This document shows, piece by piece, positions 1-56,443 of a stretch of DNA of 56,443 bases. The stretch comes from an uncultured Lachnospiraceae bacterium (GTDB lineage Bacteria > Bacillota > Clostridia > Lachnospirales > Lachnospiraceae), in NCBI GenBank assembly GCA_900318375.1, contig ONKG01000009.1:1-56443 (forward strand). Reading direction: 5' to 3'. A program made the translations under genes and the position numbers. The number at the start of each line of letters is the position of its first letter. Position 1 is the stretch's first letter. The notes beneath the pieces were generated by a model. The model had not been told where the DNA came from. It saw nothing but the letters and a program-made list of their open reading frames with translations, and searched no databases.

Positions 1-63
1 TTATTTACATTTTCCAGCTTGATCATTGCCATAGCTTATTTTTCCTTTCCTAAATGCAAAGAT

Positions 64-90
64 GGCGCTCCGGTATCAAGCCGAAACGCC
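64..90. repeat. GGCGCTCCG-type hairpin
   Basis: An imperfect inverted repeat begins GGCGCTCCGG and ends CCGAAACGCC, so the RNA would fold into a short stem-loop. It shares GGCGCTCCG with the hairpin at 144-180, about 80 bp away, so the two look like copies of one small element. It lies downstream of the minus-strand operon that ends at 281. There is no clear T-run on either side, so this one is probably not a terminator by itself. Confidence 0.4.
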
Positions 91-129
91 ATTGTCTCAT
101 TGCACTTATATAGGATTAGTTATAATGAA

Positions 130-180
130 AAAGAATAAAAGAAAAGGCGCTCCGAAACACAGTGTGAATCAAAACGCCTT
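130..180 (-). terminator. Rho-independent terminator after the nadE operon
   Basis: Read on the minus strand, AAGGCGTTTT pairs with CGGAGCGCCTT at 144-180 and is followed by a T-rich tract (complement of the A-rich run at 130-143). It sits about 100 bp after the stop codon of the C26 amidotransferase and is the natural end of the minus-strand operon 281-4174. The region 1-280 holds no gene, only this hairpin, its relative at 64-90, and a 10-bp palindrome TTGTATACAA near 184-193 that could be an operator. Confidence 0.55.
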
Positions 181-280
181 TGTTTGTATACAAGTATACG
201 GTTTGTATTTATTTTGACAATTGCTATTTTATACAAAAATTTTGCGACAATATCCTGATCTTATCATTATTTTAGCCAAA

Positions 281-991
281 TCAAAGCTCCTGACAATGTT
301 TTACAAACTCCCTGAATATCAGCTTGCTGTTATCATCCACTCTATATGAAAATTCCGGATGCCACTGTACAGCCCAAACAAACCTCTTTTCTGGTAGTTC
401 CACTGCTTCCACCAGTCCATCTTCTGATACTGCCATGACTCTCAATTCATCAGCAACATCTTTTACTGCCTGATGATGATAGCTGTTTACGCTTATGACA
501 TATTCCCGAAGAAGTCTGTAAAGTCCTGAATCCTGTATAATCTTCACTTCATGGATTGGAACATCATAGGGAGGTTTCTGATGATGTTCTGTTTCTGATG
601 GGTGCTGCTTTCCTAAGTCCTGGTAAAGAGTTCCACCAAGAAAAGCATTTATAAACTGTATTCCCCTGCATATTCCCAAGATAGGGATGTCTTTTTCAAG
701 AGCCTGTCTAAGCAGTTCTTTTTCCATGCTATCCCTGACTGCGTTACAAACAACCGAATCATCAAGCTTCTCCTCTCCGTATAAGCCTGGTGATACATCA
801 TGTCCGCCTGTCATCATAATCCCATCCACTGTGTCAAGGAGTTGATTAATAGCGGCTTTATCTGCAGTCAATGGTAAAATTATCGGTATCCCTCCACCTT
901 CCGTTATTCCATCCATGTATCCTGGAAGCATCCACAGACTTTCCTTTTCATCATCAAATAATGGAACAAGACCAATAATAGGTTTTTTCAT
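281..991 (-). CDS. Class I glutamine amidotransferase, peptidase C26 family (PuuD-like)
   Basis: This 236-residue protein has the layout of C26 amidotransferases/gamma-glutamyl hydrolases: an N-terminal KPIIGLVP strand, the GGHDVSPGLYGEE loop, the nucleophile elbow GICRGIQ with the catalytic Cys, and a C-terminal WHPEF with the catalytic His and Glu. Family members hydrolyse gamma-glutamyl amides such as gamma-glutamyl-GABA in the cytoplasm. The substrate here is unknown. Length is usual for the family. The ATG at 991 overlaps the TGA of the upstream synthetase part of nadE by 4 bp, so translation is probably coupled. It is the last gene of a minus-strand operon. Being next to nadE it might supply ammonia or process a glutamyl compound, but that is inference. 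Confidence 0.85.
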   Translation of the reverse strand: MKKPIIGLVPLFDDEKESLWMLPGYMDGITEGGGIPIILPLTADKAAINQLLDTVDGIMMTGGHDVSPGLYGEEKLDDSVVCNAVRDSMEKELLRQALEKDIPILGICRGIQFINAFLGGTLYQDLGKQHPSETEHHQKPPYDVPIHEVKIIQDSGLYRLLREYVISVNSYHHQAVKDVADELRVMAVSEDGLVEAVELPEKRFVWAVQWHPEFSYRVDDNSKLIFREFVKHCQEL

Positions 992-1953
992 AAGTTATCA
1001 AGTTCCTCCAGCCATGTATTCACGCAAGCATCAGATGGCATCCTAAGATCGCCTCTGGGCGAAACAGCCACAGAGCCGACTTTTGGTCCGTCTGGAAGGC
1101 AACTCCTCTTAAACTGCTGCGCAAAGAATCTTCTATAAAATGTCTTTTCCCATTTCAGAATAACGTCATCCGAATATTCACCGGTGAAAGCGTTTTTTGC
1201 CAATCTGTATATCTTGCCGGGACTTTGCGAAAGCCTTAGCATATGATAGAGGAAAAAGTCGTGAAGTTCGTACGGTCCGACTAAATCTTCAGTCTTCTGG
1301 GTGATTTCACCTCCATCTGGTGGCAATAACTCTGGCGATACAGGTGTATCTAAAATATCATATAAAGTTTCTCTGAGCTTTCTGTCATCAGTAGTATCTG
1401 CGTAGTACTGTACAAGATATCTAACCAGAGTCTTCGGTACTGAGGAATTCACCGCATACATCGACATATGGTCACCATTGTAAGTAGCCCATCCGAGCGC
1501 AAGCTCAGATAAATCCCCCGTACCAATTACTATGCCGTTTTCCTTATTGGCAATATCCATCAGAATCTGGGTCCTCTCGCGGGCCTGGCTGTTTTCATAG
1601 GTAACGTCATGAGCATTTTCATCATGACAAATATCAGCAAAATGCTGTTTAACAGCCTTACTTATATTAACTTCCATAAATGATGCACCTATCTCTTTTA
1701 TGAGCCCTACTGCATTTTCATATGTCCTGTCTGTAGTACCAAAGCCCGGCATTGTGACTGCTATAATTCCATTTCGATCGAGGTTCAGATAGTCAAATGC
1801 CTTTGCAATAACAAGAAATGCAAGTGTCGAGTCAAGGCCGCCTGATATACCAATAACTGCTGTCTTACATCCGATATGATCAAGTCTTTTTCTTAATCCC
1901 ATTGCCTGTATGGTAAGGATCTCATTACATCGCATGTCGCGTTCCTGTCCCAA
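988..1953 (-). CDS. nadE: NAD+ synthetase domain, 3' half of a split nadE
   Basis: This is the ATP-pyrophosphatase (synthetase) half of glutamine-dependent NAD+ synthetase, which amidates deamido-NAD+. The P-loop SGGLDSTLA is near residue 37, followed by family signatures GFGTTDRTYENA, GTGDLSELALGWATYNGDHMS and FKRSCLPDGPKVGS. The protein is normally one chain with an N-terminal glutaminase (1976-2875). Here a one-base frame change separates them: the other frame at 1954-1980 reads DPNPFVPAL, the usual linker, straight into GQERDMRCNEIL. The open frame starts with TTG at 1953, but ATG at 1935 has an AGGA at proper spacing and would keep the whole synthetase domain. So two separate chains could be made, or the gene is broken, or a sequencing error is present. 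Confidence 0.85.
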   Translation of the reverse strand: MGQERDMRCNEILTIQAMGLRKRLDHIGCKTAVIGISGGLDSTLAFLVIAKAFDYLNLDRNGIIAVTMPGFGTTDRTYENAVGLIKEIGASFMEVNISKAVKQHFADICHDENAHDVTYENSQARERTQILMDIANKENGIVIGTGDLSELALGWATYNGDHMSMYAVNSSVPKTLVRYLVQYYADTTDDRKLRETLYDILDTPVSPELLPPDGGEITQKTEDLVGPYELHDFFLYHMLRLSQSPGKIYRLAKNAFTGEYSDDVILKWEKTFYRRFFAQQFKRSCLPDGPKVGSVAVSPRGDLRMPSDACVNTWLEELDNL

Positions 1954-1975
1954 AGCAGGTACAAACGGATTGGGA

Positions 1976-2875
1976 TCAATATTTATTCAGGGAGAAACCC
2001 ACGTGGTTATACTTGACGCTGGAATCTGCCTCATATGTTGTCATATGTCTTCTTTCAGATTCAAGATATTCCAGATCAATCTCTGATACGATCATATTTT
2101 CAGAGAAACGCCCCGATTCACACAGTACATTTCCATTTTCTGCTATTATATTATGCCCGGAGTATACAACATCCTGAGTGGATTCACCAGGACCTGCAGA
2201 TGCATACAGATACGCACAGACCAGCCTTGCAGACTGGGAGCTAACAAGATTTCTGCGATATCTACTCTTGCCAATTATCTCATTGGAAGCAGAAAGATTG
2301 GCTATTACTGTCGCTCCAGCCAGACAGTGTGCAGTACTTGGCGGATCCGGCACCCACAAATCTTCACAAAGCTCAGATGCAACTCTAAATGACGGCATCT
2401 CATTGCACTCAAACAGGATATTTCTGCTTATTTGTACAGCTCGCCCACCAATATTGATAACTGTATCTAATTCTCTTCCAGAATAGAAGTGCCTTGCTTC
2501 GTAGAACTCGTTATAATTTGGCAAGAATGTCTTTGGCACAATTCCCAATATTTCTCCATTACATAAAGCTGCTGCAACATTGTATAGTTTTGCATCAACC
2601 GAGAGTGGCAATCCCACAAAAATCAGTGCATCCACGCCCTGACTATGCTTAGCTATTTTGAGCAGAGCTTCCTTTGTTGCTTCCAATAATCTGTCCTGAA
2701 AAAACAAATCCTGGCAGGTATAACCCGTTATACACAGTTCCGGAAATACCATCAGCTTTACTTTTTTCCCAGCAGCTTCTTCTATGCATTTGCATATTTC
2801 ATTACAGTTAAACTCTACATCTGCAACCCTTACATTTGGAGTAATAGCTGCAACTTTTAAATATCCGTCTATCAT
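1976..2875 (-). CDS. nadE: NAD+ synthetase glutaminase (nitrilase-like) domain, 5' half of a split nadE
   Basis: This is the carbon-nitrogen hydrolase (nitrilase fold) half of NAD+ synthetase, which releases ammonia from glutamine. The triad motifs are visible: Glu in FPELCITGYTC (residues 44-54), Lys in PKTFLPNYNEFYE (about 113-125), and Cys in ASELCEDLWVPDPPS (about 165-179). It reads to GFSLNKY and then stops. In intact relatives the chain runs on through a linker into the synthetase domain, which is found 22 bp further on in another frame. ATG at 2875 has GGAAG upstream. The gene lies 13 bp after the HPr-like gene in the same operon. Confidence 0.85.
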   Translation of the reverse strand: MIDGYLKVAAITPNVRVADVEFNCNEICKCIEEAAGKKVKLMVFPELCITGYTCQDLFFQDRLLEATKEALLKIAKHSQGVDALIFVGLPLSVDAKLYNVAAALCNGEILGIVPKTFLPNYNEFYEARHFYSGRELDTVINIGGRAVQISRNILFECNEMPSFRVASELCEDLWVPDPPSTAHCLAGATVIANLSASNEIIGKSRYRRNLVSSQSARLVCAYLYASAGPGESTQDVVYSGHNIIAENGNVLCESGRFSENMIVSEIDLEYLESERRHMTTYEADSSVKYNHVGFSLNKY

Positions 2876-2888
2876 TTCCCTATCTTCC

Positions 2889-3164
2889 TTATATTCTTAG
2901 TTGTTTTTGAAAACATATTGCCCCTTCCAATTTGTCATATGGAGGATAATTAGGCATTCTGGTATAACCAAGCCTGGCATACAATCCAACAGCATCCTTC
3001 ATGGCTGGAGAATTAGACACAATAGATAACGCACCAAATAATGATTTAGCATCTACGTGTCTGCTTCCCTGACTTAGATCCGCATCTGCTTCACTTTTTT
3101 CAATGATATCTACAAAGCTTCTTATTTTTTCAACGCTATCAAGCAAAACACTCACCTGTTTCAT
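2889..3164 (-). CDS. HPr-like domain joined to the end of a GNAT acetyltransferase
   Basis: The 91-residue product looks like a hybrid. Residues 1-48 (MKQVSVLLDSVEKIRSFV to VDAKSLFGALSI) match small clostridial HPr-fold proteins of the type with VDAKSLxG before the last helix. Residues 53-91 (MKDAVGLYARLGYTRMPNY to ICFQKQL) match the final strand-helix of GNAT N-acetyltransferases, where the sequence is usually ALYRKLGF...Y...ICF.K.L. The phospho-His of true HPr is not seen. It has a good AAGGAA ribosome binding site and lies 20 bp after the RelA/SpoT gene, so it is transcribed in the operon. It is probably the scar of a deletion that fused two genes. A working small protein is possible but unsupported. 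Confidence 0.6.
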   Translation of the reverse strand: MKQVSVLLDSVEKIRSFVDIIEKSEADADLSQGSRHVDAKSLFGALSIVSNSPAMKDAVGLYARLGYTRMPNYPPYDKLEGAICFQKQLRI

Positions 3165-3184
3165 TACTATAATTCCTTCATATT

Positions 3185-4174
3185 TTAATCTATAATGTCA
3201 TTCTGAAACCTTGACAGATGCTCATATGGCAAGATAAGCCTTCCCCTGTATAATCCACATCCGTCATTTACAAGTTGATTGTTTACCGCCCCAAACATAT
3301 TTACATCAACCTTGGCCAGATCAAGCCCCTGCAACAGCATTCCCCTCTCATAAGCCTCATCAAAATAAGTGCATTCCCCCGAAGGTACTGCATCCCTACG
3401 GCTTCTCTCTTTATCCTGTCTCTTCTCATATCCAAGGTGATGTGCCGGTCCTATCTCAGCATAATCATCCATCTGTTTGGTACGCATCTGCACTTCAAGG
3501 TAAGACCTGGATTGATTATCATAGAAGGTAATGTGAAGAGATTTATATCCATAGGGACTAGGATTCTTTATATAGTCCCTGTAATATGGCCTTAATGATT
3601 CTGTTATCATCTCAGAAGGTTCTTTCCCTGGTATTCCATAGATTTCTGCCGTAAAGCCTTTCTCTTCCAGAAACCCCGGAAGCGCATTGGCAATCTCGTA
3701 GAGATACTTAAGTTCTATCTCCTCTCGTTTTTCACCATCCTTAAGGTGACAGACAGGCATGGATATAACTATGCGATAAGCAATAAGATCACGTATGGGA
3801 CCAATCTGCTGTTTAAGCTCTGTGATACTTGGGAAAGAAGTGTTTTTCTCATAGTAATCATATACATGTTCTACTATGTTTCCATTGAATTTCTGTTCCG
3901 CTCTTATAAGCGATTTGATTCTTCCCTTAAAAGTAAACGATAGAAAAGGGTATTCACTTGACATATATTTGTAAAATTCCCTGAGTCGCTGGGACTGAGA
4001 AGTAAGGAAATCATTATGTTCAAGAAGTTCCATCAGCTGCAAAAGGAAATTACAGTGAATCATATCCATACCATTTTGTGTCTTTTTAGCATCTTCTTTC
4101 AAATCATTGTGATATCTCTGCAGAATCTTTAAGACTGTGTCCCCTGAATACAGGTAATCATTCAATGTAATCAT
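3185..4174 (-). CDS. RelA/SpoT-domain protein (small alarmone synthetase-like)
   Basis: The product has a RelA/SpoT (ppGpp synthetase) nucleotidyltransferase domain: KGRIKSLIRAEQKF, then PIRDLIAYRIVI (the catalytic strand region of RSH synthetases), SPYGYKSLHITFYD and EVQMRTKQMDDYAEIG, ending with the AHHLGYE helix. No N-terminal HD hydrolase domain or C-terminal TGS/ACT domains are present, so it would be a stand-alone synthetase-type protein. Whether it makes (p)ppGpp is not proven. A longer frame with GTG at 4195 exists, but GGGAGG lies inside it 9 bp before ATG 4174, so 4174 is chosen (MITLNDYLYSG). It is the first gene of the operon with nadE, and a hairpin directly precedes its ribosome binding site. 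Confidence 0.75.
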   Translation of the reverse strand: MITLNDYLYSGDTVLKILQRYHNDLKEDAKKTQNGMDMIHCNFLLQLMELLEHNDFLTSQSQRLREFYKYMSSEYPFLSFTFKGRIKSLIRAEQKFNGNIVEHVYDYYEKNTSFPSITELKQQIGPIRDLIAYRIVISMPVCHLKDGEKREEIELKYLYEIANALPGFLEEKGFTAEIYGIPGKEPSEMITESLRPYYRDYIKNPSPYGYKSLHITFYDNQSRSYLEVQMRTKQMDDYAEIGPAHHLGYEKRQDKERSRRDAVPSGECTYFDEAYERGMLLQGLDLAKVDVNMFGAVNNQLVNDGCGLYRGRLILPYEHLSRFQNDIID

Positions 4175-4210
4175 TCCCCAGATCCTCCCTTTCACAAATC
4201 TTACCTAACA

Positions 4211-4253
4211 GAAAAAGGCAAAGACACCATCATCTCTGAAAGCGTCTTTGCCT
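4211..4253 (-). terminator. Terminator-like hairpin just ahead of the RelA/SpoT gene (possible attenuator)
   Basis: AGGCAAAGAC (4216-4225) pairs perfectly with GTCTTTGCCT (4244-4253). On the minus strand the stem is followed by a T-run (complement of 4211-4216). Only about 20 bp separate it from the GGGAGG of the RelA/SpoT gene, so no promoter fits between them. RNA polymerase must pass this hairpin to express the operon. Confidence 0.55.
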
Positions 4254-4262
4254 CTAACCAAT

Positions 4263-4271
4263 ATAATATCA
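4263..4271 (-). promoter_or_regulatory. Possible extended -10 promoter for the RelA/SpoT-nadE operon
   Basis: On the minus strand TGATATTAT is a fair extended -10 (TGnTATAAT), about 10 bp before the hairpin at 4211-4253. A TTGCAT lies too far upstream (20-bp spacer) to be a normal -35. If used, transcription would start almost at the hairpin. The stretch 4272-4554 holds no gene and nothing else I recognise. Confidence 0.3.
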
Positions 4272-4554
4272 CAATTATATGCATCATCATGCAAGAAATA
4301 TACAGATTGTTAAGATATTTGTAAGCATTTTATACTGAAAAATAAAAACACAAACCAATGAAACAAGGAAAGGTATCACAAAACTGCCGAATTTCAGCCC
4401 ATGTGGTCGGCCAAATGCTAAAAAGAATCCTAACAATTCCCATACATATCATCACCAGCAGAAACTCGCATGGACAGTAATCTCATCTATAAACACATGT
4501 TTTTGCTGTTTATATCTGACCATACAGATGAAAATCTATATAGCTAATCACTTC

Positions 4555-5076
4555 TTAACTGACTTTAGTTTGGATATTTATAGCCTCCTTATATAAGGCT
4601 TTTATGTCTTCAATTTCAGTTGTTCTTGGGTTCACTTTTATATTACCACTTTTCATAGCATCTTCTGACATCTTATTGATCAATGCATCATCTACACCAA
4701 CAGCTTGCAGATTATTAGGAATCCCCAATTCCTCGATGAGCCTTCTTATTTCAGAGATAAGCTTTTCCGACATAAATTGCTCTTTGGAGCACGGTATAGC
4801 AGCTATACGTTTATATATCTCATAATACTTTCCGGCATCTGCCTTCATATTGAATTCGACAACTATAGGAAGAATGATCGCATTAGCGACACCATGTGGC
4901 ACATCATAATATGCACTTACGGGATGACTCATGGCGTGGACATTTCCCAGCCTTGCATGTGAAAAAGCTATTCCTGCGAACAACGAACCAAGATCCATTA
5001 TTCTCATCAGAGGATGTTGTTCCTGCAAAACGAAGAGGCAACAAGAATCAGGCAGATTGATCTTCCTATCGTGCAA
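4555..5076 (-). pseudogene. Iron-containing alcohol dehydrogenase, C-terminal fragment
   Basis: From about residue 30 the product matches the all-helical C-terminal half of iron-dependent (group III) alcohol dehydrogenases: GSLFAGIAFSHARLGNVHAMSHPVSAYYDVPHGVANAIILP includes the metal-binding His residues, and it ends NPRTTEIEDIKALYKEA as family members do. Whole enzymes have about 380 residues; here about 145 remain and the NAD-binding half is missing. The first 30 residues do not match the family, so the join lies near 4990-5020. The upstream side is the edge of the relaxase fragment at 5268, which suggests that insertion or deletion of mobile DNA removed the 5' half. Confidence 0.7.
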
Positions 5077-5080
5077 CTCC

Positions 5081-5267
5081 GTAACTCAGCCCGTATCATC
5101 GTAATCAACTCGTTTTCCACTTTCACGATACCGAAAGGACTGACCAAAAATATCCTCAATGGAAATGTTCGTTCACTGATTAACGAATATTTGTACCTTT
5201 TTTGGAATTAGCACATATAAAATCCACATAAGAGCACAAGAAAAAGCGATGCCTCCTATTGTCAGGA
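5081..5267. other. Junction between the dehydrogenase fragment and the relaxase fragment
   Basis: No known gene is seen. A short plus-strand open frame (5014-5211) crosses it but has no recognisable domain. Similarity to the second relaxase copy starts abruptly at about 5268 (AACGGGATCAA), so this stretch contains the recombination boundary. Confidence 0.4.
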
Positions 5268-6915
5268 AACGGGATCAATTGTGACCCCTTCCTTTTTGAT
5301 GCAGAATGCACGAAACTCAATAATGTGTTTCACAAGAATCAGAAACGGGAGGAAATCAAATCCTATCATTACATTCTGAGCTTCGATCCGCAGGACGTTA
5401 TTGACAATGATCTGACAGGAGGAAAAGCGCAGGCCCTTGGACTTGCTTTCGCCAAAAAGAACTTTCCCGGCCATCAGGTTCTGATCTGCACACACATGGA
5501 TGGTTCCAACCATTCCGGAAATATTCACGTCCACTTGGTTCTCAACAGTCTGCGTATGCTCGATGTAGAAGAGCCCCGGTTTGCAGAAAGGACCTGCGAC
5601 ACAAAAGCCGGCTACAAGCATCATGTGTCCAGAAATTTCTTCAAAAGTCTTCTTCAGGATGTCATGGATCTTTGTCATCGGGAAGGACTGCACCAGGTTG
5701 ACCTTCTCGCACCTGCAAAACAGAAAGTATCCGATCGGGAATACCGTGTCGCTCAACGCGGACAGGAGAAGCTGAATGCCCGCAACCGTGAAATTCTTGA
5801 TGCTGGAGCAACGCCGCGCTTTACAAAGTTCCAGACGAAAAAGCAGGCCTTGCGCGATGCCATAAGTGAATGCGTGAAAGAATCTACGTCTTTTGAGCAA
5901 TTCCGTTCACTTCTCTTTTTCCCGTCATCAAATCAAGGTCAGGGAATCGCGCGGTCGAATCAGCCACCTGCTGCCGGATCGGGAAAAGCCTGTTCGCGGC
6001 AGAGCGCTTGGTGCTGCCTATGTGAAAGAAGCCATTCTGCGGCAACTTGAACAGAACCTTGCTGACTGGCCGAACAGAAAAACATATATGAACCATCAGG
6101 ATCATACTGAACAGAATCTTTCTGACCGTCCTGATGGCAAGAATCACAAAATCCATCAGGGCAATAATCATGGCAATATAGAAAAAGAAGACGCCGTTCA
6201 CAATGGCACTGATTTTGATAATACTCAGAACACCGAGTTCGTGGATTCCCAGGCGGAAAATCCTTTTGCCGGATATAATCTGGAGACAAATCCGATTCTT
6301 GGCGTGCTCTTTATTCAGTCTGATCTGAAGCTTGTCACAGATTTGCAAACCTGTATAAAAGCGCAGATGAGCCGCGCCTATGCGCAAAAAGTCCAGCTTT
6401 CAAACCTGCAGATGCTAGCCCATACAGTTGCTTTTGTTCAGGAGAACCGACTCGGAACGCCAGAGGAACTTGATCAAAAACGAAGAATTGCTTCAAAACA
6501 GCTTATTCAGGCTGAAGACACTTTGCGTTCCACAAAGGAAGAACTCCGGCAGATCAATGAGCGAATCCATTATACCGGCCAGTTTCTTGCGACCAGGGAC
6601 ACTTTCCGCCAGATGCTGAATGCCCATAACAAGGGGAAATACCGCAATGAGCACGCTGCCGAAATCAACCGCTACCAGAAGGCCCGCGATATTCTCCGCA
6701 CGTACACACCGGAAGGCAAGTTCCCATCTCTGAAATCCCTGCAGGCACGAAAAGCAGAACTGCAGGAACTGCAAAAAACGCAGTCAATAGAAATAGAGAA
6801 TATGAGAAAAAATGAGAGAACCATTTCAATTGCAGCTCAAAATGTACACTACATCCTGGAAGGCACAGTGGACAGAGTTCCCGTAGTACAAAGAGAATGT
6901 CAGCAGATTATATAA
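5268..6915 (+). pseudogene. Relaxase, 5'-truncated and frameshifted copy
   Basis: This is a second copy of the relaxase at 28290-30080, very similar along its whole length. It lacks the first 49 codons: similarity starts at the codons for NGINCDPF. The metal-binding motif HMDGSNHSGNIHVH is still present. At about 5916-5920 it has five T where the intact copy has four, which shifts the frame within SLLF/SRHQIKV, so the N-terminal part runs into a wrong frame ending at 6050 and the rest lies in another frame to 6915. No mobC or oriT-like region precedes it. It is a dead remnant of a duplicated or second mobile element. The coiled-coil-like C-terminal part differs slightly at the last residues. 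Confidence 0.85.
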
Positions 6916-6967
6916 AATCATCCTGCTTCATTGACATTGCCCTCATATTTTTCGCCTGGATTATAGT

Positions 6968-7021
6968 CCCACATGGGATCACATTAACAAATCATTACAA
7001 AACAGATAGTATCATTCAGTA
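6968..7021. repeat. Dispersed ~53-bp repeat, copy A
   Basis: The stretch CCCACATGGGATCACA, then TAACAAATCATT, CAAAA and GATAGTATCATT is found again at 22752-22806 with only a few differences. It starts with the palindromic core CCCACATGGG. Copy A lies just before the decayed IS4-like transposase, so it may be the end of that insertion sequence or of a small non-autonomous relative. Confidence 0.55.
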
Positions 7022-7036
7022 TCAGTAGGAAACGCT

Positions 7037-7560
7037 ATGGCACAGCAAATATCTGCTTTCTACAAATGTCATGGTCAGTCAGACAAGAACAGAAGATTCC
7101 GGCAAAGGTCGTCTGTGTCCACAATAAGAAGAATAAAAAAGACTTGGTCACCTTTATCTGAACAAATCCGCTTCTTTCCGAAGAAGAGATCATCCGTATC
7201 TGTGGAAAACGCTGGCAGATGGAGGACTTTTTCATGATTGCAAAATCATCTTACCGCCCACACAAGATCTGCAAGCCCCACCTTCAACTGGTGACGGAAT
7301 GCCGTAGTCTGTCTTATGATGCCCTGACTGCTCATGTAGCAATCGTATTGACCAGATATCTCATGATTGCGATGGAACAGAGAAGAAATTCCGACAACTG
7401 CACACTGAGGGAAATCTTCTTTTACACTGATGACTGACTGAAGAACAGCTTTCGCTGTTTATCGAGATGTTCGTTGGGAAAGCGCCTGATAACACCCGAA
7501 ATTCACAGACCAAAGCGGCATTGGCAGCCTAATCAGCCTATCTGATTGCCTATGTTATAG
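7037..7560 (+). pseudogene. IS4-like (DDE) transposase, decayed 3' part
   Basis: Pieces in more than one frame together spell a transposase C-terminal region: IPAKVVCVHNKKNKKD, then NPLLSEEEIIRICGKRWQMEDFF, then ECRSLSYDALTAHVAIVLTRYLM, then LTEEQLSLFIEMFVGKAPD. In IS4-type DDE transposases the IYGKRWxIExFF motif carries the catalytic Glu, and the ALxAHxxxVxxRY motif follows it. Stop codons (TGA after VTF I) and frame changes interrupt it, and the N-terminal two thirds are missing. It is a dead insertion-sequence remnant between the relaxase fragment and the unknown gene pair. Confidence 0.65.
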
Positions 7561-7677
7561 AATCTTTAAACTGTACGAAGATCCATTTTTGCTATGGGAA
7601 GCTTTAGTAAAGCAACAGTATTTATTCATAGAAAGAATTGTATGTAGTAGAAAGACATACATCCAGGGAATTGTGTG

Positions 7678-8301
7678 ATGAATGATGATAATATCCATTT
7701 ACTTGGTTTAATTTTTGCTAATGTAGGAAAAGAATATCTTAGGATTACTCAATCCTCGCTATCTGATCTAGGTCTTCATATACAGGAAATGACTCCTACG
7801 AGAATTATCTTTTCTCCATGGGAAATCAAGAATGTTTCGGAAGAAGAGTACTCATTAAGAGGAGAAATAGAATGGAATCCATTAACGAAAGATGTTTTGA
7901 TTAAATATATAATATGGCCCAAAAGTTCCAAGAGATTGCCATCTTTCTCAAGACTTTTACGGTGGTATTTGTTAAAATGGAATGAAGAGCACAGCGATTC
8001 TTTACAGGGCACTGTTTGTAGATTTTTATATCCATGTAAGTCAAATGATCAAATAATCCTTCAGGCAAAGAGTAAAGTTCATCTACAAGTTTTAAGAAAA
8101 AGGCTAAGGCTAATTTTGCTTAAACTTGATACTATTTTCAAAGAGGAATGGGAAACTATTAATATGCTCTTGCTTGGAAAATGTCCTGAAATAATTAGAA
8201 ATGCATTGATGAATGAAATTACAAGTGTGCTCCTCGAATTGGAAATGAATTTTGACAAATATTACGAGGATAAGCAAAATGAAAAGGGGAACAGTATTTG
8301 A
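7678..8301 (+). CDS. Protein of unknown function
   Basis: I do not recognise this 207-residue protein. It has no signal peptide or membrane segment. It is rich in charged and long aliphatic residues, and its second half (about 120-200: VHLQVLRKRLRLILLKLDTIFKEEW to VLLELEMNFDKYY) looks mostly alpha-helical. ATG at 7678 is preceded by AGGGA six bases upstream; a GTG three bases earlier is a weaker choice. Its 3' end overlaps the start of the next gene by 23 bp, so the two are probably translationally coupled and act together. Confidence 0.65.
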   Translation: MNDDNIHLLGLIFANVGKEYLRITQSSLSDLGLHIQEMTPTRIIFSPWEIKNVSEEEYSLRGEIEWNPLTKDVLIKYIIWPKSSKRLPSFSRLLRWYLLKWNEEHSDSLQGTVCRFLYPCKSNDQIILQAKSKVHLQVLRKRLRLILLKLDTIFKEEWETINMLLLGKCPEIIRNALMNEITSVLLELEMNFDKYYEDKQNEKGNSI

Positions 8302-9655
8302 CCAAATTATGAACGAGCTCGCAATTGAGGATAATGGAACGGAGAAACTCGATGAGTGCATGCAGTTCAACTACAGCCTATCAAGAAAAGTTCCTCTGCG
8401 ATACAAAATTATTGCAATTGCATTTGTTCGGAATTACTCAGTTGAAGAATTGAATGAGAAATTACAAGAGTATGGATTATCTAGACTGTATGCAAGAAAT
8501 CTATGGGAGGCGAGTCTTCTTTATGCATTTCGAAATGGATTGGAATACAAAGAATGGCGCCAGCTTTCAGAAAACATAAGGAGAATAAAAGATTACGAAA
8601 CCCGGCAAATTGATATTCTTAATCAAAAAAACATTACATTAAAAGTGTTAAGAGAATATTTAGACAGTAATTCAATAGCTGATCAATCAGAGTTAATGAC
8701 CAGACATATAACAAAGCACATAGAGAATTCATTATCACACATTAATGGCCAGAATGATTTTGTCGAATATGTAACTGCAAATATAAGAAGTTTTTCAACT
8801 GTCCGTGAGAAAACCAGATATTATTTTTGTAAATATCTTTACTTTTACCTTGATCAAAAAATACAAGAGTTTGTACAGGTATCTTCTAAAGGGGTTCGTC
8901 CCATGCCAGAGGATATTTGGGATGGGTTGTGTGTATTTAAGGGAGGTGCTAAGCTCAAAAAAAATACCATTCCAACATCACAGGTAAGAGAGTATTTGGA
9001 AAGTATTCCTATCTCATGTGGAGTCCTTTTTGCAGAATTCAGTGAATTCTTCTTCGGCTACGTGAGTCTTGACTGGATGCAAGTATTACTTGAACATATG
9101 GGTAATCTCCATAATCTCCCAAAAGATAAAGTTCATAAACTGGCAAATGCTGCCAGATATTATGATGGCAAATACCGTAATATGGATGATTTAACCGTTA
9201 TAGAAGAGCTTAACAACTGGGTTGAGGCGCAAGAGAAAGCTCTTGATGATGAATCCTCATTGAACTCCGTTAATCGTGGGTACCAAAAAAATCGAGTGGG
9301 AGAGAATACTATACGAAAGTATTTAAAGGGAGCTCTCGATCTGGACAGAACCACTTTCATATGCTTTCTTCTGTTTTTTGCAAGTGATCTCTCTGCTCCC
9401 CAGCGGATGCGGTTAAACGAGGAACGCTTGAATACCATCTTAAAAGAAAGCTCTTTTAAGATACTCGATGAAGAAGCTGATTTTGATTTCTTTATAATTA
9501 ATTATCTGCGATCACAAGATCCTGTTGATTATCTGATGGAAGAAGTTACAAGGTATGCCTTATCTCAAGAAAACTTTTATTTATATAAGGTTTATCGAGC
9601 ATCTCGGAGCGAGGATGCAGATTTTAATAAGTTGCTTACTAAACAAGTTCTTTGA
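8279..9655 (+). CDS. Protein of unknown function, coupled to the upstream gene
   Basis: I do not recognise this 458-residue, mostly helical and soluble protein. A TTG at 8252 would give a longer form, but ATG 8279 has GAGGA nine bases upstream inside the preceding gene and is preferred. Residues about 55-100 (YKIIAIAFVRNYSVEELNE to ASLLYAFRNG) have the look of a helix-turn-helix-like segment (VEELNEKLQEYGLSRLYARN), but this is weak. The C-terminal part has GENTIRKYLKGALDLDRTTFI and RMRLNEERLNTIL. It ends 45 bp before a hairpin shared with the convergent kinase gene. Confidence 0.7.
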   Translation: MKRGTVFDQIMNELAIEDNGTEKLDECMQFNYSLSRKVPLRYKIIAIAFVRNYSVEELNEKLQEYGLSRLYARNLWEASLLYAFRNGLEYKEWRQLSENIRRIKDYETRQIDILNQKNITLKVLREYLDSNSIADQSELMTRHITKHIENSLSHINGQNDFVEYVTANIRSFSTVREKTRYYFCKYLYFYLDQKIQEFVQVSSKGVRPMPEDIWDGLCVFKGGAKLKKNTIPTSQVREYLESIPISCGVLFAEFSEFFFGYVSLDWMQVLLEHMGNLHNLPKDKVHKLANAARYYDGKYRNMDDLTVIEELNNWVEAQEKALDDESSLNSVNRGYQKNRVGENTIRKYLKGALDLDRTTFICFLLFFASDLSAPQRMRLNEERLNTILKESSFKILDEEADFDFFIINYLRSQDPVDYLMEEVTRYALSQENFYLYKVYRASRSEDADFNKLLTKQVL

Positions 9656-9700
9656 GGATGAGACCTTATCCTTATAATGAAAGTTCTTGGTGAAACAAAG

Positions 9701-9744
9701 GAAGTATGCCGCAGTTGGAGACTAACCAAAGTGCGGCATACTTC
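9701..9744. terminator. Bidirectional terminator between convergent genes
   Basis: GAAGTATGCCGCA (9701-9713) pairs perfectly with TGCGGCATACTTC (9732-9744) over 13 bp with an 18-base loop. It lies between the plus-strand gene ending at 9655 and the minus-strand kinase ending at 9772. T-runs are weak on both sides. Confidence 0.6.
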
Positions 9745-9771
9745 TACCACCCAGAGGAAGATGCGGGCTTT

Positions 9772-12654
9772 CTAATTCGAAATAATTTTTCTATATTTTG
9801 TTTCAAATATATATTCCCACTCTGTTGTTGAATAATATATTGCTTCTTCGTTTTCTGTATAATCTTCAGGAGGTGTCAAAATTTCACTTTTTTCAATATA
9901 TTCTTTTGCCGATTGCAAAGCCGATTTTTCAGAAGTAGTTACAATTCCATAAGAACAGATAGTAGATTCAAATCTTTGTTCTGGACGAAAACTAACATGT
10001 AAGGCTGCTGGGTTTTCGCCTATCCAAGTATCAATATCAATTGTTATGCTGGAACATATGCTATCTGAAAGTTCTCCTTCCCTGTAAATGGTTTCCACGG
10101 TTTTGAGAGCATCTTCAGGGAATCTTCCATTCCAATTGTTGAATTTTATAGAAAGGTTTTCGTGGTAGTCTTCAATGCCAAAAGACATAACACCACCTAG
10201 TTTTTCAACGGTAGATTTTAAAGAGTCAAATCGTTCTTCATCTGTGCCTATATGTAATTCGGGTACATTCTGGAGGCTAATTATGCTATTATCGCTGTTT
10301 CTCCAAATCCTTTTCGGAGAGTAACTTATTCCATCACAAAGGTTCCGAAAGAGTAAGGCATTTTCTATATACCTAACCATTGTATTATTATCAGGTGTAG
10401 AGTAAGTGGTTGGATGCGTGGGAAGCAATAGACGGAACGTTAACTCTTTCTCGGATTGCTTGACCTCTACTAATTGCCCAATTTTAATTGAATCAAGATA
10501 AAGAAAAATTTCAGAATCTTCGATAGGTGAGTCCCCCTCCCCTATATTGCTTACTTCAAAATGATCATCAGAATAATATAAATGCATAAGATTGTGTTCA
10601 TAATCAGGTTCAATCTTTCTGATATCATCCAATAATAAATCTGTGTCCCAAGCATTCTTTATGTGAAAAGACGCTCCTGCAGTTGCATTTAAAACCAGTT
10701 CTGTAAGGTTATCAGAGGGTAGCCTTATATGAATTTTTTTTCCATCCAAACCTATAGCAAATGGAGCGCCAAGAATGGAAAGCTGTTCTTTACATAATTT
10801 AACGATTTCCTTTTGATTTTTTTTTGCACCAGGTTCCGCAATGATTTCAACGGTTTCTGTCTGAAAAGCCTCCACATTGCATTGTAAAGGATATTTGGGG
10901 TCTTTTTCTTCCCACTTGATTATGGATGTATCTTCCTGGATTACTACAAGCGAATCACTGAAAGCATCGGTAGACATAATATAGAACAAAGTATCTGCTA
11001 CATTTTTAAACTTTGTTCCTTTGTCTCCAATTGGATAATATACTGTCTTACCATCTCCCTTGGAAACCCATCCAAGCCCATAAATACTGTCTGAATGTCC
11101 TATATGAGGAATAGACATCATAATGTATCCTTCTTGTTGCAAATATTCTTTTAATAACAATGCAGTCTCTTCATCAAACTGAAATTCAAGATAGTAACTT
11201 TCCTCTGTCGTCCAATCTATTGGATCACCCAAAAGCATTGGATCCCCTGAGGTAGATACGACGGGTAAGCTCCCATATTTCAGCTCCAGATTACGAATGT
11301 TTTCATTATAAATCATTAAGATATCCGAAAAATCGGAATTAGGAATCCGCCATTGTCCTGAAAAAGAGAACAGTAAATCTGCCACATCTTTTTCTGACCA
11401 CGCATCTTTACCTACACTAATTGAATAGTCGTTCTTCTCCATGTTGGCGCCAGGGATCGAAGACTTTGGCAAGCTGATTGAGATTCGGTCTTCCTCCACA
11501 TGAATTTTATAGCTATTATTACCAACAAATATCCTTGCTCGTTCTTGTATTATATGTGATGCAATCTTAAAATCTTGTGCCGTCATTCCTTCTGGTGCTT
11601 CTAAAACAAATGAAAACAGGTCTCCTTTTGGATTATTATGAGATATTAAAATACTTCGGTTTTGAAAAAGAAAAATGGCTATAGATAAAAAGGACATAAC
11701 TGATACAACAGCAATGATAGTAGGAATTGAATTCATTGCTCTTTCTTTTTTTCCGGCTTCGCCTTTAGGAAGAGCTTCATATAAAGCTTTATACAGATCC
11801 TCCATAGACTGCCATCTGGATTCAGGATCTACTTGGAGTCCCTTCATTATTATCTGCTCAAAGCTACTACTTATTTTGGGATTTAATGAAGAGGGCTTTA
11901 TTATTTCATCAAAAACCGCCCTTTGAACAGATAATTCGGGCGGCTGCCCGGTAATACAATAATAGATTACTGCGCATAATGCATAAATATCTGAAAATGG
12001 TCCAATCTTTCCAGTTCGTAAATATTGCTCCTTGGGGGCATAACCTTCTGTATAATAAATACTGTGTGTATTTTCACATGTGAAGTCTATTGCCGCACCA
12101 AAGTCAATAAGAGTATAATTCCCATCTTTCGAGATGATAATGTTATCTGGTTTGATATCCCTATGAATCAGTCCTTTATTATGCACAGTCGAAAGGGCTT
12201 TTATAAGTGGTAGCATTTTTTCTGTGATTGATTCCCAGGAGTATGGACCATTTTTTATTACCTGTTCAAGCAGTGATATTCCATCTATATACTCCATGAC
12301 AATATATGCAGTGTTGTTCTCGCAAAAATAGTCCAATACTTTCACTACGCCATCTAAACTTGAAAACTCCGAAAGAACTTGAGCCTCAGTGAGAAAATTA
12401 TTTAAATCCTTTGAAAAACGAACATCGTCAATATTAGATGCCACTTTCATATCATTGGACTGATTTATGTCTCTGTACATATATTCCTTGAAGTATAGTT
12501 CCTTGATTGCAACGAGGTTTTGCATATATATGTGCTTTGCTAAATATGTAATACTGAAGCCACCCGCTCCCAGAACTCCTTCAATCATATATTTGTTATT
12601 TAAAATCTCACCTTTATTCAGGGCGCTTTTGCTTTTTGTTACGTTTATATCCAT
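9772..12654 (-). CDS. Membrane serine/threonine protein kinase with large ectodomain
   Basis: This 960-residue protein has a cytoplasmic Hanks-type kinase domain (about 20-295): glycine loop GAGGFSITYL (29-38), Lys51 in VAIKE, catalytic loop HRDIKPDN (164-171), DFG (184-186) and the activation-segment end EGYAPKEQY (203-211). One transmembrane helix follows at about 311-330, then about 630 residues outside. The ectodomain does not have PASTA repeats. By eye it has two stretches like the SecD P1 domain (EAPEGMTAQDF to DRISISLP, and AEPGAKKNQKEIVKL to IHIRLP then a TAGASF segment). It probably senses an external ligand and phosphorylates Ser/Thr in the cytoplasm. ATG 12654 has AGGTGA eight bases upstream. 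A second kinase lies 154 bp upstream on the same strand. Confidence 0.85.
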   Translation of the reverse strand: MDINVTKSKSALNKGEILNNKYMIEGVLGAGGFSITYLAKHIYMQNLVAIKELYFKEYMYRDINQSNDMKVASNIDDVRFSKDLNNFLTEAQVLSEFSSLDGVVKVLDYFCENNTAYIVMEYIDGISLLEQVIKNGPYSWESITEKMLPLIKALSTVHNKGLIHRDIKPDNIIISKDGNYTLIDFGAAIDFTCENTHSIYYTEGYAPKEQYLRTGKIGPFSDIYALCAVIYYCITGQPPELSVQRAVFDEIIKPSSLNPKISSSFEQIIMKGLQVDPESRWQSMEDLYKALYEALPKGEAGKKERAMNSIPTIIAVVSVMSFLSIAIFLFQNRSILISHNNPKGDLFSFVLEAPEGMTAQDFKIASHIIQERARIFVGNNSYKIHVEEDRISISLPKSSIPGANMEKNDYSISVGKDAWSEKDVADLLFSFSGQWRIPNSDFSDILMIYNENIRNLELKYGSLPVVSTSGDPMLLGDPIDWTTEESYYLEFQFDEETALLLKEYLQQEGYIMMSIPHIGHSDSIYGLGWVSKGDGKTVYYPIGDKGTKFKNVADTLFYIMSTDAFSDSLVVIQEDTSIIKWEEKDPKYPLQCNVEAFQTETVEIIAEPGAKKNQKEIVKLCKEQLSILGAPFAIGLDGKKIHIRLPSDNLTELVLNATAGASFHIKNAWDTDLLLDDIRKIEPDYEHNLMHLYYSDDHFEVSNIGEGDSPIEDSEIFLYLDSIKIGQLVEVKQSEKELTFRLLLPTHPTTYSTPDNNTMVRYIENALLFRNLCDGISYSPKRIWRNSDNSIISLQNVPELHIGTDEERFDSLKSTVEKLGGVMSFGIEDYHENLSIKFNNWNGRFPEDALKTVETIYREGELSDSICSSITIDIDTWIGENPAALHVSFRPEQRFESTICSYGIVTTSEKSALQSAKEYIEKSEILTPPEDYTENEEAIYYSTTEWEYIFETKYRKIISN

Positions 12655-12808
12655 GGAAGTTCACCTGTCGTAAATGAATTTGTAATAAATAGAAGATTTT
12701 GCTGATGGTGACCTTGATCTGTTGTATCTGCCAATAAATCCTATTTTGAAAGGGAAATTAATGCCGGACTTTTCATTAATCTGTCCTGTTGTTGATGTAA
12801 CGATTCTT

Positions 12809-15631
12809 TTATTCTGCACCTGGAGCAGGACTAATATGATAATGTGAGAAAATGTTTTCTGACTTAAGATAATCAATCGCCACGTTTTTGTTATCCTGCT
12901 CAATAGCACGAAAAGCGTTTTGATCTATGTTATTCTCACTTTTGAAGTAAATGATATCCCAATGTAGCCGATATATTCCTAATTCCTCATCTCTAGTAAT
13001 TACAAATTGATACTGTGTAATAGACCCAAGAATCGAAAAATTCTTTTTATCATTAACTGTTATATATATTTCACTGATTTCATTTGTAAGATCAATGCTT
13101 TTCAAAATCTCTGCCGCAATTTCAAAAGGATGACCAAACTTGTCCTTTATTGATTCACTATAATTGCAACTGATGATTACCTGAGAAGGATTAATACGGG
13201 AACATTCTACAACTATATCTTCTAATGGGAATAGAGTAATAATTTTTCTTCTTACTTCCGAAATTTCACATCCATACATAGACCATTTATCCTTTTCCCA
13301 GTTCACAGAATTCCTGGAGTCCAAGTACATGGTACCAATATAGCAATAATTTCCGGATAAGAAACTTGTGGATATAGAATTAATGTAATCAACAAAATGC
13401 TCAATATTTTGATTATAAGTATCCCTTTTTGTATTCTTTATAATAGGTTCGTTTACAGAAAACCGCCAATCCTTGCCTGTTTCGATTATCTGAGCCTGAA
13501 ATACAGGATAGTGATTTAAGCATAATTGAATTGTATCATTGTTGCTCTCGTGAACGTTTTGCAATTCATCTAATGGACTGTCAAGTGTCACATTAATCGT
13601 GCCATCAGCATAAGATAAGGGATTCTCAGTGCTCACCTCAGACAAAAGCCTGCCGTCCGAAGTTAACAAATCACATTCTAACATTTCAAATAATAAAGGA
13701 GCCTCTATTTCCCAAATGGAATCTGACTCAAAAGCAAAATATAGTTCATATTCATTATTCTCATCCCATCCACAAGCATAAGAAACGCCCAATGCGTCCA
13801 GTCTTTTCTTTAGAGGTATGACGCTATCGTCGTATTCAATGTCATTCTTTTCGAGATCATACATTAAAATCTTCGGATCATAAGCCTCATCAGGCGCAGG
13901 ATTGATATAGTCAAGTATTACCTTTTCACCCGATAAATCTGATGCATTAACTTGGTTTTTGCCCCATGTGGTTTCTTTTTTTTCTTCCCAAATAATACTC
14001 CTCTCGTAGTTGAAAGATTTAATAGGGAGTTTTCCATACAATAAGCAGTCTCTAAACAGTTCTTTATCTGCCTGTGTTTCCCCAAGATCCTTAGCATTGA
14101 CAAATATTTGTCGGCCATCATAATCGCATTCTATTGGAATATCATATTTTAATATCTCCTGTGGCGTATTCTGATGATCCCATGTATACATGTTTGATTC
14201 CTGAAGATAGAATCGCAGTAGCACTCGTTGAGTGTTTGGAATTTGGGCTTTAAGCACATCTTCCATGCTTTCATTTAATGTAATTATGATGCTGTCTTCT
14301 GTTGTAGTTATTGATTCAAAGCTATCTTCTGTTAACTCTGCTGTGGTAATAAAATTTCCAGTATCGATTCTTCCTAAAAGGCAGTAAGAATACCGAAAAT
14401 ATTTATTTAGAATAGATGAGATGTTCCCATCTGGTATTGCATCCTTCTCGACAGTAGCTTTTATAAATCCATTTGATTTATCTAAAAGATACTTTTTATT
14501 CCCACTCAAAATTGACATTTTCCTGTCAATATCTTCATAGAGCTTGTTTATTCTCTTAGCATCCATCTGTTCGGAGTAGTAAAAAACAATAGTGCTTATT
14601 TCTTTTCCTTTGAAATAGAAATATTCCTTGTGTGTATAATGGACAAAGAACATAATTGCCAGAGTTAAGCACAACGTTACTGCTCCCCCGAATAATCTTC
14701 TCTTTGTTTTTTCCTTTTTTTCCTTTTCAAGCTGTACTTTTTTCTCCGCCTCTGAACTGTCAAAATCTTCAATTATTGTTTGTAGTTCTTTTATGCTTTC
14801 CCATCTTTTCTCAGGATCTATCGTGATACCTTTCATAATCATTCTTGATATATTGGAATCTATACTTGGAACTAACTTAGATAAAGGCAATACTTCGTCG
14901 ATCAGTAGTCTTTCAAAAGAATCTTCTGGAGCTATACCAGTTAATGAATAATAATACACTGCGCATAAAGAGTAAATGTCAGATCGGAGATTTACGTGAT
15001 AGTTTCTATTAAAGATTTCTGCCGGCGTATAGTTTTTTTTTCGCAGTTGATTATTTGATGAACTATTTGTACCAATCTCTTTGACTGCCCCGAAATCCAC
15101 AAGTCTGTATAATCCGTTTTTATCCATAACAATGTTGTCGGGACTGATGTCACCATGTACATAACCATTTTTGTGGATTTTTGAGAGTATTGAAAGGACA
15201 TTTCGCATTAGTCCAAATAGAGTTTCAGCGGGATATGGACCATTATTTGAGATGTGTTCTTTTAATGTTTCGCCGGGAAGATATTCTGAGACTATATATA
15301 CAGTATTATTCTCTTCAAAATAATCAAGAAGAGAGAGCATTTCGGGAAATGAATGAAATCTTATCATGAAATCCCGTTCATGCTTAAAGCGTGACACATC
15401 TTGCTCAAAACGATTGAAAGACCCATCCTTCTCGAAACGAACTTTTTTCTCTGGAGAAATTCTATACATATAATCTTTGTTAAAAAGTTCCTTCACAAAG
15501 ACCCTTTCTCCATCTTCAATCCTCTCTGAAAGATAAGTTATACTGAACCCACCACTTCCTATTATATCTTTAATCAAATACTTTTTTCTCAAGACTGTAT
15601 CATGTGCTAACGCTGCTATTTGTATCCTCAA
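12809..15631 (-). CDS. Second membrane serine/threonine protein kinase with large ectodomain
   Basis: This is a 940-residue paralogue of the kinase at 9772-12654. Kinase domain about 18-290: GSGGFSITYL (25-34), Lys47 in VFVKE, catalytic loop HGDISPDN (159-166), DFG (179-181), NYTPAEIF (200-207) and RSDIYSLCAV. The loop has Gly for Arg and Ser for the usual Lys; the Asp and Asn are kept, and HxDISPDN variants are found in Firmicutes kinases, so activity is likely but not sure. A lysine-rich segment (300-311) precedes a transmembrane helix at about 312-331; about 600 residues are outside and show part of the SecD-P1-like pattern (IPLKKRLDALGVSY). The start is TTG 15631 with GGAGG 12 bases upstream, a little far. 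The ISL3 element lies about 120 bp upstream of the start and may have altered its promoter. Confidence 0.82.
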   Translation of the reverse strand: MRIQIAALAHDTVLRKKYLIKDIIGSGGFSITYLSERIEDGERVFVKELFNKDYMYRISPEKKVRFEKDGSFNRFEQDVSRFKHERDFMIRFHSFPEMLSLLDYFEENNTVYIVSEYLPGETLKEHISNNGPYPAETLFGLMRNVLSILSKIHKNGYVHGDISPDNIVMDKNGLYRLVDFGAVKEIGTNSSSNNQLRKKNYTPAEIFNRNYHVNLRSDIYSLCAVYYYSLTGIAPEDSFERLLIDEVLPLSKLVPSIDSNISRMIMKGITIDPEKRWESIKELQTIIEDFDSSEAEKKVQLEKEKKEKTKRRLFGGAVTLCLTLAIMFFVHYTHKEYFYFKGKEISTIVFYYSEQMDAKRINKLYEDIDRKMSILSGNKKYLLDKSNGFIKATVEKDAIPDGNISSILNKYFRYSYCLLGRIDTGNFITTAELTEDSFESITTTEDSIIITLNESMEDVLKAQIPNTQRVLLRFYLQESNMYTWDHQNTPQEILKYDIPIECDYDGRQIFVNAKDLGETQADKELFRDCLLYGKLPIKSFNYERSIIWEEKKETTWGKNQVNASDLSGEKVILDYINPAPDEAYDPKILMYDLEKNDIEYDDSVIPLKKRLDALGVSYACGWDENNEYELYFAFESDSIWEIEAPLLFEMLECDLLTSDGRLLSEVSTENPLSYADGTINVTLDSPLDELQNVHESNNDTIQLCLNHYPVFQAQIIETGKDWRFSVNEPIIKNTKRDTYNQNIEHFVDYINSISTSFLSGNYCYIGTMYLDSRNSVNWEKDKWSMYGCEISEVRRKIITLFPLEDIVVECSRINPSQVIISCNYSESIKDKFGHPFEIAAEILKSIDLTNEISEIYITVNDKKNFSILGSITQYQFVITRDEELGIYRLHWDIIYFKSENNIDQNAFRAIEQDNKNVAIDYLKSENIFSHYHISPAPGAE

Positions 15632-15741
15632 TTCTTGCTCAAACCTCCATGTTTTTTGATATATCAGTTATTAGAACCTTTAATGAGACGTCAGAGGGCG
15701 GATACTTACTCGGTGTGCTGGTTTTATTCGCTTTATAAGCA

Positions 15742-15749
15742 AACAAATG
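15742..15749. repeat. Target-site duplication, left copy
   Basis: AACAAATG directly precedes the left inverted repeat of the ISL3 element and recurs at 17845-17852. Eight base pairs is the duplication length made by the ISL3 family. Confidence 0.7.
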
Positions 15750-15889
15750 GAATCAATTGTACTTAGGGTGGGTAGCATAGACCTCTGGCTGCCGTCCCCC
15801 CCTTCCTTTTACAACTAAATATTGGAAAGCCACTGGGAATCCTTTACTGTTAATGTTCCCCAACAAAATACAGAAAGAAAGAACTCCCA

Positions 15890-17512
15890 ATGGCTCTGTC
15901 TCTTAGTGTACTAAAAAATGTGTTGAATCTCAATAATGTTGTGGTCAAATCTGTTGAGGCCTGTTGAGGCAGTCACGACTACCGGCAGAAAGTATGGAGA
16001 GGATCACGAAAAGAAACAGCTCCTCATCCATGCAAGACCTTACAAGAATCAACAGCGCCGGTGCATCTACAGTGGGGAAAGATGCCCGGGATACGATAAG
16101 AAACACAAGGAAACAGAGTCCCGATGGCGTGCTCCGAACCTGAATGGAATACCGGTATATATCTGCTACAGCCCTGAGCGCATCAGGTGTCCCAGGCACG
16201 ATGTTATCACGGAGAAGCTGCCCTGGAAGGATGGGACAACCCGCTTCACCCCGGAATTCAACGATGAGGTTGGCTAGATGTACCATACAGCTATCGCCCT
16301 GTACCTTGATATCAACTGGCGCACAGTCGGAAACTGCGTCAAAGCCTCCTGGGAACGCCTGGAGCCGAACGTAGCGGAATGAGTCCACAGCGGGCTGCGC
16401 CGAATCTGTGTGGACAAGACCAGCTTCCGGAAAGGCTATGAGTGCATCACTGTCGTATATGACATGGATAAAAACCGCGTCGTATGGATCCACAAAGACC
16501 ATGGAAAAAGGTGTTTGAGGAATTCTGCCAGCTGCTGACCCTCGTGGAAAGAAAAGCCATAGAGATCGTCGCAGGGGACGGAGCCAAATGAATCGACCAA
16601 TGTACGGAAGAATACTTCCCAAATGCGAGCAGATGCATCGACTTCTTCCATGTAGTCCAGTGGGCGAATGAGGTTCTGGACAAAGTCCGTGTCTGCACAG
16701 CACGGAAGGCCTCCCGGGAGTATAATGCCCTGAAAGAAAAATACCGCAGGGCCGAGGAAGCGGAAACCAGGTCTCAAAAGAAAGCAGCCCTGTCACTGGA
16801 AAAGGCCAGGAAAGAGCTTGCATCCATGCCGAAGCGCGGAAGGTCCAGCCGTCGTAAAGCAGAACTGCTTGAATTCATACGCTGCCTTAAGGAGCAGCTG
16901 ACCCAACAGGATGAAGGATCCCGAAAGCCGGGCAGGCCGAGGAAGGAATCCTTTACTGCGGAGCATCAGGAGCAGCTTGACAAACTGGAGGATGCCGCCA
17001 AAGCCATCAAAGGAGCAAAGCACGCCCTGGGCCATGACCCGAAAAAATGTACGGCGGGCCAGTACGACAAGATCGAACTGATCGCGAACAGCTATCCGGA
17101 CCTTTACAGAGCATACCAGCTAAAGGAATCCCTGCTCCTAATCCTGCACATGTCGGATGCCGGGTCCGCAGCAAATGAGCTGGACAAGTGGATACGGGAA
17201 GCATCGGAATGCGGGTTAAAACCGATGGAAGCACTGTCTGAAAAGATAGCCCGTCACCGCGAAACTATCCTCAACTCTGTCATGAACCACGCGAACAGTG
17301 CAAAAAGCGAGGCAGTGAACACAACCATCAAAGAACTGATCAGGATGGCACGCGGATTCTGGAACATCAGAAATATGATCGCGCTGATCTACCTCAAATG
17401 CTCTGATCTTGTTATCCCGCTGTATAACAGGCCCCAGATGTCTGCCGAATGGGCGGCAGCGCTCCGTATGAATGCAGTTAAACGTCGCAGGTTCTCTGTG
17501 GAGACCGCATAG
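15890..17512 (+). pseudogene. ISL3-family transposase, disrupted
   Basis: The reading starts at ATG 15890 (MALSLSVLKNVLNL). At 15951-15970 the 10-bp sequence TGTTGAGGCC is repeated in tandem and shifts the frame. In the corrected frame the ISL3 features follow: the Cys/His-rich N-terminal zinc-binding part, TVGNCVKASW, the first catalytic Asp region (RRICVDKTSFRKGYECITVV), VAGDGAK with the second Asp, DFFHVVQWANEVLD and the C-terminal ANSAKSEAVNTTIKELIRMARGFWN with the catalytic Glu. In-frame stops (TAG in DEVGW, TGA after NVAE, TGA after GDGAK) and a frameshift near 16505 also break it. An intact piece remains open from 16826 to 17512. It cannot make an active transposase. Confidence 0.85.
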
Positions 17513-17638
17513 GAATAATACGCGGTTGTAATAATAGTCTGCCAAGCGTACACAAACGCAGGGGATTCGAATAAAAACAATTAAAAATGATGGCGATAAA
17601 AAGTGTTAGAAACCGTAACCGCCGAGGCTGTGGGCAGG

Positions 17639-17762
17639 GTGGATAAGTCCCTGTTCATGGAGTTGTGGGCAGACTGTGGGAATGGTATGGGCAACTTTGT
17701 TGTCCACGGCTTTTCCACGGTATGTTCACGACGGAATACGGACTTATCCACGTTGTCCACGG
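17639..17762. promoter_or_regulatory. Cluster of DnaA-box-like motifs in the ISL3 3' region
   Basis: GTGGATAAG (17639-17647) and its inverse CTTATCCAC (17743-17751) bracket further copies of a TNTCCACGG motif: TTGTCCACGG at 17700, TTTTCCACGG at 17711 and TTGTCCACGG at 17753. TTATCCAC matches the core of the DnaA box. The segment lies between the transposase stop and the right inverted repeat. Confidence 0.4.
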
Positions 17763-17844
17763 CCCATTTCTTCAGGCACTGCAAATAAGAAGTCGTTTTA
17801 CCGGATGGGGACTAAAAGTTACCCACCCTGAGTACAATTGAGCC

Positions 17845-17852
17845 AACAAATG
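17845..17852. repeat. Target-site duplication, right copy
   Basis: AACAAATG directly follows the right inverted repeat of the ISL3 element and matches 15742-15749. Confidence 0.7.
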
Positions 17853-18213
17853 TTTCTATTTTACCGAAATATCTAACAAGCAAAAGGTAAAAATGTCGCC
17901 AGACTCAAAATAACAATTTGAGAAAGCGCAAGTTGTATACTCATATTAAATCAAGGTGATGCATTACATTGGAACTGTTAAAGAGATTGTTTATTAGTAA
18001 AGAAACCTGCAAGCTTTAATTATGGTTACTTTATGATTGATGAAATTATTTGCTTAATAATTAACCATTGTCCCACATATTACCAAGGCAATAACTCATC
18101 TTAATGATAACACTGTCTGTGGAACTAATAAACTTACAAATTTACTCATGTGAAATTCTGTGACCTAAAACTAATAATGTCATACCATGGCAACAATCCT
18201 GAAAGGAGATATT
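17853..18213. other. Gene-free upstream region of the zinc-ribbon operon
   Basis: This AT-rich stretch has no open frame worth calling. It must contain the promoter of the plus-strand genes that start at 18214, but I see no convincing -35/-10 pair. The only clear signal is GAAAGGAG just before ATG 18214. Confidence 0.5.
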
Positions 18214-19143
18214 ATGTACTACTCTGAACAAATCCGTATGTCATTTCCTGCCATACTCACCATCATCATGGTATACCTGATCGGTTTATCGCCTGTCTAC
18301 ATCTCTTATAAACTGGGGAATAGAATCCTCCTTGTAATCTCCGCGGTATGCGGGCTGTTTTCAATCTGGGGCTTTCCTCCGGCAGTATCCATTTTGATTG
18401 TTTGTCTGCATATCCCTGCATCAGTTCGTATCCGCATAGATAAGAAGGTGTTCCCGATTTTCTGGGTGCTGCTTTTCATAATGTTTACGTTTCTTCCTGC
18501 CGCAGGTGCTTTCGGGTTTAATCTGCAGGGCTATCATTTACTGAGTTTCGAAGGACCAGCTGTCTTCACGCTTCTTTTCTATTTGACCATGATCATTGGA
18601 TTGATCACAGCTGTGATGCTAAAGGGACGCGCTCTTTATATGATGCAGATGATCGTCATGGTATTTAGTCTGGGATGCTATATGGTCCTGGCATGGATAT
18701 TGTTTGGCTTTGACTATATTGTAAAAAGTGGCCCTTACGTCACATTGATTTTACTGGTGTTGGGAACAGCTGCAATGCTCTATTTGACATACAGTGTATG
18801 TGCATGCCTGCAGACGTCAGAATCCTTCTCAAAGGAAGAGGTGATCGCCGGTTTGAAGTCAGCCGGAGAAACTATTAAAGACACAACCGGAAAAGTAAGA
18901 AAAACCGTATCCAAAGTGATAGAGGAAGGAGCTGTGGGAACTCACGAAAAGTGCGCCAACTGTGGGGCTGATATAAAAACGTCACAGGCCTTCTGTCCAC
19001 AATGTAGAAAGCAGCTCATCAGAGAATCGAAAATGATCAGACTGTATCGCTGTAGCAGCTGTGGGACATATGTAAAAAATAAAAACAATTTCTGCGGACT
19101 TTGCGGAGGCAAGGTGGTAGAAGTCGAGGAGGAAATGAAATAA
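18214..19143 (+). CDS. Multi-pass membrane protein with two C-terminal zinc ribbons
   Basis: The first 210 residues form about seven hydrophobic helices. A charged helix follows (about 215-245: KEEVIAGLKSAGETIKDTTG), then two zinc ribbons in the cytoplasm: CANCG...CPQC and CSSCG...CGLCG, each with four cysteines. ATG 18214 is chosen over upstream starts because AAAGGAG lies seven bases before it. The function is unknown. Zinc-ribbon membrane proteins of this kind are common in Lachnospiraceae envelope gene clusters. The next gene, 117 bp downstream, also starts with a zinc ribbon, so the two probably work together. Confidence 0.75.
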   Translation: MYYSEQIRMSFPAILTIIMVYLIGLSPVYISYKLGNRILLVISAVCGLFSIWGFPPAVSILIVCLHIPASVRIRIDKKVFPIFWVLLFIMFTFLPAAGAFGFNLQGYHLLSFEGPAVFTLLFYLTMIIGLITAVMLKGRALYMMQMIVMVFSLGCYMVLAWILFGFDYIVKSGPYVTLILLVLGTAAMLYLTYSVCACLQTSESFSKEEVIAGLKSAGETIKDTTGKVRKTVSKVIEEGAVGTHEKCANCGADIKTSQAFCPQCRKQLIRESKMIRLYRCSSCGTYVKNKNNFCGLCGGKVVEVEEEMK

Positions 19144-19259
19144 CCGGTTTTATCTCAGCGGGGGGAGCCCCTGCATCCGGTACGCATGACTCGCAGGCGA
19201 GTCTTGAATATGTCAAATCGTAGTTACAACCTTTATGAGTGTCAGCAGGAGGAATAGTT

Positions 19260-20930
19260 ATGCCCAGGATTTGTCCGGACTGCGGAAGCATAATTGATGA
19301 CGATATGCGCTTTTGCGTAAAATGTGGTAAACCCGTAGGTCGAACCGTGAACGAACTTGTCCAGTATCCGGCGGAAATTGTAGAGAGAGGCGGAGCTTCA
19401 AAAAATCACAGCAGGTCCTACAAGGATGATTTTTCTCCCGGACAGACAGAAAAGAGAGGAAGGAAATCTCCTGTCTGGATCATTATTCTGACGGTTCTGC
19501 TTTTTGCCGTAGGCGTTGCGGCATATTTTATCATGTTCTCCAATACTGTGAACCTCAATAAATACGTTGACATATCCTTTGAGGGAACAGACGGTGAGGG
19601 AACTGCACGAGCCGAGTTTAATACGAGCGCCTTTATAGCAGACTACGGGACAAAAATTCAGTATAGGACAGGTGTCGACTGGCTTGATCAGGCTGCAACA
19701 CTGCTCTCAACCCCTGCCGCACTTTTGAAGGATTCATGCATCAATGGAAGTCTTGACAAAACCAGCGGACTCTCCAATGGCGATGAGGTTGTTTACGCAT
19801 GGAATTGCGATGATATGACAGCAGACAAGTACTTTGATGTCAAGCTTAAATATTCGGATATAAAGGTGAAAGTAAAGGGATTGTCTGAGCGGGATTCGGA
19901 GGATTCTGTGAAGGAGACAGACACGCTGCCTGATCTGTCCGGCGAAGAGCCGGCTGATGCTGTTCCTCCTGACCAGTCAGGAAATGTTTCAATCGATAAG
20001 ACTGATGATACGCCTCCTGTGACGGCAAATGGTAATTCGGAATATGACACGCCGCCTGCGCAGACAGATGATTCGGTCAGTAACGGTTCTGCGAGTGACA
20101 CATCCGAAGGTAACGGAACCACCCGCTTAAAAGACTTGGACCCTTTTGCGAATATCGAGATTCAGTATGACGGAGTCTCTCCATATCTGAAAGTATCCGT
20201 CAATGATGGACACTCAGAGACGGCTGTTCAGCATCATGTAACATTTTCTGTGAAGGAGGAGACAGAGTACGTTGCCTGCGGACAGGTATTTACGCTCAGA
20301 GCAGAATTTGAGCCGGACCGCCTGGAAGACGAGGGCTTTCAGATCACGACCCTTGAGAAGCAATATACCGTTCCTGATCATCTGTCCAGGTACCTGTCCG
20401 GGGAAGAGGAAGCGGATCTGTCAAGGGTACGGAGCAATCTGTACGATTATCTGGAAGCGCATGCGTCAGCAACTGTAGGCCAGAGTGGTATCTGGATACA
20501 AAATGGTATGGATTTTGTCAACAATGCTAATGTTGGGAAAGAAGGCCTGTATAATCCGGAGATCACAAAGATTGATTCTGTCACAGAGATTAAGCGCTAC
20601 TGGATGAACAGAAAGACGCAGTACGACGAAGCTGATTCTATTCATAACCGCTATGCTGTCCTATATAAAATTGAGATATCCGCAAGAGGATATAAAGTCA
20701 GTAACGAGCCTGTCGATTTTAATGTGACTGCATTTTCCCTTGTCTCTGCAGAAAACATTTATGAGACAGAAGATGGAGTGAGCTGGAGAGGTGCAAATGG
20801 ACTTGGCGGTGAGGATATCGTATGCCATTCTCAGATGGATGGGAAGGATCAGCTTTTATCAAAATGGATGACGTCCTATAAGGATGAATATAATGTAACG
20901 GAGTTAGAACCGAAAAAGTCTGGAGATTGA
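19260..20930 (+). CDS. Zinc-ribbon protein with one membrane helix and two-part ectodomain
   Basis: The 556-residue product starts with a zinc ribbon (CPDCGS...CVKCGKP, residues 5-24), then a basic segment and one transmembrane helix (about 71-92). The outside part has a first beta-rich module (about 98-205, NLNKYVDISFEGTDGEGTA to LSNGDEVVYAW), an acidic Ser/Thr/Asp/Pro linker (about 210-290), and a second module (DPFANIEIQYDGVSPYLKVS onwards). Similar modules recur in zinc-ribbon proteins of Firmicutes. ATG 19260 follows AGGAGG. Role unknown; perhaps an envelope sensor or scaffold. Confidence 0.75.
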   Translation: MPRICPDCGSIIDDDMRFCVKCGKPVGRTVNELVQYPAEIVERGGASKNHSRSYKDDFSPGQTEKRGRKSPVWIIILTVLLFAVGVAAYFIMFSNTVNLNKYVDISFEGTDGEGTARAEFNTSAFIADYGTKIQYRTGVDWLDQAATLLSTPAALLKDSCINGSLDKTSGLSNGDEVVYAWNCDDMTADKYFDVKLKYSDIKVKVKGLSERDSEDSVKETDTLPDLSGEEPADAVPPDQSGNVSIDKTDDTPPVTANGNSEYDTPPAQTDDSVSNGSASDTSEGNGTTRLKDLDPFANIEIQYDGVSPYLKVSVNDGHSETAVQHHVTFSVKEETEYVACGQVFTLRAEFEPDRLEDEGFQITTLEKQYTVPDHLSRYLSGEEEADLSRVRSNLYDYLEAHASATVGQSGIWIQNGMDFVNNANVGKEGLYNPEITKIDSVTEIKRYWMNRKTQYDEADSIHNRYAVLYKIEISARGYKVSNEPVDFNVTAFSLVSAENIYETEDGVSWRGANGLGGEDIVCHSQMDGKDQLLSKWMTSYKDEYNVTELEPKKSGD

Positions 20931-21050
20931 AATAATACATTGTACGTATTAACAATCATTTGAGGGGAGGTTTGAACAATTATTTCTTGATATTAGTTGT
21001 GGAACTTATTTGGAATGAGTATTGCGCTAAATTGGAATAGGAGAAACGAC

Positions 21051-22619
21051 ATGAGAATAAGGACGAAATATTTATATCTATTGATTACAATAGTTGCTAT
21101 TGGTCTGGTACTGGTTGGATGCGGGACAAGTGAGAATTCAGGGAATAAGTTCGAAAAAGAAAGAACAACTACTCTTAATAGCAAAAATGATAATAATTAT
21201 TATGATGATGAAGGATATATAGATGAAGAAGACGGCCTGATACCAATCACTCTTTGGGAAGATGTTAAAGTTACCTATAAAGGCTGGGCTGGATTTGGAG
21301 AAATAGACAAAATCTCATTCTCAGAAGACTCTGAGTTCTATAACGTAGTCAATGAATATATTAGCTTTGTTCCTGAAGAGGAATATCACAATTTAAAAGA
21401 TGATGACAAAATACAGATAAAAGCTCAATATGACGAAGCATTACTAAAAAGAGAAGGTTATGTAGTAGAAGAACCGGTGGGAGAAATCTTTGTTTTCGGC
21501 GTTCCGCATATCATTGCTTCTTCCTTATATCATGATGGAATGGTTTGGGCATACGTTGGAACTGGAGGAATTGAACAGTGGATGGCAATTGATACTAATG
21601 GAAATGTAAACGTAAAATTAGATGCTAATTCCGTTCCTGATACTAAATTCAGCAAGGGGATTAGTATAGTTGACAATAAACGGGTGATTAATAAAAACGG
21701 AGAAACAATCTGGTCAGCAGAAGAACAAGGGAATGCTTACGCCACAGAACAGTGGGGTGCAGATCATATAAAGAATATTTCCGTAATCAATAATGGCCAC
21801 AACAATGTGACGATGGGCTATGCATTTGATTACATTGAAGAAGATTTTTGGGGATATCCCCAGGTTTCTTTTGAGGTAGAAACTTTTGACTACACAGGTA
21901 CGTATACAGGTGTTCTGGATGAAAAGGGGGACTGGTATCTTGAACCTACTGAACTAAAAGGTAGTTTCTGGGATGGAGAAGACGGAGTATATAGAGCATC
22001 AAGGTATTACGAAAATCCATATTCGCTTAACGGGAGAGAAGGTTTTTACAATTTACTTGAAAACCAATTTATTTGGGAAGTTGATATTTCGTCAGATGAA
22101 TATGAAGACACATTGGCAAAATGGAGACGTGACGCCTATATAGAAAAACATAATGGATTGTTTTTTGAATCTCTCGGCGGTGGGAGTAATTATCTATTTA
22201 TTGAAACGGGAATATGGGATCCTGGTTTTTATGACATGTCAGGAAAACAAATTATTGATTTAACCAGATATCCTAGTGTGAGCTATTCGCCGATTGCCAC
22301 TTTTTATGATGGCTATTGTATTATAGAAATTTATAACGAACAGAAATCCCCATACTATACTGTTTTAGATACGAGTGGTAAGGAAATGTTTGCTCCAAGG
22401 AAGAGGGATGATGAAGTCGCTGAAAAAGTTTCAGAAGGGCTGTTCTGGGAACACACTTCTGAAAAGGGAACTGTTTATTATAAGCCAACAGGTGAACAGG
22501 CATTTCAATTACCATTTAAAATAAAGAAAGGGACTGATTTTAGTGAAGGCCGTGCCCTGTTGGAAGCAGAAGACGGTGTAATATATGTGATCGATTTATC
22601 AGGAAAACTACTGTTTTAG
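21051..22619 (+). CDS. Secreted lipoprotein with WG-repeat-like segments
   Basis: The 522-residue product has a signal peptide (basic MRIRTKYLY, then LLITIVAIGLVL) ending in the lipobox LVGC, so Cys would be lipid-anchored on the outside of the membrane. An acidic Asn/Asp-rich stalk follows. The body is rich in Trp, Tyr and Gly, with segments like IDTNGNVNVKL, INKNGETIW, LDEKGDWYLE and VLDTSGKEMFA, the pattern of WG (KWG) beta-propeller-like repeats. ATG 21051 follows GGAGAAACGAC. The ligand is unknown. It is the third gene of the plus-strand envelope group. Confidence 0.7.
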   Translation: MRIRTKYLYLLITIVAIGLVLVGCGTSENSGNKFEKERTTTLNSKNDNNYYDDEGYIDEEDGLIPITLWEDVKVTYKGWAGFGEIDKISFSEDSEFYNVVNEYISFVPEEEYHNLKDDDKIQIKAQYDEALLKREGYVVEEPVGEIFVFGVPHIIASSLYHDGMVWAYVGTGGIEQWMAIDTNGNVNVKLDANSVPDTKFSKGISIVDNKRVINKNGETIWSAEEQGNAYATEQWGADHIKNISVINNGHNNVTMGYAFDYIEEDFWGYPQVSFEVETFDYTGTYTGVLDEKGDWYLEPTELKGSFWDGEDGVYRASRYYENPYSLNGREGFYNLLENQFIWEVDISSDEYEDTLAKWRRDAYIEKHNGLFFESLGGGSNYLFIETGIWDPGFYDMSGKQIIDLTRYPSVSYSPIATFYDGYCIIEIYNEQKSPYYTVLDTSGKEMFAPRKRDDEVAEKVSEGLFWEHTSEKGTVYYKPTGEQAFQLPFKIKKGTDFSEGRALLEAEDGVIYVIDLSGKLLF

Positions 22620-22660
22620 AATAAAAGCAAACATATAATTGCTTCAGCAAGGGTATTAAG

Positions 22661-22677
22661 ATGTTAAGGTCAAAAGA
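22661..22677. repeat. Lone half-site of the 180-bp palindromic element
   Basis: GATGTTAAGGTCAAAAG matches the outer arm of the palindromic element at 24216-24395 (GATGT, two variable bases, AGGTCAAAAGGT). No second arm is seen nearby. Confidence 0.4.
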
Positions 22678-22751
22678 TTACGTTTAAATCTCAGTATCTT
22701 GTTATTTAGTGAATAATACTCTCCTCTGCCGCCAGGAGTCAGGATAGTATC

Positions 22752-22806
22752 AGCCCACATGGGATCACAATAACAAATCATTTCAAAAGCGATAGTATCA
22801 TTAATA
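22752..22806. repeat. Dispersed ~53-bp repeat, copy B
   Basis: CCCACATGGGATCACA, TAACAAATCATT, CAAAA and GATAGTATCATT match copy A at 6968-7021. Copy B lies 57 bp upstream of the BspA-like lipoprotein gene, with no transposase beside it. Confidence 0.55.
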
Positions 22807-22861
22807 TAGAGCAAAGAGGTTGAAACAGCTAAATATTGTACCAATCGCGAGGAGGAATATA

Positions 22862-23548
22862 ATGCATATTGGAAAAGTAATAGCATTCGCAGTTATTTGT
22901 AGCATATTCTGTGCCTGTAAAAACAACACAATAGAAACAAGTAACACAACGACAAACTGTGTACACGATTCTTCGGAGGACGCAAATGTTTTTGCTACGA
23001 GCACAGGAGCTTTAAGTGTAGATGATGAAGCATATAAAATGACGCAAGATGGACTTGTGTACGAAATACTGGACGACCATGTTGTTATTAGCGGATATGT
23101 CGGAAGTTCGACACAAGTCAGTATTCCTGAAACAATAGAAGGAAAGGATGTAACGGAAATTGGTGAGGATGCCTTTGAAGAAACGGTAATTGAAACAATT
23201 GATTTGACGAATAAGATTACTATTATCGGAGATAATGCTTTTAATAGTTGTCCGCTTAAAGAAATCACATTACCAGACTCAGTTACATATTTAGGAGAAT
23301 TCGCTTTTTATTGTAGTGATGTACAAAAGGTTGTACTTCCTAAAGGGTTAGAGTCAATTCAAAGATATACGTTCTATGGGTGTGATCAATTAAGAGAAAT
23401 AAATATTCCTGATAGTGTTCTTGGAATTGATGAATATGCATTCATTGGGTGCATAAGTTTGAAAGAGATTGTACTTCCTGCTAATACCGGATATGCTCTT
23501 AGAGCTTTTAATCCCGAAAACGGAATACTCATTAAACATAAGGAATAG
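22862..23548 (+). CDS. Lipoprotein with BspA-type leucine-rich repeats (LRR_5)
   Basis: The 228-residue product has a short signal peptide with lipobox FCAC near residue 19. After a Thr/Asn-rich spacer, residues about 75-215 carry five to six BspA/TpLRR repeats: ITIIGDNAFNSCPLKEITLP, VTYLGEFAFYCSDVQKVVLP and IQRYTFYGCDQLREINIP fit the pattern I..ig..AF..c..L..i.lP. Such proteins sit on the cell surface and bind proteins or host matrix. ATG 22862 follows AGGAGG; an upstream frame start at 22820 is less likely. Confidence 0.8.
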   Translation: MHIGKVIAFAVICSIFCACKNNTIETSNTTTNCVHDSSEDANVFATSTGALSVDDEAYKMTQDGLVYEILDDHVVISGYVGSSTQVSIPETIEGKDVTEIGEDAFEETVIETIDLTNKITIIGDNAFNSCPLKEITLPDSVTYLGEFAFYCSDVQKVVLPKGLESIQRYTFYGCDQLREINIPDSVLGIDEYAFIGCISLKEIVLPANTGYALRAFNPENGILIKHKE

Positions 23549-23618
23549 TAATTGACGAGAGGGTAGAATTAGTACAACAAATCATTAATAGTTAAAAATT
23601 TAAAGGAGATTAACGGAC

Positions 23619-24134
23619 ATGTATAATACTATTATGGAATACGTCTTCTTTGGTTTGTTAAAAGACTTTTGGTATCCGATCTTTATGAACATTAGTGAAT
23701 CAACAGGTTCAATAAAATCCATTATTGCATGGGCTGTGCTACTCACTATAATTATAACCATAGCGTATCAGATATCTGTTAAACAATACGTTAAATTATT
23801 GAAAATCGTTTGCGTTATTTCAAGTTTTTTGGGGATTGGAACAATAATAGTTGCTGCCATGGGGTTAATGGGAGGATGGTTGTTCTACATGTCCATGAAA
23901 TTGATTTCTACGGCAGGCCCCATTGAGATAGACGAAAGTAAAAAAAGCAGTTGGAATTATTATGAACGACGAAGAAAACTAAACGAAGCTGAAGCCAGAG
24001 CATCATCTAATGCACGCTATATGAGTGAAGAAGAACGTAGGCAGATGGATTTTGAGCTGAGGGATTTAAAAGAATATACCCGGAATTATGATGGGACAGA
24101 CGATGTTGATGAGTTCCTCAAAAGATATTTTTAA
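23619..24134 (+). CDS. Small membrane protein of unknown function
   Basis: The 171-residue product has a hydrophobic N-terminal half with probable helices at about 4-22, 33-50 and 60-95, then a soluble, strongly charged C-terminal tail (YYERRRKLNEAEARA to DELRDLKEY-like sequence) that looks helical. AAAGGAG precedes ATG 23619. It is the last gene of the plus-strand envelope group. I do not recognise a family. Confidence 0.6.
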   Translation: MYNTIMEYVFFGLLKDFWYPIFMNISESTGSIKSIIAWAVLLTIIITIAYQISVKQYVKLLKIVCVISSFLGIGTIIVAAMGLMGGWLFYMSMKLISTAGPIEIDESKKSSWNYYERRRKLNEAEARASSNARYMSEEERRQMDFELRDLKEYTRNYDGTDDVDEFLKRYF

Positions 24135-24215
24135 AAGCCTTTCTTATAACGCATATTTGGAGTAAGTACATTTGTAAGCTGACATGGGAGGAAGGCAATA
24201 TGAATGAATTCCTAT

Positions 24216-24395
24216 GATGTTGAGGTCAAAAGGTGGTTAAGTGAACACCGTCTCGTCAAACTGCACAAACGCCTTGGGCACGCTCTCGCTCTACCCTCGC
24301 TGGCAGCGGTACTAAGGCCGCTCGCCAAGGCCCTTCGGCTGTTTGTGCAGCTTGACGAGACTCAGAGCCATTGGATACCTTTTGACCTTTACATC
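24216..24395. repeat. 180-bp palindromic repeat element
   Basis: The left arm reads GATGT, two bases, AGGTCAAAAGGT, 15 unmatched bases, GTCTCGTCAA, one base, CTGCACAAAC. The reverse complement of the right arm gives the same blocks in the same spacing, and an inner CGCCTTGG/CCAAGGC pair continues the stem. An open frame of 71 codons crosses it but is probably a by-product of the structure. I believe such elements are frequent in Lachnospiraceae intergenic regions, but I could not check that. Confidence 0.65.
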
Positions 24396-24419
24396 ATTCC
24401 TATTATACAAACACATTAG

Positions 24420-24689
24420 TCATGTGACATTAGTTGCTCTATTGATTGGCGAATACGGTGGAAGAAATGATACATCAGCTACTCATGGAACTAATGATAC
24501 ATGAGTAATCTTATGAAATGGACGTAACTCACAATAAATAAACCTGAATTATTCATAGGCTTAATTCTGATAAGCTCGGGATCCGAAATGAAGGTTAGTA
24601 AAGCCGAAGGGAGATTCCTAATTATATGTTTCACCAAGTCTAAATCGATGACAACCATTCACTGTTGTACCACTGTACCGAATAATCAA
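24420..24689. other. Gene-free stretch
   Basis: I see no gene or known element. The last bases before 24690 (ACCGAATAATCAATAAAAA) resemble those before the terminator at 32884, which marks where the duplicated YodL/DUF4316 segment begins. Confidence 0.4.
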
Positions 24690-24738
24690 TAAAAAGGGAC
24701 CTGTGTCACTTTGGTATTGACATAGGTCTCTTTTTATT
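24690..24738 (-). terminator. Terminator of the first YodL/DUF4316 gene
   Basis: GACCTGTGTC pairs with GACATAGGTC around a short loop. On the minus strand the stem is followed by CTTTTTATT, and on the plus strand by TTTTTATTTT, so it could act both ways. It overlaps the stop codon of the minus-strand gene at 24734. Confidence 0.7.
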
Positions 24739-25891
24739 TTGGTTTTCGCTTAATCTCTCGCTCCTGCACTGCCTGCGGCAGTTCCTGTTGATGTAGCATT
24801 TTCTCTCTTCTGGCTACTTCTACCTGCTTTTCATGCAAACGTTTTAATACAGACCTGCGTTTTTTCCCTTTTTTTCGTTTCCTTCGATTGTTGTGGAGAC
24901 CATCAACCATGTTGTAGTTGGCCTCTTCCCCGCTCTCGGCACTGCGGATGCATTCTCCGTTCTGATAGGACTTCTGCCAGTTTTCAAGCGGAGGAGAGGA
25001 ATTATCCAGTTGCAAGTTTGAAGGCTGAATGGATTCTTCAATCCTTTGGACCGATTTCGTTGAGAACGTGTCATAAGTCCGATCATTCCTGTCTGGCCCC
25101 TTTTCCGGCTGTGTCTTCTGTTCCTTTTCTTTCTGCAGAAACTGCCTGATCTGCCGGATCACATCGTCTGTAAATCCATCGTAACTGTCAGCCGCGGCCT
25201 GATTCGCATGTTCGTCCACAACAGCAAAGGCGGCATCATTCCCAAAGTCCTGGTGCTGGAGCAGAAAAAAAGGCCTGCCGTCAACAAGGAGCTTATCCTC
25301 TGCCAGCCACAGGCCCTTTCTGCCTTTCAGCAGGTAATCCGTGGTCTGGAGGGTTATGATCCTCGCATCCCCACCGGAACCTGCTGCACCCGGTGATCTC
25401 TGAGAATTGGGTTCTGACGATTGGGATGATGGCTGAATAAAACCTGGCAGGCGAATGAATCCCGCCTGCTCCAGATAATAATAATGGGTGACGCCTGCCT
25501 GGTTGATGGCAATGACGTCACCCGTACTGACAGAGTGCCTGGAGAAGCTTCTGGGCCGTTTTTCATTGAGCCGCCTCCGGATTAGATCCGGATCATCACC
25601 CGGAATCAGGGGAGATGTGTAAACGAGGTCATAATGGTCTACGGTTATGGAAAAGCCATGCTGCAGCATATAGGAATAGGCATGGAATCGGTACGGTCGG
25701 TACTGGCGGTCTGCTTTCATTTGATAGACGGAAAACTGATCTTGTACTGTATTTTCTCCCACGCCTAATATCTCCTGATATCCCCGCATCGATGCAATCG
25801 CATCATCCAATGGCCAGGGACTATCGGGCTTCTGTTGGACTCCCTGGTCTGGTATCTTCTTGTGGGCGGTAAGATGATTTTGCCACCACAT
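24734..25891 (-). CDS. YodL and DUF4316 domain protein, copy A (5' end altered)
   Basis: The 385-residue frame has a YodL-like part (FSVYQMKADRQYRPYRFHAY to DLVYTSPL, then RPRSFSRHSVSTGDVIAINQAGVTHYYYL) and a C-terminal DUF4316 part (ENWQKSYQNGECIRSAESG, YNMVDGLHNN, then basic KKRRSVLKRLHEKQVEV). Such proteins are carried by Clostridia ICEs near anti-restriction genes; their action is not known. It is a close copy of 32927-34054. The shared sequence starts at about IPDQGVQQKP; the residues before it (MWWQNHLTAHKK) come from the 24-bp repeat array fused at 25868, so the native 5' end is lost. The ATG at 25891 has no ribosome binding site, so an internal start is likely if it is expressed. Confidence 0.7.
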   Translation of the reverse strand: MWWQNHLTAHKKIPDQGVQQKPDSPWPLDDAIASMRGYQEILGVGENTVQDQFSVYQMKADRQYRPYRFHAYSYMLQHGFSITVDHYDLVYTSPLIPGDDPDLIRRRLNEKRPRSFSRHSVSTGDVIAINQAGVTHYYYLEQAGFIRLPGFIQPSSQSSEPNSQRSPGAAGSGGDARIITLQTTDYLLKGRKGLWLAEDKLLVDGRPFFLLQHQDFGNDAAFAVVDEHANQAAADSYDGFTDDVIRQIRQFLQKEKEQKTQPEKGPDRNDRTYDTFSTKSVQRIEESIQPSNLQLDNSSPPLENWQKSYQNGECIRSAESGEEANYNMVDGLHNNRRKRKKGKKRRSVLKRLHEKQVEVARREKMLHQQELPQAVQEREIKRKPK

Positions 25892-26031
25892 GGTAAGGAG
25901 TTTTTTACACGCCGCGGTAAGCAGTTTTTTACATTCACGGTAAGGACTTTTTTACATCACCTGGTAAGCAGTTTTTTACATGACCCGGTAAGCACTTTTT
26001 GACATCATTCGGTAAGCAGTTTTTTACATTT
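25868..26031. repeat. Seven-copy 24-bp direct-repeat array (iteron-like or IS21-type end)
   Basis: GGTAAG starts at 25868, 25892, 25916, 25939, 25963, 25987 and 26011, a period of 24 bp with one step of 23. The consensus is GGTAAGCAGTTTTTTACAT plus about five variable bases; the first copy is the most divergent. The array separates two truncated genes: the YodL copy A (5' end lost) and the CpXC gene (3' end apparently lost). No initiator or istA/istB gene is in the window. Confidence 0.85.
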
Positions 26032-26077
26032 AAGCCTCATTTCCTGCCATGTGGTGAGTAATGAAAGGAGGCGCCAG

Positions 26078-26593
26078 TCAGTCCTCAATGTAATGCTTAC
26101 CATCGTCATCAGTATAGAAATACAATTCAATTTGATCGAAATTTGATTCCTCTCCTGAGTCCTTCTGGAAAATGGCAAGTATAAGCACTTTATAGATCTC
26201 AATAATGCGATCATCCAGACCAGCATCAAATATAAACAGCTTTTCGCGGAACTGATTATACGACATTACAATTCGGATCAGATAATCCTGATTCACGAAG
26301 CTTTCAGGTCCAAAGGCATCCTTATCGGTTAACATCTTATACATATCTTCGGCATCTACCTCGTTGCTTGCTAAATAGATTAGTATCCTGTCTTCCATCT
26401 GATGATACAGAAATCCATAGCTTAGATATGTCTGCTTCCCACATTCCGGGCAGGTATACTGAAAAGCAGAACGATTCCGAACCGCCTGCTTCATTTCCGG
26501 ATCGAGGGTCGTGTTTATGCTCTGCCAGATACTGACCTCATGTTTCGTACCACATGCAGGACAAGTGACTTCAATATTTGTTTTTCTGGACAT
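26078..26593 (-). CDS. CpXC-domain zinc protein, probably 3'-truncated
   Basis: The product has the CpXC domain: CPACGTKHEVSIWQSINTTLDPEM, then TCPECGKQTYLSYGFLYHQMEDRILIYL. The two CPxC pairs would bind a metal. The function of CpXC proteins is unknown. The 171-residue frame stops after YFYTDDDGKHYIED, where I would expect the last strand and helix, and 47 bp further lies the 24-bp repeat array, so the end was probably cut off by that insertion. ATG 26593 has GGGAGG seven bases upstream. Confidence 0.7.
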   Translation of the reverse strand: MSRKTNIEVTCPACGTKHEVSIWQSINTTLDPEMKQAVRNRSAFQYTCPECGKQTYLSYGFLYHQMEDRILIYLASNEVDAEDMYKMLTDKDAFGPESFVNQDYLIRIVMSYNQFREKLFIFDAGLDDRIIEIYKVLILAIFQKDSGEESNFDQIELYFYTDDDGKHYIED

Positions 26594-26798
26594 TGTGAAC
26601 CTCCCTCGTAAGAATTTCTAATATAGTCTGCCTCTTAGATGATTATCATGAAAGCACCTTGGAGCCACATCAACTATTAGATATCCTTTAATCTTGACAT
26701 GTTTGACTTATCCATGGCTATGCAACCTCATATAATAGTGATTACTCCATGGACTTCTTGATTCCAAATCTAATACGCTGTCAATGGAGAATCATCAA

Positions 26799-27236
26799 TC
26801 AGTCATAATACCCAAAGCCACTGAATCTCATATTATCCGTACCGCATTTAGGGCACTGATTCTTTCCTGATCTTGGGTTTAGAATAAATACTAGTTCTCC
26901 TCCGCATTTCTTACACCGCGGTTTTCCATTAAGGAAATGCACTTTGTAATCTCTGATTGTCCCATAGGGAGAGACTTTAATCAGCTCGAGTATGTATGGA
27001 AAATTTTCAACCTGCCATTCCTGACATGCTGGGCATAAATAGTTTGCTACAATTTTCAATTTACATCCAGACTTCAACAGATTTTTGATTTCATCAGATG
27101 CCTCTTTTTTTTCCATCCAAAATTTTTTTTCTATAGTTCGTTGCCGTGCGAACAAATACATACCCGGGCCCTCACGAAGTTCAACACTGTATCTGCATGC
27201 CTTGTTCCTGCATGTCATATGATAGAAGCTTCCCAT
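26799..27236 (-). CDS. Small protein with zinc-ribbon cysteines, unknown function
   Basis: The 145-residue product starts MTCRNKACRYSVELREGPGM and has CPAC (about residue 69), CKKCGG (about 108) and CPKCG (about 128), giving two probable metal sites. No membrane segment or known catalytic motif is seen. ATG 27236 has GGAGGT at good spacing. It lies upstream of, and divergent from, the mobilisation genes. It may pair with the CpXC gene, which also has zinc-binding motifs and the same orientation. Confidence 0.65.
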   Translation of the reverse strand: MGSFYHMTCRNKACRYSVELREGPGMYLFARQRTIEKKFWMEKKEASDEIKNLLKSGCKLKIVANYLCPACQEWQVENFPYILELIKVSPYGTIRDYKVHFLNGKPRCKKCGGELVFILNPRSGKNQCPKCGTDNMRFSGFGYYD

Positions 27237-27423
27237 TTGTATTACCTCCGTATAAGGCTAACGCGTCCCTTGCCTGGCAAATCATAAGGAAGCCTGATGA
27301 AATGGTCATGATAACAAAAACCATCTCAAACAGACTTAAAAAATCTGATACATTGGGATTCCTATAAAGCAAAATTATTCTAACCTTATTCTATCTCACA
27401 AGCCCTGCAACCACTGTTCAAGG

Positions 27424-27491
27424 AATTGCACAATGGACAAATTTGTGTCTTGTCATCATTCACAAAGTTTCAGAATTTAAATTGTGCAATT
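27424..27491. promoter_or_regulatory. Inverted repeat upstream of the mobilisation genes
   Basis: AATTGCACAAT (27424-27434) is the exact reverse complement of ATTGTGCAATT (27481-27491), 46 bases apart. It may be a pair of operator half-sites or an oriT-side inverted repeat. The region 27237-27925 has no gene. Confidence 0.4.
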
Positions 27492-27709
27492 TTTAATTTT
27501 CTCTGCTCCGAGTGGTTCATATATTTCATCAATGGTCGAAGGAAGAAAAATCATTTACTGTCCTAAAGTCATTTTTCTCCATGAATTTTTCGGATCTGGT
27601 GGAAATCCGGCTTCTGCGAAGCTCTGTTTATAGAGGCACTGCTAACAAAAGCGCAAGTATCGCCTGGAGTAACTCAAAACTCACTTCGTGGTTCGAGCAC
27701 TCAGGCAAA

Positions 27710-27925
27710 CTTGATGGGGATTCCGTTTCCCCATACCCTCGGAAGCCCGGAACTTGCCGGGTATTCAGCGGCGAACGCGCCGTTTTCGAAAGCCTGTAGT
27801 ACGACTTTCGTCTGGTGATGATATGCATCACGGCAGGATTTCATCCTGGGCACTTCACTCACTCAAACCGAAACAATGTTTTTTAATCAGTATAGTTCAG
27901 AAATCACAAGAAGGAATCGGAATAG
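27710..27925 (+). other. Candidate origin of transfer (oriT)
   Basis: This GC-rich gene-free stretch directly before mobC has several short hairpins: TGGGGA/TCCCCA near 27714-27733, CCCGG/CCGGG near 27747-27762, GGCG/CGCC near 27770-27781, GTGAT/ATCAC near 27814-27830 and CAGGAT/ATCCTG near 27833-27848. CATCCTG at 27842-27848 fits the MOBP nick-site consensus YATCCTG; the base after it is G where Y is usual. Position before mobC-relaxase and hairpin density support the call, but the nick site is inferred. Confidence 0.5.
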
Positions 27926-28318
27926 ATGGCAAGACCGGAAAAGGATAAATACGAACAGCATCGACGTAACGTAATGGTTCGTTTGACAGATGAACAGTAC
28001 GAGCTGGTTGAGGGCAATGCAAAGAGAATGGGCGTCACGGTCGCGGAATATGGCAGGGAGCAGATGGTATTTGGAAAAGTCGGAATACGATATAGTATCA
28101 GCATTCCGATTGAAGAGGCCAGAGAGATCACCCGCCTTCTGGCAAATGCGACAGCGAATCTCAACCAGATTGCGAAATATTTCAACATGGGTGGGCTCCG
28201 CTCTAAAGAAGTTCAGGAACAGATCAACGCGGCGATCGAAAATATCTTTGACATCCGCCGGATGGTGAAGGAAATGACGGAAAAGGGATATGGCAGTTTT
28301 AAAACACCTGGCAAGTAA
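27926..28318 (+). CDS. mobC: MobC-family relaxosome accessory protein
   Basis: The 130-residue protein has an N-terminal ribbon-helix-helix (NVMVRLTDEQYELVEGNAKRMG, then VAEYGRE) and the MobC segment ITRLLANATANLNQIAKYFN with a C-terminal helix IENIFDIRRMVKEM. MobC proteins bind oriT and help the relaxase open the strand. ATG 27926 has GAAGGAA nine bases upstream. Its end overlaps the relaxase start by 29 bp, which implies coupled translation. The candidate oriT lies just upstream. Confidence 0.85.
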   Translation: MARPEKDKYEQHRRNVMVRLTDEQYELVEGNAKRMGVTVAEYGREQMVFGKVGIRYSISIPIEEAREITRLLANATANLNQIAKYFNMGGLRSKEVQEQINAAIENIFDIRRMVKEMTEKGYGSFKTPGK

Positions 28319-30080
28319 GAGCTCCAACTATGGAGCAGTCCTCACATACTTGCTGTATGACCATGATGAAAAAAACGGGAAGGTTCTGCGCGACGCAAAC
28401 GGAAACCGCATTCTCCGAAAAGAGTACTGGATCAACGGGATCAACTGTGACCCCTTTCTTTTTGATGCAGAATGCACAAGGCTCAATAATGTGTTTCACA
28501 AGAATCAGAAACGGGAGGAAATCAAATCCCATCATTACATTCTTAGCTTCGATCCGCAGGACGTTATCGACAATGAGCTGACAGGAGAAAAAGCCCAGGC
28601 TCTGGGCCTTGCTTTCGCCAAAAAGAATTTTCCCGGTCATCAGGTTCTGGTCTGCACGCACATGGATGGGTCCAACCATTCCGGAAATATTCACGTTCAC
28701 ATGATTCTCAACAGTCTGCGTATGCTCGATGTGGAAGAGCCCCGATTTGCAGAAAGGACCTGTGACACAAAAGCGGGCTACAAACATCACGTGTCCCGGA
28801 GTTTTTTCAAAAGTCTTCTTCAGGATGTCATGGATCTTTGTCATCGGGAAGGACTGCACCAGGTTGACCTTCTCGCATCTGCAAAACAGAAAATATCCGA
28901 CCGCGAATACCGCGCCGCTCAGCGTGAGCAGGAAAAGCTGGACGCACGAAACCGTGAAATACTTGATGCCGGAGCAACCCCGCGCCGGACAAAGTTCCAG
29001 ACGAAAAAGCAGGCATTACGTGATGCTATAAGCGAATGTGTGAAAGAATCTACGTCTTTTGAGCAATTCCGATCACTTCTCTTTTCCCGTCATCAAATCA
29101 AGGTCAGGGAATCGCGTGGTCGAATCAGCTACCTGCTGCCGGATCGGGAAAAGCCTGTTCGCGGCAGGGCGCTTGGTGCTGCCTATGAGAAAGAAGCCAT
29201 TTTGCAGCAGCTTGAGCAGAATCTTGCTGACTGGACGGACAGAAAATCATATATGATTCAACAGGACCATACTGAGCAGAACCCTGCTGACCGGCCGGAC
29301 AGAAAGAATCGCAAACTCCATCAGGACAATAATCAGGGCAATAAAGAAAAAGAAGACGCCGTTCATAACGGCACTGATCTTGATAGTACTCAGAACACCG
29401 GGTTCGTGGATCACCAGACCGCAGATCCTTTTACAGGCTATGATCTGGAGACGAATCCGATTCTTGGTGTGCTCTTTATTCAGTCCGACCTGAAACTTGT
29501 CACAGATCTGCAAACCTGTATTAAAGCGCAGATGAGCCGCGCCTATGCGCAAAAAGTCCAACTTTCAAACCTGCAGATGCTGGCCCATACAGTTGCTTTT
29601 GTTCAGGAGAACCGACTCGGAACGCCGGAGGAACTTGATCAAAAACGAAGGATCGCTTCAAAACAGCTTACACAGGCTGAAGACACTTTACGTTCCACAA
29701 AGGAAGAACTCCGGCAAATCAACGAGAGAATCCATTATACCGGCCAGTTTCTTGCGACCAGGGACACCTTCCGTCAGATGCTGAATGCCCATAACAAGGG
29801 AAAATTCCGCAATGAGCACGTTGCTGAGATCGACCGCTACCAGAAAGCCCGTGATGTTCTCCGTTCGTACACACCGGAAGGCAAATTCCCATCTCTGAAA
29901 TCCCTGCAGGCACGAAAAGCAGAACTGCTGGGACTGCAAAAAGTGCAGTCAGTGGAAGTGGAGAATATGAGAAAAATTGAGAGAACCATCTCCATTGCCG
30001 CTCAAAATGTGCGATACATCCTGGAAGGCACAGTGGAAATGGTTCCCGCAGTACATAGAGATGGCTTGCAAATTACATAG
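28290..30080 (+). CDS. Relaxase (mobilisation nuclease)
   Basis: The 596-residue protein has the Relaxase domain in its first 250 residues. The metal site is visible: HMDGSNHSGNIHVHMILNS with His124, His130, His135 and His137. Tyr15, Tyr20 and Tyr23 near the N-terminus are candidates for the catalytic tyrosine that nicks oriT and stays on the 5' end. The rest is charged and helical with coiled-coil character (EDTLRSTKEELRQINERI and after about 500). It follows mobC with overlap, and AAAAGGG precedes ATG 28290. A truncated, frameshifted copy lies at 5268-6915. This copy is open throughout and looks functional. Confidence 0.9.
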   Translation: MAVLKHLASKSSNYGAVLTYLLYDHDEKNGKVLRDANGNRILRKEYWINGINCDPFLFDAECTRLNNVFHKNQKREEIKSHHYILSFDPQDVIDNELTGEKAQALGLAFAKKNFPGHQVLVCTHMDGSNHSGNIHVHMILNSLRMLDVEEPRFAERTCDTKAGYKHHVSRSFFKSLLQDVMDLCHREGLHQVDLLASAKQKISDREYRAAQREQEKLDARNREILDAGATPRRTKFQTKKQALRDAISECVKESTSFEQFRSLLFSRHQIKVRESRGRISYLLPDREKPVRGRALGAAYEKEAILQQLEQNLADWTDRKSYMIQQDHTEQNPADRPDRKNRKLHQDNNQGNKEKEDAVHNGTDLDSTQNTGFVDHQTADPFTGYDLETNPILGVLFIQSDLKLVTDLQTCIKAQMSRAYAQKVQLSNLQMLAHTVAFVQENRLGTPEELDQKRRIASKQLTQAEDTLRSTKEELRQINERIHYTGQFLATRDTFRQMLNAHNKGKFRNEHVAEIDRYQKARDVLRSYTPEGKFPSLKSLQARKAELLGLQKVQSVEVENMRKIERTISIAAQNVRYILEGTVEMVPAVHRDGLQIT

Positions 30081-30156
30081 AATAATCCGATTACTTTTCA
30101 TTCATTATCTCTATGCGTAAAACACTTAGAAGTTTGTTTAATATATGTAAGTTTGC

Positions 30157-31080
30157 TTATGAGTTAAGGATTATACTAATCGAGTCCGCGACTTCATTAT
30201 GCTTTTCTATTGATAGCGAAACTAGCATTTCAGAAAAGTGGAGAAAACACTCTCGATATTCTATGTCTTGGTTCTCTCTATTTATAACCAAATACCTCGC
30301 GCAGTTAATATACTCTTTAAATCTGCTAAAATAATCATCTAAGATTTCACTAATCTTAACAGGAATTTTACTTCGTGATTTCAAAAAGTCTTCTTCAATC
30401 TCCAAAAGATCCTCTTCAAATGCCACTATATAGTTTACGAACTTTGTCCTTTCCGTCTCATCAGCGATAGCACCCTGGGTTTTCATATACAGATTCCCTG
30501 TTTTATTGCTTTTGTTCAATAGGCGCTTGAGAATACTATTTACGATGTCGCTAACGTTATTAGAGCGCATATATTCCATCATTTCCAAAAATTGCTTCTC
30601 AGAGAGCATTTTTTCTTTAGCAGAATTGTTTTCACCAATATTCAAGATTCCTAAAAACAACAGGTATTTATATAAATTATCATTTCTCGTATTTGTACAT
30701 ATTTCTGTGATCAACGAATCATTAAGACTTTGCTGTGAGCCTATATAAATTGAATCATTCTGCAATCTTGTCTTTATCTTTAGGAAGTCAGTATCATCTA
30801 CTCGACCAGATTTAACCATAGACTCATAGACAATTTCGCAGGCAGACGTTACTGATTCAAAGTCTAAAAGTTTTTTCACATTTCCTTTATAAGTAATAGC
30901 GTTCAAGACACATTTTTCCACGACATTGTAAAGATCACCACAGACTGGAGAGTGATGACGTCGATCAGTAATTACATTCCATGCTTTTCCTGAACTCCAG
31001 TCAAGCCCTTTTTCTGTTGCATAGGAAATGAGAGCTTCTCCAATCATAATGCCGCCTTTGATAAGTAATGGATCTAACAT
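30157..31080 (-). CDS. Protein of unknown function, probable ICE cargo
   Basis: I do not recognise this 307-residue soluble protein. The N-terminus (MLDPLLIKGGIMIGEALISYATEKGLDW) may form a hydrophobic or amphipathic helix; the rest looks helical and charged. ATG 31080 has AGGGAGG close upstream. It lies convergent with the relaxase gene and is separated from the next minus-strand gene by a strong palindrome (31107-31159). AT-rich compared with the conjugation genes, so probably cargo. No enzymatic motif is seen. Confidence 0.6.
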   Translation of the reverse strand: MLDPLLIKGGIMIGEALISYATEKGLDWSSGKAWNVITDRRHHSPVCGDLYNVVEKCVLNAITYKGNVKKLLDFESVTSACEIVYESMVKSGRVDDTDFLKIKTRLQNDSIYIGSQQSLNDSLITEICTNTRNDNLYKYLLFLGILNIGENNSAKEKMLSEKQFLEMMEYMRSNNVSDIVNSILKRLLNKSNKTGNLYMKTQGAIADETERTKFVNYIVAFEEDLLEIEEDFLKSRSKIPVKISEILDDYFSRFKEYINCARYLVINRENQDIEYRECFLHFSEMLVSLSIEKHNEVADSISIILNS

Positions 31081-31106
31081 AAAAGCCCTCCCTAGTATGT
31101 TTAAGC

Positions 31107-31159
31107 CTTAACTTTTTCTGATTTTACACCCTAGAGTGTAAAATCTCAGAAAGGTTAAG
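31107..31159. promoter_or_regulatory. Long near-perfect palindrome between two cargo genes
   Basis: CTTAAC, then TTTTACAC on the left pair with GTGTAAAA and GGTTAAG on the right; in between, TTTTCTGA pairs with TCAGAAA. The stem is about 23 bp with a 6-base loop. It may end transcription of the gene at 31207-32361, but no strong T-run follows, so it may be an operator instead. Confidence 0.55.
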
Positions 31160-31206
31160 ATAGTAAATTTGGTTCTCTCATATTATGCAATTAATGAAGC
31201 TATATC

Positions 31207-32361
31207 TTAATCATCAGATGTCAGCAACAACGAATTGTCACCATTTTGAATGACATCGACCACAAAATTAAACTCCAAATATTTAGATAAACCATACACA
31301 TCTGGATGAACCTTTTTCCTAAGATCCGATAACTCTTTCGTCGCTTTACTCAATGTTTCTGAATCGTTTCTCTCATGATGTGATTTGTTTCCTAATGAGT
31401 CAGCCATCGACATAAGTGCGATTACATCATCGGATTTATCCATATAGTTTCGATATGTACCAAGAATTGTATATTCGAAATTATCAGGGTGAGTTCCTCC
31501 AGTAATCTCATAATAATACATAATATGATAACTTCCCATTATAGGATAGTAACCCTTAAAGTCCGTAATATTTGACCCATTACATTCTTCATATGTAAAA
31601 TCTGATACTGTAAATGTATATTCTGATGGGTTTGTGCCTTCTTTGTATAGCCCATATCGCTCAAATGTATATTGATCTGTTTTTTTTGTCATTACAACGA
31701 AGGCAGCTAATGTATCATCTTGGTAAAGGCACAACAATGATTTCTCATGGAGCTTATAAGCCGCCGACTGAAACTTCCCTCCGGCTTTAATAGTATAATC
31801 TGCATCAACATTGTTAATAAAAAGCGGGTTTCCAAACAAGTCATCTATATGTCCTCTATTCATCCCGATTTGAATTCTCTCTAAGGATTCGTCTTGTTCC
31901 TTTATTCGTCTTCTTGCATCGTGCCAATCCTGAATATTAGGAGCGAAAAAGGCCACAACTAGCCCGGCTATAATTGCAGTTAAAATAGCAATAACAATCT
32001 GGCCCTTTGAACTGTTTGAGCAAACTTCCTGTGGATTCTTCAAGGCTGAATCTGTTTTGTCGTTATCTTCTGTTTTCAGCATTCCATCTTTTCCTCTATT
32101 ATTACCTGAGCACATATTCTTCATTGAGACTGAAGCTGGCCCAGACTCTTTCTTCTCTCCTTGATCCTGTATCTTTGATTTCTTTTTGTCTGCTTTAGAT
32201 CTTGTACTCTTTTTTTCGACATTGCCTAGATTATTAACTATTTCATTATCTTCATTCAATTTTGTACCCTTTTCCTGGATTTCGTTGGATATTGTAGTTA
32301 TCTCTGTCACATCCTTTGTTCTCGCTGAATTATTATTTAATGGATCATTCTGTATTCTCAT
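31207..32361 (-). CDS. Single-pass membrane protein of unknown function
   Basis: The 384-residue product starts with about 115 polar, Lys/Glu/Asn-rich residues, then a transmembrane helix (about 120-142: IVIAILTAIIAGLVVAFFA). Outside follows ERIQIGMNRGHIDDLFGNPLFIN, which resembles the start of SmpA/BamE-like folds (GMsreev...lG.P), and a beta-rich domain. I recall similar proteins being annotated with an ETEC_3214 domain, but I could not check. ATG 32361 has AGGTGA close upstream. Role unknown; possibly cargo with the next gene. Confidence 0.6.
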   Translation of the reverse strand: MRIQNDPLNNNSARTKDVTEITTISNEIQEKGTKLNEDNEIVNNLGNVEKKSTRSKADKKKSKIQDQGEKKESGPASVSMKNMCSGNNRGKDGMLKTEDNDKTDSALKNPQEVCSNSSKGQIVIAILTAIIAGLVVAFFAPNIQDWHDARRRIKEQDESLERIQIGMNRGHIDDLFGNPLFINNVDADYTIKAGGKFQSAAYKLHEKSLLCLYQDDTLAAFVVMTKKTDQYTFERYGLYKEGTNPSEYTFTVSDFTYEECNGSNITDFKGYYPIMGSYHIMYYYEITGGTHPDNFEYTILGTYRNYMDKSDDVIALMSMADSLGNKSHHERNDSETLSKATKELSDLRKKVHPDVYGLSKYLEFNFVVDVIQNGDNSLLLTSDD

Positions 32362-32883
32362 GCGATCACCTGCCTATTCCATCTTTTCTGTTCTTTCATT
32401 ATAGCGATGTATTACAAGGCTTTTTTCGAAAAGATTATAAAAATACTGGTGTTCTATGTCAAATCAGTAACAGATAGGGATAGGACTCTTTGTTTCTCTT
32501 TCTACACCAACAAAATAGTGGGCAACTACCCATACTTGGAGAAATGACCTAAGAACATAAAGTCTGATTCTACTATATTTCCTATCGTAATGACAGCCCA
32601 TTGCTACGATCAACCGCGAGCAATTTGTTGAAAAGCTTAGGTCGATGATATCTATCCGTACCTGCTTTAAGATTTACGTCGTCCTTCATCATTTACCACT
32701 CTCGTCTACGTACCAGATTACGAGACTGCTGTTAAATATTAAAAGCCTAATTCTAATCTTCTTATTTGTCCACTCTGAGAAGTTCAATTCGCTGGTCATT
32801 CAAAAACTAAAGCTGGAAAAGTAGTAATTCATAGTAGTAATTCATAAATGTAGTTATTAATTGGTCTCTAAACCGATAATCAA
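32362..32883. other. Gene-free stretch
   Basis: I see no convincing gene. Fragments around 32610-32740 look like decayed coding sequence but I cannot assign them. AGTAGTAATTCAT is repeated in tandem at about 32827-32852. The last bases before 32884 resemble those before 24690, marking the edge of the duplicated YodL segment. Confidence 0.4.
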
Positions 32884-32932
32884 AAATAGACCCACGCCGC
32901 ACTACTTTGAATGTGGCATAGGTCTCTTATTT
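32884..32932 (-). terminator. Terminator of the second YodL/DUF4316 gene
   Basis: GACCCACGCC pairs imperfectly with GGCATAGGTC. On the minus strand the stem is followed by TATTTTTG, and on the plus strand by TTATTTTTT. It is the counterpart of the terminator at 24690-24738. Confidence 0.65.
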
Positions 32933-33958
32933 TTTCGGTTTTCGCTCAATCTCTTGCTGCAATATCTGTGGCGGCTTCTGTTGGGGAGACTTTCTCTCCC
33001 TTCTTATCACCTCCATCTGTTTTTCATGCAAGCGTTTTAATACAGACCTGCGTTTTTTTCCTTTCTTCCTTTTTCTGCAGTTGTTGTGGAGGCCGTCAAC
33101 CATGTTGTAGTTGTCCTCTTCCCCACTCTCTGCACTGCGGATATATTCACCGTTCTGATAAGACTTCTGCCAGTTTTCAAGTGGAGGAGGGGAATTTGCC
33201 ATTTGCAAGTTTGAATGCTGAATGGATTCTTCAATCCTTTGGGCCGGCATCGCTGAGTACGCACCACAAGTACGATCCTGCCTGTTTGGCCCTTCTTCTG
33301 GCTGTGTCTTCTGTTCCTTTTCATTCTGCAGGAACTGTCTAATCTGCCGGATCACGTCGTCTGTAAAGCCATCGTAACTGTCAACTGCGACCTGGTTTCC
33401 ATATTCGTCCACAACAGCAAAGGCGGCATCGTTTCCAAAGTCCTGATGCTGGAGCAGAAAAAAAGGCCTGCCGTCAACAAGGAGCATATCCTCGGCTAGC
33501 CACAGGCCTTTTCTGCCTTTCAGCAGGTAATCCGTGGTCTGGAGCGTTATGATTCTCGCTTCCCCCCCGCCGGACCCTGCTGCACTCGGTGATTTCTGAG
33601 AATCAGATCCAGATGATTGGGATGATGTCTGAATAAAACCTGGCAGGCGGATGAATCCCTCCTGCTCAAGATAATAATATTGGGTGACGCCCGCCTGGTT
33701 GATGGCAATGACGTCACCCGTACTTACAGAATGCCCGGAGAAACTTTTGGGCCGTTTTTCATTGAGCCGCTTCCGGATTAGATCCGGATTATCACCCGGA
33801 AACAGAGAGGATGTGTAAATGGGGTCATAATAGTCTACGGTTATGGAAAAGCCATGCTGCAGTATATAGGAATAGGCATGAAATCTGTACGGACGGTACT
33901 GGCGGTCTGATTTCATTTGATAGACGGAAAACTGATCCTGAGTCATTTTTTCTCCCAC
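32927..33958 (-). CDS. YodL and DUF4316 domain protein, copy B (early stop upstream)
   Basis: This 343-residue frame is a close copy of 24734-25891, with the same YodL part (DQFSVYQMKSDRQYRPYRFHAY, FSGHSVSTGDVIAINQAG) and DUF4316 tail (YNMVDGLHNN, KKRRSVLKRLHEKQMEV). The native start is probably ATG 34054 (MSDQGIQQKPADPWSLDD), but at 33971-33973 a TAG replaces the CAG found in copy A, so the full reading is broken. Translation could restart at GTG 33958, where AGGAG lies nine bases upstream. It follows the DUF5688 gene by 35 bp in the ICE operon. Confidence 0.7.
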   Translation of the reverse strand: MGEKMTQDQFSVYQMKSDRQYRPYRFHAYSYILQHGFSITVDYYDPIYTSSLFPGDNPDLIRKRLNEKRPKSFSGHSVSTGDVIAINQAGVTQYYYLEQEGFIRLPGFIQTSSQSSGSDSQKSPSAAGSGGGEARIITLQTTDYLLKGRKGLWLAEDMLLVDGRPFFLLQHQDFGNDAAFAVVDEYGNQVAVDSYDGFTDDVIRQIRQFLQNEKEQKTQPEEGPNRQDRTCGAYSAMPAQRIEESIQHSNLQMANSPPPLENWQKSYQNGEYIRSAESGEEDNYNMVDGLHNNCRKRKKGKKRRSVLKRLHEKQMEVIRRERKSPQQKPPQILQQEIERKPKK

Positions 33959-34089
33959 GCCTGGTATCTCCTAAAATCCCCGCATCAATGTCTCAATTCC
34001 ATCATCCAATGACCATGGATCAGCGGGCTTCTGTTGAATTCCCTGGTCAGACATCTTCTGTATCAGAAGACCTGGAGAACAGAACAGTA

Positions 34090-35334
34090 TCAGATGCTGA
34101 TGTCATTCCTGGTGTGGGGACGGTTCTGTGCTTTCTGCTGTTCCTGTCTGCCGCCATCTGCCGCCCTGACCTGTTCCTTCTTTTCCTGGAGGGCGCCGAG
34201 AACAGATTTTCTCTCTGATCTGCCGGGTTTTGCTGCCGTGCGGTCGTCTGAAACCGCATGTCCTTCTTTCCCTGTTTCAGGTACTGAATGCTTGTCCTGC
34301 AGCTTTCCGGAAGCTTCTTCCTGTAGGGACTCGATGCCCTGCCCTCTTACGCTCCAGGCACCGATGCCCTTGTCCGGAGGAGCAGTCTCCAGCTCAACCG
34401 GCGCTTTCTCGGCGATCCGCTGTTCGTAGTCTGACGCCAGTTCGAAAACCCTTTCCTGTGCGTCGTAATGATACACCCTGTCGGAAAGCTGTTCCTCAGG
34501 ACTTACGATCGCCGCGTTGATCTCCTGAACCATACTTTCCAGTTCCCGGACATCCACCGCCTCATCATTTCTCAGGAAGAGGACCTCATGGACAGAGGAA
34601 GGAAGGATATAGAAGCTTCCGCCAAGTTTCTCTACCGCCTGATCCAGGAATCCGGGAATAGCGATGACACTTGCTCCATACAGGGCGTCTCTGTTGGTAG
34701 CCAGGAACAGGCCACCTTCCGGCTCTGAGTCTTCGCCCATAAAGTTCATATCCATTACCTCAGCAAGGGACTTCAGGATCGGAGGCTCACCAGCAAGGGC
34801 CTGCTCAAATACATCCTTCTGGAACTGGTCCTGGCTGATCCCCATGCTGCTCAGGAGCTGGTTGTCGACGGTAACCACTCCAATGTCGTGGTTTCTGTCC
34901 CTTCCGACATTAAGACGATAAATAATGGAGAGGTCCGCCATATCAAAATGCGGGATATTCTGCAGATATTCCGAGTTTTTCTCCCTTGAAACCGCCTCCA
35001 TCATGACATTGCTGCAGAGCGACTCATAATCTTTCAGCCTGCTCATGTCAACATCAGGTCTCCTTTCGAAGGCATCCGTGACCTGCTGCTGCACCAGGTC
35101 CGCGATCTCATCCACTGACTTCCCGCCCAGGTACATCTTGTAATGCTTATCCATGTTGATCGTCACACCCATCCTGACCTGCTGGTCTGATACCTCTATC
35201 CCACGATATGACATTCCATTGGCTTTTTCCACATCCTTCACCTTTACCCGAAACTGACTGCTGAAAGGATTCTGGACCGCCTGCAGCTTATCTACCATCT
35301 CATCCAAAAATCCGTAATAATCTCTTTCTGCCAT
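34090..35334 (-). CDS. DUF5688 family protein
   Basis: The 414-residue protein matches DUF5688 members of Clostridia ICEs: FRVKVKDVEKANGMSYRGI, NMDKHYKMYLGGKSVDEIADLV, and the later NQLLSSMGISQDQF and SSVHEVLFLRNDEAVD segments. No catalytic motif is known to me. The C-terminal 90 residues are polar and carry SERKSVLGALQEKKEQV, the short motif also seen near the C-termini of the neighbouring ICE proteins. ATG 35334 has GAGGAG about ten bases upstream. It lies between the RadC-ArdC-YodL gene and YodL copy B. Confidence 0.8.
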   Translation of the reverse strand: MAERDYYGFLDEMVDKLQAVQNPFSSQFRVKVKDVEKANGMSYRGIEVSDQQVRMGVTINMDKHYKMYLGGKSVDEIADLVQQQVTDAFERRPDVDMSRLKDYESLCSNVMMEAVSREKNSEYLQNIPHFDMADLSIIYRLNVGRDRNHDIGVVTVDNQLLSSMGISQDQFQKDVFEQALAGEPPILKSLAEVMDMNFMGEDSEPEGGLFLATNRDALYGASVIAIPGFLDQAVEKLGGSFYILPSSVHEVLFLRNDEAVDVRELESMVQEINAAIVSPEEQLSDRVYHYDAQERVFELASDYEQRIAEKAPVELETAPPDKGIGAWSVRGQGIESLQEEASGKLQDKHSVPETGKEGHAVSDDRTAAKPGRSERKSVLGALQEKKEQVRAADGGRQEQQKAQNRPHTRNDISI

Positions 35335-35473
35335 CTGCTTATTTCTCCTCGATTCTCTATTACAGTGTCTCTTTTCGCCGTTTTTAAAATTTTTAATGTA
35401 TTCGTCCTTATAATGGGACTTTTGACAGTACCTTGGCTACGGCACCTCAGCTTATCCTTTGTCCCCTGCTTTT

Positions 35474-35698
35474 TTACGCCCTGTGCAGTTCTTGGGTCCT
35501 GCCGGCTGCTTCAAGGATCCGGTCCCGATAGGCCATTGCCCGGGCATTGGTAGTGCCTTCACCCTCGCCTCTGATCGAAGGGGAGAGCTGGATATCCATG
35601 CCTTCCATTACCAGATCTGTAAGAACAGAATCTCCTTCCTGGGCTGTTCCAATCTCTGCCGCCATTACCACGTTTCCATTTCCCGTAATGTCACTCAT
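35474..35698 (-). CDS. Small protein of unknown function, coupled to the RadC-ArdC gene
   Basis: The 74-residue frame starts with ATG overlapping the TGA of the upstream gene by 4 bp (ATGA at 35695-35698) and has AGAGG nine bases upstream. The sequence (MSDITGNGNVVMAAEIG, EGTTNARAMAYRDRILEAAG) has no known domain. Gene overlap and ribosome binding site support that it is real. The 139 bp after it up to the DUF5688 start hold no gene. Confidence 0.55.
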   Translation of the reverse strand: MSDITGNGNVVMAAEIGTAQEGDSVLTDLVMEGMDIQLSPSIRGEGEGTTNARAMAYRDRILEAAGRTQELHRA

Positions 35699-37908
35699 AA
35701 TGCTGTACCTCTTTCCTTTCTGTTTTCTTTATCTATTTGCCGGGCAGGTTCCTGCCGGCTGCTGGCGCTTTGGGTCTGGGCCTGTTTCTGCCGCAGGGCC
35801 GCAAGGACAGAGTCCCGCCGCCGCTCCGGTTTTACGGGAGCCTCCCAGGATGTTTCATTTCCGATGGATTTCACCGGAGCAGCCTCCGGTCGGCTTTCTT
35901 CACGACTGCTTGTATGTTCTTTTTGTATTTCCTGCTGCAGAAACTGCGGGACTTCCTTGAAGCCCAGACTGTCAACGTAGTAGGCCTTTTCCACGCCATT
36001 TTCCTGGAGGACGACAACATCGCTGACGGACATGGAATGGCCGCGGAAGTCCTCCGGGCGGGCGATATTGAACTGTTCAAACAGGCCGTCCAGAACCTCC
36101 TGTGCCGATTTCCCACTCTCTGTACCGTCAAGACTTCCTTCATAGACTGTTGAATAAGCGTCAGGGGTGACATCTAATCCATCTGACTGAAGTGTGGCCA
36201 GGTTCTGGAACATCCTGTCATGCCTGTCGGGCAGGTCATCCCTGATCTGGCAGATCCTGTAAGCGGAAATCCCGTTTTCCCGGGTGTTTTCCCGGGCGGA
36301 TGCATGCTCCGGAAGATTCTCCCTTGTTTCTTCCATTTCTTTCTGCAGGTCCTGCAGCTGGTACTCAACACTTCGGATCACCTGTGATGCCGTTCCCCGG
36401 ATCGCGTTTCCTGACTCGCGAAGCGCCTTCAAATCCTGGCCAGAGGACCAGGAATCCAGTGAGGGAAAAGAAAAATCAGAAGTATCGAGACCAAAGTGAT
36501 CGCAGATGATATAGGCCGCGCTCGCCGCCTCCAGCTCTCTTGTTTCCTGCGATAGATCCTTGGGTCTGTTTCCCGCCTGCTCCCGATCATGCAGAAGTCT
36601 TTGTGTAACCTCCCGGACAGCAGCTTTCAGAGCTTCTCCCTGCTCCATACCTTCCCTGATCACGATCTCTTTTCCGGCTACATCATAGAAACTGGCCGTT
36701 CCTTCCGGCATTTCCGCAAAGCTGACCGGAAGGTGACTAATGTCCTCAAGACCTGCCATGACAGCATGAAATCCCTCTTGTGTGCTTATAAGCTGTCGGA
36801 ACCCCGTCTGCAGGTTCTCGGGCATGGGGTCGCCCTCTGTCTGCCCGAGGTCGAAAACCGTTGATGCACGGAAACGCTGTTTCCAGACCACTTTTGGGGA
36901 TGTTGCCAGCTGGCCGTTCTCACCATATACAGGCTGGCCTGTATTCGGATCTGTCTTTTCTTCCTGTACTGTCTCCTTGACTTTCACCGGAGTGATGATC
37001 CGGATTCCCTTTTCTCCCTTTTTGACATGGCGGCCATACTTGAACTTCCAGGCATTGAAGCCGGCACACATGGTAGCCTCCGGCTTTTGCGCCGCGATCA
37101 GAACTGTATTGTTGAAGCTATAGGTATGGAAGCGGGACACAACCTTCAGAAAATCCCGGTAGTTATCGTTGGTGAAGGCTTTTCTGATGCCTTCATCGAC
37201 CTGCTTCGATACATCGTCAAGGGCCTCTTTCTGACGGTCTTCTTTTGTTTTGTATTGAAGATTGTGTTGATTTGTTCCATCCAGCTCCTCTTTCCCTGCG
37301 GATGCTGTTTTCCCGAATCTTTGTGCCCCATATACCGCTTTCTCTTCCTGTACAACCCCTCTCAGGATTTCCTGCGTGACTGCTTCGGACATCCTGAAGA
37401 GCTCCGGATGGTTTTCCAACAGGCTGTAAGTGCGACCCGTACCGCCGGCAACGATCACATGGTCGACAAGCGGGATATTCATCATGGTCCCGATCTGGTA
37501 GACCCGTTTTGTGAGAGCCATATCCTCCATGCTGGGACTCAGGTCTCCGCTTGGATGGCTGTGCATCAGCATGATTCGGGCAGAGTTGGACAAAATGGCA
37601 CTCTTAAAAATGTTCTGGGGCGGCGCGATCGCCGTTTCAATGTCTCCGATGCTGACAATGTTGAAATTGATCGGTCTGTTTTTTATATCCAGGTTCACGA
37701 CACAGACATATTCCCGGTCCATCTGGGCGAGGACATCCGCCATAACCTCGGCGGCCCGTACATGACTGGTGATTTCTTTCGAGCTGTAGATGGAGCCCGC
37801 CTCCGAAAGGCGGAGCCGTACCTGAACCTGTTTCAATTCATAAGGGCGGGGCTCTGTTGTCTGGGCGACAGATGCCTGTCCGCCAGTTTCCCTGTTTTCT
37901 TCTGCCAT
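35695..37908 (-). CDS. RadC-like MPN / ArdC anti-restriction / YodL fusion protein
   Basis: The 737-residue product joins three parts. Residues about 40-180 are a RadC-like JAB/MPN domain with the metal motif HSHPSGDLSPSMED-type sequence (MHSHPSGD, then D) and VDHVIVAGG. Residues about 225-440 fit ArdC, the single-strand-binding anti-restriction family: FHTYSFNNTVLIAAQ, FNAWKFKYGRHVKKGEKGIRI. Residues about 575-660 are YodL (FNIARPEDFRGHSMSVSDVVVL, KAYYVDSLGF). The tail has RRRDSVLAALRQKQAQ. ArdC proteins protect entering plasmid DNA from restriction. ATG 37908 has GGGAGG six bases upstream. Confidence 0.85.
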   Translation of the reverse strand: MAEENRETGGQASVAQTTEPRPYELKQVQVRLRLSEAGSIYSSKEITSHVRAAEVMADVLAQMDREYVCVVNLDIKNRPINFNIVSIGDIETAIAPPQNIFKSAILSNSARIMLMHSHPSGDLSPSMEDMALTKRVYQIGTMMNIPLVDHVIVAGGTGRTYSLLENHPELFRMSEAVTQEILRGVVQEEKAVYGAQRFGKTASAGKEELDGTNQHNLQYKTKEDRQKEALDDVSKQVDEGIRKAFTNDNYRDFLKVVSRFHTYSFNNTVLIAAQKPEATMCAGFNAWKFKYGRHVKKGEKGIRIITPVKVKETVQEEKTDPNTGQPVYGENGQLATSPKVVWKQRFRASTVFDLGQTEGDPMPENLQTGFRQLISTQEGFHAVMAGLEDISHLPVSFAEMPEGTASFYDVAGKEIVIREGMEQGEALKAAVREVTQRLLHDREQAGNRPKDLSQETRELEAASAAYIICDHFGLDTSDFSFPSLDSWSSGQDLKALRESGNAIRGTASQVIRSVEYQLQDLQKEMEETRENLPEHASARENTRENGISAYRICQIRDDLPDRHDRMFQNLATLQSDGLDVTPDAYSTVYEGSLDGTESGKSAQEVLDGLFEQFNIARPEDFRGHSMSVSDVVVLQENGVEKAYYVDSLGFKEVPQFLQQEIQKEHTSSREESRPEAAPVKSIGNETSWEAPVKPERRRDSVLAALRQKQAQTQSASSRQEPARQIDKENRKERGTAL

Positions 37909-37999
37909 AACGGCCTCCCGTTTCTATTGGTTTTCTTATCGATTCCGGCGGTTTTAGAGCCGGAAACTTTGAGATGCAGACACTTTCGTGTTTAATTGG

Positions 38000-38212
38000 C
38001 TACTCCAAGATGATATGGACCATTGTCCCTTCCTCGAGTCCTTCCAGAAGCTCCACAAGTTCCTCATCGGAGCGCACTTCTTCCATTTGTTCTTTCATAT
38101 ACGTATCTGCCGCCTCGGCAATTTCTCTCTGCTCGTTTTCCATTTGCTCAAGCTCCTTTGCGTACTCCACGGCGTATTCGTCCCACTGTTCTTCGTATGA
38201 TTTGTCAATCAA
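38000..38212 (-). CDS. Small acidic protein of unknown function
   Basis: The 70-residue frame (IDKSYEEQWDEYAVEYAKELEQM to SDEELVELLEGLEEGTMVHIILE) is very acidic and looks helical. The start is TTG 38212, supported by AGGAGG nine bases upstream. It lies between the giant helicase gene and the RadC-ArdC gene in the same direction. No family is recognised; an acidic DNA-mimic role would fit the anti-restriction setting but is only a guess. Confidence 0.55.
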   Translation of the reverse strand: MIDKSYEEQWDEYAVEYAKELEQMENEQREIAEAADTYMKEQMEEVRSDEELVELLEGLEEGTMVHIILE

Positions 38213-38340
38213 TGGTCTTTTCCTCCTCTACTTATAGGCTCCGCAGGTACCTTTTGTTTCCTGACTTATACGCGAATTTCCGCTATTTATGACTCTGGAA
38301 AAGCTTCGCACCATTTCTTGCTCTCGCTGTTTCTCCTGAC

Positions 38341-41300
38341 TCATAACTCAGCCGCCAAAGCTTGTCTTTGTGGCATGACCGGAGATGCTACTGCAAGCGC
38401 TGACCGAGCCTGTTCTTTCTTTTCAGCCAGCCGCTTTGCCATGCTTATGGGGTACGGGACTACGGGTGCGGCAGCCAGGCCAGGTCGTTCGGTGGTGCTT
38501 TTCTCCCTCCTTCCCGTTTCATTCTCCCTGCCATAGCGAAGGTCTTTTTTCTCTGAAATCGTTTCCCTTTCTTCCTCCACATTCTCTGCAGTCACCTCAT
38601 CAATGCCGACAGCATCCATGCTTCCATGTTCGTCAAGATTGAGAAGCGCGTTGAGTTCCGTCAGACGCTCCAGCTTCTCGGCGAGTTCGGCCTCTTTTTC
38701 AAAAGGCTTCTCCACCTGCGCACGGGCAGTTTCCAATTGATCCTGCAAGGTTTCCAGCTTTCGCTGTGCTCCCTCCAGCTGGCTGTCAATACTTCCCAGG
38801 ACGTTGTTGAGTCTCTGAATGATGCCGTAGGGATCCTTACCTGTTTCGATGGGATAGCTGCATCTGCCCCGAACGGTCATGATGAACTTCTGTGAAAAGG
38901 TGTCAAAACCGGCCTCTATGGAGAAGCCTTGGTACTCAGCAGCCTTTCCGGATGTGCCGGCCTTACGCAGGGCGCTGCAGGCTTCGAGAAGAGCGGTTCC
39001 TGCCTCTTTTTTGTCCGTGTAGGAAGTCCCGCCGACTTTCATTTCAAAATCCTCGTTTTTTGATTCGCTTTTCAATTCTATGGACGGATTAAAAGCTTCG
39101 TATGTCTTCAGGTCTGCTGTCAGTCCCGCGATCCTCTCTTTGACAGCGGCGATCTGCTGAGGATAGGTTCTAGCGATGTCCGTCTCCAGACGGTATTTCT
39201 GGGCTGTGTGGTTAGCTTTTAAGAGCTTCAGCTTTGATACCTGGATGTCGAGGTCCATTTTTTCCCTGATGTGAGGGTTGCCGGTGCAGAGCGCCTTGAT
39301 CTCCGCATAGTTGAGCACAGCCTCATCCACGTCCTCGCAGGCCCGGACCGGGGACTTGCTGGTCATAATCTGGGAGATGAACTTCTGCTTGTTTTCCAGC
39401 ATCTGCCAGAGATAACTGTCAAAAGTTCCTTCTGTGACATAGCGAAAGATCTTCACCTTGGGGTTATGGTTGCCCTGGCGGAGGATCCGTCCTTCCTGCT
39501 GTTCCAGGTCAGACGGTTTCCAAGGACAGTCCAGATGGTGGAGAGCGATCAGCTTATCCTGCACATTGGTGCCGGCTCCCAGCTTGGGTGTGGAACCAAG
39601 AAGAACACGCACCTGGCCGGAGCGGACTTTGGTAAAGAGTTCGGCCTTCCTAGCCTCTGTATTCGCTTCATGGATGAAGGCGACTTCCTCCTTCGGGATC
39701 CCCATGGCAACAAGCTTGTTCCGGATGTCATCGTAGACATTGAAGCTTCCGTCCGCTTTTGGCGTTGACAGGTCGCAGAAGACCAGCTGGGTCAGGCGGT
39801 CTTTTTTTGTCTCCTCCCAGACATTGAAAACATTCTTGACGCAGCAGTTGACCTTGCTCCCGGGATCATCCGGCAGCATGTCGTTGATCAGACGCTGGTC
39901 CAGGGCGCACTTTCTGCCGTCATTAGTGATCCGGAGCATGTTGTCGATGGATGGATCCAGACGGCCGGACCGCACTCTTTCTGCCCGTTCCGCAAAGGAA
40001 GCCACCATGTCCTTCTGGATCTGGCTGGGTTTTAAGACCTCGTTGATGTATTCGGCCTCCGGTGTCGGAAGGTCGAGCATGTCCGCAGTCTGGACATCCG
40101 CCGCCTCCTTAAAGACCGAGATCAGCTCCGGGAGATTAAAAAAACGGGCGAACCGCGTTTTCGCACGGTAGCCCGTTCCTTCCGGCGACAGCTCGATGGC
40201 TGTCACCGTCTCCCCGAAAGAGGCCGCCCAGGAGTCAAAATGCCCCAGGCCCATCCTCTGGAGGGTGCTGTATTGCAGATAGCGCATGACCGTATAGAGC
40301 TCGACCATGCTGTTGGAGACCGGGGTCCCCGTGGCGAAGGTAACGCCCTTTCCGCCGGTCAGTTCGTCCAGATACTGACACTTCATGAACATGTCGCTGG
40401 ACTTCTGCGCGTCCGTCTGGGAGATGCCTGCGACGTTGCGCATCTTCGTATAGAGAAACAGATTCTTGTAAAAATGGCTTTCATCCACAAAAAGCCTGTC
40501 CACGCCCAGCTGTTCGAAGGTCACTACATCATCCTTCCTTGTCTGGTCATTGAGTTTGGCCAGCCTCGTTTCCAACATGCGGCGGGTCTTTTCCATCTGT
40601 TTAATGGTATAGCGCTCGCCGCGCTCGTATTTGGCCTCATTGATCGCTGAGGTGATGTCATCGATCTGTCCCTGGATCGACGCGGCCTGCCGTTCCCTGG
40701 AGAGCGGGATGCGTTCAAACTGGCTGTGGCCGATGATGATGGCGTCATAATCCCCTGTCGCGATCCGGCTGCAGAACCTTTTCCGGCTGGCTGGTTCAAA
40801 GTCCTTTTTGGTCGCGACAAGGATATTTGCCGCCGGGTACAGGCGCAGGAAGTCCGCTCCCCACTGCTCCGTCAGGTGGTTGGGCACGACATAGAGGCAC
40901 TTCTGGGCGAGGCCGAGCCTCTTGGACTCCATACCGGCGGCGACCATCTGGTAGGTCTTGCCGGCACCTACACAGTGGGCCAGAAGGGTGTTGTCCCCGT
41001 AGAGGATATGGGCAACCGCGTTTTTCTGGTGCTGCATGAGGGTGATCTCAGGCGTCATGCCCACGAACCGGATATGACTGCCATCGTACTCCCGTGGACG
41101 CACGCTGTTGTAGATCTCGTTGTACTTGGCAACAAGGTCCTCTCTGCGTTCCATATCCTGGAAGATCCACTCACGGAAGGTGTCCCGGATCAGTTCCTGC
41201 TTCTGCTGGGCCAGCATGGTCTCCTTGCGGTTGAGGACGCGCCGCTCGGAGCCGTTTTCGTCCCGGATGCTATCGTAGATCTTGGTATCCCGCAGGTTCA

Positions 41301-44300
41301 GGGCATCTTCCAGAAGCCTGTAGCCATTGACACGGGACGTTCCAAAGGCATTCCGGACAATGGTATTCCCCAGATCACGGGTCTTGCCGGTCACCTGCCA
41401 CTGGCCGGTGATGGCGGCATATTTGACCGAGATCTCACTGCCCAGGAAGTACCTCGGCGTATGAAAAGTCTCCCCCATGAACTGGGTGATGTACGCAGGG
41501 TCGACCCAGGTTGCTCCGAGCCTCACTTCGATTTCCGAGGCATCCAGCTGTCTGGGCTGAACCTTTTCCAGGGCTTCCGCATTCACCGAAAAGTGGGGAT
41601 CTGCTTCAGCGGCAGCCTTTGCGGTTCTAAGCTTCTCCCGGACATTCCCGGAAAGGTACTCATCCGAAGTTTCCCAGTTCCCATTCGAGGGGTTTTCAAA
41701 GATGATGCCTTCCAGATCCTGGATGATCTCATCCCTGTCCTTCCCGCAGAGCTGCTCCATGTAGGCAAGATCAACTCTTGCTTTTTCTCCGATAGAGACA
41801 GCAAGAGCCTCACTGGCAGTGTCCACGGATGTGACCGGTACAGCCCGGCGGATTGTCCTCTTGGTGAAAATATCCGCCTTCCGCTCCAGCTCCCCATGCT
41901 CATCCAGGATTTCGAGGGAGCACAGGAGACAGTATGAGGAATCCTGGGAAAAGGCCCGCTTGTTCGTCGTGCTGCTGATCAGACCGAAGTGATCCCGGAA
42001 TCGGTCGTAGTCTGAACTCAGCTTTTCCTGCAATGCTCGTATGGACGCGTCATCTGCATCCTCCATCTGCAACTCAAGGAGACTGCGGGTCGTATCACGC
42101 AGGTCGATCATCCCGCGCACCCGGTCCGCTGTCACTGCCGGCAGGTCAACAGGATCCATCCGGGAGTTCTCACGGAAATAGATCCTGCCATTTACCTCCG
42201 TAAAAGAATAGTTCCGGACGGTCGGGTCTGCCGGGATGCTCTCTGTGGACTCCTGAATAAGGTCGTCATCGGTGATCTCGGCTTCCGTGATGCTGCCTTC
42301 GATCCTGCCAAGGGCCTCCCGCAGACTGGTTTCCAGGTCTCTGTCCTCAAAGGGCAGGACCGTTGTTTCCTCCTGGCCGAACTGGTTGGTTTTCTGTTCC
42401 AGCTGCCCCAGGACCATCTCCGGATGCAGGGCAAAGTAGGTGTTGATCTCATGACCGTCCGGCGTCTGGGAAAGATGTGTCCATTCCGGCATCTCCAGGA
42501 CTGCCCGATCCCTTTTCTGGAAAAAGAGGATGTCAGCCACAACATTCGTGCCGGCATTTCGCCGGAATGCATTGTTGGGAAGGCGGACGGCTCCCAGGAG
42601 GTCTGCCCGCGCGGCGATATACCGGCGGACCGATTCTCCGCGCTTGTCCATGGTGCCGCTGGAGGTGATCACCGCCACAACACCTCCGGGGCGCACCAGG
42701 TCCAGGGACTTGGCAATGAAATAATCATGGATCAGGAAATTCTGGCGGTCGTAGCGGCGGTCGGCCAGCTTATAGTTCCCAAATGGAACGTTCCCGATGA
42801 CGGCATCGAAGAAGCTGTCCGGAAACTGTGTCTCCTCAAAGCCCTGGGCTGCGATGGGATTCTTCTGGTAAAGCTGCCTCGCGATCCCTGCGGAGATCCC
42901 GTCCAGTTCTACGCCGTACATCCGGATGTCCTGCATGCTGTCCGGAACCATGCCCATAAAATTGCCGATGCCGCAGGAAGGCTCAAGCACGTTGCCGCCC
43001 GTAAGGCCCATCCTCTCCAACGTCTCATACATGCTCCGGATCACCATGGGCGGAGTGTAGAAGGCATTCAGAGTCGAAGCCCTCGCCGCGCGGTATTCCT
43101 CCTCTGTGAGTATTTCCTTGAGTTCCGCATACTCGGCTGACCACGAAGTATTGTTCTCATCAAAAGCCTGGGGAAGGCCGCCCCAGCCGACATAACCGGA
43201 AAGAACCTCTTGGTCCGTGGGCGTTGCCTGTGCGTTTTCCGCCTGCAGCCTTTTCAGGGTGCGGATCGCCTCCAGGTTGGCCCGGAACTTTTCTTTTGGG
43301 GAACCTGCGCCGAGATCATCGTCGGTGATCCGGTAATTGATGGGGTCGGAGGCAGCGAAAGGCGTCTGCGGGACTGCGGTTTCTGTAGATTCTGCAGATT
43401 CCTCGATGGGCATTATGGCATCTGCGGGTACATCGATGATTTCCCCGCCGACAGTTTCTATGATGTCATCGATAACTTCGCCGCTGGATGTATCTATGAC
43501 ATCGCCTGTGAGGGTTTCAGTGGCTTCAAGAGTTTCAGCCTGGCTGGAACTTTCTTCCGGAGCCGCAGGCAGCACATCGACGGTATCTGCATCCGCCTGG
43601 AATTCTTCTGGCAGGTCTTCTTCACGGATCTGGACAAAGCCATTCCCGTCCCCGCCCGGTTCTGCCTCCCATCCATTTACCAGGCTGAACAGGGACATCT
43701 GCTCAGCTCTTCCAAGCACATCCGCCTGGGTTTCCACCTTTTGCGGGAAGATCGTATAGAGTCCCTCCGCGTACTGGTGGAGGGTGGTGAGGATCGCGGA
43801 CCGCTGTTTGTAACGGTCTTCGGTGGCAGGAAGGGCAGTCAGAACTTCATCCATGCGGGCAAGCATTTCTTCCAGGCCGCCTTCCTTTTCCATGCCTGCA
43901 TAAACCGCATCCCTGATATGGTACAGGTCGGTTTCCTCCGGCCATGGTCGTATAATCTCCTCCGGAAGGCGGCTGTAGAAAGATACGATCTCAGAAGCCA
44001 TCTGCCTGCGCTCATAAGCAGGCATTTTTGCATAATCCGAGGCCTTCAGGTATTCATTCCTGTCCAGGAGGTGCTCGATCCGCTGCTCGACCTGGTTCCA
44101 GCGCAGTGTGACTTTGCTTGCGGGATCAGTGATATCTCCCCTTGTCAGGGTAAGTCCTTTTCCGTTGTAGTCCGCAAATGAATCATCCGCTCCGGAAAGG
44201 GCATGGCTCTGCCCGCCGGTCCCGTAGCGTTCGCGCAGGAAATCTGTCCTTTCTTTCCTGTCCTCGTGGTTCAGGAAGAAAGAGTAGATCGCAAGCCGGC

Positions 44301-46431
44301 CGTCCTCATAGACGGCATGGTTGGAAAGGAAGCTGTCGATCTCATCCTGGGTGATGAAAGTAGGCAGATCCGTTTCCCATGTGAAGCCCTCCCTGGCAGC
44401 ATAGGGGACAGCATCCTGCCTGAGCTTACGAAACTGTGCAGCGACAAGGTCTGGTTTGTAGAAGTTGAACCGCATGACTCCAGGATTTTCTTTATAGGCC
44501 AGTGCAAGACCATCCAGGCGGTCGCACAGGTCTTCCAGAAAGGCAGGATCTGCCAGGCGGGAAGCCACGTTTTTTTCAACATCCTGGAAACCGCCCCGGA
44601 AGATAGAAGAGTCTTCAAACACGATTTCGCTGACTCCGTCCGCGAGGTCCCTTTCCATGTAGGCGAGCACGCGGGCGTGCTCCAGCATGGCATTGTCCCT
44701 GGCAGCGTCCAGAACAGCCTGCGGTGCATACTCGCCCTGCCGCAGCAGTTCTCCGATCCTTCCGGCGACATCTTCCCAGGACAGGAAAGCCTTGTTCATG
44801 AGGTTGTCTTTTACAGTGTGGCCCTCCGCGACCTGTAGACCCAGTTCATCGAACCAGACGGAGTACTCCCTGCCGCCGATCACAATGCCTTTGCCGCCTT
44901 CCCGGTATTCCTTTTTCAGAAAGCTGATATGGTCTTCCATGGACCGTCCAGGATCTGCCATGTAGTCGTAGATGATCCGGAGCTGGCTCCGCTCCTGGTT
45001 GCTGCCGGTCCGCAGGATGGTATCAATCACATCTGCCTCGATGGGGATCTCCCCCGCATAGAGGGCTGCCTGGCGCTCCTCGATCGCACGGATCTGTGCA
45101 GGGACAGAAGGAAGTTCCGGCAACGACAAAGCGGAGGCCATCTCGGCCTCCGCTTCGGTCATAGGATCATCTTCAATTTCTGTACTGTCTGTCAGCTGTA
45201 CACCAACTCCTCCAAGACGGTCTCCTCGGCGATCAGGTTCAGCTTGTTCATGTGCTGCACCCAGCCCATCTGGTCCTGTGCTTTGTCGGGCGCCGGATGT
45301 TTCATCAGGAGCTGGTTCACGATCTCGTCCAGCCTCGCTTCCGCGTCCCGGTCCACCTGTCTCAGGTGCTCCTCCAGCTTCCCTGTTATCAGCAGGCCCG
45401 AATAATGCACGCCCCTGTGTTCCTTCAGGTAGGCCTTCCTCAGCCTCCCGTATTTCCCAATCGGCTCTTCCGATCCTTCCGCCATGTTCCCGATCACCAG
45501 ATTCGGGAACAGGTAATCGCCGTTCCTGTGATATGTCAGTTCCATTTACACGCCCTCCTTCTTCCCTGGCTTCTACTTCAGCTGCTTCCCGTGACGGTGT
45601 GTTTAACGAAGTATACTCTTGTACTGCCTGATTCTCAACCTCTTTTTTTGTGCTTTCCAGGATCTCTTTTTCCCTGTCTTCCAGAATGAATCTGCGGACT
45701 GTCCTGCCGATATCCATAAGGACCGGCTCGGCCATCTGATGGGTACCTTCGCCAAGTACGTTCAGGACCTGCAGCCTGTTGTAATCCGTGATCCCCGCAA
45801 AATCTGCCTCGTCGAGGATAAGTGTCGCATCCAGGCCGCACCGGGTCGCCAGAGTATAGAGCGTGCTGCTATAGAGGATGTATTCCAACTCGGCCTTCAC
45901 TGTTTCCGGGGGGAGGCCTTCCAGATAGCTGCCTGCAGACTGATCCAGGACTTCCCGCCACAGATCATCTATTCCTTCCTGCGCTGACCTCGAAGCAATC
46001 TCCTGCAGGGTTTCCAGAAGATCAATGGGCATCCGGTCCTCCAGGCCGTAGGTCTCCACCAGATGGTCAACCATACGATCCCTGTATTCTTCCTCCAGAT
46101 TCCACAAAAAAGGCGTCCTTCCTCCCCGTACCATGTGCGTGTCGCGGATATCAAAGACATATCGGAGCCTGGGCTGGTCACCGCGCTCATCAATAAGAGC
46201 TATTCCTTTAGCTCCCCGGTTGACCCAGCGGTTCATGCTCCGGTTCCAGACGTCCAGCTCGGCACAGGCAAAAGCATCAGGCCGCTGGGCATGGATCAGG
46301 AGTGCGTCCCGGAAGGGATAGCGATATAGCCGCGCTGCCGTGTCCAGGTAATTCATCCAGTCTTTGGGCGAGGCGCTTGCCCGCCGGGCAGTCTCCTCCA
46401 TGAGGGTCATTATTTCGTTGATTTTTGCCAT
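38341..46431 (-). CDS. Giant ICE protein: N6-DNA methyltransferase plus SNF2-type helicase
   Basis: The 2696-residue protein is the very large methylase/helicase found in Tn1549-like ICEs. Residues 1-130 look like the start of an ArdC-type domain. Residues about 290-415 are a low-complexity Gly/Arg/Glu linker (this is where tnpV is encoded in another frame). An N6-adenine methyltransferase domain follows: LEPSCGIGNFMG (about 1145, SAM binding) and GNVPFGNY (about 1213, NPPF-type). The helicase has HCVGAGKTYQM (about 1818, Walker A), DESHFYKN (about 1987, DEAH-like), ATGTPVSNS, and LEQQEGRILRQGN (about 2315, motif VI). A coiled-coil and a tail MAKRLAEKKEQARSA end it. It probably handles or protects element DNA during transfer. 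A terminator-like hairpin abuts its ribosome binding site. Confidence 0.88.
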   Translation of the reverse strand: MAKINEIMTLMEETARRASASPKDWMNYLDTAARLYRYPFRDALLIHAQRPDAFACAELDVWNRSMNRWVNRGAKGIALIDERGDQPRLRYVFDIRDTHMVRGGRTPFLWNLEEEYRDRMVDHLVETYGLEDRMPIDLLETLQEIASRSAQEGIDDLWREVLDQSAGSYLEGLPPETVKAELEYILYSSTLYTLATRCGLDATLILDEADFAGITDYNRLQVLNVLGEGTHQMAEPVLMDIGRTVRRFILEDREKEILESTKKEVENQAVQEYTSLNTPSREAAEVEAREEGGRVNGTDISQERRLPVPESGDREHGGRIGRADWEIREAEEGLPEGTQGRALFGPADNREAGGAPETGGPGRGSEAGRDREPAPDETSGARQSTGPDGLGAAHEQAEPDRRGDRLGGVGVQLTDSTEIEDDPMTEAEAEMASALSLPELPSVPAQIRAIEERQAALYAGEIPIEADVIDTILRTGSNQERSQLRIIYDYMADPGRSMEDHISFLKKEYREGGKGIVIGGREYSVWFDELGLQVAEGHTVKDNLMNKAFLSWEDVAGRIGELLRQGEYAPQAVLDAARDNAMLEHARVLAYMERDLADGVSEIVFEDSSIFRGGFQDVEKNVASRLADPAFLEDLCDRLDGLALAYKENPGVMRFNFYKPDLVAAQFRKLRQDAVPYAAREGFTWETDLPTFITQDEIDSFLSNHAVYEDGRLAIYSFFLNHEDRKERTDFLRERYGTGGQSHALSGADDSFADYNGKGLTLTRGDITDPASKVTLRWNQVEQRIEHLLDRNEYLKASDYAKMPAYERRQMASEIVSFYSRLPEEIIRPWPEETDLYHIRDAVYAGMEKEGGLEEMLARMDEVLTALPATEDRYKQRSAILTTLHQYAEGLYTIFPQKVETQADVLGRAEQMSLFSLVNGWEAEPGGDGNGFVQIREEDLPEEFQADADTVDVLPAAPEESSSQAETLEATETLTGDVIDTSSGEVIDDIIETVGGEIIDVPADAIMPIEESAESTETAVPQTPFAASDPINYRITDDDLGAGSPKEKFRANLEAIRTLKRLQAENAQATPTDQEVLSGYVGWGGLPQAFDENNTSWSAEYAELKEILTEEEYRAARASTLNAFYTPPMVIRSMYETLERMGLTGGNVLEPSCGIGNFMGMVPDSMQDIRMYGVELDGISAGIARQLYQKNPIAAQGFEETQFPDSFFDAVIGNVPFGNYKLADRRYDRQNFLIHDYFIAKSLDLVRPGGVVAVITSSGTMDKRGESVRRYIAARADLLGAVRLPNNAFRRNAGTNVVADILFFQKRDRAVLEMPEWTHLSQTPDGHEINTYFALHPEMVLGQLEQKTNQFGQEETTVLPFEDRDLETSLREALGRIEGSITEAEITDDDLIQESTESIPADPTVRNYSFTEVNGRIYFRENSRMDPVDLPAVTADRVRGMIDLRDTTRSLLELQMEDADDASIRALQEKLSSDYDRFRDHFGLISSTTNKRAFSQDSSYCLLCSLEILDEHGELERKADIFTKRTIRRAVPVTSVDTASEALAVSIGEKARVDLAYMEQLCGKDRDEIIQDLEGIIFENPSNGNWETSDEYLSGNVREKLRTAKAAAEADPHFSVNAEALEKVQPRQLDASEIEVRLGATWVDPAYITQFMGETFHTPRYFLGSEISVKYAAITGQWQVTGKTRDLGNTIVRNAFGTSRVNGYRLLEDALNLRDTKIYDSIRDENGSERRVLNRKETMLAQQKQELIRDTFREWIFQDMERREDLVAKYNEIYNSVRPREYDGSHIRFVGMTPEITLMQHQKNAVAHILYGDNTLLAHCVGAGKTYQMVAAGMESKRLGLAQKCLYVVPNHLTEQWGADFLRLYPAANILVATKKDFEPASRKRFCSRIATGDYDAIIIGHSQFERIPLSRERQAASIQGQIDDITSAINEAKYERGERYTIKQMEKTRRMLETRLAKLNDQTRKDDVVTFEQLGVDRLFVDESHFYKNLFLYTKMRNVAGISQTDAQKSSDMFMKCQYLDELTGGKGVTFATGTPVSNSMVELYTVMRYLQYSTLQRMGLGHFDSWAASFGETVTAIELSPEGTGYRAKTRFARFFNLPELISVFKEAADVQTADMLDLPTPEAEYINEVLKPSQIQKDMVASFAERAERVRSGRLDPSIDNMLRITNDGRKCALDQRLINDMLPDDPGSKVNCCVKNVFNVWEETKKDRLTQLVFCDLSTPKADGSFNVYDDIRNKLVAMGIPKEEVAFIHEANTEARKAELFTKVRSGQVRVLLGSTPKLGAGTNVQDKLIALHHLDCPWKPSDLEQQEGRILRQGNHNPKVKIFRYVTEGTFDSYLWQMLENKQKFISQIMTSKSPVRACEDVDEAVLNYAEIKALCTGNPHIREKMDLDIQVSKLKLLKANHTAQKYRLETDIARTYPQQIAAVKERIAGLTADLKTYEAFNPSIELKSESKNEDFEMKVGGTSYTDKKEAGTALLEACSALRKAGTSGKAAEYQGFSIEAGFDTFSQKFIMTVRGRCSYPIETGKDPYGIIQRLNNVLGSIDSQLEGAQRKLETLQDQLETARAQVEKPFEKEAELAEKLERLTELNALLNLDEHGSMDAVGIDEVTAENVEEERETISEKKDLRYGRENETGRREKSTTERPGLAAAPVVPYPISMAKRLAEKKEQARSALAVASPVMPQRQALAAEL
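45192..45545 (-). CDS. tnpV: TnpV, nested in another frame inside the helicase gene
   Basis: This 117-residue frame on the same strand as the helicase gene matches TnpV: MELTYHRNGDYLFPNL, then IGKYGRLRKAYLKEHRGVHYSGLLITGKL and a C-terminal QMGWVQHMNKLNLIAEETVLEEL. ATG 45545 is preceded by AAGGAGG with eight bases spacing, a perfect ribosome binding site that has no purpose for the helicase frame (REEGGRVNG there). The helicase reads this stretch as a low-complexity linker, as expected if tnpV fixes the sequence. TnpV is known from Tn4451-type elements; its role is not settled. It is either a truly overlapping gene or the result of insertion of tnpV that kept the helicase frame open. Confidence 0.8.
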   Translation of the reverse strand: MELTYHRNGDYLFPNLVIGNMAEGSEEPIGKYGRLRKAYLKEHRGVHYSGLLITGKLEEHLRQVDRDAEARLDEIVNQLLMKHPAPDKAQDQMGWVQHMNKLNLIAEETVLEELVYS

Positions 46432-46451
46432 CCTTCTTTCATTTCCTCCAA

Positions 46452-46496
46452 TAAAAAAAGCCCCGCGGGCACAGGGGAAACTGTGCCGACGGGGCT
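46452..46496 (-). terminator. Strong terminator directly before the helicase ribosome binding site
   Basis: AGCCCCG (46459-46465) pairs with CGGGGCT (46490-46496), with an inner GGCACAG/CTGTGCC stem. On the minus strand it is followed by seven T. The GGAGG of the helicase gene lies within about 10 bp after the T-run, so no promoter fits between. It ends transcripts from the DUF5714 side or acts as an attenuator. Confidence 0.75.
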
Positions 46497-46604
46497 AACA
46501 TTACTTTTGTATTCTATTTGAAGTTGTCTATGCTTCTGCTTAAATTGGTTTTTCAGTGGCTTATAAATGAGCTTCCTGTCAAAGTAAATCCTTACCGCAA
46601 TTGC

Positions 46605-47174
46605 TCATTTTCTGTAAAAAGGACATCTACCGTGGATACACTGCCGGTTCCGATCTGAGAATTCACAGGGATGGTATTTGTAATCCAGTTTGACGTCATA
46701 ATGACTGTTAATGTACTCGACACTGTGGCGGAAAGCGAGCATCGCGTCCCGCTTACAGCATCTGGGGCCATTGACCGCTCCGAGCGCGCTTATTGCTTCT
46801 GAAGTGAACCGCATATGTTCTCCCCATGTCCCGTCCTCTGAGAGTGGCCCGGTTCCATCTATGATGGCAAGTGCTGCCCCGATTGATGAAATCGCTCCAC
46901 AGACTCCCCAGAGTCCGCACATGGCACCCGGCATCCGCAGGCCCTGCACCAGGATCTGACTCAGCGCCTGTTCCAGATCAATTTTTCCACCGGCATTCCT
47001 GTAAGCGGTCAGGATACAGGCTCCATCCAGAACATGGTGCTCCGGTCCGTGCATGTTCATATATTCCTTCTGTGCCATGCGCCGGAAAATCCGTGCCGGA
47101 TCATTGCCCTCTTCCTTTACTATATCCTGAATGATCAGCATTGCTCTGTCTTTTATCGTCATTTCCATACTCAT
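46605..47174 (-). CDS. DUF5714 domain protein
   Basis: The 189-residue product matches DUF5714: NMHGPEHHVLDGACILTAYRNAGG, then PGAMCGLWGVCGAISSIGAALAI with the CGxxGxCG core and a C-terminal Cys-rich end (GPRCCKRDAM, CEFSDRNRQCIHGRCPFY). The conserved Cys residues suggest metal or cofactor binding; the reaction is unknown. ATG 47174 has AGAGG eight bases upstream and is preferred to TTG 47180. It lies 15 bp after the gene at 47190-47588 and ends before a strong terminator. Confidence 0.75.
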   Translation of the reverse strand: MSMEMTIKDRAMLIIQDIVKEEGNDPARIFRRMAQKEYMNMHGPEHHVLDGACILTAYRNAGGKIDLEQALSQILVQGLRMPGAMCGLWGVCGAISSIGAALAIIDGTGPLSEDGTWGEHMRFTSEAISALGAVNGPRCCKRDAMLAFRHSVEYINSHYDVKLDYKYHPCEFSDRNRQCIHGRCPFYRK

Positions 47175-47189
47175 CCACAAAACCTCTTA

Positions 47190-47588
47190 TCAGATATTAT
47201 CTTTCTTGGAAGCAATGATTTTCCCATTCAACAATCCGTTTATTCGCTCTACAGGAAACACATCTTTAATACTCTCAATTCTATACCTGCTCTTCGGCAA
47301 CTCCTTCATTCCGGTTATTGACAGGTACAGAGCAACAGCCTTTTTATCAATTGTGATGATGCCTCCGCCGGCCCAGTGCCTGTCTTCCCCGTTTTTCTTA
47401 ACTCCTGAAATCCAGTATTCTTCCTGCGTCTCCACATCAATATAATTGCTGTATTCCCCGTTTTGTCTCTGAAAAGCATGATCATTAAAGTAGACCATTT
47501 TTCCGGAGCGAGATTCTGTGACAAATCCGATCCAAGCCGGACCGTTGTCGTTCCAACCCGTCTTCAATTCTATGTATCTAAGTTCCAT
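47190..47588 (-). CDS. Conserved small protein, unknown function
   Basis: The 132-residue product (MELRYIELKTGWNDNGPAWIGFV, GKMVYFNDHAFQ, EYWISGVKKNGEDRHWAGGG) is of a type I have seen in Firmicutes, sometimes under the name deoxyxylulose-phosphate synthase, which is surely wrong because it has none of that enzyme's motifs and a fifth of its length. It looks like a compact beta-rich domain. ATG 47588 is chosen over GTG 47594. It is followed after 15 bp by the DUF5714 gene, so the two form an operon. Confidence 0.65.
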   Translation of the reverse strand: MELRYIELKTGWNDNGPAWIGFVTESRSGKMVYFNDHAFQRQNGEYSNYIDVETQEEYWISGVKKNGEDRHWAGGGIITIDKKAVALYLSITGMKELPKSRYRIESIKDVFPVERINGLLNGKIIASKKDNI

Positions 47589-47713
47589 AATCACTCTCGA
47601 TTCATTTCCCTTATTTCAGTTTTTTGTTTTACACTACCCGGAATCCTTTCCTCTGTCAAAGGGAACAAGCCTTATTTCAATCGTTGCTAAGCGAGAATTC
47701 TGTTTTAAGTTTA

Positions 47714-47728
47714 TGGTGCCTGGCACCA
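47714..47728. repeat. TGGTGCCTGGCACCA palindrome
   Basis: A 15-bp palindrome (7-bp arms around one base) lies in the gene-poor gap between the AAA-DUF4143 gene and the gene at 47190-47588. I recall the same motif as a frequent intergenic repeat in Clostridia, not verified here. Confidence 0.5.
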
Positions 47729-47758
47729 ACGTGGAGCGATTCCTATAATAGAATTTGC

Positions 47759-49066
47759 TCAGTCTTTAAGACAGCCGACAGGGATCACGTGAACCCCATT
47801 TTCTGTTGTATATGCTATTGGCGCATTTGCACAGACGATAATCAACAGAGACGGTTCCCTATACACTGGTTTTGGATGATTGATATTTGCTTTGGCCTTG
47901 CGGTTGTGTTCTTGAATGAGGCTATAGAACTTCAACAGACCCTGCTCTGCTGCCGGAATTGCATTCGCGCCCGTTTTTATCTCGATCAATGCATAACGTC
48001 CATCGGCCATTTGATATACAGCATCCGCCTCCAGACCGCTGTCATCGCTATAATGCATGACCTTCGCATTGTGAGCCTGCGCATACACCAGAAGATCTCT
48101 TAACACCATGTTTTCAAAAACATGGCCAAAAAGATCCAAATCGTTGTTGAAATAGGCAGGGCTCAATCCAAGTGCTGCTATCCCGATGGACGGATCAACA
48201 AAAATGTGCTTCTTTGCAGAACGAATCGCTGTTTTTGCACGAATCTGCGGTGTCCAGGCGTCAATATCGCGAAGGACAAACAGTTTTTCCAAAACAGAAA
48301 TATATGATGAGAGCGTTACATCCGTCACATTCTGCGTGGCCTTTACATCAGCATAGATGCTTGTTTTTTTTGCCAAAGTGGCCATATTTCGCGCATATGA
48401 CCACAACAGTGTGCGCACCCATTCCGGATTTCTTTTTACTCCGTCAATGGCACTGGCATCCTTCTGGTATATCTGCCTATAGTAATCCTTTGCGATCTCA
48501 AGCTTTGCTTCCCGGTCGGATATAGCCAGACATCTCGGCCACCCGCCGCGACAAGCAGCAAAGAACAGGTCTTCAAGTATTGTCTGAGAAAATGCACCTG
48601 TCAGAGGAATCTCCGGATGATCAAAAAGCTTCGACAGAGAGACTGCACCATTGGATTCTCCTGTCTCCCATAACGTCATCGGATACATGATGAGCTCACT
48701 GATCCTTCCTGTTCCAGTATGAGGTGTATCTGTTTTCCGGCTGGTCGAACCTGTCAAATAATACTCGCCTACAGCTTCGGGATGATCATCACAGTCTTTT
48801 CTGATCGCCCCCCAGATTTTAGGGGCATCCTGCCATTCATCAAAAAGAATTGGCTTATCATTGGAGAAAAACAGTCGAGGTGCCGTTTCAGCAACAGCCA
48901 GGTAACCATCGCGGCGCTCTTCATCCTGGAATTCAATGATTGTCTTGCATCTCTCCTGAGCGGTCCTGGTCTTGCCGCTCCCCTTGGGGCCTATAATATT
49001 GATTGCATTGAAAGCCTTTATTCTTTTATCGATCTCCTGATCCACAATCCTCCTGATATATTCCAT
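47759..49066 (-). CDS. AAA ATPase with DUF4143 domain
   Basis: The 435-residue product has an AAA_14 ATPase domain: Walker A IGPKGSGKTRTAQ (about residues 24-36), Walker B ILFDEWQDAP (about 93-102) and the GSTSRK sensor. The DUF4143 part has SYISVLEKLFVLRDIDAWTP and a C-terminal LEADAVYQMADGRYALIEIKTG, which has the D...ExK pattern of PD-(D/E)XK nucleases. The role of this large family is unsettled; binding of nucleic acid or a toxin-like role are options. ATG 49066 has AGGAG eight bases upstream. It has its own promoter overlapping a 23-bp repeat array, and it breaks the ICE gene order, so it is probably cargo. Confidence 0.8.
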   Translation of the reverse strand: MEYIRRIVDQEIDKRIKAFNAINIIGPKGSGKTRTAQERCKTIIEFQDEERRDGYLAVAETAPRLFFSNDKPILFDEWQDAPKIWGAIRKDCDDHPEAVGEYYLTGSTSRKTDTPHTGTGRISELIMYPMTLWETGESNGAVSLSKLFDHPEIPLTGAFSQTILEDLFFAACRGGWPRCLAISDREAKLEIAKDYYRQIYQKDASAIDGVKRNPEWVRTLLWSYARNMATLAKKTSIYADVKATQNVTDVTLSSYISVLEKLFVLRDIDAWTPQIRAKTAIRSAKKHIFVDPSIGIAALGLSPAYFNNDLDLFGHVFENMVLRDLLVYAQAHNAKVMHYSDDSGLEADAVYQMADGRYALIEIKTGANAIPAAEQGLLKFYSLIQEHNRKAKANINHPKPVYREPSLLIIVCANAPIAYTTENGVHVIPVGCLKD

Positions 49067-49179
49067 ATGGCATTCTCCTACTCCCTGCAGCAAGTTTTAC
49101 TGCAGATGCTCGACTTGCTGACGTCCTCCGGGACGCCGTATTATGTCTCGTATGATAAGTACGCAGCCCTTTGAATGCC

Positions 49180-49208
49180 ATCATATCTTGATTTTATCAT
49201 TTTCGCAA
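49180..49208 (-). promoter_or_regulatory. Sigma-70-type promoter of the AAA-DUF4143 gene
   Basis: On the minus strand TTGCGA (-35, 49203-49208) and TATGAT (-10, 49180-49185) are separated by exactly 17 bases. The -35 lies inside the last copy of the 23-bp repeat array, so factors bound to the array could control it directly. The gene starts about 110 bp downstream. Confidence 0.65.
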
Positions 49209-49320
49209 GGTTCATTTTACGGTTTTCGTAGTTTTTGTTTTGTGTTTTTCGTCTCTTTTATTTTATATTTTTCGCAGTATTTGTTTTATGTTTTTCGTCT
49301 CTTCTGGTTTTATGTTTGAG
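49191..49320. repeat. 23-bp tandem repeat array, five copies plus one decayed
   Basis: TTTTCG occurs at 49200, 49223, 49246, 49269 and 49292, exactly 23 bp apart; a sixth position (49315) reads TTTGAG. The consensus on the plus strand is ATTTTATnTTTTTCG plus variable bases; read on the minus strand it is CGAAAA, three bases, TAAAA. The array fills the gap between the end of topB (49325) and the AAA-gene promoter. Confidence 0.85.
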
Positions 49321-49324
49321 GAGT

Positions 49325-51985
49325 TTATTCCCACTTGCTCTTCATCTTCTTTTTCCCCTTTTTATCCCGCTTCGGGAATTCCAGGGAGTATTCGGGCTTG
49401 TCGTCAATGATCTCCATGACCAGCTTTGCGGAGAAGTACTTGTCCTTCTTGGCGGAATAGAGGTTATCGACCTTCACTTCGCCGTTAGTAAGGAGCTGCG
49501 AGGCCATATCGTCATCGACCTGCTTTTTCATGGAGCGGAGGAAGGCCAGGTCTTTCCAGATGACAAAGCGGCAGTCCTGGTTGGAGCAGAAATAGCTTTT
49601 GCTGCCGATCAGGACCGGGGTTCCGCAAATCGGGCATGTGCCGACTTCCTCAAAGTGTTTCAGACAAAGGCGGTCCGCGTCTGACACGTTCCTGCAGTCC
49701 ATCAGGATCTGACTGACAAGCGCCCTGATCTCCGTCATGAAGGTTTCTGCATCGATATTTCCTTTTTCCACCTGGAGGAGTTTATTTTCCCAGTCTGCAG
49801 TAAGAACGGGGCTTTTGATATAGTCCGGCATGACTGAGATCAGATCCATCCCGTCCTGTGTCGCAAGCAGCTTCCGTCCTTTTCGCTCAACGTAACCGCA
49901 GCTTATAAGGTGCTCAATGACTGACGCACGGGTAGCAGGTGTCCCAAGGCCCTTGCGCTCTGTTGCTTCATCAAAATCCGCTTTTCCCGCGTTTTCCATC
50001 GCGGAAAGCAGGGTATCCTCTGTGTAGGGGCGCGGCGGTTCTGTAAACCTTTTTTCATAGCGGCTCTGCATGCCACCTATGGACACACCCTCCCTCAGAC
50101 CGTCGGCAAGGAGGCCTGAGAAACCCTGTGCATTCCCGTCCTCCAGATCATCCTCATCCAGATAGTCTGCAATGGTTGTCTGCCTGTATTTCATAGAGTC
50201 GGGAATTTTTCCGCTGAAAGCTTTAAATCCTTCCTGTCTGGTCCTTCTTCCGGCTGCATGAAATAGGGTCTCTCCGCATAACAGCGCCACCTTTATATCG
50301 TCGTATATAAAGGGATCTGCAATGGATTCCATCAGCCTCATACAGATAAGGAGCAGAATATTGGAAGGGCCTTCCGGGATCGATGCAGTCTCTTCACGGT
50401 CTTCGATGGCAGATGTCGGAAGGATGGCATGGTGATCAGATACTTTTTCATCGTTTACAAGCCTGTTGAATCCGTTTCCAAGAGGGAGCCCGCTGATGCC
50501 CGGGATGGTATCATGGACAACTGATGCCAGCTCCTTTACGGAATCTGCCATTTCTGCAGGAATAAACCGACTGTCTGTCCGGGGGTAGGTGATATATTTT
50601 GCTTCATACAGCTTCTGGGCATAATCCAGGGTTGCCTTCGCGGTATAACCAAATACCCGGTTCGCGTCTCTCTGGAGCGAAGTCAGGTCATAGAGTCTGG
50701 GAGGCTGCTTTGTCCGCGTCTGGCGGTTCACCTCTACTACTACAGCATCACTTCCGGAGCACTTTTCGGCAAGTGATCTGGCTTCTTCCTCATCCGCAAT
50801 GTTATCAGATACAGCCCGGATCCCGTCCGCCTCAAGGATGACTTTGTAGTAGGGTTCTTTGTGAAATTTGTTAATAGCTTCCTGCCGTTCTACGATCATC
50901 GCCAGGGTGGGCGTCATGACACGGCCTATGTTCAGTTTCTTGAAATAGGTCCCCGTGAAAGCCCTGGTCCCGTTCATGCCGATCAGCCAGTCTGCCTGAG
51001 CCCTGCATTCTGCCGCGTCGAGGAGTTTTCTGTATTCTTCATCGTCCTTCATATTCTCCAGTCCATCACGGATGGCCTTGTCCTCGAGGGAATTGATCCA
51101 GAGCCTTTTGACCGGGATCCTGGATTTGGAGAGGGCATATACTCTGTGGAAAATCATTTGGCCCTCCCTACCACAGTCACATGCATTCAAAACCATCTCC
51201 ACATCGCGCCGGTTGAGGAGGCCCTCGAGCACCCGGAACTGTTTCATACGCTCCTTTATGACTTCTACCTTCCATTCCTGCGGGATGATCGGCAGATCTT
51301 CCAGTCTCCAGTTCCTGTACCTGGGATCATAGGCTTCAGGAACTGCATACTCTGCCAGATGTCCCAGGCACCAGCTACAGATAAACCCCTTGCCCTGGAC
51401 ATATCCGTTCATCTTTTCATATTTCCCCAACACGTGCGCAATGGCCAGTGATACGCTGGGCTTTTCCGCAATCACCAGATACATTTTGTCTGTATTCATT
51501 CTTTTCCCCTTTTCATCAAAAAAAATGCAGCTGCCTGTTCCCGGCAGCTGCTCCTTATCTGTAACTCTTTCTTCAATTCCTACGCCAAGCGGTTTTTCCT
51601 TATTCTCCATTTCTGCTTCTTCCCATGTCTTCAACTTTGGACCATCGTGGTCTAAAGTTCCTGATTCTCTATCTGCTATCAACTTTGGACCACCGTGGTC
51701 TGTAGTTCCTGATTTTCCATCTGCTTTCAACTTTGGACCATCGTGGTCTAAAGTTCCTGCTTCTCCATCTACTTCCAACTTTGGACCACCGTGGTCTAAA
51801 GTTCCTGCTTCATCATGTACTTCCAACTTCGGACCATTGTGGTCCATAGTTCCTGTTTCTCTATCTGCCTTCAACTTTGGACCATCGTGGTCCAAAGTTT
51901 CTGCTTCATGATTCCTCGACATCGTCCTCATTCTCAGTAGGGAACCGGGTGTCAGAATACTCCATGTTTTCGCTTTCAACATCAT
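49325..51985 (-). CDS. topB: DNA topoisomerase III with N-terminal repeat extension
   Basis: From MNTDKMYLVIAEKPS onward (ATG 51499) this is topoisomerase III: TOPRIM domain (IAEKPS, ACDCGREGQMIF), the active-site region YITYPRTDSRF with the catalytic Tyr, ERKGLGTPATRA, and a C-terminal zinc finger (CPICGTPVLI, CSNQDC). The frame is open for 162 more codons upstream. These code six 16-residue repeats (GTLDHDGPKLKADxEx). Internal ATG 51499 has AAGGGG six bases upstream and could give a normal enzyme; ATG 51982 has GGAGG six bases upstream and gives the long form. It relaxes or decatenates DNA and is a usual ICE gene. Confidence 0.88.
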   Translation of the reverse strand: MMLKAKTWSILTPGSLLRMRTMSRNHEAETLDHDGPKLKADRETGTMDHNGPKLEVHDEAGTLDHGGPKLEVDGEAGTLDHDGPKLKADGKSGTTDHGGPKLIADRESGTLDHDGPKLKTWEEAEMENKEKPLGVGIEERVTDKEQLPGTGSCIFFDEKGKRMNTDKMYLVIAEKPSVSLAIAHVLGKYEKMNGYVQGKGFICSWCLGHLAEYAVPEAYDPRYRNWRLEDLPIIPQEWKVEVIKERMKQFRVLEGLLNRRDVEMVLNACDCGREGQMIFHRVYALSKSRIPVKRLWINSLEDKAIRDGLENMKDDEEYRKLLDAAECRAQADWLIGMNGTRAFTGTYFKKLNIGRVMTPTLAMIVERQEAINKFHKEPYYKVILEADGIRAVSDNIADEEEARSLAEKCSGSDAVVVEVNRQTRTKQPPRLYDLTSLQRDANRVFGYTAKATLDYAQKLYEAKYITYPRTDSRFIPAEMADSVKELASVVHDTIPGISGLPLGNGFNRLVNDEKVSDHHAILPTSAIEDREETASIPEGPSNILLLICMRLMESIADPFIYDDIKVALLCGETLFHAAGRRTRQEGFKAFSGKIPDSMKYRQTTIADYLDEDDLEDGNAQGFSGLLADGLREGVSIGGMQSRYEKRFTEPPRPYTEDTLLSAMENAGKADFDEATERKGLGTPATRASVIEHLISCGYVERKGRKLLATQDGMDLISVMPDYIKSPVLTADWENKLLQVEKGNIDAETFMTEIRALVSQILMDCRNVSDADRLCLKHFEEVGTCPICGTPVLIGSKSYFCSNQDCRFVIWKDLAFLRSMKKQVDDDMASQLLTNGEVKVDNLYSAKKDKYFSAKLVMEIIDDKPEYSLEFPKRDKKGKKKMKSKWE
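51633..51900. repeat. Six 48-bp repeats, each with a palindrome, in the 5' part of topB
   Basis: AACTTTGGACCA begins at 51633, 51681, 51729, 51777, 51825 and 51873 (one base change in the fifth copy), a period of exactly 48 bp. In each, GGACCA and TGGTC(C/T) face each other around a 3-base centre, as in GGACCATCGTGGTCC. The unit is 16 codons, so the frame stays open. Confidence 0.9.
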
Positions 51986-52640
51986 CTTCCTCCAGGCTGG
52001 GCCTGTAGAATCGAAAATAGTAATATCCGCCTATGGCGCCTGCAGCCACCAATACGAGGAAGAGCAGCCAGCCCAGGCCTCCGCTCTTTTTCTGCGGTTC
52101 GGGTTCCGCAGGCTCTTCCGGCTCTGCCACTGGCTCTTCAACGATCACGGGTTCCGGCTCCGGTTCTTTCTTCTCCTTCAGAAATTCTTCCAAATCATTT
52201 TCATCAATCGTGGACAGCATATAAACATTATCGGAAGATGATGCGTGGTCTACGACCAGATAAAAGGTATTGTGGTTCTGCGTCTGTATTGCGTAAAAAT
52301 CCTTGTCAGAAGAAGATCGGATCTCATCAAGGACTTCACCGTTTCCCGATTCGGAAAAAGGCTTTTCCGGTTCAGAAGTATCCCGGTTGGAAGTGCCTTC
52401 AACCGTCTGTGTGCCCTGGGCTGTGCTCCCTTCCTGCGGGTTGATCCATACAGTCACTGAGCTTTCCGGGCTGTCTACAGTGCCCTTTCCTCCTGTCTCC
52501 TCCATATATTCCCAGGCCGTGCTGCCCGCATCCATATATGCACATACCGGGTGCGACATTGCCCCCAGTAAAGCAGCTGTAATTAACGCTCTTAATACTG
52601 CTTTCTTCAATGCACCTATTCTTATCTTCTTATTTACCAT
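51906..52640 (-). CDS. DUF4366 (CD1107-like) mobile-element membrane protein
   Basis: The 244-residue product has a signal peptide (VNKKIRIGALKKAVLRALITAALLGAM to CAYMD), an outside domain (NGEVLDEIRSSSDKDFYAIQTQNHNTFYLVVD, the DUF4366 core), a Glu/Pro-rich stalk, a transmembrane helix (GGLGWLLFLVLVAAGAIGGYYYF) and a short acidic tail. This fits the CD1107 family of ICEs, thought to belong to the conjugation apparatus. ATG 52640 has AAAGGA seven bases upstream; the longer frame to 52820 is not needed. Its end overlaps the long form of topB. Confidence 0.8.
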   Translation of the reverse strand: MVNKKIRIGALKKAVLRALITAALLGAMSHPVCAYMDAGSTAWEYMEETGGKGTVDSPESSVTVWINPQEGSTAQGTQTVEGTSNRDTSEPEKPFSESGNGEVLDEIRSSSDKDFYAIQTQNHNTFYLVVDHASSSDNVYMLSTIDENDLEEFLKEKKEPEPEPVIVEEPVAEPEEPAEPEPQKKSGGLGWLLFLVLVAAGAIGGYYYFRFYRPSLEEDDVESENMEYSDTRFPTENEDDVEES

Positions 52641-52752
52641 GATTGTTCCTTTCCACTGTTTGTATGTTGGATCCTCTGCTAATAATCTGTCCGATCGAAT
52701 TCTATGATCGGAATTTACAGAGCTGTCAGTTCCCATTATTCCGATCTGCATG

Positions 52753-53154
52753 CTACAGGTTGTTTTCGATTTCCGGTTTCCGCTGATTGTCCCGATTTTC
52801 CACGTCTTCCTTTTCCGCACAGACCCTCAGTTCCTGAAAAACAGCATTCAGCCGTTCCGCTAAATCTGAACCATCCTGTACCTGGTCCAACAGGACAGCG
52901 AGGTTGGAACCATCCATGCCATAGTTTCGGAATGTTTCAAGGATTTCCCGTTCCTCTTCCTGACGAATGCTTTCATCAATAGTTTTCAGCCTCTCACTAA
53001 TACTCTCGTATTTCCTGAGCACATGTTTTCTTTTCTCCAGGAGCCTTCTGAGCTTCTCTGATTTTCTCCTGACAGGTCTGGTGTCTGTTGTCCCTTCCGC
53101 TTCAGATAGACCCGTTTTTGTCAAATCTGGTTTTGTGATCACGTTTTCTTCCAC
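52753..53154 (-). CDS. DUF4315-like coiled-coil protein
   Basis: The 133-residue product has a helical core (KLRRLLEKRKHVLRKYESISERLKTIDESIRQEEEREILETFRNYGMDGSNLAVLL) like DUF4315 proteins that precede CD1107 genes in ICEs. The function is unknown. Start GTG 53154 has AGAGG seven bases upstream; the frame extends to 53211 without support. It lies between the NlpC/P60 gene and the DUF4366 gene. Confidence 0.7.
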   Translation of the reverse strand: MEENVITKPDLTKTGLSEAEGTTDTRPVRRKSEKLRRLLEKRKHVLRKYESISERLKTIDESIRQEEEREILETFRNYGMDGSNLAVLLDQVQDGSDLAERLNAVFQELRVCAEKEDVENRDNQRKPEIENNL

Positions 53155-53276
53155 AGTCTCACCTCTTATGTCTTCCGCAAACAAGATTAAAGCAGCGATG
53201 CAAGAGCACATAAGCGCAGGGCATCGCGTGGCTTTAATCGTGCATATAAAATATGTTTAAACATGTAAATCTTCAT

Positions 53277-55700
53277 TTAATGTATCCTGCCGAATGCGAG
53301 AAAATGGGCGCGCCAGTACGTAGACTCAATCGAAGTATATTGGATCGGCTCGCCGCAGTGAATCATCATCCCCTCACCGACATAAATCCCGACATGTGTT
53401 GCGCCTGGAGCATTATAGGTATTCTGGAAAAATACCAGATCTCCCGGTCTGGCTTCCTCTGGTGAAACATAGGAGCAGTAGCTGCGCAGACCGTCCGCCG
53501 TTGTCCGCGGGACGCTCCAGCCATTTCCGCAATGATTAATCACCCAGCATACAAAGCCTGAGCAGTCAAAACTGGTGGAGGGAGATGATCCTCCCCAGAC
53601 ATAGGGATAACCAAGATAGCGCTCCGCCTCGCGCAGCATTCTGGCAAATCGCTCATCCGACAGAGCCTCCGTGGGGACTGTGTAACCGAAGTCCTGGCCC
53701 CTTCCTTGGTATCCGCCGGTTGCAGTCACATCAAACAGGTAATCGCGGTTTCCATTTGTGGCGTTATAGAGCAGGTACATAGGCGTTTGCGCATCCGTCA
53801 AATACCGTCTTGCAACGGAATCAAATCCATTATTCCGCAGGACAATATTCAGGATCTGCCTTTGCCGTTCTTCCACCACCTGGGTGATGGTCCCGGTCTC
53901 TGCATCAACGATTTCCTCTACAACGACTGTTTCTGACTCCGTACTGACGGAGGTGGTGATTTCATATTGGGCCTCAAAAAGTCTCTGCAGGATCCCTGTC
54001 TGCTCGATCTGTGGAAAAGTAAATTCCCCATACAGGGTTGTCAGAAGGGAGATCAGCTGGTAGGGATTATGGAAGATCTCATCGATCTGGTATCGGTACT
54101 CGTCGTAACCCGGGTTGTCCTGTTCCATCCGCATGATCTCTGCATTCAGTCCGTCCTCAAGGGCAGAATATGCCTCCTCAGCCAGATATATGTCCGTATC
54201 CGTACTCGGGTAGGTTGAACCTGTAAAAGTTGCCCCGATCCCCTGGATAAAAGATGCACAGGATGAAATAGACGCCGCAATAAGCAGTGTTATCACGCCT
54301 ATAACAGCTACCGTCATGAGAAAATGACTGTTTCCTCCGCCTCCAACCATCCTGCGGATACGGCGCAGCGTCCTGGAAAAAAGGCCGCCTGATTCATATG
54401 CCTTTCCACCTGCACCCGTAAGAGTGCCGCCAGCTCCCCTTGCCTTTTTATAGGCGTCCTTGTACTTCTTGCGCTGCCAGAAACGGTTGATGTCCGCCGA
54501 GGATTTCTTCTTGTTTCCAGCGATACTTTTTCCGACGTCGGCTGAACCATCTGATACCAAATCCTTCTTTCTGGAAGCTGCTGTTATGAGCCTTTGCTTC
54601 TCGTTCATTCCTCTGCGGACAGATTTACTGCCATTCGGACTTCTGGCAGAAGCCATCCGGACTGCACCTTTGCCAGCTCTTTCTGCCTGGTGGATTGCAT
54701 CATTGGCTGTGCTGTCGCCGATTGCCTCAGTATCCTGCTGAGTGTCTTCTCTGAGCCTGCGGTAAGCATACCTGCCCGCCCCATAAGCCAGTTTTCCTGC
54801 AGCATGACCAGCCATGGCCATGCCTGCGCCGCGTACCATCCCAGAGGACTCATCCCCGAACATCAGCTTTGATTTCTGTAAAGAGGCAGACAGTGCTTCC
54901 GCACCATTTTCTGCCCTGGGAACTGAATATGAATATCTTGTTGAAGACGAATGACTGCCGGTTCCCGGCCTGACTGTCTCTCCTGATGATGAAAATCCTT
55001 GTCCCTGTGCAACCTGCGCCTTTTGAAAGCCCTGCCGTACCTGGTCTTTACGAATCTTTCGATGAAGGTCTTCTGATGAGATCCCGGGCAGATGATCATC
55101 CGGCGGAGTTGAGTTTATTCCTGCGCCGGATTCATCCGGGAATCTATCCGGTCTTTCCCCTGAAGCGGAATCCTGTTCCCGGTATTTTTCTGCCGCTTTC
55201 CGCCGGTTCCGTGTTCGCTCTTTACTATCGGAGATCTCATTATGGTCTCGGTTGTTGGAAGTTTCACCGGTTTCAGCATTCTCAGCGCGGTTATTCCTAA
55301 TATTTGTATAATCTTCCTGCCTGGAGCCATTTTCTTTCTGATCTCCCAAATAGGGAGATTCTCCGGTGCCTTCTTTTTCTGGATAGGAAGCATTGCTATA
55401 GGACTTGAATGGCTCCTGTTTTCCGGAGCCGTCTGTTTCCCGCTCTCTAAGATCCCGGCTTCGGTGAAACCGTCTGTTACCCGTATTACGGCTGGTTGAT
55501 CGTGGGCTGGAGGCAAATGTATTCTGAACTGCCGGATCTTCCCGCTTGCCAGGATCCGATCTGCCTTCAAAGGTGATCTCCCTTGTGCTTTCTTTTAAAG
55601 TTCTGGTTTTTTCACCGGTACGGACATTTTCCTCTACAAGTCCCGTCCGCTCCATCTTTGCCACTTTCCGGTCCTTTGCCTGATACCGCTTTCCCGCCAT
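53277..55700 (-). CDS. NlpC/P60 cell-wall peptidase, CD1108-like (conjugation)
   Basis: The 807-residue product has a long polar, basic and Gly/Ser-rich N-terminal region (1-460), a transmembrane helix at about 463-485 (HFLMTVAVIGVITLLIAAS), an outside part, and a C-terminal NlpC/P60 domain with YPYVWGG, the catalytic Cys in FDCSGFVCW (about residue 712), and the catalytic His in ATHVGIYVG. It would cut peptidoglycan to let the mating channel pass (the VirB1-like role). Start ATG 55700 (MAGKRYQAKDRK) has GGAGGTGATC eight bases upstream; the longer frame to 55712 is not supported. Confidence 0.88.
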   Translation of the reverse strand: MAGKRYQAKDRKVAKMERTGLVEENVRTGEKTRTLKESTREITFEGRSDPGKREDPAVQNTFASSPRSTSRNTGNRRFHRSRDLRERETDGSGKQEPFKSYSNASYPEKEGTGESPYLGDQKENGSRQEDYTNIRNNRAENAETGETSNNRDHNEISDSKERTRNRRKAAEKYREQDSASGERPDRFPDESGAGINSTPPDDHLPGISSEDLHRKIRKDQVRQGFQKAQVAQGQGFSSSGETVRPGTGSHSSSTRYSYSVPRAENGAEALSASLQKSKLMFGDESSGMVRGAGMAMAGHAAGKLAYGAGRYAYRRLREDTQQDTEAIGDSTANDAIHQAERAGKGAVRMASARSPNGSKSVRRGMNEKQRLITAASRKKDLVSDGSADVGKSIAGNKKKSSADINRFWQRKKYKDAYKKARGAGGTLTGAGGKAYESGGLFSRTLRRIRRMVGGGGNSHFLMTVAVIGVITLLIAASISSCASFIQGIGATFTGSTYPSTDTDIYLAEEAYSALEDGLNAEIMRMEQDNPGYDEYRYQIDEIFHNPYQLISLLTTLYGEFTFPQIEQTGILQRLFEAQYEITTSVSTESETVVVEEIVDAETGTITQVVEERQRQILNIVLRNNGFDSVARRYLTDAQTPMYLLYNATNGNRDYLFDVTATGGYQGRGQDFGYTVPTEALSDERFARMLREAERYLGYPYVWGGSSPSTSFDCSGFVCWVINHCGNGWSVPRTTADGLRSYCSYVSPEEARPGDLVFFQNTYNAPGATHVGIYVGEGMMIHCGEPIQYTSIESTYWRAHFLAFGRIH

Positions 55701-55729
55701 CGGGTCGATCACCTCCTAAAAATTCAGAC

Positions 55730-55768
55730 AAAAAAAGACCGCCTGCATGATGCAAAACGGTCTTTTTC
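55730..55768. terminator. Terminator directly before the NlpC/P60 ribosome binding site
   Basis: AAAGACCG pairs with CGGTCTTT, with a GCAT/ATGC inner stem. On the minus strand the stem is followed by seven T and then, within about 15 bp, by GGAGGTGATC of the NlpC/P60 gene. The plus-strand side has TTTTTC, so it may work both ways. Confidence 0.75.
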
Positions 55769-55833
55769 ATATGCTATGTTGTTATTAATGCTGGTTCGTC
55801 TCCTCGAAATATAGGCAACTGGAACTTGTCTGG

Positions 55834-56443
55834 TTACAGGTAGAAGACAGCATGAGCCAGTCTAATACCGCTTTCAGTTTTCATGATCTTATGAATAAAA
55901 TTACTAATGTTTTCCTTGCTGTACCCGTTTTCAGTTGCATTTGCAATGTAATCCGCCTCTATAAGGATCTGCCAATCCAAACCGTCTATTTCCTTAAAAG
56001 TGTGATGGTGTCCCACAAGGAAAGCTACTCGGTCAATCTGTGCCTTTGTCATCCCGGAATCAGAAAGAAACGCTTTGACCAGAGGAATTCCTTCCTCTTC
56101 CTGATGTTTCCCGTTTGTGTTTCCATATTTCTCACGGCAAAGAGGGCATGCAATGTCATGTGTAATTGCAGCCACCTCCAGAATAAACTGAGTTTCAGAA
56201 TCTATCTCTTCCTGTTCAGCGATTGTTTTTGCGTAATTCCAAACTCGAACAAAATGATCAATATCATGAATATTGCCTTCAGAGAAAACAATCATTTTTT
56301 CCATTATCTGTGAAATCTTCAAAGTACTCACCTCAGCAAACTGGAATTTTACTTCCTGGCAATTACAATCGGTTGATAGAATCCTGATTCCTCCGGGAAT
56401 TTCCAAATCACCTGACTGCAACCACTGGATAAAAGCAGATTCG
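55834..56443 (-). CDS. HD-domain phosphohydrolase-like protein (window edge)
   Basis: Residues after ATG 56304 (MEKMIVFSEGNIHDIDHFVRV, then AAITHDIACPL and GHHH) fit the HD superfamily of metal-dependent phosphohydrolases; HD is the THDIA motif. The reading is open to the window end, and the upstream part (FIQWLQSGDLEIPGGIRILSTDCN, KFQFAE) looks like the end of another protein. So it is either a fusion or, more likely, a separate gene starting at TTG 56322, where AGGTGA lies five bases upstream. Only one gene is given because the rest is cut off. Substrate unknown. Confidence 0.65.
   Translation of the reverse strand, partial: ESAFIQWLQSGDLEIPGGIRILSTDCNCQEVKFQFAEVSTLKISQIMEKMIVFSEGNIHDIDHFVRVWNYAKTIAEQEEIDSETQFILEVAAITHDIACPLCREKYGNTNGKHQEEEGIPLVKAFLSDSGMTKAQIDRVAFLVGHHHTFKEIDGLDWQILIEADYIANATENGYSKENISNFIHKIMKTESGIRLAHAVFYL

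Follow-up and report, generated by a model that had tools for sequence, protein, structure and literature searches.

A tnpV gene nested, in the +1 frame, within a polyvalent helicase gene of Bacillota mobile elements

Can one stretch of bacterial DNA carry two genes on the same strand, with the smaller lying wholly inside the larger? Well-established examples of long, fully nested genes in bacteria are few, and one of the two partners is usually dropped under annotation rules (passages in PMC9927249 and PMC8665328). The question arises in the window, by which we mean the whole 56,443-nucleotide stretch analyzed, where a minus-strand ORF of 117 codons running from ATG to TGA (tnpV; 45192..45545) lies entirely within a second minus-strand ORF of 2,696 amino acids (38341..46431), so that strand, frame, and containment define a fully nested overlapping pair. 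The two starts are offset by 886 nt (3 × 295 + 1), and codon position 1 of tnpV therefore coincides with position 2 of the helicase (phase 1, the +1 frame); by this offset the shared DNA corresponds to helicase residues 296 to 413, as had been predicted. The inner ORF matches Pfam TnpV (PF14198) over the complete profile (1-111 of 111; E = 1.7e-34, 118.5 bits against a cutoff of 27); it recurs at this site and in this frame in relatives, and its product is predicted to fold (mean pLDDT 90.3). Its ATG (45545-45543) is preceded by AAGGAGG (45554..45560, minus strand) at a spacing of 8 nt, a putative ribosome-binding site seen in the sequence and in relatives, and a TAA in the tnpV frame abuts the ATG on its 5' side. 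The original prediction of a 117-codon TnpV frame within the helicase gene, with AAGGAGG eight bases from its start, is thus confirmed by the ORF list, the Pfam match, and the sequence itself.

Based on its ORF and Pfam matches, the host gene is predicted to encode a DarB-like polyvalent protein consisting of an ArdC-like N-domain, an adenine methylase, and an SNF2-type helicase. The methylase is represented by Eco57I (E = 1.8e-7; 31.9 bits against a cutoff of 25.3); Helicase_C and ResIII exceed their cutoffs, SNF2-rel_dom at 23.6 bits falls slightly below its cutoff of 24.9, and several phage relatives of the helicase part are annotated as DarB-like antirestriction proteins. The N-domain (residues 1 to 295; 45547..46431, minus strand) is modeled with pLDDT mostly above 90 as far as residue 260, and the top Foldseek match of this model was ArdC of R388 (6i89; E = 6.6e-3, probability 0.99), with zero matches at E ≤ 0.001; Pfam ArdC gave none in the host protein at E ≤ 0.01. 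The linker encoded by the DNA common to tnpV (residues 296 to 413; 45193..45546, minus strand) falls within residues 273 to 424, which are predicted to be disordered (pLDDT < 50). Across 194 loci, this linker is rich in G, D, E, R, S, and P and almost devoid of aromatic residues and Cys.

The arrangement recurs far beyond the window. Starting from the helicase, we took 130 loci from the 150 N-domain matches listed (at least 150 exist), leaving out 20 that were mostly fragments, weak matches, or matches on short contigs, and counted tnpV as nested when it lay within an open helicase ORF. Among these listed matches, 118 of the 130 loci, the window's own included, carry tnpV at the same site and always in the +1 frame, which argues against chance. 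A separate scan found tnpV nested in +1 in 75 of 80 named loci, and 8 of 9 plasmid-collection records examined have it as well. Many gut and other Gram-positive bacteria are among the carriers: commensals such as Anaerobutyricum hallii, Blautia, and Faecalibacterium have it, as do records of Enterococcus, Streptococcus, Virgibacillus, Cohnella, and Anaerococcus, and the nesting spans Clostridia, Bacilli, and Tissierellia; the N-domains sharing site and frame have a mean pairwise identity of only 33%. Rare, as the arrangement had been called, it is not within this helicase family, where a nested tnpV is the rule. The stop test below uses 194 distinct nested copies, pooled from the 130-locus and 80-locus finds with duplicates removed; the Shine-Dalgarno and composition counts use a different set, also of 194 loci (118 + 76, L262 included).

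Twelve of the 130 loci do not have a nested tnpV. The N-domain ORF ends early in L025 and L105, L030 reaches a contig end, the linker of L078 is repetitive and unrelated, those of the divergent helicases L160 and L162 are short, and in L161 tnpV lies upstream, as is visible in L372; L145, L150, L157, L158, and L159 look, by sequence, like other ArdC-domain proteins. Of the five named loci that depart from +1 nesting, three (L243, L245, and L253) meet contig ends, the host frame of L250 stops just 5' of tnpV, and the N-domain of L262 continues in frame into tnpV; the frame breaks near the junction in L250 and L262 are possibly draft errors. L307, from the phylum set, is another host gene that lacks a nested copy, with a methylase domain and nothing that matches TnpV; none was detected in L381 either. 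Although an open helicase ORF was part of the definition of nesting, no host ORF ending inside tnpV was seen in the helicase-first samples. Nor did we see a homolog that keeps this linker without a TnpV frame, the linkers compared being those of L078, L160, and L162, and L161 having its tnpV upstream.

Comparison shows that both frames stay open over many species, that the TnpV protein is conserved, and that the host frame remains hydrophilic and without stops; TnpV and N-domain distances correlate with an r of 0.87, a value reached in 0 of 500 permutations. From these comparisons, we consider it probable (roughly 0.85) that tnpV is a real, ancient gene nested wholly in the gene for an ICE or plasmid polyvalent protein, with both products made from one message. 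In this scenario, the Shine-Dalgarno site of tnpV would let ribosomes start on it within the host transcript, and those translating the host gene would cross the shared bases as a floppy linker; with both frames read, the two proteins would come from one message and be inseparable by recombination. More tentatively, the location of tnpV inside the helicase gene or directly before it suggests that TnpV, a small helical protein, may assist or regulate the DNA-processing protein while the element transfers. This role is a guess, since for most of the free-standing TnpV sampled no helicase N-domain match was found within the 1 to 1.5 kb fetched around them.

The most serious competitor concerns this role: TnpV could be an excisionase-like directionality factor unrelated to the helicase, with nesting doing nothing but saving space. 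The TnpV of Tn4451 was postulated to function in excision from its similarity to lambda Xis (a passage in PMC3158075), and tnpV is found free in mobilizable transposons or next to recombinases, but tnpV also tracks the helicase gene. The TnpV fold hits included no Xis-like match, a result compatible with either role. In five loci, none of which showed a nested copy, tnpV is a separate gene that directly precedes the N-domain gene, so the two genes look linked. We regard the excisionase reading as possible though doubtful.

The name "transposon gene" given to tnpV at the outset may have the direction backwards, because the free-standing copies sampled are scattered among nested ones on the tree. 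A speculative history, which we hold to be somewhat less likely than not, is that the host gene engulfed a neighboring tnpV once, when Bacillota conjugative elements were young, and that the free transposon tnpV genes are repeated escapees. If so, the other frame of tnpV became the helicase linker, and the nested copy has been a reservoir since.

The host frame might not be translated through tnpV at all, the N-domain and the methylase-helicase being separate proteins, with tnpV an ordinary cistron between them and the open frame a by-product. Consistent with this, the Monoglobus gene table begins the SNF2 protein after tnpV, and the helicase-frame amino acids in the overlap show no conservation beyond shuffles and the free-standing control, leaving openness and composition to support the helicase frame. 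Against it, helicase-frame stops are absent from 194 of 194 distinct nested copies and present in 61 of 61 free-standing tnpV genes (0 of 61 open), and synonymous shuffling of the nested genes predicts only 22 of 194 to be open; at fourfold sites before AA, AG, or GA, T never occurs in nested tnpV (0 of 2,866), compared with 10.1% of 880 free-standing sites. These counts indicate that the outer frame is kept open beyond chance. In addition, three helicases without a nested tnpV (L370, L371, and L369) nevertheless encode N-domain and core within a single ORF. Separate proteins thus seem very improbable.

The inner frame carries the signature of protein-level selection. The prediction had been for strong constraint in the tnpV frame and weak constraint in the helicase frame, with the flanks reversed, and codon-position divergence follows this pattern, tracking the tnpV frame where the two genes overlap and the helicase frame in the flanks. 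At 60 to 70% helicase identity, divergence at tnpV positions 1, 2, and 3 is 0.238, 0.161, and 0.379 in the overlap, and at helicase positions 1, 2, and 3 it is 0.280, 0.205, and 0.526 in the N flank. On the other side, silent-site divergence at TnpV identities above 90% is not lower in nested (0.14) than in free copies (0.126). Overall, nesting appears to be maintained by selection.

Independent initiation of tnpV within the host message is supported by its start region. AGGAG or GGAGG stands shortly 5' of an in-frame ATG in 146 of 194 loci, compared with 240 of 5,954 ATG-bearing windows in the same frame elsewhere in these helicase ORFs; the core is absent at 10 of 114 starts, and in 4 of 118 nested loci a search of this stretch turned up no start codon. 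Frameshifting from the N-domain could instead yield an ArdC-TnpV fusion without inner initiation, and in some loci the tnpV frame is open for as many as 75 codons ahead of the ATG; in the L262 record the N-domain continues in frame into TnpV. Against this, nine of 114 loci have only 0 to 3 open upstream codons, the TAA abuts the ATG in the window, and Shine-Dalgarno sites stand at 146 of 194 starts, so that we give frameshifting hardly any weight. A recent transposon insertion with the frame open by luck, as the family's name, tnpV-carrying IMEs reported to insert into snf2 (a passage in PMC9815147), and the free tnpV, serine recombinase, and MobA/MobL gene adjoining the truncated helicase of L369 might suggest, is refuted by the distribution over three classes and the constancy of site and frame among N-domains so divergent, and the sole IME-associated tnpV examined is not nested.

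The host gene had been called an essential ICE gene, for which we find no support: passages in PMC9815147 report an intact snf2 in only 8 of 155 Streptococcus suis genomes, and transfer is described for ICEs whose snf2 carries an insertion, although the insert may excise beforehand (parts of PMC5357655 and PMC12942858).

For the study of overlapping genes, the tnpV/helicase pair offers about two hundred natural replicates, flanks that serve as an internal phase control, and free-standing tnpV as an outside control, which together make selection on both frames measurable. It also suggests how dual coding may be tolerated, with one frame folding and the other forming a disordered linker. The gene tables of the eight nested plasmid-collection records examined never give both genes whole, which suggests that one of the two may be concealed or truncated by annotation in many mobile elements.

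Nested genes on the same strand in phase 1 include comS in srfA and the phage gene Rz1 in Rz. Like tnpV, each is a small gene fully within a larger one, in another frame and with its own start; unlike them, tnpV is a member of a Pfam family that also has free-standing and upstream versions, and its nesting extends across several Bacillota classes. Like the family prototype, TnpV of Tn4451, the window's protein fills the whole PF14198 profile at 118.5 bits, but the Tn4451 gene and its Clostridioides difficile kin are described as ordinary transposon ORFs (a section of PMC3158075), whereas tnpV here sits inside the frame of another gene. In titles and abstract openings of the open PMC papers among the matches listed, a tnpV nested in a helicase is not reported. 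Portions of the literature on snf2 of ICESa2603/Tn5252-family ICEs discuss it as a site into which IMEs and ICEs insert, without mention of an inner gene; the homolog in Streptococcus agalactiae CP138365 (pR31-snf2-M) contains a +1-nested tnpV. With the polyvalent and DarB-like proteins covered in PMC5512222, whose main text has no words starting with TnpV or overlap, the host protein shares an ArdC-resembling N-domain, an adenine methylase, and an SNF2-type motor in one polypeptide; the difference is that its linker doubles as a gene.

Our data confirmed the original prediction that tnpV lies wholly within the helicase gene in another frame, the ORF list placing the inner ORF (45545..45192, minus strand, 117 aa, ATG start and TGA stop) in the +1 frame of the host ORF (46431..38341, minus strand, 2696 aa). 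The predicted AAGGAGG motif is also in place, ending 8 bases 5' of the tnpV ATG, which is abutted by an in-frame TAA. In Pfam searches, the inner protein matched the TnpV profile over its full length (E 1.7e-34) and the outer protein gave Eco57I-methylase and helicase matches; the host protein belongs with the DarB-like/polyvalent proteins. The AlphaFold model of TnpV (mean pLDDT, 90.3) combines four helices with a short beta hairpin. In that of helicase residues 1-530, the N-domain is well predicted and pLDDT drops below 50 at residues 273-424, a stretch spanning the whole overlap (296-413). Over 194 loci, G, D, E, R, S, and P abound in the corresponding linker, and F, W, and C account for 0.5%, 0.4%, and 0.0% of it. 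By prediction, this pLDDT contrast and the linker composition suggest that the tnpV frame encodes a fold and the helicase frame a spacer.

Selection on the two frames was assessed from pairwise differences by codon position over 114 nested loci, grouped by identity bin. Helicase position 3 evolves fastest on both sides of tnpV, as is usual, but inside tnpV divergence is greatest at helicase position 1 (tnpV position 3) and least at helicase position 3 (tnpV position 2), a phase shift seen in all identity bins from 0.1 to 0.9. The anticipated reversal, with the tnpV-frame pattern in the overlap and the helicase-frame pattern in both flanks, was thus borne out. At equal TnpV identity, silent sites diverged less in nested than in free-standing copies in bins 0.3 to 0.8 (0.503 versus 0.684 at 40 to 50% identity), but not above 90% identity (0.14 versus 0.126). 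Base composition accounts for part of this difference: the composition-expected silent divergences are 0.641 for nested and 0.748 for free-standing copies, and those observed in distant pairs are 0.544 and 0.695.

The helicase-equivalent frame was stop-free in 194/194 distinct nested copies, of which synonymous codon shuffling within the nested genes would leave 22 open, and carried at least one stop in 61/61 distinct free-standing copies (mean, 4.8). At fourfold sites preceding AA, AG, or GA, T was used in 0/2866 nested cases versus 10.1% of 880 free-standing ones; at other fourfold sites, the values were 10.8% and 25.1%. The free-standing set comprised the top-scoring TnpV loci returned plus 40 picked away from helicase matches and not by openness, one of which (L187) turned out to be nested and was moved. 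The stop counts and T usage argue for maintenance of an open, hydrophilic helicase frame in the overlap, where its residues showed no conservation beyond that imposed by the tnpV frame.

The nesting is widespread. In an order-level search of 392 genomes with helicase residues 1-295 as the query (tallies count the window's own genome), the query matched in 141 genomes, and TnpV was found by Pfam in 175. Among the 150 matches listed, 130 helicase loci were studied, and tnpV lies inside the helicase ORF in 118 of these, the window's own included, always at offset +1 (118/118) and across 9 family codes and 50 genus codes. Scanning named genomes separately yielded +1 nesting in 75/80 loci. Three of the others stop at contig ends; in L250, the host frame terminates just 5' of tnpV, and in L262, the N-domain continues in frame into tnpV, with tnpV intact in both, these breaks being either natural frameshifts or draft errors. 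Phylum-wide, the N-domain matched in 31/398 genomes, and 16 of the 30 loci returned were nested at +1, counting two duplicates of earlier loci (L283 and L285) and one weak match (L308); the remaining 14 are mostly short proteins with a partial N-domain, although in L307 (G535), which includes the methylase domain, we detected no nested TnpV. Among nine records hand-picked from plasmid-collection matches, eight carry a nested +1 tnpV (Cohnella, Virgibacillus, two E. faecalis plasmids, Ruminococcus albus, Streptococcus agalactiae pR31-snf2-M, Anaerococcus, and Monoglobus); none was detected in the methylase/helicase-type host gene of another E. faecalis plasmid (L381).

We found an AGGAG or GGAGG motif at 146/194 tnpV starts versus 240/5954 control windows, and in-frame stops fall within about 3 codons of the chosen start in 9/114 loci. 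Because of this enrichment and the proximity of these stops, we infer that ribosomes may initiate internally at tnpV. Of the gene tables of the eight nested plasmid-collection records, five have an entry for the host (helicase) gene alone, and that of Cohnella, where the host ORF contains a further break downstream, has one for tnpV alone; the Monoglobus table gives tnpV and a shortened host gene, and the remaining table gives neither gene. Loci L376, L377, L380, and L384, which are among these records, between them show all four outcomes. Since such tables omit pseudogenes and are incomplete, this partial listing is only a hint as to why the nesting may have escaped notice. Nested genes as such are already known; in the titles and abstract openings listed for open PMC texts, we found no account of tnpV nesting.

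TnpV and N-domain distances are correlated (r = 0.87 over 114 loci). In five loci (L363-L366 and L372), a separate tnpV ORF lies directly upstream of the N-domain ORF, the open frames overlapping by 8 nt to lying about 200 nt apart, and no nested copy was found in the N-domain ORF; four of them also gave a match to the methylase or helicase part, L366 ending with its contig. A second tnpV was absent from the stretches of all 76 named loci scored as nested (L262 included). The window's genome does have one on another contig (L001, G000:C89), with stops in the helicase-like frame; there, a 540-codon open frame in the -1 frame enters the first part of this tnpV, a terminal overlap and not a nesting. 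In the window itself, a DUF5714 gene and an AAA_14/DUF4143 ATPase gene, possibly cargo, lie between the topoisomerase and helicase genes (46605-49093), and a 48-bp tandem repeat (5.8 copies, 51630-51907) encodes a peptide repeat of about 16 residues in the N-terminal part of the topoisomerase ORF.

On an unrooted tree that includes low-scoring free copies (48/50 loci with the helicase-like frame interrupted by stops), free tnpV copies are scattered among nested ones, with 17 changes, at least 12 of them forced by starred branches. Repeated exit from the helicase gene would be a simpler account than repeated entry, given that the nested copies occupy a single site in a single frame. In 134/189 loci, the tnpV frame is the one whose codon usage more closely resembles that of the remaining gene; this and the predicted disordered linker hint that tnpV is the older frame, later engulfed by the host gene. 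TnpV-like ORFs matching only profile positions 1-70 (L343-L347 and L360, mostly from G172) form a possible shorter subfamily.

TnpV of Tn4451 has a postulated role in excision, based on similarity to lambda Xis (PMC3158075). In L369 (G298:C116), a shortened helicase with a repetitive linker and without a nested tnpV precedes a free tnpV and genes for a serine recombinase, an actin-like protein, and a MobA/MobL protein. Insertion of an IME into the helicase gene is the likely explanation, in agreement with the IMEs carrying TnpV that are described in snf2 (PMC9815147).
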